This document shows positions 1 through 64,000 of a stretch of 64,000 bases of DNA, piece after piece. Below the pieces are notes generated by a model that had not been told where the DNA came from, did no database searches, and saw only the letters and a program-made list of their open reading frames with translations. The first letter of the stretch is position 1. Each line of letters begins with the position of its first letter. This DNA is from Asticcacaulis sp. SL142 (lineage in GTDB: Bacteria > Pseudomonadota > Alphaproteobacteria > Caulobacterales > Caulobacteraceae): NCBI RefSeq assembly GCF_026625745.1, contig NZ_CP113061.1, positions 1,327,501 through 1,391,500 of the forward strand, read 5' to 3'. Made by a program: the position numbers and the translations under genes.

Positions 1-509
1 AGGAAGTGAGCCGCAACGCCCCGCTTGATCAGGTCATACACCCCGGCGATGAGATCGCTCTTGGGGAAACGCGTTTTGAGATCATGGATTTGCGTGGCCA
101 TACCGCCGGTCAGATTGGCTATGTAAACCGCGATTTTAAAGTCGCGTTTGTCGGTGACTGCCTGTTCGTGCTGGGCTGCGGGCGGCTGCGGGAAGGCTCT
201 GCCGCCGATATGTGGGCGAGCCTGACGCGCCTGATGACCCTGCCCGAAGACACCCTGATCTACAGCGCTCATGAATATGCGCTGGATAACCTAAGATTTG
301 CCGAAAGCCTTGATATCCATGATGATCTGGCGGTTCAGGCCAGCCATTTGCGCACGCTCAGGGCTCAGGGTCTGCCCACCGTACCGTCACGCCTTGGCGA
401 CGAAATCCGCGCCAATCCATTCCTGAAACTCCCGCTCATGGAGCCGGATTTTGACGCGCAGGCGAACCGTTTTGGCGATCTTCGCGCCCGCAAGGATCAG
501 TTTCGCTGA
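1..509 (+). CDS. gloB: Hydroxyacylglutathione hydrolase (glyoxalase II), 5' end outside window
   Basis: Glyoxalase II hydrolyses S-D-lactoylglutathione to D-lactate and glutathione in methylglyoxal detoxification. The visible part is the C-terminal two thirds of a metallo-beta-lactamase-fold enzyme: the metal-ligand segment LRGHTAGQ, then GDCLFVLGCGRL with its metal Asp, then SAHEYALDN with a further metal His, and the C-terminal glutathione-binding RARKDQFR. The reading frame is open to the window edge (codons in frame from base 3), so the THxHxDH motif must lie upstream. A GTG at base 6 is only an internal codon. The family is usually about 240-255 residues, so roughly 80 are missing. The assignment is firm from the motif order. 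Confidence 0.93.
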   Translation, partial: EVSRNAPLDQVIHPGDEIALGETRFEIMDLRGHTAGQIGYVNRDFKVAFVGDCLFVLGCGRLREGSAADMWASLTRLMTLPEDTLIYSAHEYALDNLRFAESLDIHDDLAVQASHLRTLRAQGLPTVPSRLGDEIRANPFLKLPLMEPDFDAQANRFGDLRARKDQFR

Positions 510-605
510 CACGCCACAAATTTGCCGCAAGTTACAACCTATCAATGGCACATGACCTTACGTCAAAACTTGTGTCGGTTTCAGTTGCAACCGTGACCAA
601 AAAAG

Positions 606-639
606 GGCATAAGTAGGCCATAAGTAACCTGCGTATAAT
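606..639 (+). promoter_or_regulatory. Candidate promoter with tandem CATAAGTA repeats
   Basis: A perfect TATAAT lies at 634-639, 55 bases before the next start codon. Upstream the 8-mer CATAAGTA occurs twice (608-615 and 619-626), 11 bases apart, so both copies face the same side of the helix and overlap where a -35 box would be. No good TTGACA is present, so an activator-dependent promoter is possible. Inference only. Confidence 0.3.
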
Positions 640-693
640 CTGAACATGTGATTCCACCGCTTCTGCGGTCAAACCCTATCCCGCGCAGACGTC

Positions 694-1341
694 ATGTCAT
701 CTATATTTGACATCGTTATTTCCTTCGTCGCCGCGCTGATCGCGGCGGCCTTTGCCCATTTCGGCGCTTCGGAAATACCCGCTGGACGCAACCTGCCCGC
801 GGCGGCCACTCCGCCGGAAGCCACATCCTATATGGAGCCCGCGCCCGTAACGGCACCTGAACCACCGGCTGCCCCGGTGGCTCCGCAACCGATCAGCGAT
901 ATTCAAGTTGATCAGGACGAAGCTGAACACGCGGCGGCCATCGCCGAACAGGCCGAATACGAAGCTGAAATGATCGCTCACGAAGCGGAAATGAAGGCCC
1001 ATGAAGCGCAACTCAAAGCGTTTGAAGACCAGATTGAAGCGCGTATCGAGGCGGTTCACCGCAAGGCCGAGGCCCGCCACCTGTCAAACCTGTCGTTCCG
1101 GATCGACGGCAAAACCGTGAGCGGCATCAATGTTACGCTGCCGCAGAATTTCACGCCTGAGCATTTCAACCCCGAAGCCTTTGCTGTGCCTCCGATTGAT
1201 GTCGCCTCCCTCGAAGCCGCAAAATCCCACGCCCAGCCATTGGAACGGGTAGCACAAGCCGCCTGCAAGGCTGCCGAAGCCGCCCGCGTCCAGCAAATGA
1301 TGACCCAGCACGCACACCCTTCCGGTGACGTGGTTCTGTGA
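694..1341 (+). CDS. Hypothetical membrane-anchored coiled-coil protein
   Basis: I do not recognise a family. The 215-residue product starts with a hydrophobic segment (about residues 5-22) that could be a single membrane anchor or uncleaved signal. A Pro/Ala-rich linker follows (about 33-65), then a strongly charged helix rich in Ala, Glu and His (about 70-128, with the recurring unit HEAEMKAHEAQLKAFE) that should form a coiled coil. A short part that looks foldable (LSFRIDGKTVSGINVTLP) precedes an Ala-rich tail. It lies just upstream of the large polarity protein on the same strand, but a hairpin and promoter-like boxes separate them. The codon use looks like the host's. The start ATG is the first in frame; no strong ribosome binding site is visible. 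Confidence 0.6.
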   Translation: MSSIFDIVISFVAALIAAAFAHFGASEIPAGRNLPAAATPPEATSYMEPAPVTAPEPPAAPVAPQPISDIQVDQDEAEHAAAIAEQAEYEAEMIAHEAEMKAHEAQLKAFEDQIEARIEAVHRKAEARHLSNLSFRIDGKTVSGINVTLPQNFTPEHFNPEAFAVPPIDVASLEAAKSHAQPLERVAQAACKAAEAARVQQMMTQHAHPSGDVVL

Positions 1342-1348
1342 GTTATAA

Positions 1349-1368
1349 ATGCCGCTAAGGTGCGGCAT
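1349..1368 (+). terminator. Hairpin after the coiled-coil gene (weak terminator)
   Basis: A perfect 7-bp stem, ATGCCGC/GCGGCAT, encloses the loop TAAGGT directly after the stop codon of the upstream gene. No T-tract follows, so intrinsic termination is uncertain; it may only stabilise the 3' end. Confidence 0.35.
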
Positions 1369-1380
1369 CTCCACGAAAAA

Positions 1381-1398
1381 TTGACAAAAATTTTGACA
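1381..1398 (+). promoter_or_regulatory. Two overlapping-register TTGACA boxes before the tipN-like gene
   Basis: TTGACA occurs at 1381-1386 and again at 1393-1398, within TTGACAAAA / TTTTGACAAA. Both are good -35 sequences; no convincing -10 sits 17 bases downstream of either. They lie about 120 bases before the chosen start of the large coiled-coil gene and are the best promoter candidates for it. Confidence 0.3.
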
Positions 1399-1512
1399 AA
1401 CCCCTTTACCATACGCGCCGGTTGAGGATAGCGTTTCCCCTCATTGGAGAAGCCAAGCCGGGGGAGAAGCCAGCCCGATGGATAATCCGGATATGGCTCA
1501 AAGGTGCCGTTT

Positions 1513-4368
1513 ATGAAATTCAGAACCCGTCCGCCGCTTAATCTGACCGCGCCACAAGTCGACGCCGAAGCGCGTGAGGCTGAGACTAATGCCGCCCCGT
1601 CAGCATCGGCGGATGATATTTTTGATGACGTGGCTATCCCGACCCCACCCCCGGAGGCCAGCCCGCCGGTCGCCACCCGTACCGCCCCCCCTTCGCGGGC
1701 GCGGTCGTCGGAACTACAGCCCTTACACACCCCCACCCGTCGTCAGGAAATGACGGTAAATTCAGGCCCTTACTGGGTTGGTGCCACTTTTGTCAGCCTG
1801 CTGTGGGCACTGGGGCTGGCCGCCTTCGCTTTGGGTGCCGAAGCCCAGCTTGACGCCTTTGTCACCGCCCCGCTTAAGGCGATCATCCTTGTATTCATGG
1901 GCCTGTTCCCGGCGGGCATGGTGTTCGCCTCGGCCTTTTTGCTGCGTCAGGCCGCGATTTTGGCCAGAGAGACCCGCCGCGCCTCAGACCTTGCCGACTC
2001 CATGGTCGGCCCTGCCGCCACCGCCGCCAATAATGCCAGCAAGCTGGTGGAAAACCTGCGCCATCAGGTTGATCAGGCCGTGCGCGCCGTTCAGATGGCC
2101 CACCGCGACTTGACGACCCTGGCCAACCAGATGAAGTCGGAAACCGACCGCATCCTTGATGCCGCCACCACCGCGCAAGACACCACCCGCGCCATCACCA
2201 CCTCTCTGGGCGGGGAACGCGACGCGATCTACAAGATGACGCAGGTGCTGGATAGTCAGGCGCAGGGGGTGATGGAAGCCGTCGACCGGCAGGCGCGCAT
2301 GGTCGCCGATGCCTCAGACCTCGCCCAGACTCAGCTTCGGGAAGCCGAAGCGACCTTGGCCGCACGCGCCGCAGACCTCGCCAGTGTCGCCGCCGACGCT
2401 CAGGCCACGGCCAGCGCGATATCGGACGACCTAAGCCGCCAGACCCTGCGGCTGGAAACCGCCGGCAACGGCGTGGTCGATCAGATCCGCACCGTCGAGG
2501 AAGGCCTGTCGCAGCAGCGCGCCGGACTGGTATCGGCGGCGCTCTCCCTGCGCGCCGATCAGGAAGACTTCGCCCAGCATATCGAAGGCCAGCGCAACCA
2601 ACTGACCGATGCGCTGATGACCGCCCGTCAGGCGACGGTCGATCTGGGCGAAACCTCATCACGCGGAGCCGATGTGCTGCGTGATCTGGTGGTCGCCGCC
2701 CAGGAGCATTTGCGTCAGGCGATCGGCGCTGCGGAGAATGAGCGCACTTCCTATGAGACCCGAATCCATTCGACTCTGGCCAATATTTCGACCATGGCCG
2801 CCGATGCTCGCGATGAACTGATCGTGGAAACCCGTCAGGCGCTGGAGGCGCTCAATGTCGCCGCTGAGGATGCCCGCCGCACCGCCGATGCGGCGGCAGG
2901 CTCCGCCCAATCGCGGGTCGATCGTCTGAATGAGGCCCTGTTTGAGGCCGGGAAAAAGGCTGATGAGGCGTTCGACAGCCGCTTTGCCGCCGCCCGCCGC
3001 CTGATTGAAAACTCCGCCGACCTGATCAATGAAGCCGGAGACCGCACCGCCGAGCGGCTGGATCAGACCTTCCAGCACGCTCAGGCGGCGATTACCGACG
3101 TTGCCGGGGCCATGAACGCCCTCTATGCGCGCGCCGATGAACTGCCGCACATCGCGCAGGAACGGATCAATGAAATCCGCCGCAGCGTCGAAGAGGGCCT
3201 GATGGCGATGACGGAATCCGCCCGCCGTGCCGCGCTGGAGACCGAAGCCGTCGATCAAAAATTTCAGGAACGCGTCCAACGCAACTATGAAATGTTGCAG
3301 GAAACCGTGCGGATGATGGGCATGGTATCCGGCCACAATACCGCGCCCGCCGCCACGGCCTTTGCGCGCCCGCCGCTACGCCCAAGCGATACTGACGCCA
3401 AGAAATCCTATGGCCAGCCGGTGCGTCCGGCCACGATTGAACCCGCCAGATATGAACCGAGCCGGCCATCACCGGTGACGCCAGCGCCTCAGCCAGTACC
3501 GCAACCGGCTGCACGCCGTCCGGCACCGGAGCCATTTGATCCGTTCGTTGCCCCAGCGGCCAAAGACGTAAACCGTGAGACGCCGCGTGCTCCGGCTCGT
3601 CCGCCACAGGATGATGTGCTGTCGGCCCCGTTTGAGGCCCCGGCGGCACCGCAGTTGAAACCGGCACCTTCGCCATATGCTCCGCCCCAGCCGGAAACGC
3701 CCTCGCCGCGCCCGCGCCTGCGTCTGACCCCGCTGGATCAGGACGACGATATCCACATCCCCACGCCTCAACCGGAGCCGGAACCGGAACCCCGTCAGTC
3801 CAGGCAAAATGACGGCTGGTCCTGGCGCGATCTTCTGGGGGGCATGAATGGCGACGCCCGGACGCCCCGCCGTCAGGAACCGGCGGCGACGCCCCCGGAG
3901 CCGGGATTTGATGAGCCTGCGGCGCCTGCCGCCCCGCCGCCCTATTCCTATCAGGCGGCGCAGGAGGCGCTGGCCAATGCCACACCGGCCCTGCCTGATG
4001 CCGAAGAGTTCGATAATCTCGATGACACGCTGATCAACGAAGTCTCGCGTATGGGGATTGATGCCAAGGCACTGATCACCCGTTCGCGCCTCGAAGAAGC
4101 CGTTGCCGCCATCGCCACCGATGACAATGACACCGCCCGCCGGGTGATTGTGCGCATCGCCGCCGATCCCGTACACCGCCTGTCGCGTCGCCTGAGCGCC
4201 GATGCCGAACTGCGGGAGCAGGTCAATGATTTCGTGACCTTCTATGACCGTCAGATCAATGTGGCTTTGCTGACGGCTGAGCCGGAAGCGGCCCTGATGG
4301 ATGTGCTGGCCAACGATACCGGTCGGGCGTACCTGCTGTTCGATGCGGCCATCTCAGATCTGTCGTAG
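1513..4368 (+). CDS. tipN: TipN-like polar localization protein (two TM segments plus long coiled coil)
   Basis: TipN is a membrane-anchored coiled-coil landmark that marks the new pole in Caulobacter and orients polarity and flagellum placement. This 951-residue product has that architecture: a Pro/Ala-rich cytoplasmic N-terminus, two hydrophobic segments (about 88-109 and 121-144), a very long Ala/Gln/Asp-rich coiled coil (about 150-620), a Pro-rich region (about 630-800), and a conserved-looking C-terminal domain with RLSRRLSADAELREQV and GRAYLLFDAA. Caulobacter TipN is somewhat shorter (about 890 residues by memory). I chose the ATG at 1513 because AAAGG lies 8 bases before it; a GTG at 1504 is in frame but has no ribosome binding site. 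The name rests on architecture and genomic flavour; a generic coiled-coil membrane protein is the alternative. Confidence 0.55.
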   Translation: MKFRTRPPLNLTAPQVDAEAREAETNAAPSASADDIFDDVAIPTPPPEASPPVATRTAPPSRARSSELQPLHTPTRRQEMTVNSGPYWVGATFVSLLWALGLAAFALGAEAQLDAFVTAPLKAIILVFMGLFPAGMVFASAFLLRQAAILARETRRASDLADSMVGPAATAANNASKLVENLRHQVDQAVRAVQMAHRDLTTLANQMKSETDRILDAATTAQDTTRAITTSLGGERDAIYKMTQVLDSQAQGVMEAVDRQARMVADASDLAQTQLREAEATLAARAADLASVAADAQATASAISDDLSRQTLRLETAGNGVVDQIRTVEEGLSQQRAGLVSAALSLRADQEDFAQHIEGQRNQLTDALMTARQATVDLGETSSRGADVLRDLVVAAQEHLRQAIGAAENERTSYETRIHSTLANISTMAADARDELIVETRQALEALNVAAEDARRTADAAAGSAQSRVDRLNEALFEAGKKADEAFDSRFAAARRLIENSADLINEAGDRTAERLDQTFQHAQAAITDVAGAMNALYARADELPHIAQERINEIRRSVEEGLMAMTESARRAALETEAVDQKFQERVQRNYEMLQETVRMMGMVSGHNTAPAATAFARPPLRPSDTDAKKSYGQPVRPATIEPARYEPSRPSPVTPAPQPVPQPAARRPAPEPFDPFVAPAAKDVNRETPRAPARPPQDDVLSAPFEAPAAPQLKPAPSPYAPPQPETPSPRPRLRLTPLDQDDDIHIPTPQPEPEPEPRQSRQNDGWSWRDLLGGMNGDARTPRRQEPAATPPEPGFDEPAAPAAPPPYSYQAAQEALANATPALPDAEEFDNLDDTLINEVSRMGIDAKALITRSRLEEAVAAIATDDNDTARRVIVRIAADPVHRLSRRLSADAELREQVNDFVTFYDRQINVALLTAEPEAALMDVLANDTGRAYLLFDAAISDLS

Positions 4369-4378
4369 AAAAGTTATT

Positions 4379-4397
4379 CGACTTTCAAAGAAAGTCG
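4379..4397 (+). terminator. Perfect hairpin after tipN-like gene
   Basis: CGACTTTC and GAAAGTCG form an 8-bp perfect stem with an AAA loop, 10 bases after the stop codon. The following bases are AAAATACATTTT, not a clean T-tract. It could act as a 3' stabiliser, with the stronger terminator at 4427. Confidence 0.4.
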
Positions 4398-4426
4398 AAA
4401 ATACATTTTCTACGGTACAATGCGGT

Positions 4427-4471
4427 CAAACCTAAGCTAGGGGCGGCCCGTCGCTTAAGTTTGGCTTTTTT
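4427..4471 (+). terminator. Intrinsic terminator between tipN-like gene and epimerase
   Basis: CAAACCTAAGC (4427-4437) pairs with GCTTAAGTTTG (4453-4463) with one mismatch, around a loop that itself contains a GGGC/GCCC stem. GGC plus six T residues follow. The structure ends only 15 bases before the next start codon, so the epimerase either reads through it, uses it as an attenuator, or has a promoter inside it. Confidence 0.6.
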
Positions 4472-4485
4472 GGATATTTGATTTT

Positions 4486-5469
4486 ATGAGTATTCAACTC
4501 AAATCCGAGGCCCAAAGCTGGCCGATCGCGGGCCGGTTCACCATTGCGCGCGGATCTAAAACCGAAGCCCAAGTGCTCTATGTAGAACTGCGTGACGGAG
4601 ATCACATTGGCCGCGGCGAAAGCGTGCCCTATGCCCGTTATGGCGAGAGCATCGAGGCCTCTATTGCCGAACTAGAGGCGATCCGGACGCAGGTTGAGGC
4701 GGGACTCAACATTGAGGCTCTGCAATCCACGCTACCCGCAGGGGCGGCCCGTAATGCGCTGGATTGCGCCCTGTGGGATCTGCGCGCCAAGCAAAGCGGT
4801 ATTGCCGCCTTTAAAACCGCCGGTCTGCGCAGCCTGTCGCCGCTGAAAACCGCCTATACCCTAAGCCTTGATGCCCCCGAAGCGATGGGCGCACAGGCCG
4901 CCGCCAATGCCCGCCGCCCGATCCTGAAACTGAAAATCGGCGGCGCGGATGATCTTGATCGCGTTGAGGCCGTGCGGGCCAATGCGCCCAAAACCCGCCT
5001 GATCGTTGATGCCAATGAGGGACTGGATTTCGAGACTCTCAGGCGGATTGCGCCTGACCTTAAGGCGCTGGGGGTGGTGCTGATCGAACAGCCTCTGCCG
5101 GTTGCCGATGATGAGGCGCTGATGGGTTACAGGTCGCCGGTGCCACTGTGTGCCGATGAAAGCCTGCATACCAGCGCCGACTTGATGCGCTGTGCGCGGC
5201 TTTATGAGTGCGTAAATATCAAGCTCGATAAGACGGGCGGATTGACCGAGGCGTTGAAACTGAATCAGGCCGCCCGCGACAAAAGCCTGATGGTCATGGT
5301 CGGCTGCATGGTGGCCACGTCGCTGTCGATGGCCCCGGCCATGATTGTGGCGCAAGGGGCGGATTTCGTGGATCTGGACGGGCCGCTGCTGCTGGCCAAA
5401 GACCGGGAATATGGTCTGGGGATTGTAGGGTCAATGCTGGAACCGCCCTTACCCGAACTTTGGGGCTAA
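4486..5469 (+). CDS. L-Ala-D/L-Glu (dipeptide) epimerase, enolase superfamily
   Basis: Enzymes of this group (E. coli YcjG) epimerise L-Ala-D-Glu from recycled murein peptides so that the dipeptide can be cleaved and reused. The 327-residue product has the full muconate-lactonising-type signature: KLK with the acid/base lysine at 150, metal ligands D175 (VDAN), E201 (IEQP) and D224 (ADES), the second catalytic lysine at 246 (NIKLDK), and the C-terminal DLDGP motif. A cytoplasmic enzyme. It sits alone between a terminator and a repeat block. The cell-wall genes 3 kb downstream fit a murein role, but exact dipeptide specificity cannot be read from sequence alone. Confidence 0.87.
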   Translation: MSIQLKSEAQSWPIAGRFTIARGSKTEAQVLYVELRDGDHIGRGESVPYARYGESIEASIAELEAIRTQVEAGLNIEALQSTLPAGAARNALDCALWDLRAKQSGIAAFKTAGLRSLSPLKTAYTLSLDAPEAMGAQAAANARRPILKLKIGGADDLDRVEAVRANAPKTRLIVDANEGLDFETLRRIAPDLKALGVVLIEQPLPVADDEALMGYRSPVPLCADESLHTSADLMRCARLYECVNIKLDKTGGLTEALKLNQAARDKSLMVMVGCMVATSLSMAPAMIVAQGADFVDLDGPLLLAKDREYGLGIVGSMLEPPLPELWG

Positions 5470-5476
5470 ATAATCT

Positions 5477-5660
5477 CCTTCTCCCCGCAAGCGGGGAGAA
5501 GGTGGTTTTCGATTTATCGGAAACCGGATGAGGGGCAAAAACCCATGTTCAGCATGTTGAAAGCTTGTTAAGGCCCCTCACCCTAGCCGGCACGGGCCGC
5601 CCCGCTCTCCCCGTCATTCTGATTGCCCTATCGCTTCGCTACTTGAGGGCGCGGGGAGAG
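5477..5660. repeat. Composite GC-rich palindromic repeat, family A copy 1
   Basis: The left end is a 12-bp perfect hairpin (5477-5488 with 5491-5502, core CTCCCCGC/GCGGGGAG). The middle carries GGATGAGGGGC and the complementary-type GCCCCTCACCCTAG. The right end is CTCTCCCCG (5605-5613) pairing with CGGGGAGAG (5652-5660). A further small hairpin sits inside the right end (GCCCT 5625-5629 with AGGGC 5646-5650, 16-base loop). The element runs into the 3' end of the convergent MFS gene and encodes its last codons. Related copies are at 16866, 22096, 30098 and 56401. Confidence 0.8.
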
Positions 5661-6895
5661 GGAACTAAATAGAGCCACACAGCAATGCCAAGCCCGGCCA
5701 GTGACACCCCTGCCATCAGAGCGTAACCACCCGACCCAATACGGTCATAGACGGCGCCTGATGCCAGCGTCCCTAAGCCCATCATCACCCCGGTCGTAAA
5801 GGCAGCATTGAGACTTTGGGCCAGACTGCCCAGGCGGCGCGGCGACAGGGTCTGCACCAGTTCAAGCCCGGCCAGGTAGATGGCGGCAAAGCTGAACGCA
5901 TGCAGGGCCTGAACGAACCACAGCACAGACAATGGCGGCGACAGGGCCATGATCCCCCAGCGCACTACACTTAAAATCCCTGCCAGAACCAGCATCCGCC
6001 ACGGCCCGACCCTTCGCCGCCATGCCAGGGTAAACCACATATAGGCGACTTCGGCGACCACGCCCACAGCCCACAGATAGCCGCAAATGGTGCCGCTATA
6101 GCCCAAATCGCGCCAGATAATGGTCGAAAAACCGTAATAAAAACTGTGGGAGGCCTGAAAACAGCCCATAGCCACCACCACCCACACCAGCTTTCGGTTA
6201 GCCAGCAGGGTTTTTAACCGTGCGACCCCGCCTTCACGCGCCCCCTCGTCCGCGATCTTATCCGCGTCCGGCAGGTCGTCTTTTGATTTCGGTTGCAGTA
6301 TAAGGGCTGCGGCGGCCGAAATACCCAACCCCGCCAGCACCACCCACACCCAGATAATATCCGGCGTCATCAGGGTCAGCAAAAACCCCAGCAGGATATT
6401 TGTGGCCACGAACACCGCCGAACCGATCGCGCGCGGAAAGGTGTAGGCAAAGCCCTCCTTGGCGGCCAGTTGAAAGGTCATGGCGTCAATCAGCGGACTA
6501 ACCGAAGTGGTCAGCGTGTAGCCCACCGTCCACAGCACCAGAAAGCCGTAGAATTTGTGGTCACCGAACGCGGGTGACGTCCCCATCGCGGCGAAAAAAA
6601 TCGCCCCCGCCAGAGCCAGCCATATCATCGGCGTGCGGTAAAGCTTAAAATTATCGGCCCACACCCCGATAACCGGCCCAGAAGCTGCCCGCAGCAGCAG
6701 CGGCACGGCCAGAATAAGCCCGATCTCAGACCCGCTTAAGCCCTGCGACTGGAACCACAGCGGCATGTACGGCAATGACGCGCCGGTGCCGATATAGACA
6801 AAGGTGTAAAACAATGCCTGACGGGCGCGCGTCGACAAATCACGCCGCGGCGATTGCGGGTCTTTGCGGGAAAAAGGTATTGTGATCCGTGACAT
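5639..6895 (-). CDS. MFS transporter, HcaT/3-phenylpropionate-like
   Basis: A 418-residue integral membrane protein of the major facilitator superfamily with about twelve hydrophobic segments. The N-terminal half (FYTFVYIGTGASLPYMPLWFQ, then SEIGLILAVPLLLRAASGPVIG) resembles the HcaT branch of proton symporters. The substrate is not readable. I placed the start at the ATG at 6895 (MSRITIPF); an upstream in-frame extension to 7111 would overlap the divergent peptidase gene and has no membrane-protein character. The last residues (SPRALK) are encoded inside a palindromic repeat, so the native C-terminus was probably altered by repeat insertion. Divergent from the proline iminopeptidase with 66 bases between them, so the two may share control. 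Confidence 0.8.
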   Translation of the reverse strand: MSRITIPFSRKDPQSPRRDLSTRARQALFYTFVYIGTGASLPYMPLWFQSQGLSGSEIGLILAVPLLLRAASGPVIGVWADNFKLYRTPMIWLALAGAIFFAAMGTSPAFGDHKFYGFLVLWTVGYTLTTSVSPLIDAMTFQLAAKEGFAYTFPRAIGSAVFVATNILLGFLLTLMTPDIIWVWVVLAGLGISAAAALILQPKSKDDLPDADKIADEGAREGGVARLKTLLANRKLVWVVVAMGCFQASHSFYYGFSTIIWRDLGYSGTICGYLWAVGVVAEVAYMWFTLAWRRRVGPWRMLVLAGILSVVRWGIMALSPPLSVLWFVQALHAFSFAAIYLAGLELVQTLSPRRLGSLAQSLNAAFTTGVMMGLGTLASGAVYDRIGSGGYALMAGVSLAGLGIAVWLYLVPSPRALK

Positions 6896-6961
6896 TTTCA
6901 GTCTTTGATAGGCCTTACACCAGCCCATTACCATCGCAACTGTCTCAAACGCCACTTGATT

Positions 6962-7954
6962 ATGACCGATTCCCTCAACCCCAGACCCGCAAAGGGCCTC
7001 TATCCCGCCATAGAACCCTATGATGCAGGCTTTATGGCCGCGGGGGGACGCCACCGGATCTATTATGAGCAAAGCGGCAACCCGGACGGCGTTCCGGTCG
7101 TCGTGCTGCACGGCGGCCCGGGCGGCGGCACCAGCCCGAATTTACGTTGTTACTTTAATCCGAAGCTCTACCGCATCATCCTATTCGATCAGCGTGGCTG
7201 CGGGAAATCGACGCCCCATGCCTCAAGCGATCCTGACCTGAGCGACAACACGACCTGGCATCTCGTGGCCGATATCGAAGCCCTGCGTCAAAAGCTGGGG
7301 ATTGAGCAATGGGCGGTGTTTGGCGGGTCATGGGGATCGACGCTGGCGCTCACTTACGCCATCAGCCACCCGGATAAGGTGACCGCGCTGATCTTACGCG
7401 GCATATTCATGGTCCGCCCAAAAGAGCTGAAATGGTTCTATCAGGAGGGTGCCAGCTATCTGTTTCCCGATATCTGGGAAGATTTCGTAGCACCCATCCC
7501 CGAAGATGAGCGCCACGACCTGATGGCCGCCCACATCCGCCGCCTGAATGGTGAGGATAAGGCGGCGCAAGCGGCCTCGGCTCTGGCGTGGAGCGGCTGG
7601 GAGGGGGCCACCCTGTCGATCGAAGGGCCGTCCGACACACCGTCAAAATTCACCGATACTGACTTTGCGGTTGCCTTTGCGCGCATTGAATCGTGGTACT
7701 TCCAGAACAAGGGCTTCTTTGAGCATGAGACCTGGATACTGGATCACATCGACCGTATCCGCCATATTCCGGCATGGATCATTCAGGGCCGGTTTGATGT
7801 GGTCACCCCGATGGACAGCGCCTGGGCCTTGCACAAGGCTTGGCCGGAAGCGCGCTTTAAGCTGATCGGTAAGGCCGGACATTCGTCGTCCGATCCGGGG
7901 ATATTAGAGGCGCTGGTGGCCGCCTGCGATCAGGCGGCTGAGGTTTTGGGGTAG
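6962..7954 (+). CDS. pip: Proline iminopeptidase, alpha/beta hydrolase (S33)
   Basis: Releases N-terminal proline from peptides in the cytoplasm. The 330-residue protein has the family signature: oxyanion-region HGGPGGG, nucleophile elbow GGSWGS with the catalytic Ser, the catalytic Asp in GRFDVVTP and the catalytic His in GKAGHSSSD, with the family's cap domain between. Family members are usually 310-330 residues. I use the ATG at 6962 (MTDSLNPRP); a longer frame from 6905 adds unrelated residues that overlap the divergent MFS promoter. No clear Shine-Dalgarno sequence is seen. A GC-rich repeat follows the stop codon. Confidence 0.93.
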   Translation: MTDSLNPRPAKGLYPAIEPYDAGFMAAGGRHRIYYEQSGNPDGVPVVVLHGGPGGGTSPNLRCYFNPKLYRIILFDQRGCGKSTPHASSDPDLSDNTTWHLVADIEALRQKLGIEQWAVFGGSWGSTLALTYAISHPDKVTALILRGIFMVRPKELKWFYQEGASYLFPDIWEDFVAPIPEDERHDLMAAHIRRLNGEDKAAQAASALAWSGWEGATLSIEGPSDTPSKFTDTDFAVAFARIESWYFQNKGFFEHETWILDHIDRIRHIPAWIIQGRFDVVTPMDSAWALHKAWPEARFKLIGKAGHSSSDPGILEALVAACDQAAEVLG

Positions 7955-7960
7955 GTAAAA

Positions 7961-8037
7961 GAGCCCACACCACCTCTTTCCTACGCAAAGCGGTCCCCGG
8001 CACCGGCCGCCCGGCTCACCAACAAGTTGGGGAGGTA
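7961..8037. repeat. Partial palindromic repeat, family B copy 1
   Basis: Starts GAGCCCACACCACC, like the left end of the complete copy at 25777, and ends in the hairpin-type AACAAGTTGGGGAGGT. The right inverted end is missing, so this looks like a decayed or truncated copy between the peptidase and the 3' region of rodA. Confidence 0.5.
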
Positions 8038-8038
8038 T

Positions 8039-8060
8039 AAAAATCCAGCCCACCGGCTGG
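8039..8060 (-). terminator. Intrinsic terminator of the mre-rodA operon
   Basis: On the minus strand CCAGCC-GGTG-GGCTGG is followed by A and a run of five T. It is the first structure with a U-tract downstream of rodA and probably ends the mreBCD-mrdA-rodA transcript. The T-rich side abuts family B repeat sequence. Confidence 0.65.
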
Positions 8061-8165
8061 AAAATCGTGAGATTTGAGTCAGATAATAGCCGACAAGCGC
8101 AGCAGGTAGACTAACTACCTGCAAGCGCAGACTGCGTATTAGCTGCCCAAAGACCGCGATTTTCC
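8059..8165 (-). other. Nested inverted repeats in the rodA 3' region
   Basis: GGAAAATCG (8059-8067) and CGATTTTCC (8157-8165) are perfect 9-bp arms that would close a roughly 90-base domain starting directly after the rodA stop codon. Inside is a perfect 8-bp hairpin, GCAGGTAG-ACTAA-CTACCTGC (8102-8122), flanked on both sides by AAGCGCA. This predicts a branched RNA between the rodA stop and the terminator. It may be a structured 3' UTR, a small RNA, or another repeat; function unknown. Confidence 0.45.
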
Positions 8166-8166
8166 C

Positions 8167-9330
8167 TTACTCGAAGCGGGCGAAGATGGAATTCTGGCGG
8201 GGTAGCTCCTGGTATCTATGCACCCTCACGCCCTGGATCAGGCCAAAGCCCACCATCACCGTCAGCATGACCGAGCCGCCGTAGGACAACAGCGGCATAG
8301 GCACGCCCACGACCGGCGCCAGCCCCATGACCATGGCCCCGTTGATCAGCACATAGACGGCAAAGGTGGCAATTGTCCCTGCCACAGCCAGCCGTCCAAA
8401 GTGGCTATGGGACAGCATGGCAATGCGCAGGGCCATGAAAATCACCAACCCATAGAGCAGAAATACCGATGCACCGCCGACAAAACCCAGTTCTTCGGAT
8501 ACGGCTGCAAAGATAAAGTCGGTATGCTTTTCCGGCAGGAAGTTAAGCTGTGACTGTGAACCGAGTCCCAGCCCCTTACCCAACAGCCCGCCTGAGCCCA
8601 TGGCGATCTTTGATTGCAGGATGTGGTAGCCCGACCCTGACGGATCGGATTCCGGATCAAGGAAGGTGGTGATGCGCTTGGCCTGATAGTCGTGCAGGAC
8701 AAAGGTGAACACAAACGGAATGGCGACAATCCCTGCCCCCGCAGCCGTCGCAATCGCTTTCCAGTTCAGGCCCGCCGCCACCATGACCGCCACACCGGTA
8801 ATCAGGATCAGCATAGCGGTGCCGAGATCCGGCTGGTGCGCCACCAACGTAAACGGGATTAGGATCATGAAGATCGGCACCAGCAGTTTCCACGACCAGT
8901 TAGCGTCCTTGGCCGAATTTTCATGATACCAGCGCGCCAGAGCCAGCACGATGGCCAGTTTCATAAACTCGGATGGCTGAATGTCGGTGATACCGATATC
9001 GAGCCAGCGCTGCGCCCCCATCTTGACCTTACCGAACAACTCAACCGCAAACAGCAGCAACAGCGATCCGCCGTAGGCCCAGTAACTTATACTCAGCCAG
9101 ATACTGAGATTGATCATGGACAGGCCGATCATGACCACGAAACACAGCCCAAACCGGAACAGATGGTCATAGGCCCACGGCTCCCACGACATGCCGCCGA
9201 CGCTATAGAGCACCAGTGAGCCCATACCGGCGATCAGGGCCATCATCAGGCACAGCGTCCAGTCAATCTGAGCGAACTTGTTCTGATAGCGTTCGCGTTG
9301 TCCGGGGCGTGTCAGTGCGCTTTCAGCCAT
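8167..9330 (-). CDS. rodA: Rod-shape peptidoglycan glycosyltransferase RodA
   Basis: A SEDS-family polymerase that builds septation-independent peptidoglycan with its partner PBP2 in the elongasome. The 387-residue protein has about ten hydrophobic segments and the family motifs, including HQPDLGTAML and the conserved block FLPEKHTDFIFAAVSEELGF, and ends with the MPLLSYGGS loop. Length matches the family. The start ATG at 9330 lies 8 bases after the stop of mrdA, so the two are co-transcribed and probably translated together. Last gene of the mre operon. Confidence 0.96.
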   Translation of the reverse strand: MAESALTRPGQRERYQNKFAQIDWTLCLMMALIAGMGSLVLYSVGGMSWEPWAYDHLFRFGLCFVVMIGLSMINLSIWLSISYWAYGGSLLLLFAVELFGKVKMGAQRWLDIGITDIQPSEFMKLAIVLALARWYHENSAKDANWSWKLLVPIFMILIPFTLVAHQPDLGTAMLILITGVAVMVAAGLNWKAIATAAGAGIVAIPFVFTFVLHDYQAKRITTFLDPESDPSGSGYHILQSKIAMGSGGLLGKGLGLGSQSQLNFLPEKHTDFIFAAVSEELGFVGGASVFLLYGLVIFMALRIAMLSHSHFGRLAVAGTIATFAVYVLINGAMVMGLAPVVGVPMPLLSYGGSVMLTVMVGFGLIQGVRVHRYQELPRQNSIFARFE

Positions 9331-9338
9331 AAGATACC

Positions 9339-11354
9339 TTACTGCGGTGGGATAGCGTCGGGCGACGGGTTGATATCAAGCGGTTCGGGGGCCGCATCGG
9401 ACGTCAGCGGCTGATCCGGTGCATTGGCCAAATTCGGATCAACCGGCATGGGTTGAATGATGCGGGCCTGCATTTCAGGGTCTTTGATCAGGGCCAGCTT
9501 CATGATTTCGCGCGCTTTCGGGGCCGCAAACATCGACCCGCCCATACCGTGCTGGACGATGACCGCAATGGCGTATTTGGGGTTATCGGCGGGCGCAAAG
9601 GCGACAAACAGGCCGTGGTCACGCAGTTTCCACGGGATGCCTTCGTTGCGGCGGTTAGTCACCTTATCGTAGGAGCGTACCTGCGCCGTGCCGGTCTTGC
9701 CCGCCATTTCGATATTGCCAAGGTTCAGGCGCGAATTGCGGTACGCCGTGCCGGTTACATCATTGGACACCGCGACCATACCCGCGCGGACGATATCAAG
9801 ATGCGCCCTTGAGAACGGCAAGTCTTTGAAATCCTTGAACGGAACTTTTTCAACTTCGCCGATTTTCTTGACCAGATAGGGCTCAACCGCCTTCTGGCCA
9901 TTGGCGATGCGGGCGATATAGGTACATAATTGCAGGGCTGAGGTCGTCACATAGCCCTGACCGATGGCGACCGAAAGGGTTTCCCCCGGATGCCATTTCG
10001 GATCGTTCTTAAAGGCCGTGCGCTTATATTCGCGGTCAGGAATGGTGCCGCGCTTTTGACCCGCGATTTCAAAGTTTTCAAAGATATGGCCCATACCGAG
10101 CGCCCGCGCCGTCTGGGCGATGCGGTCGGGACCGGCCTCAGCCCGATTACACATGTGGTAGAAATAGACGTCGCATGAGTTTTTAATGGCATCATGCATG
10201 GTCTGTGGGCCATGACCACCGCGTTTGTGGCAGGCAAAGGAGCGATTGCCGTAGCGGTAACTGCCTGAGCACACCACCCGCTCTTCAGGGTTTATGCCGC
10301 CCTCAAGGAAGGCCAGAGCCGTCGCCACCTTAAATGTGGAGCCCGGCGCATAGGTCGAGCCGATGCACTTATCGAGCAGCGGCAGGCGCTCATAGTCGCG
10401 CAACAGGCCGTACGCCTTAGACGATATCCCCGACACGAACAGGTTGGGATCGAACGACGGCGCCGACATCATGCACAGCACTTCGCCGGTGTGGATGTTC
10501 ATCAACACCGCCCCGCCGGAATCTTCGCCAAAGACCTCCAGCGCGCGTTGCTGAATCTCGGCATCCAGCGTCAGGACGACATCTTCGCCGGGTGTGGCCG
10601 GACGCATGCCGTCTGAGTCTTCGGCAATGATGTTGCCGGTGGCGTTGACTTCAATCTTACGTGCCCCTGCTACCCCGCGCAGGTCTTTGTCGAAGGCCTT
10701 TTCAATGCCTTGCTTGCCGATACGAAAACCGGGGTGCAGCAGGATGGGGTCAAGCTGTTCTTCGTCGCCCACCGCGGCGGTCTCGGCCTTAAGGTCTTTG
10801 TCGGAAATCTTACCCACATAGCCGATGACGTGGGAAAACGCGCCGCCGTAATGGTACACGCGCACCTCATCCATCGACACATCCACGCCCGGAATGGTCG
10901 AGGCATAGAGGTTGACCTTGGCGAAATCTTCCCAGTTCAGGTCGGTGGCAATGGCGGTCGGTGCAAACCGCCGGCTTTGGTTTATGTCGCGCAGGATCGC
11001 CCGGCGGCGCAGCAGGGTCTGCGGCAGGACATAGGCGATCTGATCCAGGGTCTCGTCTATATCCTTGACCTGAGAGCGCATTACCAGCACCGAAAACGAT
11101 GGCCGGTTTCCGGCAATGACCACGCCGTTGCGATCGAGGATTTGCCCGCGCGGCGGCGGGATCAGGCGGTAGTTGAACTGATTGGCCGAGGATAGGCGCC
11201 GGTACTTGCCACCTTCGATAAGCTGAAGCTGCGCCAGCCGTCCGGTTAGGGCAAACAGGCCAAACGCCACCACCCCGCCCATCAGGAAGACGCGCCGTGA
11301 GAACACGCCCTGACGTTCGTTGACATCGCTGAAAATGATCGAGGTTTCAGCCAT
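9339..11354 (-). CDS. mrdA: Penicillin-binding protein 2, elongation-specific transpeptidase
   Basis: A class B high-molecular-weight PBP that cross-links peptidoglycan in the periplasm during side-wall growth. The 671-residue product has an N-terminal membrane anchor (about 19-37), the dimerisation domain with PPPRGQILDRNG (about 67-77), and a transpeptidase domain with S339-TFK, S393-CD and K553-TG as the three active-site motifs. The C-terminus is a Pro/Ala-rich tail. It sits between mreD and rodA in the order known for Caulobacter. The start ATG is 12 bases after the mreD stop. Target of mecillinam-type inhibition in the family. Confidence 0.96.
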   Translation of the reverse strand: MAETSIIFSDVNERQGVFSRRVFLMGGVVAFGLFALTGRLAQLQLIEGGKYRRLSSANQFNYRLIPPPRGQILDRNGVVIAGNRPSFSVLVMRSQVKDIDETLDQIAYVLPQTLLRRRAILRDINQSRRFAPTAIATDLNWEDFAKVNLYASTIPGVDVSMDEVRVYHYGGAFSHVIGYVGKISDKDLKAETAAVGDEEQLDPILLHPGFRIGKQGIEKAFDKDLRGVAGARKIEVNATGNIIAEDSDGMRPATPGEDVVLTLDAEIQQRALEVFGEDSGGAVLMNIHTGEVLCMMSAPSFDPNLFVSGISSKAYGLLRDYERLPLLDKCIGSTYAPGSTFKVATALAFLEGGINPEERVVCSGSYRYGNRSFACHKRGGHGPQTMHDAIKNSCDVYFYHMCNRAEAGPDRIAQTARALGMGHIFENFEIAGQKRGTIPDREYKRTAFKNDPKWHPGETLSVAIGQGYVTTSALQLCTYIARIANGQKAVEPYLVKKIGEVEKVPFKDFKDLPFSRAHLDIVRAGMVAVSNDVTGTAYRNSRLNLGNIEMAGKTGTAQVRSYDKVTNRRNEGIPWKLRDHGLFVAFAPADNPKYAIAVIVQHGMGGSMFAAPKAREIMKLALIKDPEMQARIIQPMPVDPNLANAPDQPLTSDAAPEPLDINPSPDAIPPQ

Positions 11355-11366
11355 CTATGCCATTAC

Positions 11367-11936
11367 TCACTGAAAGCGCACATCGGCGTGGACGAAGGTT
11401 TCCAACAGCCACAACACCAGAAATACCGACGCAAAGGTCGCCAGAGCCTGCTCGAACACACTGATCAGGCGCGGCACCATGCCAGAATCAATCGTTGCCA
11501 ACAGGGTATTGAGTACGAAAAATCCGATCACTGCCGAACCATAGAGGGCCGTAATGACCATCATGTCCTGCCCGACCATATACCCGCGCAACAAAAAGGT
11601 CACGCCGTAGACAATCATCAGTGACAGGGTCCAGAACCCCAGCGGGGCACCCCAGAAATAATCCAGAAATGCGCCCATCAGCGCCAGCACCAACGGCGCA
11701 ATATAGGACGGACGGATCAGTGGCCATGCAAACGCCAAAGCCAACGGCAAGACCGGCTCCGGCAAATAGAACCCGAATATTTTCATAGGGGTCGCCAGAA
11801 TGATAGTTCCGGCCAGCACCCACAGCGCGGGCCAGCCGATCCAGTCGAGCGGGCCGATCATGCGCTGGGCCATGCCTTTGCGCACGCCGCGATCAAGCGT
11901 CACCTTAAGCGGCGTCTTGATAAACGGCGTTTTCAA
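11367..11936 (-). CDS. mreD: Rod-shape determining protein MreD
   Basis: A small integral membrane component of the elongasome that links MreC to RodA/PBP2. The 189-residue product has about five hydrophobic segments and the typical MreD features LRPSYIAPLVLALMGAFLDYFWGAPLG. The assigned start is a TTG that overlaps the mreC stop as TTGA, which implies translational coupling; the next in-frame ATG is at 11873 and would trim about 21 residues of a basic N-terminal tail. The tail precedes the first membrane segment, so either start gives an intact membrane domain. Confidence 0.88.
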   Translation of the reverse strand: MKTPFIKTPLKVTLDRGVRKGMAQRMIGPLDWIGWPALWVLAGTIILATPMKIFGFYLPEPVLPLALAFAWPLIRPSYIAPLVLALMGAFLDYFWGAPLGFWTLSLMIVYGVTFLLRGYMVGQDMMVITALYGSAVIGFFVLNTLLATIDSGMVPRLISVFEQALATFASVFLVLWLLETFVHADVRFQ

Positions 11937-13102
11937 AAAGGCACCTCAGTCGAAGGCGTGGCCGCAGCGCTTTGGGTTTGGGCCTGCGATTGCGCTTGGG
12001 CAGGCTGTGTGGCCGATGGCGTTGTCCGTGCAGCAGGACGCGGTTGTGCAGGCCGAGGCGCTGTCGGACGGGTGGCGGCCGAGGTCGCGGACACTCCCGA
12101 AACCGGAGCGACCGCACTTGAGGTCGCGCCACCGACTGCCGGTGTTGAGGCCACACCTGCTGAGGATGCCGCCGCCTCTGCGGTCACAGGTTGCGGTATT
12201 GCCGGCTGCGGCAGAAGTTCGGTGATCTGCGGCGTCATCAGCACCTGATCGGCTTCCGGGAACTGTGAAAAATCTTCGTAAAGCAGGATTTTCACAAAAT
12301 CGATCGGGGCCCGGTTGGCATAGAGCTTGACCCGCCAGACCTTATCGACCCCCTGCACCGCTTCGCCCACCGGCAAACCGCGCGGGAAGATGCCGCCATC
12401 GCCGGAGGTCAATATCTGGTCGCCTTTTTTAACCGCATCCTTGCCGCGCACGAAATCAAGGCGCGGGAAATCACCACCATCGCCGGACATGACGGCACGG
12501 GCGTCGGAGCGGGCAATCATGATCGGGGTACGGCTGACCACATCGGTGATCATCAGCACGCGGCTGACCTTTGGGCTGACGCCGACCACGCGACCGACCA
12601 GCCCCTGATCGGTAATGACGGGATTGCCAAAACGAATCTTTACGTTCGATCCGGCGTCAATCAGGCGATTATTGTTGAACGGCCCGCGCGAGACGGACAC
12701 TGAACGGGCCGTGACCATCTCAACCGGTGGCTCGGTGCGCAGGTTCAATAGCTTTTCGTAGCGTTCGGAAATGTCTTTTTGCTGGAAATACATATCGCGG
12801 TACAGCGACAGATCCTGCACCCGTTTTTTCAGGATGCGGTTTTCGCGCACGGCAAAGAAGTAATCGTCGATCCAGTTGGCCCCGTCACCGACCACATGGG
12901 CGGGGGTGGCCAGTACATTGCTGGCGGGCCCTGCGGCGGCATCAAAGCCTGAGCGGTTGCCGTAGGAACGCCCCGACACCTCTTCGCGTCGGTCACCCAG
13001 AAAGCTGAGCGCACCAAAGATACACACCGCCGCGACCAGAGCCATCACGCCCCAGTTGACCGGCAGCTTCAGGTGCTCAAAATGCTTATCCCCTTGCGGC
13101 AC
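11933..13102 (-). CDS. mreC: Rod-shape determining protein MreC
   Basis: A bitopic periplasmic scaffold that organises PBP2 and RodA. The 389-residue protein has one N-terminal membrane segment (about 17-36), a coiled coil (about 85-115) and the two beta-barrel domains typical of MreC, with GLVGRVVGVSP and the SGDGGIFPRGLPVGEA motif. The last 110 or so residues are a low-complexity Ala/Thr/Pro/Gln tail, as in other alphaproteobacterial MreC. It follows mreB after about 80 bases and overlaps mreD by 4 bases. Confidence 0.95.
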   Translation of the reverse strand: MPQGDKHFEHLKLPVNWGVMALVAAVCIFGALSFLGDRREEVSGRSYGNRSGFDAAAGPASNVLATPAHVVGDGANWIDDYFFAVRENRILKKRVQDLSLYRDMYFQQKDISERYEKLLNLRTEPPVEMVTARSVSVSRGPFNNNRLIDAGSNVKIRFGNPVITDQGLVGRVVGVSPKVSRVLMITDVVSRTPIMIARSDARAVMSGDGGDFPRLDFVRGKDAVKKGDQILTSGDGGIFPRGLPVGEAVQGVDKVWRVKLYANRAPIDFVKILLYEDFSQFPEADQVLMTPQITELLPQPAIPQPVTAEAAASSAGVASTPAVGGATSSAVAPVSGVSATSAATRPTAPRPAQPRPAARTTPSATQPAQAQSQAQTQSAAATPSTEVPF

Positions 13103-13181
13103 GCGACTGACCCCGAATCAACAGACTTAAACTTATTCAGGCCTTATAGCGCCGATTGGCGACAGAATTTAGGCTAAGTTT

Positions 13182-14566
<1,385 letters not shown>

Positions 14567-15313
14567 CTAAGAAGTTGGGCCACGACCCGCTTCGCGCCAT
14601 TTCTCGATCAGGGTGCGGGCAAAAATCATCAGGGCCATCCACGCCAGACCGATGGCGGCAATGAGCGCCGCACCGCGCCAGTCACCGCCGGAGGTGAGCC
14701 TGGAAAACGACGATCCGAACAGGGCCACAAGTGCGGTCTTAGGGATAGAACCCAGCGCACAGCCTAAGATAAACCCTGAAAAACGCGCCTTAGACACACC
14801 GAACGCCATGTTGACGATGATAAATGGCGCTGAGGGGACATTGCGCACGATAAACGATGCGCTGAATGAATTACGCCCGATATATTCCGACAGGCGCTGC
14901 ATGCGCTTGCCTTCGATTTTAGCCAGGGTATCCGCGCCAATAAACCGGCCGGCATAAAAGGTCACGGCGGCAGAGACGATCGTGGCGACCCATGAATAGG
15001 CAAAGCCCAGCCACGGCCCGAACGCCACCACGCAGGCGGCGATCAAAACGAATTGGGGGGCGGCGATAAAGGCTGAAATCGTAAAGACCGCGATGACAAT
15101 GAACACCGCCCACGGCGACCTGGAATAGTGCGCCATCCACGCTTCGAGTTCATGGGTCAGTTCATGGCCGATATCGGTCTTACCGATCATGAACACAAGG
15201 CCGACGCAGGCAAACAGGGCCAGCGTCACCCACACGGCGCGCATGACCTTTGAGTCCATATTGGTCAGGAAGGACCACACATTGTCCCAGAGGGCCTTAA
15301 GGCTTTGCACCAT
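14567..15313 (-). CDS. TVP38/TMEM64 (DedA-related) family membrane protein
   Basis: A 248-residue integral membrane protein of the VTT-domain group, which in bacteria is linked to lipid transport across the membrane and membrane-potential homeostasis. It has about five hydrophobic segments and the VTT-type core FIAAPQFVLIAACVVAFGPWLGFAYSW followed by AGRFIGADTLAKIEGKR and RNVPSAPFIIVNMAFGVS. An upstream in-frame extension to 15397 lacks family character; I prefer the ATG at 15313 (MVQSLKAL), though 15259 (MDSKVM) is also possible. It is transcribed toward mreB's upstream region and is divergent from the aminotransferase. Confidence 0.82.
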   Translation of the reverse strand: MVQSLKALWDNVWSFLTNMDSKVMRAVWVTLALFACVGLVFMIGKTDIGHELTHELEAWMAHYSRSPWAVFIVIAVFTISAFIAAPQFVLIAACVVAFGPWLGFAYSWVATIVSAAVTFYAGRFIGADTLAKIEGKRMQRLSEYIGRNSFSASFIVRNVPSAPFIIVNMAFGVSKARFSGFILGCALGSIPKTALVALFGSSFSRLTSGGDWRGAALIAAIGLAWMALMIFARTLIEKWREAGRGPTS

Positions 15314-16862
<1,549 letters not shown>

Positions 16863-16865
16863 TTT

Positions 16866-17000
16866 CCTTCTCCCCGCGTGCGGGGAGAAGGTGGACATGC
16901 TGACAGGCATGGCCGGATGAGGGGCAAAAGATGCTACCGTAGACACTGCTGGGTAAAGAGACCCCTCACCCTAGCCCTCTCCCCTTAAACAGGGAGAGGG
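16866..17000. repeat. Palindromic repeat, family A copy 2 (complete)
   Basis: Left hairpin CCTTCTCCCCGC/GCGGGGAGAAGG (16866-16877 with 16880-16891), then GGTGG, CCGGATGAGGGGCAAAA, a variable middle, CCCCTCACCCTAGCC and the right hairpin CCCTCTCCC/GGGAGAGGG (16975-16983 with 16992-17000). Same order as the copies at 5477 and, inverted, 56401. It sits between the aminotransferase and the WecA-like gene. Confidence 0.85.
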
Positions 17001-17038
17001 AAATCAAACCTTAAAACCTTTTGATAAGGCCGCAACCG

Positions 17039-18133
17039 ATGATTAAGTTCTGGATCATTCCGCCCTTAATCCTGATCGCGGCCTTTGTCATATCCGCGAT
17101 AGCCTCAGCCGCGTTTACGCAACTGGCCATTCGCGGCGGCCCGGTCGACCGACCGCGCGCCCGCGGCTCCCACAGCACGCCCACCGCGACCTCCGGCGGC
17201 ATGGCCATCATGGCGGCGACCGCGCTTGGCATTGCCATTTTCAGCATACTGTTTAACGCCCAAATCCCCAGAGATGGCGGGCACGGCTTTGCCCTGCTGA
17301 TCTATGCGACCCTTCTCGGTCTATCCGGCGCACTGGATGACATGTTCGCGCTCAATGCCAGGTTCAAGCTGTTGTTTCAGGTCGCCCTCGCCCTTGGGTT
17401 TGCGACCGCCTACCCCATAGTCCACATTGATTTTGGCTTTGGCGCAGCGATCAGCCTGTGGCCGTGGCTGGGGATGCTGGGGACAGCCTTCTGGTTGGTG
17501 CTGGGACTAAACACCATCAACTTCATGGATGGCTCAAACGGACTGGCCATCGGGTCGCAATCCATAGCGCTGGGCCTGATGATCATCATGATCATTGTGC
17601 TGGGGCCCTTAAGCGAGCGCACCTATTTTGCCGCCGGTCTGCTGCTGATCTGCGTGTGCGCGCTTGGGGCCCATCTCGGCTTTTTGCCGTTCAATCTGCC
17701 CTTGGGTAAGGTGTTTCAGGGTGACGCCGGATCGCTGTTTGGCGGGGCGCTGATTACCGGCGGCGTTTTGCTGATGATCCATGCCGGGGTGACGTCGCTG
17801 TGGCTGGGCGGATATGTACTGGCGCCGCTGCTGGTCGATGTGCTGCTGACCCTGGCCCTACGTGCCAAAAGCGGTGCGAAGCTGTTCGAGGCCCACAGGG
17901 ATCACCTCTATCAGCAATGGCTGATCCACAAAGACCCGTCGCACCTCAACATGGCCCTGCGGGTGTGGGGCTTAAGCGCCTTTTCCGGCGGGGTCGGCCT
18001 GACCATGCGCTATATCCATATTGAAACCGGCCTAAACCTGCGTTTTGTCGGACTGGCCGTACTGTTCTGGCTGTTTGCGGTTGGCTGGCTGTGGCTGCGC
18101 TACAAGTTGTTTTCTTTTTCACGCGCATCCTGA
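17039..18133 (+). CDS. WecA/MraY-family undecaprenyl-phosphate phosphoglycosyl transferase
   Basis: A polytopic membrane enzyme that transfers a phospho-sugar from a UDP-sugar to undecaprenyl phosphate, starting a surface polysaccharide or O-antigen. The 364-residue protein has about ten hydrophobic segments and the family motifs: GALDDMF (Mg-binding DD), NTINFMDGSNGLA, GDAGSLFGG and the C-terminal HRDHLYQQ, the WecA-type version of the HxxH motif. This points to a WecA/WbpL-like enzyme and not MraY. The start ATG at 17039 has AAGG 10 bases upstream. The sugar cannot be deduced. An acyltransferase lies convergent downstream. Confidence 0.85.
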   Translation: MIKFWIIPPLILIAAFVISAIASAAFTQLAIRGGPVDRPRARGSHSTPTATSGGMAIMAATALGIAIFSILFNAQIPRDGGHGFALLIYATLLGLSGALDDMFALNARFKLLFQVALALGFATAYPIVHIDFGFGAAISLWPWLGMLGTAFWLVLGLNTINFMDGSNGLAIGSQSIALGLMIIMIIVLGPLSERTYFAAGLLLICVCALGAHLGFLPFNLPLGKVFQGDAGSLFGGALITGGVLLMIHAGVTSLWLGGYVLAPLLVDVLLTLALRAKSGAKLFEAHRDHLYQQWLIHKDPSHLNMALRVWGLSAFSGGVGLTMRYIHIETGLNLRFVGLAVLFWLFAVGWLWLRYKLFSFSRAS

Positions 18134-18134
18134 T

Positions 18135-18168
18135 CCCAAAACCGCATTACACTTTTGGGGATGCGCTT
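18135..18168. repeat. Small hairpin repeat, family D copy 1
   Basis: CCCAAAA (18135-18141), loop CCGCATTACAC, TTTTGGG (18153-18159), then GATGCGCTT. It spans the stop codon and last codons of the acyltransferase gene on the minus strand. Copies with the same loop and tail are at 24498 and 54046. Confidence 0.7.
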
Positions 18169-19295
18169 TGCTGCCGATAGCGCGGCAAAAACCGCCTGAG
18201 CAGATAAAGCCGCGCTGTCATCTCAAACTGGCCGTAGCTGACAATCGACAGGCCAATTAACGCGGCAAAAAAGGCCATGAAAAACAAAGGCGATGCGATC
18301 ACCGCCACCTTGGTGGCCGGCGCCAGCCCGTTCAGGCCAATCATGATCAGAAGTTGCAACGGGAAATGGATCAGATAGGTCGAATAGCTGATGTCCCCCA
18401 GCCAGACAAAGGGCTTAAGGCGCACAGCCGGTATAACCCCGCGCCACAGATCGACCGCCACCAGGGTCAGCGGCATCAACCCCAACACCATGACCTCACG
18501 CGAAAAGACGGCAATGACCTCCCCGTTCATCAGCCCGTCATGGCCAAATAGGTAGGCGGCAACCCAGCCCGCCGCCACCACGCCCAAAATGCCCTTACGG
18601 ATTGGCACCCCCACCCCACTCAGTTCGCGTGCCACAAAATAGGCGATACCGCCGAGAAAGAAGCTGGGCAGCCCGCGAAAGAACGCCACCTCCGGCCACA
18701 GCCACATCAGCGGCGTTGTGAGCGCTACAATCACCCACAGCCACCGCCGGCCCAGCTTCAGGGTACAAAACAGGAAAAAAAGGCCGTACAGCCCCATTTC
18801 AACCGAGATCGACCAGACCGGCCCGTTAAAGCTTTGCACCGCGCCTACCCACCATTGCTGGACCATCAGGGCGCTTAAGGCGAAGTTGCCGACGGTGTTG
18901 GCCTGATAAACATAGTCATAGCCATAAAGGCCGTGGAATATGATCATCAGTCCGGCGGTCAGGATCAGCGTGGCGATATAGAGCGGATAAAGCCGCGCCA
19001 GACGCGCGATCACAAACGTCCGAAATGACACCGCCCCCGCCATGATGGGTGCGCGGTACAGCCAGAAGAACACGTAGCCAGAGATGGTGAAGAACAGTTC
19101 GACGAACCATTGCCCGTGGCTGTAGATCGGCCTCAGCAGGTCAAAAAACGGCACATTGATATAAAGGTCAGGCTGAAACTGATCGGTGTGATAAAAGTGG
19201 ACATAGTGAAATGCCACCACCAAAAGCGACGCCACCCCGCGCAGTATATCCAGCTCAAAAAACCGGCCATTATCAGGTGCGCGGTCAGGGGTCAA
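18147..19295 (-). CDS. Acyltransferase family 3 (OafA/NodX-like) membrane protein
   Basis: Polytopic membrane enzymes of this family O-acylate cell-surface polysaccharides or related glycans. The 382-residue product starts with the hallmark FELDILRGVASLLVVAFHYVHFYH and has about ten hydrophobic segments. The start is a TTG 5 bases after the polyprenyl synthase stop, so the two genes form an operon; no ATG upstream of the hallmark motif is in frame. The final residues SASPKV and the stop are encoded by a family D hairpin repeat. Proximity to the WecA-like gene suggests surface polysaccharide modification, an inference from context. Confidence 0.85.
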   Translation of the reverse strand: MTPDRAPDNGRFFELDILRGVASLLVVAFHYVHFYHTDQFQPDLYINVPFFDLLRPIYSHGQWFVELFFTISGYVFFWLYRAPIMAGAVSFRTFVIARLARLYPLYIATLILTAGLMIIFHGLYGYDYVYQANTVGNFALSALMVQQWWVGAVQSFNGPVWSISVEMGLYGLFFLFCTLKLGRRWLWVIVALTTPLMWLWPEVAFFRGLPSFFLGGIAYFVARELSGVGVPIRKGILGVVAAGWVAAYLFGHDGLMNGEVIAVFSREVMVLGLMPLTLVAVDLWRGVIPAVRLKPFVWLGDISYSTYLIHFPLQLLIMIGLNGLAPATKVAVIASPLFFMAFFAALIGLSIVSYGQFEMTARLYLLRRFLPRYRQQSASPKV

Positions 19296-19300
19296 ACGGT

Positions 19301-20356
19301 CTACTTCTGCCGTGCGACGCTGTAGTCGGCCAGATTTTCAAGCGCCGTCTTCCAGGCCGAGGATTTAAAGGCCGATAGGCACGCCTTGGCCTGAGCCGCA
19401 TAATCGCGGGCCATGGCGATGGAATCGGCCAGAGCGCCAGTATCTTTCATGATCTGTTGCGCGGTGTGCAGGTCGCCGTCGGCTTGCTGGCGCAATGATA
19501 CGGCGCGGTGCCAGAAATCGCCATGCGTATCTTTAGAACGCTGAACAGCCAATAACAATGGAAGCGTCGCCTTGCCCTCGGCAAAGTCATCACCGGCGTT
19601 TTTGCCCAGATCCGCCGCCGATCCGGTATAATCGAGCGCATCGTCCTGAATCTGGAACGCCAGCCCCAGATAAAGCCCATAAAGCCGCAAAGCTTCGCGC
19701 TGTTCCGGCGTGGCCTTAGCCGATACCGCCCCGCTCTCAGACGCCGCGGCAAACAGGGCCGCCGTCTTGGCGGAAATGATCTCGATATAGGTGTCGATGG
19801 TCAGGTTAATGTCGAACGCCTTGGTCAGTTGCCAGACTTCGCCTTCGGCAATCACCGCGGAGGCTTTCGACAGGATGCCGAGCGCTTCCAGCGAGCCGGT
19901 CTCGACCATCAACTCAAAGGCGCGCGAGAACAGAAAATCCCCGACCAGAACCGATGACGGGGCGCCCCAGATCAGGTGGGCCGCGACCTTGCCCCGGCGC
20001 AGGTTGGACGAATCGACCACATCGTCATGCAGCAGGGTGGCAGTATGGATGAACTCCACCGCCGCCGACAGGTTATGGTGATGGCTGTTTGACGTATCGC
20101 ACAGGCGTGCCGCCGCCACACACAGCAGCGGGCGCAAACGCTTACCGCCGGCGGCGATCAGGTGATCGGCCAGGGCCGGAATAATGGCGACATCGCTTTG
20201 CATACGGGCACGGATCAGGGCGTTGACATCATCCATATCGGCGGCACTGAGGCGCACCAGATCATTGACATCAGCGACGGGGGCTTTCGTATCGTGCCGG
20301 GCGCGGATTTTTTCCCAGGCTCTGATTTTATCAATGTCAGCCGTGTCCAAAACCAT
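19301..20356 (-). CDS. ispB: Polyprenyl (octa/decaprenyl) diphosphate synthase
   Basis: Elongates allylic diphosphates with IPP to the long isoprenoid tail of ubiquinone. The 351-residue protein carries the first Asp-rich motif in LLHDDVVDSSNLRRG, the GGKRLRP substrate-binding motif, and the second motif in FQIQDDALDY. The residue pattern before the first motif (EFIHTAT) lacks bulky blocks, consistent with a long-chain product. Chain length (probably C40-C50) is inferred. Divergent from the TrmN6-like methyltransferase with 155 bases between. Confidence 0.92.
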   Translation of the reverse strand: MVLDTADIDKIRAWEKIRARHDTKAPVADVNDLVRLSAADMDDVNALIRARMQSDVAIIPALADHLIAAGGKRLRPLLCVAAARLCDTSNSHHHNLSAAVEFIHTATLLHDDVVDSSNLRRGKVAAHLIWGAPSSVLVGDFLFSRAFELMVETGSLEALGILSKASAVIAEGEVWQLTKAFDINLTIDTYIEIISAKTAALFAAASESGAVSAKATPEQREALRLYGLYLGLAFQIQDDALDYTGSAADLGKNAGDDFAEGKATLPLLLAVQRSKDTHGDFWHRAVSLRQQADGDLHTAQQIMKDTGALADSIAMARDYAAQAKACLSAFKSSAWKTALENLADYSVARQK

Positions 20357-20511
20357 ACTCCTGATACACTCGAAATATCGCCATACCCCCCCTTTTCGCA
20401 GGTGTCCATGCCTTTGTCAGTAGCGTTTGCGTTATATCTTAATAAAGGCGGCGTGGGCATGTCTTAATCGGGACTATGTCGTTTTGTCGCAATCTGTAGT
20501 ATGGCCGCGTC

Positions 20512-21303
20512 ATGGAAGACCTGTCCCCTGATTTACCCTCTGATTTGCCCTTTGGCGTTGTCGAGACCACCCTGCTGAACGGGCGGGTCGATTTGTGGCA
20601 ACCGGCCAAGGGCTATCGCATCGGCATGGACGGCGCCCTGCTGGCCGCCGCCGCCGCGGGTGTGCTGGCCGAAGACCGCGTCAAACCTGTGCGGGTGCTG
20701 GAACTGGGTTGCGGGGTCGGCGGGGTCATGCTGTCTCTGTTTCGGCGCTGCCCGCAGGTGGTCGCAACCGGCATAGAACGTGAACCGCAAAGCTTTGAAT
20801 TATTGCAGGAAAACATCAAACGCAACGATCCGGCAGCGCGGCATATCGCCATCAACGGCGATGTCGGCAAGGGCTTTAAATCGTTTGGGCTGGAACGCTT
20901 TGATATGGTGATGTCCAACCCGCCCTATTTTGATGACCCGACATTGCTGCGTGCGCCCCATGAGCTTAAGCGCCCGGCCTGGATCGCCGATGATGGACTT
21001 TCTGCGTGGACTGAGTTTGCGCAAAGTTCGGTCAAGGACGGCGGCGAGATTTTGTTTGTCCACCGTGCCGACCGGCTTTTTGATCTGCTGAATGGCTTAT
21101 CAGGCCGGTGCGGATCGTTCATCATCCGCCCGATCCAGCCCTTTGTGGATCAGCCCGCCAAGCGCGTCATCGTCCGCGCCAAACGCCTCGGCAAGGCCCC
21201 ATTGAAGCTGTTGCCGCCCTTGGTTTTGCATGACGATGGCGACCGCAAACACACCCCCGAAGTCGAGGCGATCCTGCGCGGTGAGGCGCTATTGGGGTGG
21301 TGA
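20512..21303 (+). CDS. trmN6: tRNA1(Val) (adenine-N6)-methyltransferase-like protein
   Basis: A class I SAM methyltransferase of the TrmN6/YfiC group, which methylates A37 of tRNA1(Val). The 263-residue protein has ELGCGVGGVMLSL (SAM-binding motif I) and MVMSNPPYF (the NPPY catalytic motif for exocyclic amine methylation), preceded by the N-terminal QPAKGYRIGMDGALLAA typical of this group. Alternative: a related MTS-domain enzyme with another RNA or protein substrate. A pair of GC-rich hairpins follows the stop codon. Confidence 0.82.
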   Translation: MEDLSPDLPSDLPFGVVETTLLNGRVDLWQPAKGYRIGMDGALLAAAAAGVLAEDRVKPVRVLELGCGVGGVMLSLFRRCPQVVATGIEREPQSFELLQENIKRNDPAARHIAINGDVGKGFKSFGLERFDMVMSNPPYFDDPTLLRAPHELKRPAWIADDGLSAWTEFAQSSVKDGGEILFVHRADRLFDLLNGLSGRCGSFIIRPIQPFVDQPAKRVIVRAKRLGKAPLKLLPPLVLHDDGDRKHTPEVEAILRGEALLGW

Positions 21304-21306
21304 CTT

Positions 21307-21366
21307 AGAACCTCCCCTCATGGAGGGGAGGAGGGAGGCCTGATTTATCAGGCCGGAAGGTGGGGT
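21307..21366. repeat. Two GC-rich hairpins between trmN6 and orphan gene
   Basis: CCTCCCCTC-ATG-GAGGGGAGG is followed by GGCCTGA-TTTA-TCAGGCC and GGAAGGTGGGG. It resembles one half of the family B/C intergenic elements and separates the convergent methyltransferase and orphan genes; it may terminate both. Confidence 0.5.
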
Positions 21367-21370
21367 CAAC

Positions 21371-22060
21371 TTAGCTTTCCCATATCACCACACAGTCACC
21401 CGATTTTCTCCACTCGCCTTTAATACGCTCATAAAAGCACCGGCTACCACTACCCGCCTCACCATCGTAACCGTATTCAATATATGCTTTTTGCTTAAAG
21501 GGGGTGTATCTTGGACGGGTTACATAAACATTTCTAACCCACAGTTCATATTCATCTTTACTGACTACGCGCCTCTCATAAGTCTCAGCGAATATTACAT
21601 ATCCACCATCGTTATTTTTATACTCAATATGTTTCAGGCCATGCTTTGAAAAATCGCAGTTCAATGCACCATGATAATTTTCGTAGATATTACCATCATC
21701 TTCAATCCAGTTGTCCCTGAGTGCTAAACTCATCAATGCACACTCTTCATCAGGAATTTTATGTGGAATTGTCAGGTATATTACCTGCTCACTATGTCCA
21801 TCAACATATTGCTTTTCAACTTTATAACGCTCTTCCAAATACGACCGGCACGCTTGCTGATCTGCTTTATCAGCAACATATCGACAACTGGCATTTACAT
21901 AAGACTCTGGCACTGGAGTCTCTTGTGCCAGTTTAAGCATTTTCTCGAAATTCGGATTTTTGTCGCCGTTATGCCAAAGCAGCCAGGATACGGCGTACCA
22001 AATGGCAAAAGCCGTAACGAACAGCAAAGTAGCTATGGTATATTCAGTGACTTTCCGCAT
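21371..22060 (-). CDS. Hypothetical membrane-anchored protein, AT-richer than neighbours
   Basis: I recognise no family. The 229-residue product has one N-terminal hydrophobic segment (about 8-29), then a probably periplasmic domain with six cysteines, rich in Tyr, Glu and Lys (for instance EYKNNDGGYVIFAETYERR). Codons are noticeably more A/T-rich than in flanking genes, which suggests horizontal acquisition. It lies between two palindromic repeats (21307 and 22096), and those could have mediated insertion. The start ATG is the first in frame; the ORF is intact, so it is probably expressed. Confidence 0.6.
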   Translation of the reverse strand: MRKVTEYTIATLLFVTAFAIWYAVSWLLWHNGDKNPNFEKMLKLAQETPVPESYVNASCRYVADKADQQACRSYLEERYKVEKQYVDGHSEQVIYLTIPHKIPDEECALMSLALRDNWIEDDGNIYENYHGALNCDFSKHGLKHIEYKNNDGGYVIFAETYERRVVSKDEYELWVRNVYVTRPRYTPFKQKAYIEYGYDGEAGSGSRCFYERIKGEWRKSGDCVVIWES

Positions 22061-22092
22061 GTTACCCTGTTTTGCCCCTCACCCCTTACCCC

Positions 22093-23100
22093 TTACCCTC
22101 TCCCCGCACGCGGGGAGAGGGAGATATCATCCAAATACCCCTTGGTCTGATCAAGCAGATTCCCTTTTAACGCCGCGCGGCGGGCCAAAAGGTCGGGGCT
22201 GCCGGCGTCGTAATCGGCCATCAGAGCGCGGACAAAATCACCCGATTGCACGTCTTTGAGCACCCCCTGCATAGCCATTTTTGAAGCCTCACCAATGACC
22301 CGCGGGCCGGTCAGATAAGCGCCGTATTCCGCCGTGTTCGATATCTTTTCAAACCCGCCCGACATGCCGCGTTCAAACAACAGATCGACGACCAGCTTCA
22401 ACTCATAGCAGGTTTCAAACCACGCCACTTCGGGCGGATAGCCCGCATCGACCAGGGTCTGAAACGCGGTCGAGACCAGTTCGCGCGTACCGCCACACAG
22501 CACGACCTGCTCCCCGAACAGGTCGCTTTCGCATTCGTCCTTAAAGGTCGTTTCCAGTATGCCCTTGCGCCCGCAGCCCAAGGCCGCGGCGTAAGATAGA
22601 CCGATCGTTTTGGCGCTACCCGTCGCGTCATTATGCACGCCAAACAGGCAAAACACGCCCTGCCCTTCCACGTAAATGTCGCGGATGCGCGGCCCGATAC
22701 CCTTGGGCGAGACCAGAATGACATCGACATCGGCAGGCGGCGACACCAGCCCAAAATTGACCGATAATCCATGCGCGAAAATCAACGCCTGGCCGGTGCG
22801 CAAATTCGGCGCAATCTCATCGCGGAACAGAGATTGATGGGCTTCGTCGGAGGTCAGCACCACAATGACTTCGGCCCAGATAACGCCGTCGGCCACCGTC
22901 ACCACCTCAAAACCATCGGCGGCGGCTTTGGCGCGGGTCGCACTGCCGGGTTTAAGTGCCACGCGGATATCCGCCACGCCGGAATCGCGGGCATTGAGCG
23001 CGTGGGTCCGCCCCTGCGAGCCATAGCCGATGATCAGCACGCGCTTGTTCTGGATGACGCTCAGGTCGCAGTCACGGTCGTGATAGACGGGCAAGGTCAT
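22093..23100 (-). CDS. ilvC: Ketol-acid reductoisomerase (divergent class I)
   Basis: Catalyses the NADPH-dependent alkyl migration and reduction of acetolactate in branched-chain amino acid synthesis. The product has the Rossmann motif [13 protein letters not shown], the catalytic His in [10 protein letters not shown], the metal ligands in [12 protein letters not shown], the second Glu pair in [10 protein letters not shown], and SNTAEYG, so the active site appears complete. Between these the sequence departs from typical IlvC ([29 protein letters not shown]). It stands alone and not beside ilvB/ilvN, so it may be a second, specialised copy. The C-terminal LSPRAGRG is encoded by a family A palindrome and is unlikely to be ancestral. 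Confidence 0.85.
22096..22121. repeat. Family A hairpin forming the 3' end of ilvC
   Basis: CCCTCTCCCCGC (22096-22107) pairs with GCGGGGAGAGGG (22110-22121). The ilvC stop codon lies immediately beside the hairpin (22093-22095), and the upstream flank GCCCCTCACCCCTTACC (from 22073) matches the CCCCTCACCC part of complete family A copies. Confidence 0.75.
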
Positions 23101-23148
23101 AGCGGGCTATACTCCATTGGAATCAAATTGACCTATAAAGTAACCGCC

Positions 23149-23955
23149 ATGTCAGATCACCCCGAATATCAGTATCTCAACTTGCTGCGTGAGATTTTGG
23201 ACACCGGCACAAAGCGCGAAGATCGCACCGGCACCGGGACGCTGGGGCTGTTTGGGCGGCAAATCCGTTTTGACCTGTCGAAAGGCTTTCCGCTTCTGAC
23301 CACCAAGAAGGTGCATTTCAAGTCGGTGGCGGTGGAGTTACTGTGGTTCCTGCGCGGCGACACCAATATCAAATACCTGAAAGATAACGGAGTTTCAATC
23401 TGGGATGAGTGGGCCGATGACAACGGAGATCTGGGCCCCGTCTATGGCAAGCAGTGGCGATCGTGGGCGGCCCCCGATGGCCGCGTGATCGACCAGATGG
23501 CCGCCCTCATTGAGAACCTCAAGGTCAATCCCTATTCCCGCCGCCATGTGATTTCGGCGTGGAACCCGGCGGAGGTTGAGGACATGGCCCTGCCGCCATG
23601 CCATTGCCTGTTCCAGTTTTTCGTCGCCGATGGCAAGTTGTCGTGCCAGTTATATCAGCGCTCGGCCGATGTGTTTTTAGGCGTGCCGTTCAATATCGCC
23701 TCATACGCCCTGCTGACCCATATGGTGGCCCAAGCCGTAGGGCTTGAGGTCGGTGATTTTGTCCATGCGTTTGGCGATGTGCATCTCTACCTGAACCACA
23801 TCGAGCAGACCAAAACTCAGTTGGAACGCGCGCCGTTCGCTTTCCCGACGCTGAAACTAGCCGAGGGCCGCGACCTGTTCGGGTTTGAGTACGGTGATAT
23901 CGCTATCGAAAACTACCAATCCCACGGTGCGTTGAAAGCGCCGGTGGCGGTATAG
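23149..23955 (+). CDS. thyA: Thymidylate synthase
   Basis: Methylates dUMP to dTMP using methylenetetrahydrofolate. The 268-residue product shows [13 protein letters not shown], the folate/dUMP contacts [20 protein letters not shown], the catalytic Cys in [12 protein letters not shown], the [20 protein letters not shown] block, and the C-terminal APVAV that closes the active site. The start ATG at 23149 gives the canonical N-terminus; the frame is open much further upstream only because it runs antisense through ilvC. Followed 5 bases later by folA, the classical pairing. Divergent from ilvC with 48 bases between. Confidence 0.97.
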
Positions 23956-23960
23956 CCTTC

Positions 23961-24479
23961 ATGAAACCCAAGCTGTCCCTCGTTGTCGCCATGAGCGAAA
24001 ACCGAGTCATCGGACGTGAGAACACCTTGCCGTGGCACCTCAAATCCGACCTTAAGCTGTTTAAGGCCATCACCCAGTTCAAGCCGATCATCATGGGCTC
24101 AAACACCTGGGACAGCCTGCCGCGTAAGCCGTTGCCGGGGCGGCTGAACCTTGTCCTTAGCCGCGACATATTGTTTGAGGCTGAGGGGGGCCTGATCTGC
24201 ACCACCCTGTTTGAAGCGATTGAGATCGCCCGCGAACACGCCAAAGACGACGGCGCCGATGAAATCTGCATCATCGGCGGCGCCAATGTCTATGAGCAGA
24301 CCATCGAAAAAGCCGACCGGCTTTATGTGACCGAGGTCCATGTCTGGCTGGAAGGTGACGCCCACTTCCCCGAAATCGACCCCGCCCTATGGAAAGAGGT
24401 ATCGTCTCAGTTCCATCAGGCGGGCGAAGGCGATGATTATGACTTCACCACGCGGGTCTATGAGCGGGTAAAATCTTAG
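23961..24479 (+). CDS. folA: Dihydrofolate reductase
   Basis: Reduces dihydrofolate produced by thymidylate synthase. The 172-residue protein has the N-terminal LSLVVAMSENRVIGRENTLPWHLKSDLKLFK with the catalytic Asp in KSDLK, the MGSNTWDSLP nucleotide-binding turn, and IIGGANVYEQ. Slightly longer than E. coli FolA. Co-transcribed with thyA (5-base gap). A family D hairpin repeat follows. Confidence 0.96.
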   Translation: MKPKLSLVVAMSENRVIGRENTLPWHLKSDLKLFKAITQFKPIIMGSNTWDSLPRKPLPGRLNLVLSRDILFEAEGGLICTTLFEAIEIAREHAKDDGADEICIIGGANVYEQTIEKADRLYVTEVHVWLEGDAHFPEIDPALWKEVSSQFHQAGEGDDYDFTTRVYERVKS

Positions 24480-24497
24480 TTAGTCGCGCATTTGTAT

Positions 24498-24531
24498 CTG
24501 AAAACCGTTTCACACTTTTCAGAATGCGCTT
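24498..24531. repeat. Small hairpin repeat, family D copy 2
   Basis: CTGAAAA (24498-24504), loop CCGTTTCACAC, TTTTCAG (24516-24522), then AATGCGCTT, which touches the stop codon of the convergent reductase gene at 24530. Relative to the copy at 18135 the outer stem bases change in both arms (CCC/GGG to CTG/CAG), preserving pairing. Confidence 0.7.
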
Positions 24532-25624
24532 AAACCAACTCACCCAGCAGTGAGCGATCAAACGATTTCAGGCTGGCCGTCTCGCCGGTGCGAATCTTAT
24601 CGACCCAGTCAGGGTCAGACAGGATGGCGCGACCGACCGCGACCAGATCGAAATCACCCCGATCCAGGCGGCGCAGCAGCTCATCCAGCGATGCGGGATT
24701 AGAGACTTCGCCACCAAAACCGGCGATGAATTCACCCGACAAACCGACCGAACCGACCGTGATAGTCGGCTTGCCCGTAATCTTTTTGGCCCAGCCGGCA
24801 AAGTTGAGGGCAGAGCCGTCAAACTCAGGTTCCCAGAACCGGCGTTGCGAGGCATGAATGACATCAGCCCCGGCATCGACCAGCGGGGTCAGCCAGTCTT
24901 CCATTTCTGCCGGAGTGGCCGCGACCTTGGCGTCATAGGCATTGGGCTTGAACTGCGACAAGCGGATAATGATCGGGAAATCTGGCCCAACCGCGGCGCG
25001 CGCGGCCTTAATCACCTCGACCGCAAAGCGTGTGCGCTCTCTCAGCGTCGCCCCACCCCACTGGTCGTCGCGCTTATTGGAACCGGCAAAGAAGAACTCG
25101 TCGATCAGGTAGCCGTGGGCACCATGAAGCTCAATGGCGTCAAAACCAATGCCCTTGGCGGAGGCCGCCGCGCGCCCAAAGGCGGCAATGGTGTCGGCGA
25201 TATCGGTTTCCGTCATCGGCTGGCCGACCGGCGTACCATCAGGGGCGATGCCGGACGGGCTGTCCATCGGCGTCGGCTTCCAGGCCGGATCATTGCCGTA
25301 GACGGCGCCCGTGTGCCAGATCTGCGGCGCGATCAGGCCGCCCTCAGCATGGACACTGTCGACCACCTTGCGCCAACCATCGAGGGCCGCGCCGTAGAAA
25401 TTGGGGATGCCTTCTTCGTTCTTAGAGGCTGGGCGTTCAATAACCGTACCTTCAGTAATGATCAGGCCAACATTGCCCTTGGCGCGGCGGGTATAGTAAT
25501 CGGCCACATTCTGCCCCGGCGTCCCGCCCGGCGAAAACTGGCGGGTCATGGGGGCCATGACAATGCGGTTTTTAAGGTCGAGGCCCTTAAAGCTATAGGG
25601 GGAAAACAGGGTGGAATTGGTCAT
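24530..25624 (-). CDS. Old yellow enzyme family alkene reductase (NADH:flavin oxidoreductase)
   Basis: A FMN-dependent TIM-barrel reductase of activated alkenes, related to NemA and 12-oxophytodienoate reductases. The 364-residue protein has LKNRIVMAPMTR at the FMN site, IAPQIWHTG, the FDAIELHGAHGYLIDEFF motif with its substrate-binding pair region, NKRDDQWGG, and the C-terminal VAVGRAILSDPDW phosphate-binding segment. I use the ATG at 25624 because GGAG lies 7 bases upstream; a TTG at 25642 is also in frame. The physiological substrate is not known; it may serve electrophile detoxification. Confidence 0.9.
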   Translation of the reverse strand: MTNSTLFSPYSFKGLDLKNRIVMAPMTRQFSPGGTPGQNVADYYTRRAKGNVGLIITEGTVIERPASKNEEGIPNFYGAALDGWRKVVDSVHAEGGLIAPQIWHTGAVYGNDPAWKPTPMDSPSGIAPDGTPVGQPMTETDIADTIAAFGRAAASAKGIGFDAIELHGAHGYLIDEFFFAGSNKRDDQWGGATLRERTRFAVEVIKAARAAVGPDFPIIIRLSQFKPNAYDAKVAATPAEMEDWLTPLVDAGADVIHASQRRFWEPEFDGSALNFAGWAKKITGKPTITVGSVGLSGEFIAGFGGEVSNPASLDELLRRLDRGDFDLVAVGRAILSDPDWVDKIRTGETASLKSFDRSLLGELV

Positions 25625-25776
25625 GTGCGCGCTCCGCGTCAATAAGTAACTGATGCAGATTTAGTTACGATTTTGCGCTGCACAAGAACTGAGCATGAAA
25701 TTAGCGGGGGATCGACGTTCAAGCCCGCTTATCGGTGTCAACCTTCTCTGGCAGCGGTTACAGCCCAAAAGTTCGC

Positions 25777-25932
25777 AAGAGCCCCCCACCGTCACGCCTT
25801 CGGCGCGCCACCTCCCCAATAAGTTGGGGGAGTATAAGGGAATGCGATATCTCTACTTATACCTCCCCAGTTTACTGGGGAGGGGGACCGCACGAAATCG
25901 CGCAGCGATGAGATGTGGTGGTGGGGGCTCTT
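25777..25932. repeat. MITE-like palindromic element, family B copy 2 (complete)
   Basis: Terminal inverted repeats AAGAGCCCCCCACC (25777-25790) and GGTGGGGGCTCTT (25920-25932) differ by a single extra C. Inside are two hairpins, CCTCCCCAATAAGTTGGGGGAG and CCTCCCCAGTTTACTGGGGAGG in type, separated by about 30 AT-rich bases. It fills most of the 300-base gap between the reductase promoter side (25625-25776, nothing further recognised) and the 3' end of mrp. No coding capacity. Confidence 0.75.
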
Positions 25933-25947
25933 TGTGTCTGCCCACCC

Positions 25948-27054
25948 CTAACCCAGTTGCGTCATCACCGCCTGAGCGATCATCTTAAAGCGCACCGCCA
26001 CATCGCCGTCGGGTTCAAGTGCCACCAGCGGCTGCGCCTCATCCGAGCCTTTGCGCAACGCCGGATCGAGCGGCACATCACCTAAGAACGGCACCTTAAG
26101 GTTCTGCGCCAGAATCTTGGCCCCGTCGCGCCCAAAGACGTAGATGGCTTCACCCGACACCGGGTTTTCCAGCCAGGCCATATTCTCAATAATACCAAGG
26201 ATTTTCACCGACGTTTTCTCAAACAAGGTGATCGCCCGACGCGCGTCGATCAGCGCCATTTCCTGGGGCGTGGAGACCACCACCGCCCCGTCAATCATCG
26301 TCTTTTGGGTCAGGGTCAGTTGCACGTCACCGGTGCCCGGCGGCATATCGACCACCAGCACATCCAGCGGTTCGGCCTCGGTGCCCCACAGGGTCTGGGT
26401 CAACAGTTGATTAAGCGCCTGCGACGCCATCGGCCCGCGCCAGATCATGGCCTGATCGGCATCCACTAAGAACCCGACCGAATTGACTTTAAGCCCAAAC
26501 GCCTCAGGCGGGATCATCATCTTTTCCGGCCCGAACGCTGGCGGCGTGGTCACCCCCAGCATCAGCGGCGCCGACGGCCCGTAGATATCGGCATCCAGCA
26601 ACCCAACACGCAGGCCCAATCCTTTAAGCGCCAGCGCCAGACTTAAGGCAATGGTTGATTTACCGACCCCGCCCTTGCCTGATCCGACCACGATCACGCG
26701 CTTGACATGGGCCGGACGCGATGAGGCCACGGGCGCCTTGGGGCGGTTCTGATCGGCGGCCTGCGGCGAGAGTTTGGCGGCTTTGGGGGCAGGCGTCGGG
26801 GCCTCGGCCTCAGCCGTGAGCACGACCTGCGCCTTTTTGATGCCGGGTAATCCGGCCAGCATCCGCTCAGCCTCAGCCCGCACAGGCCCATAGAGATTGA
26901 CCTGATCGCGGGGCACTTCCAGCATAAACCCGACCCGATCCGGCGACAGCACCAGCCCGCGCACAAGGCCTGCGTCCGACAAGCCTGCCCCGGATACCGG
27001 GTCCTTAATGGCGTTGAGCGCGCTGAGTACCTGTTCGCGGTCGGGCTGGGTCAT
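25948..27054 (-). CDS. mrp: Mrp/ApbC/NBP35-type P-loop ATPase lacking cysteines
   Basis: Mrp proteins are deviant-Walker-A ATPases that carry Fe-S clusters to apo-proteins. The 368-residue product has an N-terminal MIP18/DUF59 domain (about 1-80), an Ala/Pro linker, the deviant Walker A GSGKGGVGKSTIALSL, DADIYGPSAPLMLG and PPGTGDVQLTL. The C-terminal CxxC that bridges the cluster in ApbC dimers is absent: the site reads ENMAWLENPVSGEAIYVFG, and I find no Cys in the whole protein. Loss of CxxC is not rare in alphaproteobacterial Mrp, by memory. The start has AGGA 8 bases upstream. Divergent from miaA. Confidence 0.9.
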   Translation of the reverse strand: MTQPDREQVLSALNAIKDPVSGAGLSDAGLVRGLVLSPDRVGFMLEVPRDQVNLYGPVRAEAERMLAGLPGIKKAQVVLTAEAEAPTPAPKAAKLSPQAADQNRPKAPVASSRPAHVKRVIVVGSGKGGVGKSTIALSLALALKGLGLRVGLLDADIYGPSAPLMLGVTTPPAFGPEKMMIPPEAFGLKVNSVGFLVDADQAMIWRGPMASQALNQLLTQTLWGTEAEPLDVLVVDMPPGTGDVQLTLTQKTMIDGAVVVSTPQEMALIDARRAITLFEKTSVKILGIIENMAWLENPVSGEAIYVFGRDGAKILAQNLKVPFLGDVPLDPALRKGSDEAQPLVALEPDGDVAVRFKMIAQAVMTQLG

Positions 27055-27130
27055 GAGATAGTCCTTACAAGTTCGCGACTGCGATTAGGCCGCTACGGCT
27101 TGTCATGCAACCCACATTACGGCTATTCAC

Positions 27131-28018
27131 ATGATTATGTCCGCTTCCCCCCCTTCCCTTCTGCTTTTAGCTGGCCCGACCGCTTCGGGTAAATCGGCTC
27201 TGGCATTGGATTGGGCGGTTAAGACCGGCGGTATCATTCTCAATGCCGATTCCATGCAGCTATATGAGGATGTGCCCACGCTAACGGCGCGGCCTTCCGC
27301 CGACGATGAGGCCATTGCCCGCCATGTGCTATATGGTCATCTGGGGCCCGATCAGATATGGTCGACCGGGCAGTGGCTGCGGGCGGCTCAGCCCTTCATT
27401 GATGCGGCTTTGCGCGGGGATACGGCCCTATGTGTCGTCGGCGGCACGGGTCTCTATTTCCTAAGCCTTATCAGGGGGTTGGCCGAAATACCTGAGATCG
27501 GTGATCAGGCCAGATCTCAGGCGCGCCAGACCTATATCGACATGGGCGAAGAGGCATTTCGCGGCCTGCTGCTGTCGGTTGACCCCGAAGCCTGCGCCCG
27601 CATCCTACCCAACGATCAGCAACGCCTGACTCGGGCCTATGAGGTCTGGCTGGAAACCGGCACACCATTGAGCGATTGGCAAAAGACCAATGCGCCTATT
27701 TTACCGCAAGGCTCTTACCACCTTGAGGTGTTGCGGCCCGACCGCGACTGGCTTTATGCCCGCTGCGACCGCCGCTTTGATATGATGCTGGATAATGGGG
27801 CGTTGGAAGAGGCAGAGGCCCTGATGGAACGCGGCCTCAAACCCGAATGGCCGATTATGCGGGTGCTGGGTTTGTCCGAAATAAGCGCTTATCTTCGGGG
27901 CGATATGACGCTTGAGGATGCGCGCACTTTGGCCCAGCAAAAGACCCGCAACTATGCCAAGCGCCAGATGACCTGGTTCCGCAACCAGATGCCTTCGGTT
28001 AAGGAATTACCGCGTTAA
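27131..28018 (+). CDS. miaA: tRNA dimethylallyltransferase
   Basis: Adds a dimethylallyl group to N6 of A37 in tRNAs that read UNN codons. The 295-residue protein has the P-loop AGPTASGKSALAL, the DSMQLY motif, VGGTGLYF and the C-terminal QQKTRNYAKRQMTWFR, all characteristic. An ATG two codons later (27137) is an equally good start. The isoprenoid donor DMAPP derives from the dxs pathway encoded elsewhere in this window. Divergent from mrp with about 75 bases between. Confidence 0.95.
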   Translation: MIMSASPPSLLLLAGPTASGKSALALDWAVKTGGIILNADSMQLYEDVPTLTARPSADDEAIARHVLYGHLGPDQIWSTGQWLRAAQPFIDAALRGDTALCVVGGTGLYFLSLIRGLAEIPEIGDQARSQARQTYIDMGEEAFRGLLLSVDPEACARILPNDQQRLTRAYEVWLETGTPLSDWQKTNAPILPQGSYHLEVLRPDRDWLYARCDRRFDMMLDNGALEEAEALMERGLKPEWPIMRVLGLSEISAYLRGDMTLEDARTLAQQKTRNYAKRQMTWFRNQMPSVKELPR

Positions 28019-28104
28019 CCCTCTAAGCGACTTGTGGATTTTGAAACCTTGGGTATAAAATCCTTATTAAGTGCGTGGGGCACGGGTAATTACGGGAGTA
28101 GATT

Positions 28105-30078
28105 ATGGGGGGACGTATGGACCGCCGCGCCATGCTGGCGGGTATGGGGGCATTGTCGCTTAACGCCATCGCGGTAAGAGCTATGTCAGAGGCTCAGGCA
28201 TCAAAGCCGGATGGGCCTATCCCGCCCCGGCCCGCAATGGAGGCCTATGTAAAGCCTCCCCAGATCGAAGATGTCAGCCTGTCGCCGGATGGCAAACGCA
28301 TCGCCCTGATCACCCGCGAGAACGGGTCGTTCTATCTGCTCACCTATGAGATCGCGACCAATAAGACCAACAGCCTCAGACTAGGCGACGCCAAGGTGCG
28401 CAGCGTCTTCTGGGCCAGTAATGATCACGTATTGGTCAGTACCTCCGCCACCGTGGGTCTCAGAGAATATGCCGGTAGCCGACAGGAGCATTTTCTCGCT
28501 CACATTCTCGACATCCGCACCAACAGCCTCAAAACCCTGTTTGAACGGATGGACGGCTTTTACAATACCGTCGAAGGGGGATTAAGACGCATCAAGCATG
28601 AGGGCAAATATTGGGTCACAGCGTCCAACTATCGTATGAACGGAGAATACCCCCTCTGCCTTTACCGCTTTGATCTCGATTCCTATCGGGGTCGTCTGGT
28701 CGATGAAGGTTTTGATGACACCCGCAACTGGGTGCTGACCCCTGCCGGGGTACCGGTGGCCCGCTCAAATTTCAACCGTGTCCGAAAAGAGTGGTCACTG
28801 GAATTCCGGGGAGCCAAGGGCGGCTGGAAACAGGTCTATAAAACCAAGGAAGCCGTTGATTACCCCTCCCTGATCGGGCTTGGCCGCACCGAACAATCGG
28901 TCATAATTTATATCGATGCTGGTGATAATGCCGGTGAGTATCTGGAGATCAGCGCTGACGGCACCTTCTCGGAGCCACTGGACAAAGACGGCTACAACCG
29001 CGGGCCGATGTTCCACCCGACGACCAAACTGTTCTGCGGCTTTGCGCGCTGGGATGACTGGGTAAAGTATGAATATAATGATCCCAGGCTGCAGAAACTG
29101 GCCGACTTGTGTAAAGGGGCCATGCCCGGTTACAATGTCACGATCTATGAGTTTGCCGAAGAAGACCCGCGCAAGGTTCTGATTTACGGCGAAAGCTCTG
29201 ATGATCCCGGCACCTATTATTTTATCGATTTTGGTGCAGGCGATTCCGTGCCGATCGGGCAAAACTATCCGGACCTGCCTTATCAATGGATCACCCAGAA
29301 AAAGCCGATCAAGTATAAGGCCGCTGATGGCCTCGAAATCCACGGTTATCTGACGCTTCCTCCCAATAAAGTGGCGAAGAACCTGCCGCTGATTGTCCTG
29401 CCGCACGGCGGCCCCCATGCCAGAGACACCTCAAGTTTCGACTGGGAGTCTCAGCTTTATGCCTCACGCGGCTATGCCGTCCTGCAACCCAACTTCAGAG
29501 GGTCAACCGGTTACGGCGATGATTTCATCGTCGCCGGTTACGGCCAGTGGGGTCGTAAGATGCAGACCGACCTGTCCGACGGCGTGCGCTATCTGGCCAA
29601 GGACGGCACCATTGATCCCAAACGGGTCGCCATAGTCGGCGCGTCCTACGGCGGCTATGCGGCGCTGGCGGGGGCGACCCTTGATCCCGGCGTTTACAGG
29701 TGCGCGGTGTCGGTGGCGGGCATCAGCGACATCAAGGCCATGCTGAGCTTTGACACCAACCAGACCGGCTCCGCGACCAGCCCGGTGGTATTGTCGCTCA
29801 AACGCTCGGTCGGTGAGAAGAAAACACTCGATGAAATCTCACCCGTCAACCATGTCGATAAGGTCACCATTCCTGTCCTTCTGATCCACGGCAAGGACGA
29901 TATTATTGTCGATATAGGCCAGAGCCGCAAAATGGAACGTGCCCTGAAAAACGCAGGCAAGGACGTCACCTTCATCGAACTGAAAGGCGAGGATCACTGG
30001 CAGTCGGTTGAGGCAAAGCGTCTTGAGATGTCCGCCGCCATCATCGCGTTTCTGGAAAAGCACAACCCGGTCACTTAA
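28105..30078 (+). CDS. Exported S9 family (prolyl oligopeptidase) peptidase
   Basis: A serine peptidase of clan SC acting on peptides, here probably in the periplasm. The 657-residue protein has a twin-arginine-like start (MDRRAMLAG followed by a hydrophobic run and an Ala-rich cleavage region near residues 25-33), a beta-propeller-like central part (about 45-390), and a C-terminal alpha/beta hydrolase domain with the nucleophile in VGASYGGYAALAG, the catalytic Asp in LLIHGKDDIIVD and His in LKGEDHWQS. GGGAG lies 6 bases before the ATG at 28105. It is convergent with the sugar-acid cluster; a family A hairpin separates them. Specific substrate unknown. Confidence 0.88.
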   Translation: MGGRMDRRAMLAGMGALSLNAIAVRAMSEAQASKPDGPIPPRPAMEAYVKPPQIEDVSLSPDGKRIALITRENGSFYLLTYEIATNKTNSLRLGDAKVRSVFWASNDHVLVSTSATVGLREYAGSRQEHFLAHILDIRTNSLKTLFERMDGFYNTVEGGLRRIKHEGKYWVTASNYRMNGEYPLCLYRFDLDSYRGRLVDEGFDDTRNWVLTPAGVPVARSNFNRVRKEWSLEFRGAKGGWKQVYKTKEAVDYPSLIGLGRTEQSVIIYIDAGDNAGEYLEISADGTFSEPLDKDGYNRGPMFHPTTKLFCGFARWDDWVKYEYNDPRLQKLADLCKGAMPGYNVTIYEFAEEDPRKVLIYGESSDDPGTYYFIDFGAGDSVPIGQNYPDLPYQWITQKKPIKYKAADGLEIHGYLTLPPNKVAKNLPLIVLPHGGPHARDTSSFDWESQLYASRGYAVLQPNFRGSTGYGDDFIVAGYGQWGRKMQTDLSDGVRYLAKDGTIDPKRVAIVGASYGGYAALAGATLDPGVYRCAVSVAGISDIKAMLSFDTNQTGSATSPVVLSLKRSVGEKKTLDEISPVNHVDKVTIPVLLIHGKDDIIVDIGQSRKMERALKNAGKDVTFIELKGEDHWQSVEAKRLEMSAAIIAFLEKHNPVT

Positions 30079-30097
30079 GGATTGTCCCTCGCCCTAA

Positions 30098-30123
30098 CCC
30101 TCTCCCCGCAAGCGGGGAGAGGG
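30098..30123. repeat. Family A hairpin between convergent genes
   Basis: CCCTCTCCCCGC (30098-30109), AA, GCGGGGAGAGGG (30112-30123), with the usual left flank CCCTCGCCCTAA. It sits 20 bases after one stop codon and 7 bases from the other, where it can serve as a bidirectional terminator. Confidence 0.7.
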
Positions 30124-30130
30124 AATTCGC

Positions 30131-31129
30131 TTACAGCGCGCGAACCACGATCTTTTCTTCATTAGTCGTCGTCAGTTCATTGCGCAGGCCAAAGACGAAC
30201 GGAGAGGCTTCGATTTCAAACACATCGCCGTCCTGAGTGCGGATGCCGTCACCGAACGAGGCGGTCGAGGTGCCAAAGCAGTGCACATGGATGTCGCCCG
30301 GCTGACGGAACAGGGCATATTTGAAGTGGTGATATTCAAGGTTGGCAAAGGTATGGGACATGTTGTCCTCACCCGACAGGAACGGCTTTTCCCAGACCAC
30401 TTCGTTGCCGCGGGTAATACGGGCGGTGCCTTCGACGCTTTTGGGCAGGTCGCCGGTGCGGATTTCAACCCCGATCGAGGCCGGACGCAACTTTGAGTGG
30501 GCCAGCCACAGATAGTTTTGCTTCTCAACAATGTGATCCGAAAATTCGTTGGCGAGCGCAAAGCCCAGACGATAGGCGTTGCCATCGTCACCGATGATAT
30601 AGATCCCGGCCATTTCAGGCTCTTCGCCAGCGTCTTCGGCAAAGCTTGGCGATTCCAGCGGTACGTTCGGCCCCACCAGCGTCGAGCCATTGCCCTTGTA
30701 GAACCATTCCGGCTGCGCGCCGACCTTACCGGCTTCGGGCTTACCGCCTTCAACGCCCATCAGGAACATGCGCATGGAATCGGTCAGGTTTTCTTCGCCG
30801 GACGCGGCCGCCTGGTGCATTTTGTTGCGGCTTTCGGCCGAACCCAAATGCGTGAGGCCCGTGCCGGTGACGTGCAGGTGGGCCGAATCGGGGTGATCGA
30901 TCGGCGCCAGAACGCGGCCTTCGGACAAGGCTGTGGCGATATCGACCGCCTCCCCCAGCCCCAGAGCCGTGACCTTGGCATCCAGCGAAATCCCTTCGCG
31001 GATAGCCGCCGTCGCCAGTTCGTAGGTCGAGGACACGCCGTTCACCACTTGCGCCGAACCGTCATCCTGAGCGGCGGCAACACGGCGTTCGCCTGTGGCA
31101 GTTACGAATTGAATAAGGCGCAGGGTCAT
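30131..31129 (-). CDS. AraD1/GguC-like fumarylacetoacetate hydrolase-fold protein
   Basis: Belongs to the fumarylacetoacetate hydrolase superfamily branch named AraD1/GguC, found with sugar-binding and sugar-acid genes and thought to act on 2-keto-3-deoxy sugar acids. The 332-residue product starts MTLRLIQFVTATGERRVAAAQ and shows GTGLTHLGSAESRNKMH, GNGSTLVGPN and the metal-site region with IYIIGDDGNAYRLGFALANEFSDH. I chose the ATG at 31129 because GGGAG lies 6 bases upstream; 13 codons further up are open but unlikely. Divergent from a FadR-type regulator, with a galactose mutarotase and an IlvD/Edd dehydratase beyond it, which supports pentose or hexose acid catabolism. Exact reaction not certain. 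Confidence 0.65.
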   Translation of the reverse strand: MTLRLIQFVTATGERRVAAAQDDGSAQVVNGVSSTYELATAAIREGISLDAKVTALGLGEAVDIATALSEGRVLAPIDHPDSAHLHVTGTGLTHLGSAESRNKMHQAAASGEENLTDSMRMFLMGVEGGKPEAGKVGAQPEWFYKGNGSTLVGPNVPLESPSFAEDAGEEPEMAGIYIIGDDGNAYRLGFALANEFSDHIVEKQNYLWLAHSKLRPASIGVEIRTGDLPKSVEGTARITRGNEVVWEKPFLSGEDNMSHTFANLEYHHFKYALFRQPGDIHVHCFGTSTASFGDGIRTQDGDVFEIEASPFVFGLRNELTTTNEEKIVVRAL

Positions 31130-31189
31130 GACGGGCTCCCGTATATGGTTTTTGGGCGTGTTCCGCACGGAACATCAGGCCGATTGATA

Positions 31190-31200
31190 TAGTCAGACAA
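31190..31200. promoter_or_regulatory. Candidate FadR-type operator TAGTCAGACAA
   Basis: Matches the FadR-subfamily consensus TNGTNNNACNA exactly and sits in a wider imperfect palindrome, ATATAGTC-A-GACAAATAT. It lies between the divergent AraD1-like gene and its regulator gene. A similar core, GTCGGAC, occurs upstream of galM at 32147. Confidence 0.45.
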
Positions 31201-31280
31201 ATATGCGTCGTAAAGCGCAAATCACGGGCCTGATTAAAAATAACTTTGTCAAATATCAGCGAAAATGTCATGCATTGATC

Positions 31281-32069
31281 ATGAGGAAACCAACGCTTAC
31301 CGATAATAAAACCCAGCATCCCCTGACCTTCACCCCCGCGACGGGCGGACATGACATGTTCCGCGCGGCGTTTCAGGGACGGCTGCACGGCGCACTGGCC
31401 CACAATCTGGGCGTTCAGATTTTGGGGGGCGTCTATAAGTCCGGCGACATCCTGCCCAATGAGATCGACTCCAGCGAATCGCTCGATATATCGCGCTCGG
31501 CTTACCGTGAAGCGATCCGGATTCTGGCCTCCAAAGGCATGGTCGAAAGCCGGCCCAAGATTGGCACCCGCGTGACTGAGCGTGATCGCTGGAACATCCT
31601 CGACCCGGAAGTTCTGGGTTGGATGTTTGAGACCGAACCGTCTGAGGACTTCATCAAGGGGCTGTTTGAACTGCGCCTGATCACCGAGCCCGCCGCTGCG
31701 GCGTTGGCGGCCGAGCGACGCACGCCGGATCAGATCGAGCGGATGCGCAAGGCGCTTGAGGTCATGGAGATTGAGACCCTAGCCAGTGAGGCCGGACGCA
31801 TGGCCGATCTGGAATTTCACCACACCCTGATGTTCGCCACCCATAACGAAGCGCTGGCCTCGCTCAGCACGACCATCGGGGCGGCGGTAAGCTGGACCAC
31901 CCGCTATAAGCAGCGCCACAAGTCTTTGAGTCGAGACCCTATCCCTGACCATGCCCGCGTATTCGAGGCAATCGAGCGCGGCGATGCCTCCGCCGCCCGC
32001 TGGTGCATGGAATCGCTGGTGCGCATGGCGTTAGAGGACACGCAAAAAAGCATGTCGCCGCAAACCTAA
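31281..32069 (+). CDS. FadR-subfamily GntR transcriptional regulator
   Basis: The 262-residue protein has an N-terminal winged helix (LGVQILGGVYKSGDILPNE, then SRSAYREAIRILASKGMVESRPKIGTRV) and a C-terminal all-helical FCD-type ligand domain (LFELRLITEPAAAALAA; LEFHHTLMFATHNEAL with a potential metal His). Such regulators usually repress a neighbouring sugar-acid pathway and release on binding a pathway acid. The start is uncertain: ATG 31281, ATG 31356 (nearer the domain) and an upstream codon at 31203 are all open; none has a convincing ribosome binding site. It is divergent from the AraD1-like gene and precedes galM, the probable targets. Confidence 0.85.
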   Translation: MRKPTLTDNKTQHPLTFTPATGGHDMFRAAFQGRLHGALAHNLGVQILGGVYKSGDILPNEIDSSESLDISRSAYREAIRILASKGMVESRPKIGTRVTERDRWNILDPEVLGWMFETEPSEDFIKGLFELRLITEPAAAALAAERRTPDQIERMRKALEVMEIETLASEAGRMADLEFHHTLMFATHNEALASLSTTIGAAVSWTTRYKQRHKSLSRDPIPDHARVFEAIERGDASAARWCMESLVRMALEDTQKSMSPQT

Positions 32070-32146
32070 ACCTTCCGGCCTAAGCCTTTTTCAGGGGATT
32101 GCCTCTGTGAGGGCCGCCTTATTTTGTATGATAATAAAATCAGCTA

Positions 32147-32157
32147 TTGTCGGACTT
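32147..32157. promoter_or_regulatory. Second GTCNGAC-type site upstream of galM
   Basis: TTGTCGGACTT shares the palindromic GTC-N-GAC core and the TNGTNNNAC part of the FadR-type consensus with the site at 31190. It lies about 105 bases before the galM start. If bound by the neighbouring regulator it would place galM and the dehydratase in the same regulon. Confidence 0.35.
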
Positions 32158-32262
32158 TAGTCACAAGGCTAAAAGACTGGCTGAACAGAGTCTGACATGG
32201 CCCCGCTTGTGATAACGGCACCATGACGCAAGACCGAAGACCTTACACAGGAGAGACCGATA

Positions 32263-33417
32263 ATGAAATCTTTTGCCGTAGCTGCAGGCCTGACGCTTGC
32301 CAGTATGACCCTGGCCAGCCTTTTGATGTCTTCGACCGCGCTGGCCGCCACCGCCACCAAGGGCGACTTTGGCGCGCTGAAAGACGGCACCAAGATCGAA
32401 GCGGTTGAGCTGAAAAACTCCAAAGGCGTATCCGCCAAGGTCATCGCTTATGGCGCGACGCTGCAGTCGCTGATCGTGCCGGATAAGGCGGGCAAGGCTG
32501 ACGATATCGTTATCGGCTATGACACTCTTGAGGGCTATGTCGATACGCCGCAATATCTGGGCGTAACCGTTGGCCGCTATGCCAACCGTATCGCGCTGGG
32601 CAAATTCTCGCTCGATGGCAAGGAATATACCCTCGCCACCAACAATAACGGCAACCACCTGCACGGCGGCCTTAAGGGCTGGGACAAGGTGGTCTGGAAG
32701 GTTGAAGATGTCAAATCCGGCCCCACGGCTTCGGTGACTTTATCCTATGTCTCTCCCGATGGCGAAGAAGGCTATCCCGGCACCGTCAAGGTCTTTGTGA
32801 CCTATGCTTTGAGCGATGCTAACGACCTGACCATCAGCTATAAGGCCACGACCGATAAGCCGACCGTGCTCAATCTGACCAACCATTCGCTGTTCAATCT
32901 GGGCGGCGTCAGCTCTGGCCGCAGCGCGCTGGATGCCACCCTGCAACTGGAGGCGGATTCGTACCTGCCGACCACAGCCACGGCCATTCCGACCGGCGAG
33001 ATTGCTTCGGTCAAGGGCACGCCGTTTGATTTTACGACCCCGGCCCTGATCAGTTCCAAGGTTCGCGATGCCCGCCATCCGCAAATTCTGGTCGGCCTCG
33101 GCATCGACCATAACTATCTGGTGCGTGGCGGCCTGACCAAGACCCCGAAACTGGCGGTTACTTTGACCGACGCCACGTCCGGTCGCGGCCTTAAGATCCT
33201 GACGACCGAACCGGGCGTGCAGATGTATACCGGCAACTTCCTTGACGGCAAAATCCCCGGCAAGGGTGGTCAGGTGACCCGCATGGGTGATGCGGTGGCG
33301 TTTGAGACCCAGCACTACCCCGACAGCCCCAACCGTCCGGAATTCCCGACCACACGCCTGAACCCCGGCCAGACCTATACCCAGACCACGGTTCACCACA
33401 TTTTCGTAACCCAATAA
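32263..33417 (+). CDS. galM: Exported aldose 1-epimerase (mutarotase)
   Basis: Interconverts alpha and beta anomers of aldoses. The 384-residue protein begins with a clear Sec signal peptide (about residues 1-29, ending STALA-A), so it probably acts in the periplasm. Motifs: VTVGRYANRIALG, the substrate His in NNNGNHLHGG, the catalytic His in LTNHSLFNLGG, and the catalytic Glu in AVAFETQHYPDSPN. AGGAG lies about 10 bases upstream of the start. It is followed 21 bases later by the dehydratase gene. A periplasmic mutarotase next to an aldonic acid dehydratase fits an oxidative sugar pathway that starts with a pyranose dehydrogenase. Confidence 0.92.
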   Translation: MKSFAVAAGLTLASMTLASLLMSSTALAATATKGDFGALKDGTKIEAVELKNSKGVSAKVIAYGATLQSLIVPDKAGKADDIVIGYDTLEGYVDTPQYLGVTVGRYANRIALGKFSLDGKEYTLATNNNGNHLHGGLKGWDKVVWKVEDVKSGPTASVTLSYVSPDGEEGYPGTVKVFVTYALSDANDLTISYKATTDKPTVLNLTNHSLFNLGGVSSGRSALDATLQLEADSYLPTTATAIPTGEIASVKGTPFDFTTPALISSKVRDARHPQILVGLGIDHNYLVRGGLTKTPKLAVTLTDATSGRGLKILTTEPGVQMYTGNFLDGKIPGKGGQVTRMGDAVAFETQHYPDSPNRPEFPTTRLNPGQTYTQTTVHHIFVTQ

Positions 33418-33438
33418 AAGACCGAAGTACTTAGCCTT

Positions 33439-35244
33439 ATGTCCGATTCCGTTTCCCGTTCCAAAACCCAGCTTCGTTCGCGCGCCTGGTTTGACAATCC
33501 CGACAATGCCGACATGACGGCGCTCTATCTTGAGCGCTACATGAACTTCGGTCTGTCGCTCGAAGACCTGCAATCGGATAAGCCGATCATCGGCATCGCG
33601 CAGACGGGATCGGACCTAAGCCCCTGTAACCGCCATCACATTGAGTTGGCCAAACATATCCGCGACGGCATCATATCCTCCGGCGGTATTCCGCTGGAGT
33701 TCCCGGTCCACCCGATTCAGGAAACCGGTAAGCGCCCGACCGCCGGTCTCGACCGCAACCTGGCCTATCTGGGTCTGGTTGAGATCATCTATGGCTATCC
33801 GCTCGACGGCGTCGTGCTGACCATCGGTTGCGACAAGACCACCCCCGCCTGTCTGATGGCCGCCGCCACCGTTAACATCCCGTCGATTGCCCTTAGTGTT
33901 GGCCCTATGCTCAACGGCTGGTACAAGGGTGAGCGCACGGGGTCCGGCACCATCGTCTGGAAAGCGCGCGAATTGCTGGCCGCAGGTGAGATCGACTATC
34001 AGGGCTTCATCAAGCTGGTGGCGTCATCGGCCCCATCAACCGGCTACTGCAACACCATGGGTACGGCCACGACCATGAATTCTCTGGCCGAAGCGCTGGG
34101 GATGCAACTGCCCTATTCGGCGGCCATTCCGGCCCCGCACCGCGACCGTCAGGAATGTGCCAACCGCACCGGTAAGCGCATTGTCGAGATGGTCCACGAA
34201 GACCTTAAGCCGTCGGATATTCTGACCAAGGAAGCCTTCATCAACGCTATCCGCGTCAATTCTGCCATCGGCGGCTCGACCAACGCCCCGATCCACCTCA
34301 ACGCTCTGGCCCGCCATATCGGCGTGGACCTCAAGGTCGAGGAATGGCAGCAGTACGGCGAAGAAGTGCCGCTGATCGTCAACCTGATGCCCGCCGGTGA
34401 ATATCTCGGCGAAGACTATCACCATGCCGGCGGCGTCCCCGCCGTTGTGGGCCAGTTGATCAAGCATGGCCTGATCCATGAAGACGCCATGACGGTGAAC
34501 GGTAAAACTATTGGTGACAACTGCCGTGACGCCATCATCGAAGACGAAAACGTCATTCGTCCGTTTGAGAAACCGCTTAAGGAAAATGCTGGCTTCCGCG
34601 TCCTGTCGGGCAATCTGTTCACCTCGGCCATCATGAAGGTGTCGGTGATCTCACCAGAGTTCCGTGAGCGTTACCTGAATAATCCGGCTGACCTCAACGC
34701 CTTTGAAGGCCGCGCCATCGTGTTTGACGGCCCCGAAGACTATCACCACCGTATCGATGATCCGGCGCTTAAGATCGATGAGCACTGCATACTGTTCATG
34801 CGCGGGGCCGGGCCCATCGGTTATCCGGGTGCTGCCGAAGTCGTCAATATGCGCTGCCCTGACTATCTGCTGAAACGCGGCATCAAGTCACTGGCCTGTA
34901 TCGGCGATGGCCGTCAGTCCGGCACGTCGGGCTCGCCGTCGATCCTCAATGCCTCTCCGGAAGCGGCGGCAGGCGGCAACCTCGCCATCCTCAAGACCGA
35001 TGACCGCGTGCGCGTTGACCTCAACACCAACACCGTCAATGTGCTGATTTCGTATGCCGAGATCGCCGAGCGCCGCGCCGCCCTAGACGCCGCCGGTGGC
35101 TTTAAGTACCCTGAGCACCAGACGCCGTGGCAGGAAATGCAACGTGCCGTCGTCGGGCAAATGGATACCGGTGCCGCCCTTGAAAACGCTGTGGCCTATC
35201 AGCGCATCGCCCAAACCAAGGGCCTGCCCAGAGACAATCACTAG
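33439..35244 (+). CDS. IlvD/Edd family sugar-acid dehydratase (arabonate/xylonate type)
   Basis: Fe-S dehydratase converting an aldonic acid to its 2-keto-3-deoxy form. The 601-residue protein has the three cluster cysteines in [17 protein letters not shown] and GYCNTMGTA, plus [10 protein letters not shown] and [15 protein letters not shown]. The N-terminal [23 protein letters not shown] matches, by memory, the pentonate dehydratase branch that includes Caulobacter XylD and L-arabonate dehydratases, and not IlvD proper. Substrate among pentonates or hexonates is not resolved. In an operon with galM; a strong terminator follows. Confidence 0.88.
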
Positions 35245-35271
35245 ACGCCGACCCGATTTGGGTTACAACTT

Positions 35272-35306
35272 AAAGGTTCCGCATATGGCTATGCGGAACC
35301 TTTTTT
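35272..35306 (+). terminator. Strong intrinsic terminator after the sugar-acid operon
   Basis: AAAGGTTCCGCATA (35272-35285), TGGC loop, TATGCGGAACCTTT (35290-35303), continuing into a six-T run. The 14-bp stem is perfect and lies 28 bases after the dehydratase stop codon. Confidence 0.92.
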
Positions 35307-35428
35307 ATTTCCTATTTCAGGATGCAGCCGCTTAAAGCCCGTGATCATTCACCTCTATTTTACATTTATACCGCTCAATCGGATCGAAACGATCCCTTGA
35401 GGATGGTAGTCAGCGTATACGGGGTTAC

Positions 35429-36256
35429 ATGTCGATCCGATCTAGGTTTCTGGCGCTGGTCGCCGGTTTCGCCATCATGGCGTTGGCCATTGCTATGTTG
35501 GGGGTTATCAGCATTGCCGACTATAGCCGTATGCTGGGCCAGTATGCGCAGCGGCATGAGACGGTGCGCCGGGCCGAACGGCTCAATGGACTGGTATCGG
35601 CTTCCGTGGCGGAATCGCGCGGCATATACCTGTCTGCCAACCTTGAAGCCGCTAAACCTTTCGCAGCCCGCCTTGAGCGCAACCTGAGTGACATCGAAAA
35701 CCTACTCACCGAACAGCCTGACCTTAGCCCGGATCTGGTGCAGCAAACCCAAGCATTCGTCGTCTTCCGGCGCGAACTGATCCGGCTTGGCACCCAGGTC
35801 TCGATTGCCGCTGCCGATAAGCACGGCAATGATGAAGTGGTGCGTCAGATGCGTATGAATTATCAGGCCGACCTTGGGCACTGGGTCGACAGACATCGCC
35901 GCGATCTGGAGCGGCACCGCGAGGAGGTCCGCCATTACGGTGATGAGCGGGTGATGCACTTTGTTATTGCCGTGTCCCTGATGCTAGTGGTCATGATCGG
36001 GCTGTCGCTGTGGTGGGCAATGACTTACATTTCAAGTCCCATGCAGGATTTGGCCCAATCCATCATCCGCGTCTCAGAAGGCGATTATGACGCGGCTAAA
36101 GACGCACCGGCAAAATCCGGCAAGGAGATATCAGCTTTATGGGGGGCTCTGGCGGTTCTGGCTGAGCGCGCCCGCCAGGTCGAAGTGACCGCCCGCGCCG
36201 AACGCGAAGCCGAAGAAAAACGCTCCCTCGAAATGCGTCAGATTCTCTTAGACTAG
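35429..36256 (+). CDS. Membrane sensor-like protein with HAMP domain and no output domain (copy 1)
   Basis: Architecture of a truncated chemoreceptor: an N-terminal membrane segment (about 8-28), a roughly 145-residue four-helix-bundle-like periplasmic domain with AESRGIYLS and FRRELIRLGTQVS, a second membrane segment (about 179-201), and a HAMP domain (SSPMQDLAQSIIRVSEGDYDA...EISALWGALAVLAERA). The protein stops about 25 residues after HAMP at EMRQILLD; there is no methyl-accepting, kinase or GGDEF domain. A paralogue with the same end lies 216 bases downstream, so this is not a random truncation. Function unknown; it may assort with full-length receptors as a dominant partner. Confidence 0.7.
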   Translation: MSIRSRFLALVAGFAIMALAIAMLGVISIADYSRMLGQYAQRHETVRRAERLNGLVSASVAESRGIYLSANLEAAKPFAARLERNLSDIENLLTEQPDLSPDLVQQTQAFVVFRRELIRLGTQVSIAAADKHGNDEVVRQMRMNYQADLGHWVDRHRRDLERHREEVRHYGDERVMHFVIAVSLMLVVMIGLSLWWAMTYISSPMQDLAQSIIRVSEGDYDAAKDAPAKSGKEISALWGALAVLAERARQVEVTARAEREAEEKRSLEMRQILLD

Positions 36257-36378
36257 TCTCATTTATGGATTAACCTCACCTGCGTCCGTCAATATTACCT
36301 CTTTACGTATCACGAAGACCTGACTTATCAATCATTGCTATTTGCGCGTTTAGGCATAAGATATTCACACAAACATAA

Positions 36379-36399
36379 GCCTTACGCCGTCAGTAAGGC
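36379..36399. terminator. Hairpin between the two HAMP paralogues
   Basis: GCCTTAC-GCCGTCA-GTAAGGC is a perfect 7-bp stem flanked on both sides by ATAA. It lies in the 216-base gap, has no T-tract, and may be a weak terminator or an operator. Confidence 0.35.
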
Positions 36400-36472
36400 A
36401 TAAAATACCACCAGGGAATACACGCCGATATCCGGTATCTGCGTGCAGAGACATAAAGGCAGGGAGACAACC

Positions 36473-37351
36473 ATGTCGATCAAGGCCAGAATACTTACCC
36501 TTGTCGCGGCCTTTGCGGCCATGGCGCTGGCAATTGCCGGACTGGGTGTGCTGACCATCCGCGACTATGACCGGATGATGAAAAATTACGGTCTGTCCTA
36601 TGACAACACCTATTACGGCGAACACCTCAACTATCTGGTGTCCAGCGCTGTCATGGAATCACGGGGCATATATTTGTCCAAGGATACCACCTCAGCCCGC
36701 GTCTTTGCCAAGCGACTTGAAAACGATCTGAATGAGATCGAACAGACCCTGGAAGACTGGCGCGTCAATGGCGGGCCGGCCAAGTTGGCCAGCTTTGGGG
36801 TGATCGAAAAACAGGCTGCGGATTTTATAACCTTTCGCCGAGAACTGATCCGGTTGGGGACGACCGTATCGCCGGCTGAGGCCGACAAACTGGGCAATAA
36901 TGAGCGTGCCCGTGCCCGCCGCATCGCTTTTCAGGCCGATGTCGAAAAAGCCGTCATGGCCTCACGCAAGGATCTGGCCAACCATCAGGCCATTGCTCAG
37001 GAATACCATGCTAAGCGCGCCATTCATTTTATGACCGTGGCCATTATGGGGATCGCGCTCATGATCGCCATTTCGGTGTGGATCGTCGTGGAGTTTATCT
37101 CTAAACCGCTTAAGACCATCGCCAACGCTATCATCAGCGTATCCGAAGGTAAGTATGACACGCCCATACCCGACGCACACCCGCATCATGATCCGGCCCA
37201 TGTCCATCGCCAGCATGATGAGATATCCGCCGTCTGGCGGGCGATTGAGCACCTGCGTGACCGGGCGATCGAGGCTGACCGGCTGGCGCGGGAACAGCGT
37301 GAGGCCGAGCACCTGAAACAGATGGAAATGCGCCAGATTATTCTGGACTGA
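36473..37351 (+). CDS. Membrane sensor-like protein with HAMP domain and no output domain (copy 2)
   Basis: Paralogue of the upstream gene: N-terminal membrane segment (about 8-28), periplasmic bundle with MESRGIYLS and FRRELIRLGTTVS, second membrane segment (about 187-208), HAMP (SKPLKTIANAIISVSEGKYDT...EISAVWRAIEHLRDRA) and the end EMRQIILD. It differs by a His-rich insert in HAMP (DAHPHHDPAHVHRQHD), which could bind a metal. GGGAG lies 6 bases before the ATG at 36473. Same-strand neighbours are its paralogue and an O-antigen ligase-like gene. No output domain, as for copy 1. Confidence 0.7.
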   Translation: MSIKARILTLVAAFAAMALAIAGLGVLTIRDYDRMMKNYGLSYDNTYYGEHLNYLVSSAVMESRGIYLSKDTTSARVFAKRLENDLNEIEQTLEDWRVNGGPAKLASFGVIEKQAADFITFRRELIRLGTTVSPAEADKLGNNERARARRIAFQADVEKAVMASRKDLANHQAIAQEYHAKRAIHFMTVAIMGIALMIAISVWIVVEFISKPLKTIANAIISVSEGKYDTPIPDAHPHHDPAHVHRQHDEISAVWRAIEHLRDRAIEADRLAREQREAEHLKQMEMRQIILD

Positions 37352-37406
37352 CTGCCTGCATTTACGGCTAACAAGATTTTGACCTTTTAGGCTTAGTGTC
37401 CGGGCC

Positions 37407-38675
37407 ATGACCGCCGCCCTTTACCGGACAGAGACTGCTGCCGCGCCTGATGATGCGGATCGCTGGGCTGTGCTGATCCGCGCCGCCGAAGTCACCCTGA
37501 CCATTTTCTGCGTCTTCATGTTTACCGAAGCGCTGTGGGCACCGCTATTTGCGCCCAATCAGGAAAACGGCGGTGAGACGGCCTGGATGCGCCTGCTGTG
37601 GCTGCCGGTATATGGTGCCACGGCCTTGCTGTGCGCCATGCGGATATCGTCATTCCTGCGCATTATCCCCGCCGTATTTGCCATCGGTATATTTGTCGGC
37701 CTGGCCTATCTGTCATCGGTGTGGTCTATCGCGCCCGATGTTTCCACCAGGCGGGCCATTGCACTGGCCTTCACCAGCCTGTTCGGGCTTTATCTGGGCG
37801 CGCGCTATAAGGGCTCAGACCTGACCCAGATCGTAGGCTTCACCTTTGTGGGGCTGGCGATCGGCTCCTATCTGGCGGCGGCTCTCTACCCCAAGATGGG
37901 GATCGCTCACGACATCAATGCCGGGGCCTGGCGCGGACTGTGGCACGAAAAGAACCAGATGGCGGCCATGATGGTGCTGGGGTTCATCGCCGCCTGCGCC
38001 TCCGCGTTTCAGGTGCCGGAGCGGCGCAAATTCTGGATTGCTGCCGCCGTGATGATCTTCGTGCTGGTGGTCCTGTCGCGCTCCAAGACCTCACTGCTGG
38101 CGTGTCTGTTGAGCCTCGGGGCCATGCCGGTGCTGGTAGCCATTCAGCGCGGCGGGTTGATCAGCGTCGTCATCGTCTGGTTTGCCACCACGGCGGCCAC
38201 CATAGGTACCGTCGTGTTCATGACCATCCCCGATGTGGTTTTGAAAGCCTTGGGCAAAGACCCGACGTTGACCGGCCGCACCCAGATCTGGGAAGCGCTG
38301 GGGCGGCTGTCCGAAGAACGCCCCCTGCTCGGCTATGGCTATAAGGCGTTCTGGGCCGAAGGATCGGTGCCCGCCCTTATCGTGCGGCGCGAAACCCATT
38401 GGCCGGTGCCATCAGCGCACAATGGCTGGCTCGATTTGCTGGTGCAGTTGGGCTGGGTCGGGGTGATCACCTTTGGGGTGTTTTTGGCGATCTGTTTTCT
38501 GTGCGCCCTGTTTCGGTTTTCGCGCGTTAATGACGGGTTTTTCTCGGTGCTGATCCTGTGTTTGTTCAGCTTTTTGATCCTGTCGGAAAGCTTTATTCTG
38601 GGGCAAAACAGCTTGATCTGGGTACTGTTTGTGGCGGCGGCGGCCCGTCTGACCGCCAACCGTTTGCAGACTTAA
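37407..38675 (+). CDS. O-antigen ligase / Wzy-type polymerase family membrane protein
   Basis: Polytopic membrane protein of 422 residues with about eleven hydrophobic segments and the Wzy_C signature: LTGRTQIWEALGRLSEERPLLGYGYKAFW, then a long periplasmic loop ending SAHNGWLDLLVQLGWVGV. This family joins O-antigen to lipid A core (WaaL) or polymerises surface polysaccharide. Which reaction applies cannot be told from sequence. Starts 55 bases after the HAMP gene, on the same strand. Palindromic repeats follow. Confidence 0.85.
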   Translation: MTAALYRTETAAAPDDADRWAVLIRAAEVTLTIFCVFMFTEALWAPLFAPNQENGGETAWMRLLWLPVYGATALLCAMRISSFLRIIPAVFAIGIFVGLAYLSSVWSIAPDVSTRRAIALAFTSLFGLYLGARYKGSDLTQIVGFTFVGLAIGSYLAAALYPKMGIAHDINAGAWRGLWHEKNQMAAMMVLGFIAACASAFQVPERRKFWIAAAVMIFVLVVLSRSKTSLLACLLSLGAMPVLVAIQRGGLISVVIVWFATTAATIGTVVFMTIPDVVLKALGKDPTLTGRTQIWEALGRLSEERPLLGYGYKAFWAEGSVPALIVRRETHWPVPSAHNGWLDLLVQLGWVGVITFGVFLAICFLCALFRFSRVNDGFFSVLILCLFSFLILSESFILGQNSLIWVLFVAAAARLTANRLQT

Positions 38676-38680
38676 AATTT

Positions 38681-38814
38681 CTCCTCCCTACGCCTGCGTG
38701 GGGAGGTGGATTGGCGCGTTAACGACGAGACGGAGGGGTAATTCCACCGTACTTATACCCCTCCGTCAGCGACTTCGCGCTGACACCTCCCCATTCTATG
38801 GGGAGGAGAACCAT
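38681..38814. repeat. Multi-hairpin palindromic element, family B copy 3
   Basis: Contains a CTCCTCCC...GGGGAGG hairpin at the left, a central GACGGAGGGGT/ACCCCTCCGTC pairing, GTCAGCG/CGCTGAC (38763-38782), and CCTCCCCAT-TCT-ATGGGGAGG at the right (38794-38814). It fills the gap between the convergent Wzy-like and AbgT genes and could terminate both. Confidence 0.65.
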
Positions 38815-38817
38815 GCT

Positions 38818-40404
38818 TCACCGCGAATAGTGAACCTGCGCATGGGGCCCCAGCGGCAGGTCAAAATGCACCCACCCTGCGGTCATCAATATCCCCGCCA
38901 CCATAAAACACAGGGCATAGGGCAGCATCAGGGCCAGCAATGACCCCACGCCGTAGGTCGAATCCCACCGCCGGCAAAAGGCCAGAATGAGCGGAAAATA
39001 GGACATCAGCGGCGTCATGATATTGGTGTAGCTGTCGCCCATGCGGTAGGCCGCGGTCGTCATTTCGGGCGAAATACCAACCAGCATGAACATCGGCACG
39101 ACGACGGGGGCGAGCGCCGACCACTTGGCTGAGGCCGAGCCGATAAACAGGTCCAGCACGGATGAGAACAGCAGCACACTGACCAGCAGGATCGGGGCAG
39201 GCAGGTCCCAGCTTTTGAGAACTTCGGCACCATTGATGGCCACAATCGGCCCAAGGCCTGACCAGTTGAACATGGCCACGAAATGGGCAGCAAAGAAGGC
39301 AAACACAATATAGGGGGCCATGGAGCGTATCCCCTCCCCCATCATGCGCACCACGTCATTGTCCGATTTGACGGTGCCTGCCTTGACGCCAAACGAGATG
39401 CCGGTCGCGAGAAACAGCAGGAAAAAGCCAGGGATCAGCGCCGAATAGAACGGCTGCAATTGCGCCGGGCCAGTCTTTGTTTCATCAATCAGCGGCGTAT
39501 AGCCGGGCCATAGGGCCAGCGCTGCAAACAGGCCGATGATGACTAAAGCCGCGATGCCTGCGGCTTTGAGGCCCTTCTTTTCAGCCTCGGTCACTTCGGA
39601 CTTGGCCAGTTCAGCTTCGATTTCGGTGTCCTTGGTGCCGCCCCATTTGCCCAGGCGCGGTTCGACGATCTTGTCGGTAATGAACCACACGATAGGCGTA
39701 AACAGGAACACAATCGCCACGATGAACCACCAGTTGCCGATCGGGTTCATGGTCCATTCGGGATCAATGATGCGGGCCGCTTCCTGCGTGAACCCAAACA
39801 GCAGCACATCGATCTGGCCCGGCGTTATATTACCGGCATAACCGCCGGAAACCGCCGCAAACGCGGCCGCGACACCGACCAGCGGATGCCGCCCGACCGA
39901 GGCGTAAATCAACGCGGCCAGCGGGATAAACACCACATAGCCGGTGTCGGAGGCATGGTGCGACAACATACCAATCACCGCCACACACGGCGTCAATATG
40001 GCCTTTGGGGCATTGCGTAAGGATGAGCGGATCAGGGCGCTGAACATGCCGGTGCGCTCAGCCACTGCCGCGCCGTACATGACCACCAGCACGACGCCCA
40101 ATGGTGCAAATCCGGTCAGGGTCTTTGGCATATCGACCAGCAGACGGGTGATGTTTTCCTGCGTGAACAGGCTGTCGGCGGTATAGGTGACGACCCCGTT
40201 TTCAAGCGTCGAAAACGGCGGGGCCTTATCTCCGGAAAAGGGGATTGAGGCCGACCAGCCGAGGTAGGCGCCCACAGTCGACAAAATCATCAGAACCAGA
40301 ATCAGCCACACAAAGATCATGACCGGATCAGGCAGTTTATTGCCTAACCGCTCGATCAGGCCCAGAAAACCCTTCTGGCGTTGTAAGGCATCGCTGTCGG
40401 TCAT
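38818..40404 (-). CDS. abgT: AbgT family transporter
   Basis: AbgT proteins import p-aminobenzoyl-glutamate or, as shown for some members, export sulfonamide-type antimetabolites. The 528-residue protein has about twelve hydrophobic segments and the family blocks NKLPDPVMIFVWL, MLSHHASDTGYVVFIPLAALIY, GYAGNITPGQIDVLL, SASAKWSALAPVVVPMFM and MGDSYTNIMTPLMSYFPLIL. Transport substrate unresolved. It is the last of the minus-strand genes that start with xseB, but 106 bases without a gene precede it, so it may have its own promoter. Confidence 0.92.
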   Translation of the reverse strand: MTDSDALQRQKGFLGLIERLGNKLPDPVMIFVWLILVLMILSTVGAYLGWSASIPFSGDKAPPFSTLENGVVTYTADSLFTQENITRLLVDMPKTLTGFAPLGVVLVVMYGAAVAERTGMFSALIRSSLRNAPKAILTPCVAVIGMLSHHASDTGYVVFIPLAALIYASVGRHPLVGVAAAFAAVSGGYAGNITPGQIDVLLFGFTQEAARIIDPEWTMNPIGNWWFIVAIVFLFTPIVWFITDKIVEPRLGKWGGTKDTEIEAELAKSEVTEAEKKGLKAAGIAALVIIGLFAALALWPGYTPLIDETKTGPAQLQPFYSALIPGFFLLFLATGISFGVKAGTVKSDNDVVRMMGEGIRSMAPYIVFAFFAAHFVAMFNWSGLGPIVAINGAEVLKSWDLPAPILLVSVLLFSSVLDLFIGSASAKWSALAPVVVPMFMLVGISPEMTTAAYRMGDSYTNIMTPLMSYFPLILAFCRRWDSTYGVGSLLALMLPYALCFMVAGILMTAGWVHFDLPLGPHAQVHYSR

Positions 40405-40510
40405 GATCGCTCCCCTGCGTCAAAACCTTAACCTTAGCGGTAAGCGCTTCGCTGTCAAACGCAGATAGTATCGAACGGAATGGTTTTCCGCCTATGCCTT
40501 GGCCAGCACG

Positions 40511-40782
40511 TTATTTGGGCCGTTGATTTATTGTGACGATATCCGTTCCCATGTGCTCTATGAAAAGTGCCTTTAATGCTATCCGGTGAGCATGTGGTTC
40601 GTCGGGCTTAATGCCTTCGGCAAGGAATACCCAGTTTACGAACTGATCTGCTGAAACATACCCACTGTCGGGTATGAAATCACGGACATGAACCGGATGA
40701 TTATTCTGAATACTGCCGCAGTATCCCCAGCCCACACACATACGGCTTCAATTAAATCATCAAATGGGCCTTGTGATCCCAT
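40511..40782 (-). pseudogene. Small conserved-looking gene split by a TG-repeat frameshift
   Basis: Two frames on the minus strand make one protein. The first gives MGSQGPFDDLIEAV from an ATG at 40782. The second continues CVGWGYCGSIQNNHPVHV and DFIPDSGYVSADQFVNWVFLAEGI and ends at 40511. The junction is a TGTGTGTG run (about 40733-40740): with three TG units instead of four the frames join as EAVCVGWGYCGS. As given, only a 76-residue part from ATG 40741 is open. The joined product of about 90 residues looks like a small hypothetical family I dimly recall in this group. It begins 15 bases after the dxs stop. Real mutation, phase-variable tract or sequence error are all possible. Confidence 0.6.
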
Positions 40783-40797
40783 GTGATTTAGAACCCT

Positions 40798-42726
40798 CTA
40801 CCCCTTGACCGCCACGCGGGCGATATCGGCCTCGCTAAAGCCCAGCGCTTGCAGGGCCGCAATGGCAATGCCCTCAGCATCAAGGCCCGCATCTGCGTAC
40901 ATGGCATCGGGCTTATCGTGATCCTGGAAACGATCCGGCAGGGTGAGGGTACGGATCTTAAGCCCCGCATCCAGCGCGCCCTCGTCGGCCAGAAAATGCA
41001 GCACAAATGCCCCAAAGCCGCCAACCGCGCCTTCTTCGACGGTGATCAGACATTCATGGTGTTTAGCCAGTTGGCGGATAAGGTCTTTGTCGAGCGGCTT
41101 GGCAAAACGGGCATCGGCCACCGTAGTCGATAACCCCTTGGCGGCCAGAATATCGGCAGCTTTGAGTGCCTCGCTCAAGCGCGCGCCTAACGACAGTATG
41201 GCGACTTTTGAGCCTTCGCGCACAATCCGGCCTTTGCCGATCTCAAGCGGGTCGGCCAGTTCGGGTATCACCGCCCCCGTGCCTTCGCCGCGCGGGTATC
41301 TGAACGCTGACGGGCCGTCATCATAGGCGGTGGCGGTGGCGATCATGGCGGCCAGTTCGGCTTCATCGGACGCGGCCATCAAGACCATGCCCGGCAAGGC
41401 CCCCAGATAGCCCACATCAAACGTGCCCGCATGAGTGGCACCATCGGCCCCGACCAGACCGGCCCGATCAATAGCAAAGCGCACCGGCAGATCCTGCAAG
41501 GCGACATCGTGCGCCACCTGATCATAGCCGCGCTGTAAAAACGTCGAATAGATGGCGCAGAACGGCTTCATGCCATCGGCCGCTAAGCCTGCCGCAAAGG
41601 TCACCGCATGCTGCTCGGCAATGCCGACATCAAAGGTGCGATCAGGGAAAATTTCGGCAAAGCGGTCAAGTCCGGTGCCCGATGGCATGGCGGCGGTAAT
41701 GCCGACGATCTTCGAGTCGATGCGGGCGCGTTTGATCAGTTCCGAGGCAAACACATCGGTATAGCTGGGGGCATTGGCCTTGGGCTTTGACTGCTCACCG
41801 GTGACCACATCGAACTTGGCGACGCCGTGATATTTGTCAGCCGCACTTTCGGCGTGGACATAGCCCTTGCCCTTTTGCGTGACCACATGGACCAGCACCG
41901 GCCGGTCTGTGATCGAATGAGCTTTTTTGAGCACGGCCAGCAGGTGCTCCATATTGTGGCCGTCAATCGGGCCAACATAATAAAAGCCCAATTCCTCAAA
42001 AAACGTACCCCCGGTGACCATGCCGCGGGTAAATTCTTCGGCCTTACGCGCGGCCTCGAACAATGGGCGCGGCAGGCGCTCAGCCACCGACTTGCCGAAC
42101 TTGCGGAACGATTGATAGGCCCCGCCAGAGACGAGGTTGGCCAGGTAAGCGCTCATGCCCCCGACCGGCGGGGCGATCGACATGTCATTGTCGTTGAGGA
42201 TAACCGTCAGGCTTTTGGTCGTCTCGCAGGCGTTGTTCATGGCCTCATAGGCCATGCCGGCTGACATGGAACCATCGCCGATCACGGCCACAACGCGGTT
42301 ATCCCGGCCCTGAAGGTCGCGGGCGGCGCAGAATCCAAGCGCTGCCGAGATCGAGGTGGCGGCATGGGCGGCCCCGAACGGATCGTATTCGCTCTCTGAG
42401 CGTTTGGTGAAGCCCGACAGCCCGCCGCCCTGACGCAGGGTGCGGATACGGTCGCGCCGCCCGGTCAAAAGCTTATGCGGATAGGTCTGATGGCCCACAT
42501 CCCAGATCAGAATATCTTTCGGCGTTTCAAAGACATGATGCAGCGCCACCGTCAGTTCGACCACGCCGAGCGCTGAGCCCAGATGACCGCCGGTTTTTGA
42601 GACCACATCGATGGTTTCCAGACGCACCTCATCGGCCAGCGCTTTCAGATCATGAAAGCTCAAAGACCTAATACGTTCAGGCGGAGACAGGGTGTCGAGG
42701 ACGGGCGTTACAGACGACATATTCAT
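40798..42726 (-). CDS. dxs: 1-deoxy-D-xylulose-5-phosphate synthase
   Basis: The first enzyme of the MEP isoprenoid pathway; condenses pyruvate and glyceraldehyde 3-phosphate with thiamine diphosphate. The 642-residue protein has [22 protein letters not shown] with the catalytic His, the TPP motif [15 protein letters not shown]...NDNDMSI, the transketolase Glu region [16 protein letters not shown], and the C-terminal transketolase domain. Full length. An in-frame ATG two codons later is an alternative start. Downstream of ispA and xseB in the well-known xseB-ispA-dxs order. Confidence 0.97.
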
Positions 42727-42811
42727 TACGCTTAAGAATATAGATTTTTGAATCGCTTTGAAATAACTAAATTATCGCCTCATTTGCGGCGATACGCGCT
42801 GGCTTCAGCTA

Positions 42812-43714
42812 TCAACTCTGGCGATTAAGCACAAAATCAACACTTTCGCGTAAGAACCTCGCATCCGATCCGAACATATCGAGACGGGCCTTGGCCTGAT
42901 CGGCCAGAATTTTGACCCGCGCCTTGGCCTCTTCGACGCCCAGCAGGGTCACAAAATTGGTTTTGCCCTTGGCGGCATCCTTACCGCCGGTGGCTTTGCC
43001 CAGCAGATCAGGATCGCCTTCGACATCAAGCAGGTCATCGGCAATCTGATAGGCCAGCCCCAGATCCTGCGCAAAGTGTGTCAGGGCATGGGATTCGCGG
43101 TCACCGGCATCGGCAATGATCAGCGGGATTTCAAAGGCAAATACGATCAAAGCGCCGGTTTTCAGGCGCTGCATCCGCGCCACACCGCCCATATCGTCCG
43201 ACACCCCGATCAGGTCGATCATCTGGCCGCCCGCCATGCCGTGGGCCCCTGACGCCTGCGCCAGACGCGTCACCAGGTCGCAGCGCACCAGCGGATCTTC
43301 GTGGGTGTCTTCCGACGCCATGATTTCAAACGCCACGCTTTGCAGGGCATCGCCCGCCAGCACGGCGGTCGCTTCGTCATAGGCGCGGTGCACGGTTAGC
43401 TGCCCGCGCCGGATATCGTCATCGTCCATGCACGGCAGATCATCGTGGATCAGACTATAGGCGTGGATGCACTCTAACGCACACGCCGCCCGCAGAACGG
43501 CCCGTTCATCAACATCGAACAAACGCCCGGTTTCGAGCGCAAAGAACGGCCGCAGCCGCTTACCCGGCCCCAGCGCCGCATAGCGCATAGCCTCGGTCAG
43601 GCGCTGCTCCGGCCCGTCGGCGCGTGGCAAAAGCTCATCCAGCGCCATCGTCACCAAATCCGCCGTCTCCTGCATCCGCTGGCGCAAGGGGGGGAGGTCG
43701 GAATTGGCGGCCAT
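42812..43714 (-). CDS. ispA: Farnesyl/geranylgeranyl diphosphate synthase
   Basis: Short-chain prenyl diphosphate synthase. The 300-residue protein has the first Asp-rich motif in [17 protein letters not shown] (with the two-residue insertion of bacterial FPP synthases), GKRLRPFF, and the second motif [14 protein letters not shown]15 product is most likely given the motif spacing. The ATG at 43714 is preferred; a TTG three codons upstream is open. Between xseB and dxs. Confidence 0.94.
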
Positions 43715-43777
43715 CAGGGTCAAGGCTTAGATCTTTCTCATTTAAGGCGTCACATGAGTGCGCAGCAATGCGCTGTA

Positions 43778-44026
43778 TTAGTTGAACTCTGCGGGGGCAA
43801 CCCCTTCGACCTGCCCGGTCTTGGACAGGGATATTTTTTCGACCTGAATACGGGCGTCCTCAAGGCGCTTTTCGCAGTGCTTTTTCAACTCCGCCCCGTA
43901 GGTGTAGAGTTTAAGCGATTCTTCCAGTGGCGCCGCACCCGACTCAAGCTTTTGCACGACCTTTTCAAGCTGGCTTAAAGCGTCCTCAAAAGACAAGGCG
44001 GAAATATCGTTTACAGCTTCGGTCAT
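43778..44026 (-). CDS. xseB: Exodeoxyribonuclease VII small subunit
   Basis: An 82-residue helical protein with the XseB signature FEDALSQLEKVVQKLESGAAPLEESLKLYTYGAELKKHCEKRL. It binds XseA to form the single-strand-specific nuclease. Placed directly upstream of ispA, the usual context. Confidence 0.95.
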   Translation of the reverse strand: MTEAVNDISALSFEDALSQLEKVVQKLESGAAPLEESLKLYTYGAELKKHCEKRLEDARIQVEKISLSKTGQVEGVAPAEFN

Positions 44027-44123
44027 GGCGCGGATAAATTCTCTTGCGGCGATATATTCGTAACAGGCTTTAAGCCCTAAATTTCACCATATCAACCCTG
44101 TTTAGGGCCTAACAGACCGCTGA

Positions 44124-44780
44124 TCAGCGCGCTTCGTAGCGGCGGCAGCCCCAATATTTGAAGCCCTGTTCATGGGTTTTGGCATAGCCGGACCGCTTCA
44201 GTTCGCGCGAAATCATGTAGTTGAAATAGCCATGAGCCATGAGCACGACCTCATCGCCGCCGCTCGCCCGTTCCAGCAGGAAATCGGCGGCTTTGCGGGC
44301 GCGGGCCTCGGCCTGACGGCGGGTTTCCTGGCCTTTGTGATTATTGAACGCCCACCACCAGAAGCGTGAAATTGCCCCCCAGTGCTTGGGGCTGAAGGTC
44401 AGGCTGTCGGGAAAATTCGGCGGCGGCAGGGGCGCTTCGATAAACAGATCAAGCGATTCGAACTCGCGCTCACCACAGGCCATGCGGGCGGTCTCCAGCG
44501 CTCTCTGACGGGTCGATGACAGCAGATGTCGGGCGCGGGCGATATAGTCCTTGAGAACCTGCGGCGGTTGCTGCCCTTCGAGCAGCCCCCCCACCTCATA
44601 ACGCGCCCACCAGTCGCCATAGCCTTTGGCGGTCAGCTTGATCCGCCGCGACAATGCTGGCTCGCCATGACGGACCAGCGTAATGGCTCCGCCCTTATGA
44701 CGCGATGTGCTGCCCTTATCCGTCACCTTGCCCCCGGCCGGGGTATCAAGAGACTGCGGACTGAACGCCGACACCCCCAT
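44124..44780 (-). CDS. Histidine phosphatase family protein
   Basis: The 218-residue product has the phosphohistidine motif LVRHGEPA (His about residue 39), SSTRQRALETA with the second phosphate-binding Arg, and the distal catalytic His in LMAHGYFNYMI. Compared with typical SixA/phosphoglycerate-mutase-like members it has a Trp-rich middle (HWGAISRFWWWAFNNH). Substrate unknown. It precedes xseB by about 100 bases and is on the same strand as the cfa operon upstream, but a gap suggests its own promoter. Confidence 0.85.
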   Translation of the reverse strand: MGVSAFSPQSLDTPAGGKVTDKGSTSRHKGGAITLVRHGEPALSRRIKLTAKGYGDWWARYEVGGLLEGQQPPQVLKDYIARARHLLSSTRQRALETARMACGEREFESLDLFIEAPLPPPNFPDSLTFSPKHWGAISRFWWWAFNNHKGQETRRQAEARARKAADFLLERASGGDEVVLMAHGYFNYMISRELKRSGYAKTHEQGFKYWGCRRYEAR

Positions 44781-44862
44781 TTAAGGCCCCGATGGTTATT
44801 GACTACGATCTAAGCTCGTAGCCTGACGGGGACTTCAAAACAAGGCTCTTTTAAGTTTGCGC

Positions 44863-46119
44863 TCAGGGTCTTTGCAGGCCGAAATGGATGACATCAGTGC
44901 GGCCGGTACGGAAACCGGCCTCGCAATAGGCCAGATAAAACAGCCACTGCTTACGGAATGGGCCATCAAATCCGCTGATGCGCCCCGCCTTCCATGCCGC
45001 CTCAAAACGCTGCGCCCACAGTTTCAGTGTATGGGCGTAATCAAGGGCAAAACCGTAGGTTTTCAGCGGTGACAACCCTACACGCACGGCCTGATCTTTA
45101 AGCTTTGTAAGGCTTGGCAACATGCCACCAGGGAAGATGTATTTCTGAATAAAATCCGAACGCTGACGGTATTCGTCAAACAGGTCATCACGGATGGTAA
45201 TGATCTGAAGGCCCGCCTTACCGCCGGGTTTCAGGCGCGCCTTGACCTGATCGAAATAGGCATCCCAATAGGCTTCGCCGACCGCCTCGAACATCTCAAT
45301 GGAGACAACGGCGTCAAATTCGCCCTCAACGTCGCGATAGTCCATCAGGCGGATATCCACAAGATTATCAAGCCCGTGGCGCTTCATGCGCGCCGTCGCA
45401 TAATCGGCTTGAGCCGGGGATATGGTCAGGCAGGTGACCTTGGCCCCGATGGTTTGCGCCGCATATTGGGCGAATCCCCCCCACCCGCAGCCGATTTCAA
45501 GCACATGCTGACCGGGCTTGAGATCAACCAGCTTAGCCAGCGCCGCATATTTGGCGGCCTGCGCCGTTTCAAGGTCGGTTTCACTTTCAAATAAGGCCGA
45601 CGAATAGGTCATGCTGGGGTCAAGCCACTGACCATAGAAATCATTGCCCAGATCATAGTGCGCAAAAATATTGCGCTTGGAGCCCTCTTTGGTGTTTTTA
45701 TTAAAGGCGTGGACGATATTGTTAAACGCCCGCACCAGCGGATTGCCAACCAGCAATATCTTAAGCTTATCAAGGTTGTGGCTGAGCACCGTCAACAAAG
45801 CGGCCAGATCGGGGGTATCCCATTCGCCTTCGCGGTAGCCGTCGCAGAAGCCGATATCGCCCGACGCCATCACCCGGCGGATAAACCGGGTGTTCTTTAC
45901 CTGCAATTGCGCCGAAGGCCCCTCTTCTACCCCCGTAAGCGACCAGACGCCGCCATTCGGAAACACAATATCCAGGCGGCCTTTACGCCAGTTTTTATTG
46001 AGAATTTTCAGTATTTTGCGGAACGCCGCCGGTAAAATAGACATATCCACCGGCTTAAGCGCAGTTGAGGTGCGCGCGGCTGTATCTGACGCAGAGTGGT
46101 TTACTGGTGACGTGAGCAT
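44863..46119 (-). CDS. cfa: Cyclopropane-fatty-acyl-phospholipid synthase-like SAM methyltransferase
   Basis: Enzymes of this family methylate unsaturated acyl chains of membrane lipids. The 418-residue protein has an N-terminal lipid-binding region, YDLGNDFYGQWLDPSMTYSSALF, the SAM motif VLEIGCGWGGFAQYAA, and the bicarbonate/active-site region SIEMFEAVGEAYWDAYF, ending in QKYIFPGGMLPS and a Cys-containing tail. It is the last gene of a minus-strand group rpoE-chrR-DUF2177-cfa, so it is probably induced by the ECF sigma factor. In Rhodobacter a related enzyme in the RpoE regulon makes a methylated precursor of furan fatty acids; that role here is inference. Confidence 0.88.
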   Translation of the reverse strand: MLTSPVNHSASDTAARTSTALKPVDMSILPAAFRKILKILNKNWRKGRLDIVFPNGGVWSLTGVEEGPSAQLQVKNTRFIRRVMASGDIGFCDGYREGEWDTPDLAALLTVLSHNLDKLKILLVGNPLVRAFNNIVHAFNKNTKEGSKRNIFAHYDLGNDFYGQWLDPSMTYSSALFESETDLETAQAAKYAALAKLVDLKPGQHVLEIGCGWGGFAQYAAQTIGAKVTCLTISPAQADYATARMKRHGLDNLVDIRLMDYRDVEGEFDAVVSIEMFEAVGEAYWDAYFDQVKARLKPGGKAGLQIITIRDDLFDEYRQRSDFIQKYIFPGGMLPSLTKLKDQAVRVGLSPLKTYGFALDYAHTLKLWAQRFEAAWKAGRISGFDGPFRKQWLFYLAYCEAGFRTGRTDVIHFGLQRP

Positions 46120-46158
46120 ACGCAGGCACCCTTCCTCTTTGTTTGAGGCAAATATATC

Positions 46159-46581
46159 TTATTTAATGAGACGAAGACACAAAAAAGCGATACCCGATGC
46201 TACCGCACTGGCCACAGCACCCCAGCCTATGTCTATGTAAGATAATGGCGCTGACCAGTTTCTGACCACGGCTAAGGCGGTAAGATTATAGGTGCCATAA
46301 CCGATCAGCCCGACAACAAAGCCATTCGTTACCACCGACATCAGCGGCGATAAGCCGTAAGGGCTGACCTGACCGCTGGCCGCCGGATAAACCGCAAACC
46401 AGGTCAGGCCAAAGACATAAAGAATGTAAAACAGGATCGCGGGCGGAACATTGAATTTTTCCAGTAAAAGATCGCCCATCATAGGGCGGTAAATCCGGCC
46501 CGCCATATTCGACAGCCACAGAAAATCCAGTACCGCAAAGATTATGAATACCGCGCCGTAGCTGAGGGCGAACTTTGCCAT
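46159..46581 (-). CDS. DUF2177 family membrane protein
   Basis: A 140-residue protein with four hydrophobic segments and the family-type start FALSYGAVFIIFAVLDFLWLSNMAGRIYRPMMGDLL and ending YIDIGWGAVASAVAS. Function of the family is unknown. The start is 3 bases after the chrR stop, so it is co-transcribed with the sigma/anti-sigma pair, and cfa follows after 39 bases. Repeated association with RpoE/ChrR and Cfa-type genes in proteobacteria suggests a role in lipid modification or photooxidative stress; not demonstrated here. Confidence 0.85.
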   Translation of the reverse strand: MAKFALSYGAVFIIFAVLDFLWLSNMAGRIYRPMMGDLLLEKFNVPPAILFYILYVFGLTWFAVYPAASGQVSPYGLSPLMSVVTNGFVVGLIGYGTYNLTALAVVRNWSAPLSYIDIGWGAVASAVASGIAFLCLRLIK

Positions 46582-46584
46582 GAT

Positions 46585-47244
46585 TTAAATCCGCGCAAAC
46601 GGTTTAAGCAGCTTACCCAGCAAGGTCTTGGGCGCAATCGGCGCCAAGGCCGAAATCAGGCAGATACATTCCTGCCCGCCCGCAATCGCCGGAGCGTGAA
46701 TATCGCCCGGTGCCTGCGCCACCAGATCGCCGGGCAGATAATCCCCGCCAACATCTGAAAACCGCCCGGTCAGCACGACCGTTAGTTCAAGGCCCTTATG
46801 GTCATGGTCGGGCATGTTCATGCCGCCCTTAACGCCCATCAGATAGGTGTGCGCGCCGTCAGTTTCATTATCCAGCGAGGCAATCCACACACCGGGGGCG
46901 GCCCAGTAACGCGGCTTGAAATCCTGCGCTGTCAGGCCCGTCGGAAGGGCGATCCCTTCGAGATAGGGCTTAGGCTTGGCGGGCTTGGCAATGGCTTGGG
47001 CCACGCTCTCTTCCGGCCGCTCAATGCGCGCCAACGCCAGATCGAGCGCGTCGGCTGACATCTCAACACCGTCGGTATCCTCAAGCAGAGCCGCGCCGAT
47101 CACGTCAAACAGACGAAGCTGCGCCCGGCACTCGGCACAGGTCTCGGCATGGGCGCGCACGGTCAGGGCCTGCCCGCGCGGCATCCGCCCGCTATGGTAA
47201 TCCAGCAAAAGTTCAGTCGTGGGGTGGTGCATAACGCTACTCAT
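46585..47244 (-). CDS. chrR: ChrR-type zinc anti-sigma factor with cupin domain
   Basis: ChrR binds and silences its ECF sigma factor until singlet oxygen or similar signals release it. The 219-residue protein has the N-terminal zinc anti-sigma domain with H32-x3-C36-x2-C39 (HAETCAEC) and HHPTTELLLDYHSG, and a C-terminal cupin (about 110-200) with PDHDHKGLELTVVLTG, DVGGDYLPGDL and a late His, as in the second zinc site of ChrR. Start ATG overlaps the sigma stop as ATGA, so the two are translationally coupled. Confidence 0.93.
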   Translation of the reverse strand: MSSVMHHPTTELLLDYHSGRMPRGQALTVRAHAETCAECRAQLRLFDVIGAALLEDTDGVEMSADALDLALARIERPEESVAQAIAKPAKPKPYLEGIALPTGLTAQDFKPRYWAAPGVWIASLDNETDGAHTYLMGVKGGMNMPDHDHKGLELTVVLTGRFSDVGGDYLPGDLVAQAPGDIHAPAIAGGQECICLISALAPIAPKTLLGKLLKPFARI

Positions 47245-47919
47245 GATCTTAACACAGGGTCTTTGGCGAGCGAGGCTTCATACGCGCTTTTGAGGCGCAT
47301 CATGGCCAGGCGCAGTCTGGATTTAACGGTGCCCAACGGTATCGACAGGGCGGCGGCAATTTCACCGTGGGACAGGTCTTCAAAAAACGACAGCCGGATG
47401 ACTTCCATCTGCTCCGGCGGCAGGTTCTGCATCAGGGCGGCCATGGACTTAACCGACTGAGCGGTGATCACCGCGTCATCGGCGGCCCGATCCGGCTCAG
47501 GCGCCCACAGATCTTCGGGCAATTCCTTGACGCGCTGAAGCTTACGCAGATTATCAATGCGCAGATTGCGGGCAATGGCATAGATTCCAAGTCGAACCTT
47601 GAGCTTTACTAGGGTCAAAATAGTGGGCCTTGCGCCAGACATTGAGCAGCGTGTCCTGCGCCAGATCTTCGGCCTCAGACGCATTCATCCCGCGCCCCAT
47701 CATGAAGGCTTTGAGTCTTGGCGCAAACTGCGAAAACAGACGCGCATAGGCCGCCCGGTCGCGATCAACGGCGATTTTAAGGATCAGGGCCTCTACCGTG
47801 GCAGCACGCAGGTCGTCATGAGACATAATGTATGATGCGCCAATCTGAGGGCGCACGTCAAACACTTCCGCGGTGAAGGCGGCGGGGTCCAGGGTCAGGG
47901 TCGACATGCGCTGTTTCAT
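47241..47919 (-). pseudogene. rpoE: ECF sigma factor (RpoE/ECF11-like) with apparent one-base frameshift
   Basis: Region 2 is read in one frame (AYARLFSQFAPRLKAFMMG, then EAEDLAQDTLLNVWRKAHYF...AQGSTW) and region 4 in another (IYAIARNLRIDNLRK...LPPEQMEVIRLSFFEDLSHGEIA, then LGTVKSRLRLAMMRL). They join if one A is removed from GGAATC (plus strand GATTCC, 47583-47588), giving GSTWIYAIARN, the canonical junction. As written no full-length sigma can be made. The surplus base creates a GANTC (CcrM) site, where some long-read assemblies err. The start is uncertain: ATG 47919 lies at the predicted transcription start (leaderless?), with 47907 and 47826 as alternatives. The intact anti-sigma and promoters argue for a sequence error or very recent loss. 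Confidence 0.8.
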
Positions 47920-47926
47920 GACGGTT

Positions 47927-47954
47927 AATACGGCATTAGATTTCAGCCAGATCA
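47927..47954 (-). promoter_or_regulatory. ECF-type promoter of the sigma/anti-sigma operon
   Basis: On the minus strand TGATCT (47954-47949), 16 bases, CGTATT (47932-47927). It matches the divergent promoter at 47979 in both boxes and spacing, and resembles the TGATCC-type -35 of RpoE/ChrR systems. The expected start of transcription is within a few bases of ATG 47919. Confidence 0.65.
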
Positions 47955-47978
47955 CGCAAGCGTAAAAAAATATGCCCT

Positions 47979-48006
47979 TGATCCATGCGTGAGAGGGCGG
48001 CGTATA
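47979..48006 (+). promoter_or_regulatory. ECF-type promoter of the flavoprotein-DUF1365 operon
   Basis: TGATCC (47979-47984), 16 bases, CGTATA (48001-48006), about 32 bases before the flavoprotein ATG, with GAGG at 48027-48030 as ribosome binding site. Same architecture as the divergent promoter at 47927, so both arms are probably read by the same ECF sigma factor. Confidence 0.7.
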
Positions 48007-48037
48007 GGTTGAGTAAGTCAAACCGTGAGGCCCGTGC

Positions 48038-49513
48038 ATGTCCGACAGCCATATTTATGACCCTATCAAGCCGTTTGACCCGCATGGCCCACATGCTGAC
48101 TTCAGCTTTAGCCGCCTGCCACTGGGCGAAGATCGTCAAAGGGTCGCCATCATCGGCACCGGCATTGCCGGACTGTCAGCAGCTTGGATGCTCAAAGACA
48201 GATACGAACTGACGGTGTTTGAAAAAACTGCCAAACCCGGTGGCCATTCCCACAGCTTTAATGCCGGGACAGAAGATGCCCCGCTGTGGATCGACATGGG
48301 TTTTATTGTCTTTAATAACCCTTGTTACCCCAACCTTTTGAATTTGTTTGACCATCTGGGCGTGGCCCATGAGCCGTCAGACATGTCGTTTGGCGTCAGT
48401 GTCGATCAGGACGGGCCGAGGCATCTCGAATATGCCTCAACCAGCCTCAATGGCCTGTTTGCCCAGCGTCGCAACCTGATCCGGCCTCGGTTTTTGAGTC
48501 TGCTTAGCGATATCATGCGCTTTTACAAACACGCGCCGATTGATACCAAGGCCCTGACCTCAGACAGCTACACTTTAGGCGAATATCTGACTGATAAGCG
48601 TTATGGCCGGGCATTTATCGACGATCATCTGCTGCCACAGGCGGCGGCGATCTGGTCAACCTCAGCGCGGGAGATCATGGATTATCCGCTTAAGGCCTTC
48701 ATTGCGTTCTTTGAAAATCACGGCCTGCTGCGCCTGAAAGACCGCGTGCCGTGGCGGACGGTGACGAACGGCTCTCAGGCCTATGTCGAAAAATTGACGG
48801 CGACATTCACAGACCGCATCGTCACCAACACCGCCATCCGAACCGTGATCCGCCATGAGCGCGAAGTCATTGTCATTGATGAGCAAGACCGCGCTCACCG
48901 CTTTGATCATGTGATTTTCGCCACCCATACGCCCGATACGCTGGCCATGCTCGGTGATCCCGATGACATGGAAACCGATATCCTAGGCGGCATCAGCTAC
49001 ACGCCCAACACGGTGGTCCTGCATACCGACGCGAACCTGATGCCCAAGCGCCGCCATGCCTGGTCAAGCTGGAACTATATCGGTAAGGGCGCGGACCATG
49101 ACCGCCAGTTGTGTGTCAGCTACTGGATGAACCGGCTTCAGAACCTGAAAACCGACACGGATTATTTTGTCACCCTCAATCCGGTGACGCCGGTCGATCC
49201 GGCCAAAATCATTTCAGTCGTCGAGTTTGACCACCCGCTGTTTAATGCCCGCGCGCTCAAGTCTCAGCAGCATATTGGGCTTATTCAGGGCGTGCGGCGG
49301 ACGTGGTTTTGTGGGGCGTGGATGGGTCATGGCTTTCACGAAGACGGCCTGCAATCCGGATTGGCGGTGGCGGAAGCCTTGAGCGGGATGAGGCGTCCAT
49401 GGGCGTTTGATCCGGCCCAAAGCCGCATTGCTTGGCGGCCCAAACCGGCCGACTATGCGGCCGATGTAGTTGCCGAGAAACTGAATGAACGCGCCCTTCC
49501 CCGCCCCTGCTGA
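48038..49513 (+). CDS. NAD/FAD-binding amine-oxidase-type flavoprotein
   Basis: The 491-residue protein has the FAD-binding motif VAIIGTGIAGLSAAWML (about 34-50) followed by the E-x-GGHS variant TVFEKTAKPGGHSHSF, as in proteins annotated 'FAD-dependent oxidoreductase' beside DUF1365 and cfa genes. A C-terminal FAD segment WFCGAWMGHGFHEDGLQSG is present. Cytoplasmic or membrane-peripheral. It overlaps DUF1365 by 29 bases. By analogy with Rhodobacter RpoE targets it may desaturate or oxidise methylated acyl chains of lipids; this is inference from context. Confidence 0.85.
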   Translation: MSDSHIYDPIKPFDPHGPHADFSFSRLPLGEDRQRVAIIGTGIAGLSAAWMLKDRYELTVFEKTAKPGGHSHSFNAGTEDAPLWIDMGFIVFNNPCYPNLLNLFDHLGVAHEPSDMSFGVSVDQDGPRHLEYASTSLNGLFAQRRNLIRPRFLSLLSDIMRFYKHAPIDTKALTSDSYTLGEYLTDKRYGRAFIDDHLLPQAAAIWSTSAREIMDYPLKAFIAFFENHGLLRLKDRVPWRTVTNGSQAYVEKLTATFTDRIVTNTAIRTVIRHEREVIVIDEQDRAHRFDHVIFATHTPDTLAMLGDPDDMETDILGGISYTPNTVVLHTDANLMPKRRHAWSSWNYIGKGADHDRQLCVSYWMNRLQNLKTDTDYFVTLNPVTPVDPAKIISVVEFDHPLFNARALKSQQHIGLIQGVRRTWFCGAWMGHGFHEDGLQSGLAVAEALSGMRRPWAFDPAQSRIAWRPKPADYAADVVAEKLNERALPRPC

Positions 49514-50306
49514 GCATAAAATCAACCGGCCAGATGCGCTGGCTGCAGGTCTTTATGCGGGGGATGTGTTGCATGTCCGCTATGCGCCGAAATCGCACCG
49601 GCTGAGCTATAAGGTGTTTCAGGTGCTGCTCGATCTGGATCATCTGGACGCCGACATCAAACCCCTTAAATGGTTATCGCTCAACCGGTTTGGCTGGCTT
49701 AGCTTCCATGAGACCGACCACGGCCCGGATCAGGCCGACACAGCCCGACCACTCAAAGACCGCGTGGTGCGCCATCTGAAATCGCGTGACATGTACGCAG
49801 AAGGCGACCGGTTGTTTTTGCTGACCATGCCGCGGGTGCTGGGCTATGTGTTCAACCCGATCAGCCTCTATTTCGTGCAGGCACCGGATGGCCAGATGCG
49901 CTGTGTGGTCTATGAGGTCAACAACACCTTTGGCGATCGCCACTCTTATGTCTTGCCGGTTGAGACAGCCGCCCGCCACATCCATCAGTACAGCCCCAAA
50001 CGGCTGCATGTGTCACCGTTCATGGACATGGATATGAGCTATGATTTTGACCTGACCGCCCCGCGTGAGACCTTTGCGCTCAAGATCATGCTGCGGCAAA
50101 AGGGAGAGAATATGCTGCTGGCGGCCTTTACAGCCCGGCGTGAGGCCTTGAGCGATAAGGCCCTGATGCAGCAGTTTTGGGGCCTGCCGCTGATGACGCT
50201 GGGGGTCATGGCCGGCATACATTGGGAAGCGCTGAAAATCTGGTTGAAAGGCATCAAGTACCGCCCAAAACCGCCGACGGCTAAATCTTCGGCCTCAGTC
50301 GGGTGA
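49485..50306 (+). CDS. DUF1365 family protein
   Basis: The 273-residue product shows the family blocks LHVRYAPKSHRLSYKVFQVLLDLD, LTMPRVLGYVFNPISLYFVQ, VVYEVNNTFGDRHSYVLP and KRLHVSPFMDMDMSYDF. The biochemical activity of DUF1365 is unknown to me. It starts inside the 3' end of the flavoprotein gene (29-base overlap), so the two are translationally linked. The trio flavoprotein, DUF1365 and Cfa-like enzyme is a recurring module in proteobacteria; here it is divided between the two arms of a divergent ECF regulon. Convergent with lrp, with 11 bases between. Confidence 0.88.
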   Translation: MNAPFPAPAEHKINRPDALAAGLYAGDVLHVRYAPKSHRLSYKVFQVLLDLDHLDADIKPLKWLSLNRFGWLSFHETDHGPDQADTARPLKDRVVRHLKSRDMYAEGDRLFLLTMPRVLGYVFNPISLYFVQAPDGQMRCVVYEVNNTFGDRHSYVLPVETAARHIHQYSPKRLHVSPFMDMDMSYDFDLTAPRETFALKIMLRQKGENMLLAAFTARREALSDKALMQQFWGLPLMTLGVMAGIHWEALKIWLKGIKYRPKPPTAKSSASVG

Positions 50307-50317
50307 TCTGGCGATAC

Positions 50318-50782
50318 CTACAACATTTTGACGGTGCGGATCGAAAACTGCGACACCAGCTTAGAGACCCCCGGCATGGTCGACAGGACATCGCGGTGGA
50401 CATCTTCATAGGACAGGCTGTCGCGCAAGACGATTTTCAGCAGATAATCGGCTTCTCCCGACATCAGGTGACATTCTTCGATCGGTGCGCACGTTAAGGC
50501 GACCTTCTCGAACTTCTCAAAGGTCTCACGACGCTGGTCCTGCAAGGTGACGTGGACAAACACCGTCCCCTGCTTGCCCTGCACATTTTCGGCGATGACG
50601 GCGCGGTAGCCGGTGATGATGCCGCGTTGCTCTAAAATCTTGACGCGGCGGTGGGCCGCTGACGGGCTTAAGCCCACCTTTTCACCCAGTTCCGCCGCCG
50701 TGGCGCGCGCATCCGCCCGCAAAACCTTGATCAGTTCACGATCAAAGGAATCGAGGTCGGAAAATTTGTCGGAATTGGCCAT
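50318..50782 (-). CDS. Lrp/AsnC family regulator, probably of alanine dehydrogenase
   Basis: The 154-residue protein has the winged HTH (DRELIKVLRADARATAAELGEKVGLSPSAAHRRVKILEQRGIITGYRA) and the RAM ligand domain (HVTLQDQRRETFEKF; CHLMSGEADYLLKIVLRD). I use the ATG at 50782 (MANSDKF); an upstream extension to 50839 is not conserved-looking and runs into the operator region. It is divergent from ald, and Lrp-type proteins next to ald commonly activate it in response to alanine. Confidence 0.9.
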   Translation of the reverse strand: MANSDKFSDLDSFDRELIKVLRADARATAAELGEKVGLSPSAAHRRVKILEQRGIITGYRAVIAENVQGKQGTVFVHVTLQDQRRETFEKFEKVALTCAPIEECHLMSGEADYLLKIVLRDSLSYEDVHRDVLSTMPGVSKLVSQFSIRTVKML

Positions 50783-50820
50783 GAAATTGAGATTATATCG
50801 CGCAACTTGGCAATTCAAGC

Positions 50821-50832
50821 TGCAAATTTGCA
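50821..50832. promoter_or_regulatory. Palindrome TGCAAATTTGCA in the lrp-ald region
   Basis: A perfect 12-bp AT-centred palindrome between the divergent regulator and ald, about 39 bases from the regulator start. Its form suits an Lrp/AsnC-type operator. Candidate only. Confidence 0.45.
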
Positions 50833-50875
50833 AAAACATCTTACGGCTTTCGTATCATTATCAACAAAATAACCC

Positions 50876-50897
50876 TGTGATCACAACAGGCTATAAT
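50876..50897 (+). promoter_or_regulatory. ald promoter: palindrome TGTGATCACA and perfect TATAAT
   Basis: TATAAT at 50892-50897 is followed by the ald start after 26 bases, with AGGAGG at 50912-50917. No good -35 exists; instead the perfect palindrome TGTGATCACA (50876-50885) occupies the spacer region, as expected for a regulator-dependent promoter. Confidence 0.5.
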
Positions 50898-50923
50898 CAC
50901 TGGAAACCGACAGGAGGTCGCTC

Positions 50924-52036
50924 ATGAAAATAAGCGTTCCGAAGGAAATCAAGAACCACGAATATCGGGTGGGCTTAGTGCCGGATTCGGTGGCGGAGCT
51001 TACCCACCACGGCCACGAGGTCTATGTGGAAACACTGGCCGGGGACGCCATTGGCTTTTCGGATAAGGACTATCTGGCCGTCGGTGCGGTCATTGTCGCC
51101 ACTGCCGAAGAGGTCTTCGCCGTCGGTGACCTGATCGTCAAGGTCAAGGAACCGCAGCTTCACGAATGTGCCCGCCTGCACCCCCATCAGACCCTGTTCA
51201 CCTATCTGCATCTGGCCGCTGACAAACCGCAGGCCCAGGCCCTGATGGCGTCGGGGGCGACCTGCATCGCCTATGAGACCGTGACCGAGCCGCAAGGGGG
51301 CCTGCCTCTGCTGCGCCCCATGTCCGAAGTGGCGGGCCGGCTCTCGGTTCAGGTCGGGGCCGTTTATCTGCATAAGGCTTACGGTGGACGCGGCGTCCTG
51401 TTGGGCGGGGTGCCCGGGGTGGCACCGGGCAAGGTCGTGATCATCGGCGGCGGGGTTGCGGGCCTCAATGCCGCCCAGATGGCGGTGGGCCTTCATGCCG
51501 ATGTCACGGTGCTTGATATCTCAGCCCATAAGCTGATTGAGATCGACCAGACCTATCAGGGGCGCATCAAAACCGCCTACGCCTCAAAGGCCGCCATTGC
51601 CGCCGCCGTCAGGGAGGCTGACCTCGTGATCGGGGCCGTGCTGATCCCCGGAGCGGCTGCCCCTAAGCTGGTTACCCGCGATATGGTCAAGTCGATGAAG
51701 ACAGGTGCGGTCATGGTTGACATTGCGATTGATCAGGGCGGCTGCTTTGAAACTTCACGCCCGACCTCGCATCAGGACCCGATCTATATCGAAGACGGCG
51801 TTGTCCATTACTGCGTCACCAATATGCCGGGGGCTGTGGCGCGCACATCGGCTCTGGCTTTGAATAACGCGACCTTGCCGTTTGTGCTCAAGATGGTGCG
51901 GCAGGGTGTCGCAGGGGCCTTGTCCAGCGATCCCCACCTGCGCGCAGGCCTTAATATTCAAGGCGGAAAGATCACCCACTGCGCGGTGGCAGACGCCTTA
52001 AATCTTGACTATAGCGGACTTGAAACCGCGACCTGA
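50924..52036 (+). CDS. ald: Alanine dehydrogenase
   Basis: NAD-dependent oxidative deamination of L-alanine to pyruvate and ammonia. The 370-residue protein has KEIKNHEYRVGLVP with the substrate Arg, KVKEP with the catalytic Lys, LFTYLHLAADK with the catalytic His, the Rossmann motif VIIGGGVAGLNAAQMA, and DIAIDQGGCFETSRPTSH with the catalytic Asp. AGGAGG lies 6 bases before the ATG. Divergent from an Lrp-type regulator. Confidence 0.96.
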   Translation: MKISVPKEIKNHEYRVGLVPDSVAELTHHGHEVYVETLAGDAIGFSDKDYLAVGAVIVATAEEVFAVGDLIVKVKEPQLHECARLHPHQTLFTYLHLAADKPQAQALMASGATCIAYETVTEPQGGLPLLRPMSEVAGRLSVQVGAVYLHKAYGGRGVLLGGVPGVAPGKVVIIGGGVAGLNAAQMAVGLHADVTVLDISAHKLIEIDQTYQGRIKTAYASKAAIAAAVREADLVIGAVLIPGAAAPKLVTRDMVKSMKTGAVMVDIAIDQGGCFETSRPTSHQDPIYIEDGVVHYCVTNMPGAVARTSALALNNATLPFVLKMVRQGVAGALSSDPHLRAGLNIQGGKITHCAVADALNLDYSGLETAT

Positions 52037-52124
52037 AGCCCCATATCAGGTCTACGAGCGATGCGACTGTTCTTCCCCCTTGCAGTCTCCGCTCCTGCGT
52101 AGAGCGCCAAACGCGCTTTACCCC

Positions 52125-52164
52125 AAAGGACGCTCGAACCGCCCCCCGTTCGGGCGTCCTTTTT
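52125..52164 (+). terminator. Strong intrinsic terminator after ald
   Basis: AAAGGACGCTCGAAC (52125-52139) pairs with GTTCGGGCGTCCTTT (52148-52162) through 15 bp with one G-U, loop CGCCCCCC, and five T residues at the end. It lies about 90 bases after the ald stop codon. Confidence 0.92.
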
Positions 52165-52246
52165 CATGTGTATTTTACGGCTAATCAATCGGTTGATTTT
52201 GATCTATAGTCACGTTTCAGATCAATCATAAGAGCAAAGCCGCCGC

Positions 52247-52801
52247 ATGACAGGGAACGCCGCCAATACCCGCCCAAAACCCGTAAGCCGTCCGGCACCG
52301 GGTCGCACCCATATCCGCCAGATCAAGGCGGATGAGCTTTATATCGTGCAGTCTCTGGCCCAGCGGATATGGCCCAACAGCTATGACGGCGTGATCGCGC
52401 CGCACCAGATCGACGCCATGCTGGCCGAAATCTATGCGCTTGATACGCTGGAGCGGGACATGGACGCGCTGGGGCATGTGTTCTGGATCATCAGCTACGC
52501 CGTGCCCGGTGAGCCGCCGGTCGATACGGGCTTTGCCTCAGCCTATAAGGATGGCTCAACCCTGTGGATCAAGAAGCTTTATATCCTGCCGGAATATCAG
52601 GGGCTGGGGCTGGGCAAGGCGTTAATGCATCAGGCGCTTGAGTACTTTGCCCCCGCCACGCACCTGTCGCTCTATGTCAATAAGGGCAACGAAAAGGCCA
52701 TCGACTATTACAAATATAACGGCCTTCAGGTCATTACCGAAGTGCCGGTGCGCATGGGCCCGTTTGACTTTACCGACTATATTATGACGAAGGCGTTGTA
52801 G
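52247..52801 (+). CDS. GNAT family N-acetyltransferase
   Basis: The 184-residue product has the GNAT core: IRQIKADELYIVQSLAQRIW, KLYILPEYQGLGLGKALMHQAL (acetyl-CoA loop QGLGLGKA), and LYVNKGNEKAIDYYKYNGLQV. The acceptor is unknown. Upstream is a short inverted repeat AATCAA-TCGG-TTGATT (52183-52198) that might be an operator. Convergent with the CPBP gene, 6 bases apart. Confidence 0.88.
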   Translation: MTGNAANTRPKPVSRPAPGRTHIRQIKADELYIVQSLAQRIWPNSYDGVIAPHQIDAMLAEIYALDTLERDMDALGHVFWIISYAVPGEPPVDTGFASAYKDGSTLWIKKLYILPEYQGLGLGKALMHQALEYFAPATHLSLYVNKGNEKAIDYYKYNGLQVITEVPVRMGPFDFTDYIMTKAL

Positions 52802-52807
52802 GTTTTT

Positions 52808-53317
52808 CTACATTAGCTCTGCAAGGCTTGGTCCGCCGAAAAAGCTTTTCCAAGCCCAGACCAACACACCATGAAATAAAACGGCGGGCCATAGTGAGCC
52901 TGTGCGATAGCGCATGCATGCACAGGCGGTTCCTAATATAGCCGCACATATCAAAAATTCCGGTTTCAGGAACAGCGTAGCCCCCTTGAGAAAGGTCGTG
53001 GCTTCGATCACATGCCACAGAATGAACAGGCCGATACCAAATCCAAACCACTGTTGGGCCCGCGGCCCCTCTCCGGCATCCGGAATCAACACACCCCGAA
53101 AGAAAAGCTCTTCGGTAAAGGCGGGCACCAGCATGACGAACAAAAGACTCTGCCAAATGCCTTTGGCTTCGACCTGCCAGACAATCAGGCTGGTCGCGTA
53201 TGCTATCGTGCCTATCAGGCCCGTTGCGGTTACGGCGATAAAAAGACATTCCTGCCAGCCTTGACGCGAAGGCCATGTCAGCAATGAATTTAGGGCGCGC
53301 CTGTAAAGCTTTGTCAT
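52808..53317 (-). CDS. CPBP family intramembrane metalloprotease (CAAX-type)
   Basis: A 169-residue protein with about four hydrophobic segments and the CPBP motifs: EELFFRGVL (EExxxR), ILWHVIEA (FxxxH type) and LFHGVLVWAW (HxxxN/B variant). Family members cleave or process membrane substrates; some only bind. Shorter than most members. Its start overlaps the stop of the Sel1-repeat gene as TAATG, so the two are translated together. Confidence 0.82.
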   Translation of the reverse strand: MTKLYRRALNSLLTWPSRQGWQECLFIAVTATGLIGTIAYATSLIVWQVEAKGIWQSLLFVMLVPAFTEELFFRGVLIPDAGEGPRAQQWFGFGIGLFILWHVIEATTFLKGATLFLKPEFLICAAILGTACACMRYRTGSLWPAVLFHGVLVWAWKSFFGGPSLAELM

Positions 53318-53976
53318 TACTCAGTAACAGTAGGCGGTGGGGCCTGATCACCAGGATTTAGATAGCCGGGTGATAACGCTACGGGCTTAACTGCCTCATC
53401 CAGATACTCCGCCGCCTTGGCCTTTTCCTCCGGCGTAAGTTGATCAAACAACGCCTGCGCCCGCACGGCGGCGGCCTGATCGCCGTCCTTGGCCAGACGT
53501 GAAAACTCAACATAGGCCCTGAGCAGGTTTTTGTCCGTCCCTATACCCCTTTCCAACATGTCGGCGGCTTTAAAGCGCGCGACAGCGTGATCCTTGAAAC
53601 CGGCCTTTTGGTACCAGCCAAAGGCCTCAGCTTCGTTACGGGGCACACCCTCCCCACGCATCAGCTTTTCGGCCAGAATGTACTGCGACCCGCCGTGCCC
53701 CTGCTCAGCTGCCAGACGATACCACTTCGCAGCCTCAGTCTTATCGACCGGCACCGAAAAGCCGTAGTCATAGATTTCGGCCATGCGCACCTGCGCCGAC
53801 AGTTTACCGCCCTCGGCCGCCTTACGCTCGACCTCGATCGGGTCAGGATAGGCCTGAATGCCCCAATTGTCATAGGCGACATAACCAAAGCCCGCCAGCA
53901 CGGCCACAATCGGCACCACATAGACCCAGATTTTCCAATTTTGCTTAGTCCGTTTGTTCATGTCCCGGATCGCCAT
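53317..53976 (-). CDS. Membrane-anchored Sel1-repeat protein
   Basis: A 219-residue protein with a short basic N-terminus, one membrane segment (about 17-36) and then tandem Sel1-type helical repeats (AAEGGKLSAQVRMAEIYDYG, then AAKWYRLAAEQGHGGSQYILAEKLMRG and the following AFGWYQKAG unit) in what should be the periplasm, ending in a Pro-rich tail. Such repeats are protein-binding scaffolds. The start is uncertain between ATG 53976, with AGGA just upstream, and ATG 53961; a GTG at 53988 is also open. Coupled to the CPBP gene downstream. Partner unknown. Confidence 0.78.
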   Translation of the reverse strand: MAIRDMNKRTKQNWKIWVYVVPIVAVLAGFGYVAYDNWGIQAYPDPIEVERKAAEGGKLSAQVRMAEIYDYGFSVPVDKTEAAKWYRLAAEQGHGGSQYILAEKLMRGEGVPRNEAEAFGWYQKAGFKDHAVARFKAADMLERGIGTDKNLLRAYVEFSRLAKDGDQAAAVRAQALFDQLTPEEKAKAAEYLDEAVKPVALSPGYLNPGDQAPPPTVTE

Positions 53977-54045
53977 ATTTCCTGTCACGCAGATCAGGTA
54001 TGACGTTATCCTCTTTTGTAGTATTTTTAAATATCGCGCATCTTT

Positions 54046-54080
54046 CCAAAAACCGCTTCACACTTTTTTGGTATGCGCTT
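54046..54080. repeat. Small hairpin repeat, family D copy 3
   Basis: CCAAAAA (54046-54052), loop CCGCTTCACAC, TTTTTTGG (54064-54071), then TATGCGCTT. The loop and tail match the copies at 18135 and 24498 while the stem ends vary in a paired fashion. Confidence 0.7.
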
Positions 54081-54110
54081 TAAAAAATCGCGTATAACAC
54101 CTACATAACC

Positions 54111-54134
54111 AAAAGCGGGTGATCGCCCGCTTTT
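54111..54134. terminator. Bidirectional terminator-like hairpin upstream of lemA
   Basis: AAAAGCGGGT (54111-54120), GATC, GCCCGCTTTT (54125-54134): a 10-bp stem with one G-U and A/T tracts on both sides. It lies between the divergent Sel1 and lemA genes, so it has no upstream gene to terminate in either direction. It may insulate the two promoters or act as a 5' UTR element of lemA. Confidence 0.6.
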
Positions 54135-54164
54135 GACACATGAGCATTCGAGGGAGCTCTTCAT

Positions 54165-54851
54165 ATGCAATTCGCAGCTAAACTGGGCCAATCAAGACTG
54201 GGTAAGCGTATCGCGGCCTTTGCCGCACTGGCCGCCGCTGCTGTCACCTTATCCGCCTGCGGATTCAACACCATTCCGACCAAGCAGGAAGCCACCAAGG
54301 CCAAGTGGGCCGACGTGCAGTCGCAATATCAGCGCCGCGCTGACTTGATCCCCAATCTGGTCTCAACCGTTCAGGGCGCCGCCATTCAGGAGCGCACGAC
54401 CCTGACCGAAGTGGTCGAAGCCCGCGCCAAGGCGACATCGGTCAATGTGGATGCGTCCACCATCACCGATCCGGCCAAGTTCCAGCAGTTTCAGCAGGCT
54501 CAGGACGGCCTGTCGTCGGCTCTGGGCCGCCTGATGGTCGTCGTTGAGCGTTACCCTGACCTAAAATCGAACCAGAACTTCCTGGCCCTGCAATCGCAAT
54601 TAGAAGGCACGGAAAACCGCATTAATATTGCTCGCAACGATTACAACGAATCGGCGCGCGATTTTAACACGACCTTACGCACCTTCCCGTCGATCGTGTG
54701 GGCCAAGACCATCTATGGCGGCGAAAAGCCGTTCGAGTATTTCCAGGCCGCGGCTGGCGCTCAGAACGCCCCTTCGGTTAATTTCGATGGCTTAAAGCCG
54801 TCTGATCCGGCACCGGCAGCCCCGGCTGCCGCACCCGCCACAGTTCAGTAG
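54165..54851 (+). CDS. lemA: LemA family lipoprotein
   Basis: A 228-residue protein with a signal peptide ending in a lipobox (LSAC, Cys about residue 32) and the LemA helical domain: WADVQSQYQRRADLIPNLVSTVQG, NQNFLALQSQLEGTENRINIARNDYNESARDFNTTLRTFPS. An Ala/Pro tail follows. Family function is unclear. GGGAG lies 8 bases before the ATG. First of a lemA-TPM-TPM operon, with 19 bases to the next gene. Confidence 0.94.
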   Translation: MQFAAKLGQSRLGKRIAAFAALAAAAVTLSACGFNTIPTKQEATKAKWADVQSQYQRRADLIPNLVSTVQGAAIQERTTLTEVVEARAKATSVNVDASTITDPAKFQQFQQAQDGLSSALGRLMVVVERYPDLKSNQNFLALQSQLEGTENRINIARNDYNESARDFNTTLRTFPSIVWAKTIYGGEKPFEYFQAAAGAQNAPSVNFDGLKPSDPAPAAPAAAPATVQ

Positions 54852-54870
54852 TTGATTTAGACCGCACCCC

Positions 54871-55683
54871 ATGACTAATTTATCCGTCCATAAGGCACGA
54901 TCATGGGGTGCGGCTGTTTGGCTCGCCCTGATGGCGCTGGTGTTCGCCAGCGCCGCCCCATTAAGTGCTGCGATTGCCGAACCGACCTTCCCCAAACTAA
55001 GCGGTCGCGTCGTCGATCAGGCTAACTTGCTGACGCCAGAGGTTGAGGCCGAGCTGACGCAAAAGCTGTCCACGTTAGAGCAGACCACCTCCGATCAGGT
55101 TGTGGTTGTCACGGTGCCCGATCTCGAAGGCTACGACATCGCTGAATATGGCTATAAGCTGGGGCGGACCTGGGGTATCGGTCAGTCAGCCGAAAATGCC
55201 GTTGGCACGGATATTACTCAGAAAAACAATGGCGTATTGCTGATTGTCGCGCCCAATGAACGTAAGGTGCGGATTGAGGTCGGTTACGGGCTTGAACCCG
55301 TCATTACGGACGCTCTGTCGTCGGTCATCATCCAGACCCGCATTATCCCGCAGTTCCGTCAAAACAACTATCCGGGCGGGATTATTGCTGGCACTGACGC
55401 GATTATTGAGCAGCTATCGCTGGATCGCGGCGTGGCCATCGACCGCGCCAAGCAGGCCGCACAGCAACAACCGCAGGAACAGGAAATCCCGCGCTGGGTC
55501 ATCATTCTGATCTTCATCCTGATTGTCATGTTTTCGCGCGGCTGGCTGCCGTTCTTCCTGCTCGGTGGACTGGGCGGCGGTGGGGGTGGCTGGTCCGGTG
55601 GCGGCGGAGGCGGCTTTGGCGGCGGTGGTTTTGGCGGGGGTGGTGGCGGCTTCGGCGGCGGCGGCTCATCAGGCAGTTGGTAG
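54871..55683 (+). CDS. TPM-domain exported protein with Gly-rich tail (YgcG-like)
   Basis: The 270-residue protein has a signal peptide (about 1-36), a TPM domain (about 45-180; LSGRVVDQANLLTPEVEAELTQKL, then TTSDQVVVVTVPDLEG and NNGVLLIVAPNERKVRIEVGYGLE), one membrane segment (about 208-225), and a C-terminal tract of Gly-Gly-Phe/Ser repeats ending GGSSGSW. This is the standard partner of LemA. The TPM domain has been linked to photosystem assembly and phosphatase activity in plants; in bacteria its role is unsettled. Confidence 0.92.
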   Translation: MTNLSVHKARSWGAAVWLALMALVFASAAPLSAAIAEPTFPKLSGRVVDQANLLTPEVEAELTQKLSTLEQTTSDQVVVVTVPDLEGYDIAEYGYKLGRTWGIGQSAENAVGTDITQKNNGVLLIVAPNERKVRIEVGYGLEPVITDALSSVIIQTRIIPQFRQNNYPGGIIAGTDAIIEQLSLDRGVAIDRAKQAAQQQPQEQEIPRWVIILIFILIVMFSRGWLPFFLLGGLGGGGGGWSGGGGGGFGGGGFGGGGGGFGGGGSSGSW

Positions 55684-55692
55684 GATCAGATC

Positions 55693-56391
55693 ATGGCACT
55701 TAAAATCGATCACAGCCGCATCAATGCCGCAATCTCAAAGGCCGAGGAAACGACTTCGGGCGAAATCACCTGTGTCATCAAATCAAAGCCGCTGGAATAC
55801 CCTGAAACCCCGCTGATGTGGGCGACGGCCGCCGCCCTGATCGGGCCGGTTATCATGGCGTTGATGGGGGTTTGGCCGCAGGACTGGCTGATCCATATCG
55901 TGCCGGATGCCGCCATTGAGTGGCAGGCTGCTCACGGCCAGCAGGAATTTTATAACCGGCTGGAAACCATCGGCCTTTACGGGCTGGTGCAGGTTATTCT
56001 GTTCGCCATAGTTTATGGTCTCGTCACCATCCCCAAAGTGCGTCTGGCCCTGACCCCCGGCAGCATCAAGCGCAAACGCGCCCATAAAAAGGCGATGGAG
56101 CAGTTCATGGCCCGCGGCCTGCACTTGACCAAGGCCCGCACCGGCGTGATGATCTTCTGTGCGCTTGAGGAACATTTTGTCGATGTCATCGCCGATGAGG
56201 GCATCTATTCCAAGGTCGATCATAAGGTCTGGGATGAAACGGTCGCCGCCCTGATCAGCCATATCAAACGCGACGACCTGACCGGCGGGTTTGAGGCGGC
56301 CGTGATCCGCTGCGGCGAGGTTCTAAGTGCGCACTTCCCGCCCGACGCGGTCAATCTCAATGAACTGCCGGACGTGCTGATCGAGATTTAA
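55693..56391 (+). CDS. Second TPM-domain membrane protein
   Basis: The 232-residue protein begins with the TPM start RINAAISKAEETTSGEITCVIKSKP, is interrupted by two hydrophobic segments (about 43-62 and 95-115), and resumes with the TPM end MIFCALEEHFVDVIADEGIYSKVDHKVWDETVAALISHIK. The split TPM domain around a membrane hairpin is typical of the second TPM gene in lemA operons. Nine bases separate it from the first TPM gene. Confidence 0.9.
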   Translation: MALKIDHSRINAAISKAEETTSGEITCVIKSKPLEYPETPLMWATAAALIGPVIMALMGVWPQDWLIHIVPDAAIEWQAAHGQQEFYNRLETIGLYGLVQVILFAIVYGLVTIPKVRLALTPGSIKRKRAHKKAMEQFMARGLHLTKARTGVMIFCALEEHFVDVIADEGIYSKVDHKVWDETVAALISHIKRDDLTGGFEAAVIRCGEVLSAHFPPDAVNLNELPDVLIEI

Positions 56392-56400
56392 TCTTAGCCT

Positions 56401-56539
56401 CCTCTCCCCGCCTGCGGGGAGAGGGTTGGGGTGAGGGGCTTAAGGATGGCACCAATTTGCAGCGCATGTGGTTTTGCCCCTCATCCGGCCCGCCATCTTT
56501 GATGCCGTGCCACCTTCTCCCCGTTATACGGGGAGAAGG
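56401..56539. repeat. Palindromic repeat, family A copy 5 (complete, inverted)
   Basis: CCTCTCCCCGC/GCGGGGAGAGG hairpin (56401-56424), GGGTTGGGGTGAGGGGC, a variable middle, TTTTGCCCCTCATCCGGCC, and the hairpin CCTTCTCCCCG/CGGGGAGAAGG (56513-56539). It is the reverse-complement arrangement of the copies at 5477 and 16866. It separates the convergent TPM gene and a small membrane protein gene. Confidence 0.85.
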
Positions 56540-56552
56540 AAAGTAACGCTAA

Positions 56553-56783
56553 TTACGCCCTGCCCCAACGCGTCTTGATAGCCGCTAGGCCAAGGCCGAT
56601 CAGAAACACCAGAACACTCACCACAACTACGCCGTCACGCCATATTTCCGGCAAGTGCTTCATTATGCTGCCATCCGGAAACACAATGAACAGCATAACC
56701 GCCTCAACAGCCAACAAGAGCACTCCCTGCCAACGCACAGGCAGGCAGAAGCCCTTTTTAAACACGAACCAATAATTGCCCAT
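56553..56783 (-). CDS. Small two-TM hypothetical protein
   Basis: A 76-residue protein from ATG 56783 (MGNYWFVFKKGF) with two hydrophobic segments (about 20-36 and 50-68) and a positively charged end KTRWGRA. No family recognised. A G-run lies just upstream of the start and could act as ribosome binding site. Its ORF is intact and codon use is plausible, but evidence for expression is only the structure. Confidence 0.5.
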   Translation of the reverse strand: MGNYWFVFKKGFCLPVRWQGVLLLAVEAVMLFIVFPDGSIMKHLPEIWRDGVVVVSVLVFLIGLGLAAIKTRWGRA

Positions 56784-56906
56784 CGCGCCCCCCAATTCAA
56801 TTTAGATTATTTGCATACTTCATCGCCCACAAGCTACTTTAAAGGGCTGGCAATCTATTAGCATCATGTGTACACAACGCCCCCTTTTCAGAGTCCACGG
56901 TGCGCC

Positions 56907-58172
56907 ATGACCTCCCGTCCCTATTGCGGTATCGATTTCGGCACGTCCAATTCAGCGGTGTGCGCGGGATTTGGCGACCGCCTCGAACTGGTGCCGGTCG
57001 AAGGCACCTCCGTGACCTTACCGTCGGCCTTATTTTTCAATTTTGAGACCGAGACCCTGACCTTTGGGCGGGCCGCCATCGGTGAATATCTGGAGCACTT
57101 TGAGGGCCGCCTGATGCGCGCGCTGAAATCGGTTCTGGGCAGCCGCCTGATCGGAGAAACGACCCAGATCGGTGCGGGCCGCAAAGATTTCCGCGCCATT
57201 ATCGGGCTCTATATCAAGCACCTGAAAGCCTGCGCCGAAGCCCATACGGGTGAGACTATCGAAGATGTGGTGCTGGGCCGACCCGTTCATTTCGTTGACG
57301 AGGACCCAGAGGCAGATGCCCGCGCCGAAGCCGAACTGCGCGGCATAGCCGAGGCGCAAGGCTTCAAAAACATCAGCTTTGAGTATGAACCGCTGGCCGC
57401 TGCCCGCGATTATGAAAGCCGTCTGACGCGCGATGAGGTCGTGCTGGTCGTCGATATCGGCGGGGGCACGTCCGACTTTTCGGTGATCAAGCTGTCGCCC
57501 AACGCCAAACGTGGCGATGACCGTACAAACAGCATTCTGGCCAATTCAGGCGTCCACATCGGCGGTACGGATTTCGATACGCGCCTGAGCCTTAACACCG
57601 CCATGCGTGAGATGGGCTTCCGCTCGCAGATGAAAAGCGGTCTGGATATGCCGGGGCTTTATTATCACCAACTGGCGACCTGGCACCTGATCAATTTTCT
57701 ATATACGCAAAAGAATATAGCGGGCATCCGGCAACTGCATTTTCAGGCGGCGCAACCCGAATTGACGCAGAGGCTGGTTGATACGGTAGATAAGCAACTG
57801 GGCCATCATGTCGCCAACCGGATTGAGGGCGCCAAGATCGCTTTGTCGGATCAGGAGGCAACCTCAGTTGACCTCAGCGCCGTTGATGCGGACTGGCTGA
57901 TGACCATCAACCGCGACACCCTCAAAGCCGCGACCGAGCGCGAAGTTGGCCGTATTGTCGATACGGCGGTGGCCTGCGTTACCGAAAAAGCAGGTCTGGA
58001 ACGCAATGCCATCCACACCCTGTTTATGACCGGGGGTTCGACCGCCATGCCGGGCTTTGAAGACGCCATGCGCGCCGCGTTTCCTGCCGCCGCTATTAAC
58101 TACGGCGACCGCTTTTCGTCGGTGGCGTCGGGTTTGGGGCTGGCCGCTAAAGAGCGGTACAGAATCAATTAG
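56907..58172 (+). CDS. yegD: Hsp70-family protein, YegD-like
   Basis: The 421-residue protein is an actin/Hsp70-fold ATPase lacking the DnaK substrate-binding domain: GIDFGTSNSAVC (phosphate-1), VVLGRPVHFVDED, the insert [28 protein letters not shown] (phosphate-2), ANSGVHIGGTDFDTRL and LFMTGGSTAMPGF (adenosine motif). Matches the YegD branch, whose client is unknown. I use the ATG at 56907 (MTSRPYCGIDFG); 13 upstream codons are open but not conserved-looking. Confidence 0.87.
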   Translation: MTSRPYCGIDFGTSNSAVCAGFGDRLELVPVEGTSVTLPSALFFNFETETLTFGRAAIGEYLEHFEGRLMRALKSVLGSRLIGETTQIGAGRKDFRAIIGLYIKHLKACAEAHTGETIEDVVLGRPVHFVDEDPEADARAEAELRGIAEAQGFKNISFEYEPLAAARDYESRLTRDEVVLVVDIGGGTSDFSVIKLSPNAKRGDDRTNSILANSGVHIGGTDFDTRLSLNTAMREMGFRSQMKSGLDMPGLYYHQLATWHLINFLYTQKNIAGIRQLHFQAAQPELTQRLVDTVDKQLGHHVANRIEGAKIALSDQEATSVDLSAVDADWLMTINRDTLKAATEREVGRIVDTAVACVTEKAGLERNAIHTLFMTGGSTAMPGFEDAMRAAFPAAAINYGDRFSSVASGLGLAAKERYRIN

Positions 58173-58217
58173 AAATGGCACAATACGGGTTCGATATAGA
58201 TTCTTTCGGAATTAGTA

Positions 58218-58757
58218 ATGACACACAAGAAAGATTTTGATCCGGTTATTCAAGAATCTAGAGATGATCGTATAGCGTATTCTCGCCAGTGGCATATTTG
58301 GTTAGGGTTAGGTTCGGCGGGCGGAGCTATCTCGATGGTTTCATTGTCAGCAAGCCTTCCAAATATAAACGTCGCGATACAATTTTTCTTACCTTCACTT
58401 TGGATGTTTCTTTTTGGTGTAATTTTTTCTGCGGCTAGTTTGTTGGCTTTAGTTAGAAAAGCCAGAGGCGCAGAGATTCATTATGGTACTGCAAAGCTTT
58501 TAGACGAAAACAAAATGAAGCTTTTGCAACTGATGCAAATTAATGGCGGTCACATAAATCCGGATCATCCAGAGTTTATGATATTAGACGCGAAAATTAA
58601 GAACGGCGATAAGATAGCAAACAAATCATGGAAGACGCGAAACCGTTGGAATTTCGCTTCAACCATCTTTCAATCCATGTCTGCGCTTCTATTTGTATTA
58701 GGTTTTTTATGGCCGTTAAGTGCCTTAAGCCTTGGTCATGTCTTCCCACTTAATTAA
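58218..58757 (+). CDS. Hypothetical membrane protein, AT-richer than neighbours
   Basis: A 179-residue protein with three hydrophobic stretches (about 27-48, 53-79 and 148-172) and a charged middle (GTAKLLDENKMKLLQLMQINGG). No family recognised. Codon use is clearly more A/T-rich than flanking genes (many AAA, ATT, TTT, TTA), which suggests recent acquisition. No strong ribosome binding site before the ATG. It separates the Hsp70 gene from the his operon. Confidence 0.6.
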   Translation: MTHKKDFDPVIQESRDDRIAYSRQWHIWLGLGSAGGAISMVSLSASLPNINVAIQFFLPSLWMFLFGVIFSAASLLALVRKARGAEIHYGTAKLLDENKMKLLQLMQINGGHINPDHPEFMILDAKIKNGDKIANKSWKTRNRWNFASTIFQSMSALLFVLGFLWPLSALSLGHVFPLN

Positions 58758-58791
58758 TTCGCATTTCCCCTTGCATTTCGCGTGACGGCGT

Positions 58792-58827
58792 TGTATCAGC
58801 ACGATAACACACTAACACGTTGATACA
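58792..58827. promoter_or_regulatory. Inverted repeat TGTATCA-N22-TGATACA before yerC
   Basis: Perfect 7-bp arms (58792-58798 and 58821-58827) with the inner direct repeat AACAC; the right arm ends 3 bases before the yerC start codon, and no Shine-Dalgarno sequence is visible. A bound repressor here would block transcription or translation start, so it is a candidate autoregulatory operator for the TrpR-like product and the his operon. Confidence 0.4.
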
Positions 58828-58830
58828 GAC

Positions 58831-59124
58831 ATGCCCCCCCCCTCCGATGATGACATCCTTGTCCGCGCTATCCTGAGCCTTCAGTCCGAGGCTGAGGTGA
58901 AGGCGTTTCTGGACGACCTATGTACACCGTCGGAACTGCGCGCCTTTGCCGAGCGGTTCAAAGTCGCGCGCCTGCTGGACGAAGGGCAGTCGTCCTACCG
59001 CGAAATCTCCGAAAAGACCGGAGCGTCAACCACCACCGTTACCCGCGTGGCGCGTTTCCTGCGCGACATGCCTCATCAAGGTTACCGGCGTGTGCTGGAC
59101 CGCCTCAAAGCCGATAAAGAGTAG
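58831..59124 (+). CDS. yerC: YerC/YecD family TrpR-related DNA-binding protein
   Basis: A 97-residue helical protein with the TrpR-superfamily HTH: FLDDLCTPSELRAFAERFKVARLLDEGQSSYREISEKTGASTTTVTRVARFL. It is followed by hisG after 6 bases, so it is part of the his transcript. The family lacks an established ligand; adjacency makes a his-operon regulator likely. The inverted repeat just upstream could be its own operator. Confidence 0.9.
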   Translation: MPPPSDDDILVRAILSLQSEAEVKAFLDDLCTPSELRAFAERFKVARLLDEGQSSYREISEKTGASTTTVTRVARFLRDMPHQGYRRVLDRLKADKE

Positions 59125-59130
59125 AGCCTA

Positions 59131-60012
59131 ATGTCTGAACCCCGTCTTCGCATTGCCGTCCAAAAGTCCGGCCGTCTGGCTGACCGTTCGCTGGAGCTGA
59201 TTTCCGGCGCGGGCCTGCGCGTCATGAAGGGTGCCAATGAGCTGCTTTACCGGATCGAGAACCAGCCGATCGATCTTCTGCGCGTGCGTGACGACGACAT
59301 CCCGACCTTTGTGGCCGATGGCGTGGCCGAACTGGGGATCGTCGGCTACAATGTTCTGGCCGAGCACTTCCCTGATGCCGACCTTGAAGCCATGATCGTG
59401 CAGCGTCTGGGCTTTGGGTCGTGTACGCTTAAAATCGCCGTACCGAACGAGGCAAACTACACCGGCCCGCAGTGGTTGGAAGGCAAGCGCATCGCCACCT
59501 CCTATCCCAATGTGCTGGGTGCCTGGCTCAAAACCCACGGCATTACGGCGGAGATTGTCGAAATGCGCGGCGCGGTCGAAGTCGCTCCCCGCATGAAGAT
59601 CGCCCACGCCATTTGCGATCTGGTCTCGACCGGCGCAACATTAGAGGCCAACGGCATGAAGGCGACCGATCTGGTGCTGAAATCCGAAGCCGTGCTGGTT
59701 AAGGCCCCTCATGCGCCGGCCCCGGAACTGGCCCACACCTATGACATGCTGCTGCGTCGTTTCGATGGTGTTACGGCTTCGACTGGCGCCAAGTACGTCA
59801 TGATGAATGCGCCGCGTGAGCATCTGAGCGAGATCATCGAACTGATCCCCGGTGCTGATGCGCCGACGATCATGCAACTGGCCGGTCGCGAAGACACGGT
59901 CGCCGTCCATGCCGTCTGTCAGGAAAATGTGTTCTGGGACACGCTGGATAAGCTGAAAACCGCCGGGGCCTCCGCGATCCTCGTCCTGCCGATCGAGAAA
60001 ATGATGAAATAG
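59131..60012 (+). CDS. hisG: ATP phosphoribosyltransferase, long form
   Basis: First step of histidine synthesis. The 293-residue product has LRIAVQKSGRLADRS, DDDIPTFVADGVAELGIVGYNVL, and the PRPP loop CDLVSTGATLEANGM, plus a C-terminal ACT-like regulatory domain (about 225-290, LIPGADAPTIMQLAGREDTVAVHAVCQENVFWDTLDKLK). The length and this domain mark the long, histidine-inhibited form, so a HisZ partner is not required. Confidence 0.95.
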   Translation: MSEPRLRIAVQKSGRLADRSLELISGAGLRVMKGANELLYRIENQPIDLLRVRDDDIPTFVADGVAELGIVGYNVLAEHFPDADLEAMIVQRLGFGSCTLKIAVPNEANYTGPQWLEGKRIATSYPNVLGAWLKTHGITAEIVEMRGAVEVAPRMKIAHAICDLVSTGATLEANGMKATDLVLKSEAVLVKAPHAPAPELAHTYDMLLRRFDGVTASTGAKYVMMNAPREHLSEIIELIPGADAPTIMQLAGREDTVAVHAVCQENVFWDTLDKLKTAGASAILVLPIEKMMK

Positions 60013-60028
60013 GTGTCACGGACACCTT

Positions 60029-61339
60029 ATGAGTAAAACGATGAAAACCTTTGTCTGGAAAAACCTAAGCACGACCGAGCGCAAAGCCGCCCTCGCCCGC
60101 CCCGCCAATCGGCGTGATACGCGCGTGCTGGAGACGGTGCGCACGATATTCGATGATGTCGAAGCACGCGGGTTTGCGGCTGTGTCTGACTGGGCGATCA
60201 AGCTGGACGGCCACGCCCCTAAGCGGGTCGACCTGACTGCCGCAACCGTTGATGCCGCCCGCGCCGCCCTTTCCCGCGAAGACCTTGAGGCAATGGAACT
60301 GGCGGTCGAAAATGTGCGCGCTTTTCAGGAAGCCGAGTTGCCGAGCGACGGCCCCATCATCGCCCCGAAACCGGGCCTGAGCCTGCAACGGGTGTATCGC
60401 CCGATCACCACCGCCGGACTCTATATTCCGGGGGGATTGGCACCGCTGTTTTCGACCCTGATCATGACCGCCGTGCCGGCTTTGGTCGCCAAAGTCCCCA
60501 ACCGCGTTGCCATCACCCCGCCCGCCAAAGACGGCTCGCTACACCCGATGATGATCGCGACAGCCGCGGCTTCTGGACTCGACAGTCTGTGGTCAGTCGG
60601 GGGGGCGCACGGCATTGCAGCATTGGCCACCGGCGCGCTTGAGGGCGTACCTGCGGCCGATAAACTATTCGGGCCGGGCAACAAATATGTGACTGAGGCC
60701 AAGCGTCAGGCGACCGAGCGCGTCTCCGGCATCGCCATCGACATGCCCGCAGGCCCCTCGGAACTGCTGGTCATTGCCGACAAAACCGCCAACGTGAAAC
60801 TGGTCGCCGCCGACCTTCTCAGTCAGGCCGAACACGATGCAGACGCGCAAGTTGTGCTGGTCGCCTTTGATGCCGGTATCGCCGCCGCCATTGCGGCAGA
60901 GGTCGAAGCCCAGGTATCACGCCTGCCGCGTGAGATCATTGCCCGCGCCTCCTTGGAGCAGGCCCGCCTGTTCATCGTCGATGATCTTGACGCGGCGGCG
61001 GAGGTGTCCAACCTCTACGGCCCCGAACACCTGGCCATTCAGGTCGCAGATGTCGATGCGATTATCCCTAACCTGACCGCGGCGGGGACGATTTTTGCGG
61101 GCACCTACGCGGCGGAAACCTTTGGTGATTACGCGGCGGGCCCCAGCCACGTTCTGCCGACCGATGGCGCGGCCAAGGCCTGGGACGGCATCACCGTGCG
61201 CTCGTACCTGACCAGTTTTGTGATACAGCGCGCCACCAAGGCCGGGGCCGCCGCCATTGCGCCCGCCGCCGCCCGCCTCGCCCGCCTCGAAGGCCTCGAA
61301 GCCCATGCTTTGGCGGCGGACTTCAGGCTGGAGGTTTAA
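60029..61339 (+). CDS. hisD: Histidinol dehydrogenase
   Basis: Zn- and NAD-dependent oxidation of histidinol to histidine, the last two steps. The 436-residue protein has LYIPGGLAPLFSTLIM, GAHGIAALATG, the NAD/Zn region KLFGPGNKYVTEAKR, AGPSELLVIAD, LLSQAEHDADAQ with Zn ligands, GPEHLAIQV, and GDYAAGPSHVLPT. An ATG at 60041 is an alternative start. Its last codons (AADFRLEV, stop) recur in frame 93 bases downstream. GGAGG near the end of the gene (61330-61334) can serve as ribosome binding site for the small ORF that begins right after the stop. Confidence 0.95.
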   Translation: MSKTMKTFVWKNLSTTERKAALARPANRRDTRVLETVRTIFDDVEARGFAAVSDWAIKLDGHAPKRVDLTAATVDAARAALSREDLEAMELAVENVRAFQEAELPSDGPIIAPKPGLSLQRVYRPITTAGLYIPGGLAPLFSTLIMTAVPALVAKVPNRVAITPPAKDGSLHPMMIATAAASGLDSLWSVGGAHGIAALATGALEGVPAADKLFGPGNKYVTEAKRQATERVSGIAIDMPAGPSELLVIADKTANVKLVAADLLSQAEHDADAQVVLVAFDAGIAAAIAAEVEAQVSRLPREIIARASLEQARLFIVDDLDAAAEVSNLYGPEHLAIQVADVDAIIPNLTAAGTIFAGTYAAETFGDYAAGPSHVLPTDGAAKAWDGITVRSYLTSFVIQRATKAGAAAIAPAAARLARLEGLEAHALAADFRLEV

Positions 61340-61432
61340 ATGATACGTCTTAACTGCGCCGCCGTTTTTTTGAGTTGCGCTAACGCTTCGCTGCTTGAGC
61401 GCGGGGCCGCCGACTTTAGATTGGAAGTTTAA
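61340..61432 (+). CDS. 30-codon ORF ending in a copy of the hisD C-terminus
   Basis: An ATG directly follows the hisD stop codon (TAAATG), 5 bases after GGAGG, in the hisD frame. It opens a 30-residue frame whose last eight residues, AADFRLEV, and stop repeat the end of hisD. The DNA differs from the hisD end at six positions, all synonymous. Its middle contains a small hairpin repeat (61377-61402). Its end holds GGAAG (61423-61427), which is the ribosome binding site for the next gene. It may be a translated spacer, a leader peptide, or a relic of recombination. Confidence 0.5.
   Translation: MIRLNCAAVFLSCANASLLERGAADFRLEV
61377..61402. repeat. Hairpin repeat with conserved 16-base loop (second copy)
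   Basis: GCGCT (61377-61381), loop AACGCTTCGCTGCTTG, AGCGC (61398-61402). The copy inside the repeat at 5625-5650 has the same 5-16-5 geometry, 14 of 16 loop bases identical, and a compensatory change at the third stem pair (C-G there, G-C here). Confidence 0.55.
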
Positions 61433-61435
61433 AAA

Positions 61436-62935
61436 ATGTTCGCGTCACCGTTTTCATCCCTGACCGCCGCCACGTCTGGCCTCGAAGGCTCGCCGCCGTC
61501 GCTGGAGCCGTTGCGTGAGCGCATGGCCGAGCTTTACGGCGTCGAGCCCTATCAGCTTTTGGTCACCCGCGGCGCGTCCCACGCCATGGAAATCCTGCTG
61601 CGCCGCTTACGGTTGCATGGCCATGAAACCATCCTGGCTGACACGGGCTTAAGCGAAAAATCCTATTATCTGGAAAGCCTGTGCAATGTGTACGGCCTCC
61701 AGATCAAGTCGCCGCCGTCGAACGCCTTGGGGGCCAAAAGTGCGGGGCTTTACCTGATCGACAACCCGCGTTTGCCGGACGGTAAGGCCTGGAGCGTCGA
61801 GGCTGCGCGCGCACTGGCGGTCGATATTTTCCCAACGCTGTTGGTGGTCGATGAAAGCTATTTCGATGCGGTTGATGCCCAGAGCCTGACCGAACTGACG
61901 CGGACTGAGACCAATGTCATCGTCTTCAAAAGCCTGTCTTATCTATACGGTATCGGCGGCGCACGAGTCGGTGCCCTGATCGCGGGTGCCAAGACTCTGG
62001 CCGGCTTGACGCGGTACTGTGAGCCCTATCCCCTGCCCACGCCGTCGATCAAAGCGGCTGAACTGGTGCTGTCGCCGTCGCGTCAGATCAATGTCGACGC
62101 GCGCATCGCTTTAGTCCGCTCGGAACAGTCGCGCCTGCGCCACAAACTGGCCGAGAGCAAGGCTCTGGCCCATTTTGAGCTGAACGACGGCCCGTTTATC
62201 CACTTAAAACCGATGGATCTGATCCGCACCCAGACGGCCTTAAAACGCTTTGGCATCAGTGCGCGCAACGCCTATGACGGCTTGCTGCTGCCGATGGGCG
62301 ACGCGGCCTTCAATGACCGGATTCTGAACGCCCTTGGGGTGGTCTCCGACGCCAAACCGACCCGTAGAGGCGAGTTCCTGCGCGACACCAAAGAGACTCG
62401 CATTTCGGTCCTGGTCGACCTCGATAACCCAAAGCCGATCAGCATTTCCACCGGCGTTGGCTTCTTTGACCATATGCTCGATCAGGTCGCCTCTCACGGC
62501 GGGTTTTCGATGCAAGTGGCCTGCGAAGGTGACCTGCACATCGACGCCCACCATACGGTCGAAGATACCATGTTGGCGGTCGGTGCGGCGCTGAAACAAG
62601 CGCTGGGTGATCGCATCGGCATGGCCCGCTTTGGCTTTGTCCTGCCGATGGATGAGACCGAAGCCAAGGTCAGCGTCGATCTGGGCGGGCGGCCATTCTG
62701 CGTGTTTAAGGGTGAGTTCGAGGCCACCCATATCGGTGATTATCAGACCGAAATGACCGCCCATGCCTTCCGGTCTTTGTCGGAAACGCTTGGAGCCTCG
62801 ATCCATGTCGAGGTTTCCGGCGGCAATGATCACCATAAGACCGAGGCCTGTTTCAAGGCGCTGGGCCGCGCCCTGCGACAAGCTACGCGGATTGAAGGGG
62901 ATAGCCTGCCGTCAACGAAAGGGATGTTGGCCTAG
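61436..62935 (+). CDS. hisB: Degenerate HisC-like domain fused to imidazoleglycerol-phosphate dehydratase
   Basis: Residues about 1-302 follow histidinol-phosphate aminotransferase (LLVTRGASHAMEILLRRL; YCEPYPLPTPSIKAAELVLSP), but the PLP lysine is replaced by Tyr169 (SLSYLYGIGGARVG) and the Asn of NPxNPTG by Leu113 (NPRLPDG). The N-terminal arm with the usual NENPY motif is also missing. D139 and R177 remain. So this domain is probably inactive. Residues about 308-499 are complete HisB: FFDHML (H346), HHTVEDT (H372-T378), HHKTEA (H466-E470), the Mn ligands that dehydrate imidazoleglycerol phosphate. GGAAG lies 8 bases before the ATG. hisH overlaps the stop by 1 base. A functional HisC must be encoded elsewhere. 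Confidence 0.9.
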   Translation: MFASPFSSLTAATSGLEGSPPSLEPLRERMAELYGVEPYQLLVTRGASHAMEILLRRLRLHGHETILADTGLSEKSYYLESLCNVYGLQIKSPPSNALGAKSAGLYLIDNPRLPDGKAWSVEAARALAVDIFPTLLVVDESYFDAVDAQSLTELTRTETNVIVFKSLSYLYGIGGARVGALIAGAKTLAGLTRYCEPYPLPTPSIKAAELVLSPSRQINVDARIALVRSEQSRLRHKLAESKALAHFELNDGPFIHLKPMDLIRTQTALKRFGISARNAYDGLLLPMGDAAFNDRILNALGVVSDAKPTRRGEFLRDTKETRISVLVDLDNPKPISISTGVGFFDHMLDQVASHGGFSMQVACEGDLHIDAHHTVEDTMLAVGAALKQALGDRIGMARFGFVLPMDETEAKVSVDLGGRPFCVFKGEFEATHIGDYQTEMTAHAFRSLSETLGASIHVEVSGGNDHHKTEACFKALGRALRQATRIEGDSLPSTKGMLA

Positions 62936-63528
62936 TGTCCAGAGTCGTTGTTGTAGAACTGGGTTGCGCCAATACAGCGTCCGTTCTGTTTGCGCTGGAG
63001 CGCTTAGGGGCTGAGGCCGTACTGTCGTCGGATGCGGCTGAGATCGCGTCGGCACCTAAGCTGGTCCTGCCGGGGGTGGGTGCGGCCGGTTTTGCCATGT
63101 CTCAGGCGCGCGAACTGGGTCTGGTTGAGGTATTACGCGGCTATGAGCGTCCGCTGTTAGGGGTATGTCTCGGCCAGCAATTGCTGTTTGAGGCGTCCGA
63201 CGAAGGCGATGTCGAATGCCTGGGGCTTATTCCGGGTAAGGTCACCAAAATGGTCGTCCCCGATGGCTATGTCGTGCCGCACATGGGCTGGAACACGCTG
63301 GAACCGCTCAAGGCCGATCCGCTTAATGACGACGTGGCCGCGGGCGATTATGCCTATTTCGTCCATAGTTTTGTGTGTCCGATCAACGACTATACCCTGA
63401 CCCAATCGACTTACGGCGAACCGTTTGCGGCCATGGTGCGCAAAGGTAACGTCTGGGGCTGCCAGTTCCACCCGGAACGGTCGTCGGCCACCGGTGCCAA
63501 GATTTTGGAGAATTTTTTGAGGCTATGA
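62935..63528 (+). CDS. hisH: Imidazole glycerol phosphate synthase glutaminase subunit
   Basis: Class I glutamine amidotransferase that feeds ammonia to HisF. The 197-residue protein has LVLPGVGAAGFAM, the nucleophile Cys in LLGVCLGQQLLFE, the YFVHSF segment and the catalytic His/Glu in CQFHPERS. The start is GTG, overlapping the hisB stop (TAGTG). It is followed by a 142-base inverted-repeat element before hisA. Confidence 0.94.
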   Translation: MSRVVVVELGCANTASVLFALERLGAEAVLSSDAAEIASAPKLVLPGVGAAGFAMSQARELGLVEVLRGYERPLLGVCLGQQLLFEASDEGDVECLGLIPGKVTKMVVPDGYVVPHMGWNTLEPLKADPLNDDVAAGDYAYFVHSFVCPINDYTLTQSTYGEPFAAMVRKGNVWGCQFHPERSSATGAKILENFLRL

Positions 63529-63534
63529 CGTTTT

Positions 63535-63676
63535 AGAACTCCCCCTCTTGGAGGGGGAGCTTGATGGCGATGCCTGCATCGACATCAAGAGGGGGTAAAA
63601 ACCCCGCCACCTGATTACCCCCTCTGGCCTTAAGCTCGCGCTTAAAGCCAGCTCCCCCTGCAACAGGGGGAGTTCT
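63535..63676. repeat. MITE-like element inside the his operon (family C)
   Basis: Perfect 12-bp terminal inverted repeats AGAACTCCCCCT (63535-63546) and AGGGGGAGTTCT (63665-63676). Internal hairpins CTCCCCCTC-TTG-GAGGGGGAG at the left and CTCCCCCTG-CAA-CAGGGGGAG at the right bracket a CTTGATG/CATCAAG stem. It has no coding capacity. Its right end supplies GGGGGAG, which lies 5 bases before the first hisA ATG. Confidence 0.8.
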
Positions 63677-63677
63677 T

Positions 63678-64000
63678 ATGAGACAGAATGATATGATCCT
63701 CTACCCCGCTATCGACCTGATCAATGGTGCCTGTGTCAGGCTTGCGCAAGGCAAGTTCGATCAGGTGACCCTGTACGATCCCGACCCGTTCAAGCGCCTG
63801 TCGCTGTTCAACGACGAGGCCGCCCAATGGGTGCATATCGTTGACCTTGATGGCGCCAAGGCCGGATCACCGCAGCAGCACGAACTGATCGGGCGTCTGG
63901 CCAAGGCCTCAAAAGCCAAGATTCAGACCGGCGGCGGGGTGCGTTCGCGCGAGCATGTGGCTACCTTGCTTGATGCCGGTGTTTCCGCCGTCGTGGTCGG
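63678..64000 (+). CDS. hisA: ProFAR isomerase, 3' end outside window
   Basis: Isomerises ProFAR to PRFAR in histidine synthesis. The visible 107 codons give the half-barrel start MILYPAIDLINGACVRLAQG with the catalytic Asp in AIDL, VHIVDLDGAKAG, and IQTGGGVRS with the phosphate-binding loop. The ATG at 63678 has GGGGGAG from the preceding repeat 5 bases upstream; the ATG at 63693 gives the usual N-terminus of the family and is an alternative. The gene continues past the window edge. Confidence 0.93.
   Translation, partial: MRQNDMILYPAIDLINGACVRLAQGKFDQVTLYDPDPFKRLSLFNDEAAQWVHIVDLDGAKAGSPQQHELIGRLAKASKAKIQTGGGVRSREHVATLLDAGVSAVVV

Follow-up and report, generated by a model that had tools for sequence, protein, structure and literature searches.

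Why should the only imidazoleglycerol-phosphate dehydratase (HisB) of a bacterium be preceded, on the same polypeptide, by an aminotransferase fold from which the catalytic lysine has gone? The question is raised by a fused gene in the window, by which we mean the whole 64,000-nucleotide stretch of Asticcacaulis sp. SL142 DNA that was analysed (Table 1). A first-pass annotation had placed a HisC-fold domain at residues 1 to 302, ahead of HisB, and Pfam, phmmer (to E. coli HisC, 1fg3), AlphaFold2 and Foldseek all agree with this. The Pfam match to Aminotran_1_2 (PF00155; 52.4 bits) spans residues 23 to 257 of the fused protein, and that to IGPD (PF00475; 190.8 bits) spans residues 339 to 480 and takes in positions 1 to 144 of 144, that is, the complete domain. 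The AlphaFold2 model has a mean pLDDT of 90.2 (only ca. 62 over residues 1 to 20), and its top Foldseek matches are HisC (7szp and 1gex) and IGPD structures. Scored with TIGR01141 (hisC), the fused protein reaches 84.6 bits and falls below the cut-off of 276.55. The fused HisB is the sole IGPD in each of the 24 genomes of the genus that were searched for one, the window's own included.

In the phmmer alignment to 1fg3 (E 5e-12), Tyr169 falls on K214, Leu113 on N157, Asp139 on D184, Arg177 on R222 and Lys165 on residue 210; K214, N157, D184 and R222 are what we take to be the functional residues of the E. coli enzyme. The earlier reading that the PLP lysine and the Asn of NPNNPTG have been replaced, while D139 and R177 are retained, is thereby borne out. 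So is the missing N-terminal arm: a TAA codon stands in frame two codons 5′ of the ATG, and the arm is therefore truly absent. Across the 24 genomes of the genus that carry the gene, position 169 is Tyr in 11 and Phe in 13, which rules out a sequencing error as the source of the lysine loss, and position 113 is Leu, Met or Gln; the equivalents of Tyr55 and of the C-terminal Arg (284) are also replaced in the alignment. Other positions have been kept, namely D139, S166 and S168 in 24/24 genomes and R177, Y142 and G46 in 23/24. In the dead domain of one genome (G005), R177, Y142 and G46 have been lost, and the domain is still present. Given that the equivalents of the lysine, Asn157, Tyr55 and the C-terminal Arg (284) have all been replaced, catalysis by the fused domain of this genus appears very unlikely.

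Table 1. The fused gene, its landmark residues and its neighbours, in window positions.
Feature	Positions	Strand	Basis
hisG, long form with C-terminal domain	59131..60012	+	Profile scan
hisD, upstream neighbour	60029..61339	+	TIGR00069, 421.6 bits
Partial, degenerate repeat of the hisD 3′ end, 29 nt, directly before the fused gene	61405..61433	+	Local alignment to 61312-61340
Fused gene, dead HisC domain + HisB, 499 aa	61436..62935	+	ORF, Pfam, NCBIfam, AF2, Foldseek
HisC-fold domain without catalytic lysine, residues 1-302	61436..62341	+	PF00155, phmmer to 1fg3, AF2, Foldseek
Leu113, at N157 of NPNNPTG	61772..61774	+	phmmer alignment; N in 33/34 intact fused domains
Asp139, retained, D184 equivalent	61850..61852	+	24/24 in genus
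Lys165, Arg position of intact HisC, not Schiff-base lysine	61928..61930	+	K in 24/24 of genus; R in 34/34 intact fused domains
Tyr169, at PLP lysine position (E. coli HisC K214)	61940..61942	+	phmmer alignment; K in 34/34 intact fused domains
Arg177, retained, R222 equivalent	61964..61966	+	23/24 in genus; Gln in G005
Glu196, new residue common to dead domains; intact domains have Pro or Ala	62021..62023	+	Alignment
Pro253, new residue common to dead domains; Asn in intact	62192..62194	+	Alignment
Imidazoleglycerol-phosphate dehydratase (HisB), about residues 309-499	62360..62932	+	Pfam, NCBIfam
hisH	62935..63528	+	Profile scan

Within the window, a run of his genes in one direction leads from hisG and hisD through the fused gene to hisH and the beginning of an apparent hisA (called from its sequence). 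The short copy of the hisD end could provide the ribosome-binding site of the fused gene. Immediately 5′ of hisG, at 58831-59124, lies a TrpR-related gene of the YerC/YecD family (TIGR02531, 74.5 bits), which is a possible candidate for a his regulator (compare HisR in the available part of PMC9413887). Between hisH and hisA, at 63535-63676, there is an inverted repeat whose 27-nt arms are 93% complementary and 88 nt apart; the pattern has no second exact match within the window.

A search with the whole fused protein against 61 genomes recovered the full-length fusion in 24 of the 25 genomes of the window's genus (its own included) and also in other families; in the genus, G004 gave a weak aminotransferase match only. 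A profile search was then applied to 348 genomes sampled from the order, 320 of which gave a match at E 1e-60. Thirty-five genomes of the order carry an intact HisC-HisB, 31 of them classed by the lysine and four (G364, G256, G069 and G236) on their TIGR01141 score alone. In a scan of named genomes, in which the best 80 of at least 592 candidates were used, the lysine is present in 12 loci, from Marinicaulis, a Brevundimonas MAG, Sphingomicrobium, Robiginitomaculum, an alphaproteobacterial MAG, two Balneolaceae and five Bacteroidales. Lysine-bearing HisC-HisB thus occurs outside the Proteobacteria, in Bacteroidales (L092, L093, L094, L137 and L149) and Balneolaceae (L107 and L114). When 34 intact domains were aligned (31 from the order sample and three named), the equivalents of K169, D139, Y142 and R177 were found in 34/34 and that of the Asn in 33/34, Marinicaulis having Ser; relatives such as L045 and L084 have the active-site residues of both HisC and HisB.

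A recognisable HisC domain without the lysine, which we call dead, was found in 72 genomes: 24 of the window's genus (g1), 32 of g3 (apparently Brevundimonas), G033, 12 of family f3 and three of f5. Three further g3 genomes (G114, G262 and G354) gave no match at the profile threshold. In 25 f4 genomes a remnant is left, with an open frame of at least 210 codons ahead of HisB; the profile still hits part of the HisC C-terminal region in 18 of these, and the open frame beyond that match is a putative coding region. Finally, in 25 genomes (11 of f3 and 14 of f4) the HisC domain is gone and HisD is joined directly to HisB (L234-L237, L239-L244, L246; L253, L256-L258, L260, L266, L269-L271, L280, L282, L285, L286, L288), a named example being the Maricaulis locus L121:2657-4549. 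These class counts exclude G202, G278 and G284 (contig ends), G255 (broken frames) and G242 (a different protein). The order also has a second type of HisB; those of its matches that were listed under 252 bits have frames of 197-224 aa and no fusion. In all 157 assessed genomes the fused type of HisB is preceded by an N-terminal partner or by a long open frame.

The alignment also bears on Lys165, which the first-pass annotation had singled out as the residue that might yet prove to be a functional Schiff-base lysine. The idea that the domain remains PLP-dependent by way of K165, or has taken up some new chemistry, might draw on the invariance of this residue in the genus (24/24). However, position 165 is Arg in 34/34 intact fused domains and in 32/32 g3 dead domains, so K165 reads as a conservative change four residues before the lysine position, and as a Schiff-base lysine it is ruled out by sequence. 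With the equivalents of N157, Y55 and the C-terminal Arg replaced as well, we consider continued or novel catalysis exceedingly improbable.

If the fused domain does not transaminate, which protein makes histidinol phosphate? Taking as a stand-alone HisC any protein above the TIGR01141 cut-off, we found the separate intact hisC that had been suggested as a thing to look for in 24/24 genomes of the window's genus; that of the window's own genome (L006) scores 300.7 bits and contains NPANPTG, DEAY and FSK. As far as sequence can tell, the transamination step can be carried out in the genus by this second enzyme. A stand-alone HisC passes in 70/72 dead-fusion genomes, the misses being G322 (65% complete) and G127 (275.6 bits), and in 25/25 HisD-HisB and 25/25 remnant genomes, and in only 8/35 intact-fusion genomes. 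The other 27 of these 35 have no HisC above the cut-off apart from the fused domain, which is therefore presumably active there. This link with the stand-alone HisC is a clustered pattern with few independent events; a sign test of intact fusion against lack of a stand-alone HisC has one starred pair (four on all branches), and significance is unreachable.

The place of the dead domains was examined in a HisC tree of 63 domains built by a quick method, for which reason its starred supports call for some caution. In this tree a single clade (99, starred) unites the dead domains of g1, g3 and f3. It nests within a larger one (99, starred) that takes in 20 of the 21 intact fused domains included from Alphaproteobacteria, whereas the seven stand-alone HisCs, the window genome's among them, form a separate clade (99, starred). 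The HisC parts of six Bacteroidales and Balneolaceae fusions make up a clade of their own (97, starred), so that transfer and separate fusion are both possible. The best N-terminal NCBIfam match is TIGR01140 (98.8 bits), but a CobD/CobC origin was ruled out, since the tree (which held no CobD sequence) and the shared HisB fusion put the domain inside fused HisC. Descent from fused HisC is thus supported by tree and domain order alike; because the homologues show an apparently bifunctional HisC-HisB at the start of the fusion's history, the dead domain is a derived state.

Two residues that the dead domains share bear on how many times catalysis was lost. E196 is found in 65/65 dead domains (24 of g1, 32 of g3 and 9 of f3, the f3 alignment having taken 9 of the 12) and in 0/34 intact ones, and P253 is likewise present in 65/65 where intact domains have Asn (34/34); among seven further dead domains outside this set, E196 occurs in three and P253 in four. 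Most cases are therefore consistent with one loss in a shared ancestor. In one f5 genome (G132, locus L247) the fused HisC is near full length, with Ser at the lysine position and Pro at the Arg position, and a stand-alone HisC lies ca. 3 kb from the fusion on the same contig. This looks like a separate, younger loss, the basis being the change of K to S, the retention of P196 and the absence of P253. An intact fused HisC is present in G144 (L190, g3) and in the Brevundimonas MAG (L084), against a dead one in 32 g3 genomes; since the HisC tree sets the two apart from the dead g3 domains, they may represent a transferred copy. A HisB tree of 109 rows is too short and too poorly resolved to show how many losses there were, and its starred branches force only one change to the dead state. 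In the HisC tree the branch to the dead clade is 1.14 and that to the window's genus 1.41, while branches within the genus are 0.13-0.45, which suggests a burst of change and later constraint.

The first-pass annotation had held that the domain is maintained and not decaying, on the strength of the retained D139 and R177 and of its smooth open frame. The conclusion stands but the argument from the frame does not, because stops or frameshifts would also kill the essential HisB downstream and an open frame is therefore no proof of maintenance. What supports it is dN/dS (Nei-Gojobori). In 15 close, hand-picked pairs from the genus, the median is 0.049 (0.023-0.157) for the dead domain and 0.035 for HisB; it is 0.071 (0.042-0.138) for hisD, from 14 pairs and from part of the gene (which is incomplete in the loci), and 0.076 (0.049-0.146) for hisH. 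Neutral decay would bring dN near dS, and in these pairs dN of the dead domain is far lower (0.007-0.126, versus a dS of 0.28-0.98). Furthermore, 97/302 positions of the dead domain are invariant across 24 genus genomes, and in the subclade to which the window belongs the domain's dN roughly equals that of HisB or is lower. For intact fusions the median dN/dS is 0.081, from 8 of 13 pairs (dS being undefined in five). On these estimates the dead domain of the window's genus is under strong purifying selection and is not a fossil there; guarding about as tight as that of working enzymes makes a new job for it probable.

It could still be argued that the domain is useless, that its frame is open solely on account of the HisB behind it, and that constraint does no more than avoid toxic misfolding. 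Stepwise loss in other lineages fits such a history, as does the open frame, which is to be expected regardless. Rates are also raised in places: the g3 dead domain has a median dN/dS of ca. 0.23 (14 pairs), and protein-distance ratios to HisB are 3.2-3.3 in all three dead groups measured, as opposed to 2.15 in intact domains. Even within the genus, three pairs have a domain dN of 6 to 12 times the HisB value, 4/14 pairs have a domain dN/dS above that of hisD, and of the 82 positions conserved in intact domains just 36 persist in 22 or more of the 24 members. However, the range of dN/dS in the genus (which is similar to those of hisD and hisH), the invariant positions and the high-confidence predicted fold all speak against a passive relic, and we think it distinctly unlikely that the domain is one.

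Of the roles put forward at the outset (scaffold, sensor or oligomerisation unit), we favour scaffold and oligomerisation. The dead domain most likely serves as a structural module of HisB, since none of the 157 assessed genomes has this type of HisB without a partner or long open frame, the fold has been kept, and both HisC and HisB form oligomers (HisC is a dimer and HisB a 24-mer). In outline, an ancestral HisC-HisB fusion would, judged by its residues, have placed two consecutive steps on one chain, IGP dehydration followed by imidazoleacetol-phosphate transamination. In the presence of a stand-alone HisC, the fused copy lost its lysine, its substrate residues and its N-terminal arm, and the dead domain would now act without chemistry by helping HisB to fold and assemble, possibly through HisC-type dimer contacts retained between HisB subunits. 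This whole account, a non-catalytic module mostly for folding and assembly that descends from HisC-HisB, we put at somewhat better than even. The raised rates of dead domains (in the ratio to HisB, in g3 and in some genus pairs) count against it, and the 25 HisD-HisB and 25 remnant-only genomes indicate that HisB needs no HisC fold as such.

The main rival to the structural role is a ligand-sensing pseudoenzyme, in which the emptied PLP/phosphate pocket would bind a phosphorylated metabolite, or non-covalent PLP or PMP, and so tune HisB. The candidate contacts D139, S166, S168, R177, Y142 and G46, which we take to be phosphate and ring contacts, each persist in at least 23 of the 24 genomes, and the median dN/dS of the domain is no higher than that of hisD or hisH. 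Yet three of these residues have gone from G005, which retains the domain, Pro occupies position 177 in 9/9 aligned f3 dead domains, and some of the retained pocket residues may be structural; on balance we regard sensing as unlikely. That the domain has become a new regulatory pseudoenzyme, with its phosphate pocket kept, a pathway metabolite sensed and HisB under allosteric control, is in our judgement doubtful. Alternatively, the dead domain might pair with the stand-alone HisC, much as LCB1 pairs with LCB2, and hold it beside HisB. The domain does have a HisC-type fold, and an active-looking stand-alone HisC accompanies it in 24/24 genus genomes. However, that HisC belongs to a distant clade, and the N-terminal arm, which in HisC wraps the partner subunit, is missing here. 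Despite the precedent in PMC2748086 of a PLP-dependent subunit accompanied by a homologue that does not depend on PLP, we consider such recruitment highly improbable.

Several known systems resemble the fused protein, each in part. With HisC (E. coli 1fg3/1gex, TIGR01141) the domain shares its fold, the D184 and R222 equivalents and its descent; it differs in lacking the PLP lysine, the NPNNPTG Asn and the N-terminal arm and in scoring below the TIGR01141 cut-off. As in gammaproteobacterial HisNB (NF003937, the best NCBIfam match of the HisB part), an N-terminal partner is joined to the same type of HisB, but the partner in HisNB is a phosphatase and here it is a dead aminotransferase; PF00155 stands where a HAD/DDDD phosphatase would be, and NF003937 covers only the HisB part (279 versus a cut-off of 443). 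The lysine-bearing HisC-HisB of relatives, Bacteroidales and Balneolaceae has an identical domain order, whereas the HisC active-site residues have been lost in the window's fusion. LCB1 of serine palmitoyltransferase also lacks the PLP lysine. In the part of PMC2748086 at hand, LCB1 is likewise a homologue of PLP enzymes that is not itself PLP-dependent, and the window's genome encodes a lysine-less PLP fold and an active-looking homologue (L006) with which it might pair; LCB1, in contrast, is a subunit in its own right whose partner is an active paralogue, and it belongs to another enzyme and another pathway. HisZ, for its part, is a dead relative of histidyl-tRNA synthetase and differs in being a separate subunit with another fold that acts on HisG. 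Any likeness lies in HisZ being a regulatory protein of the histidine pathway, the regulatory partner of HisG.

In the open-access literature that was searched we found no description of a HisC-HisB fusion, a HisD-HisB fusion or a dead HisC domain. The earlier remark that the fusion was undescribed holds to that extent, but intact and apparently bifunctional HisC-HisB homologues do exist, and their architecture may already be present in automatic databases. The available part of a 2007 survey of his fusions names hisA/hisF, hisIE, hisHF, hisNB and hisIED, and none with HisC (PMC1963479). The portion of PMC8305728 at hand reports hisNB in all its Bacteroidetes and, in Balneolota, a HisB with a short N-terminal domain without known relatives; it does not describe the HisC-HisB of Bacteroidales or Balneolaceae, and its short Balneolota domain does not fit L107 and L114, in which the HisC domain is long. 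In the accessible parts of PMC6432763, PMC3485032, PMC6143707, PMC7696456 and PMC3828012, joined his names denote operon orders, a deletion or unrelated uses, and the 'hisB domain' in those of PMC3901274 and PMC4607527 involves no HisC-HisB or HisD-HisB fusion.

HisC-HisB and HisD-HisB are thus additions to the his gene fusions. In genomes such as these, the number of transaminases would seem open to misjudgement by automatic annotation. If the regulatory reading were true, histidine synthesis would have, next to HisZ, a second dead enzyme that has become a controller, and a single order would hold living examples of its intact, dying, dead, shrunken and deleted stages. What the order offers is a series arranged by descent, from an apparently bifunctional fusion through a dead but guarded domain and a remnant to HisD-HisB, in which the replacing gene has been identified; such a series would allow a direct test of why cells retain a dead enzyme domain.
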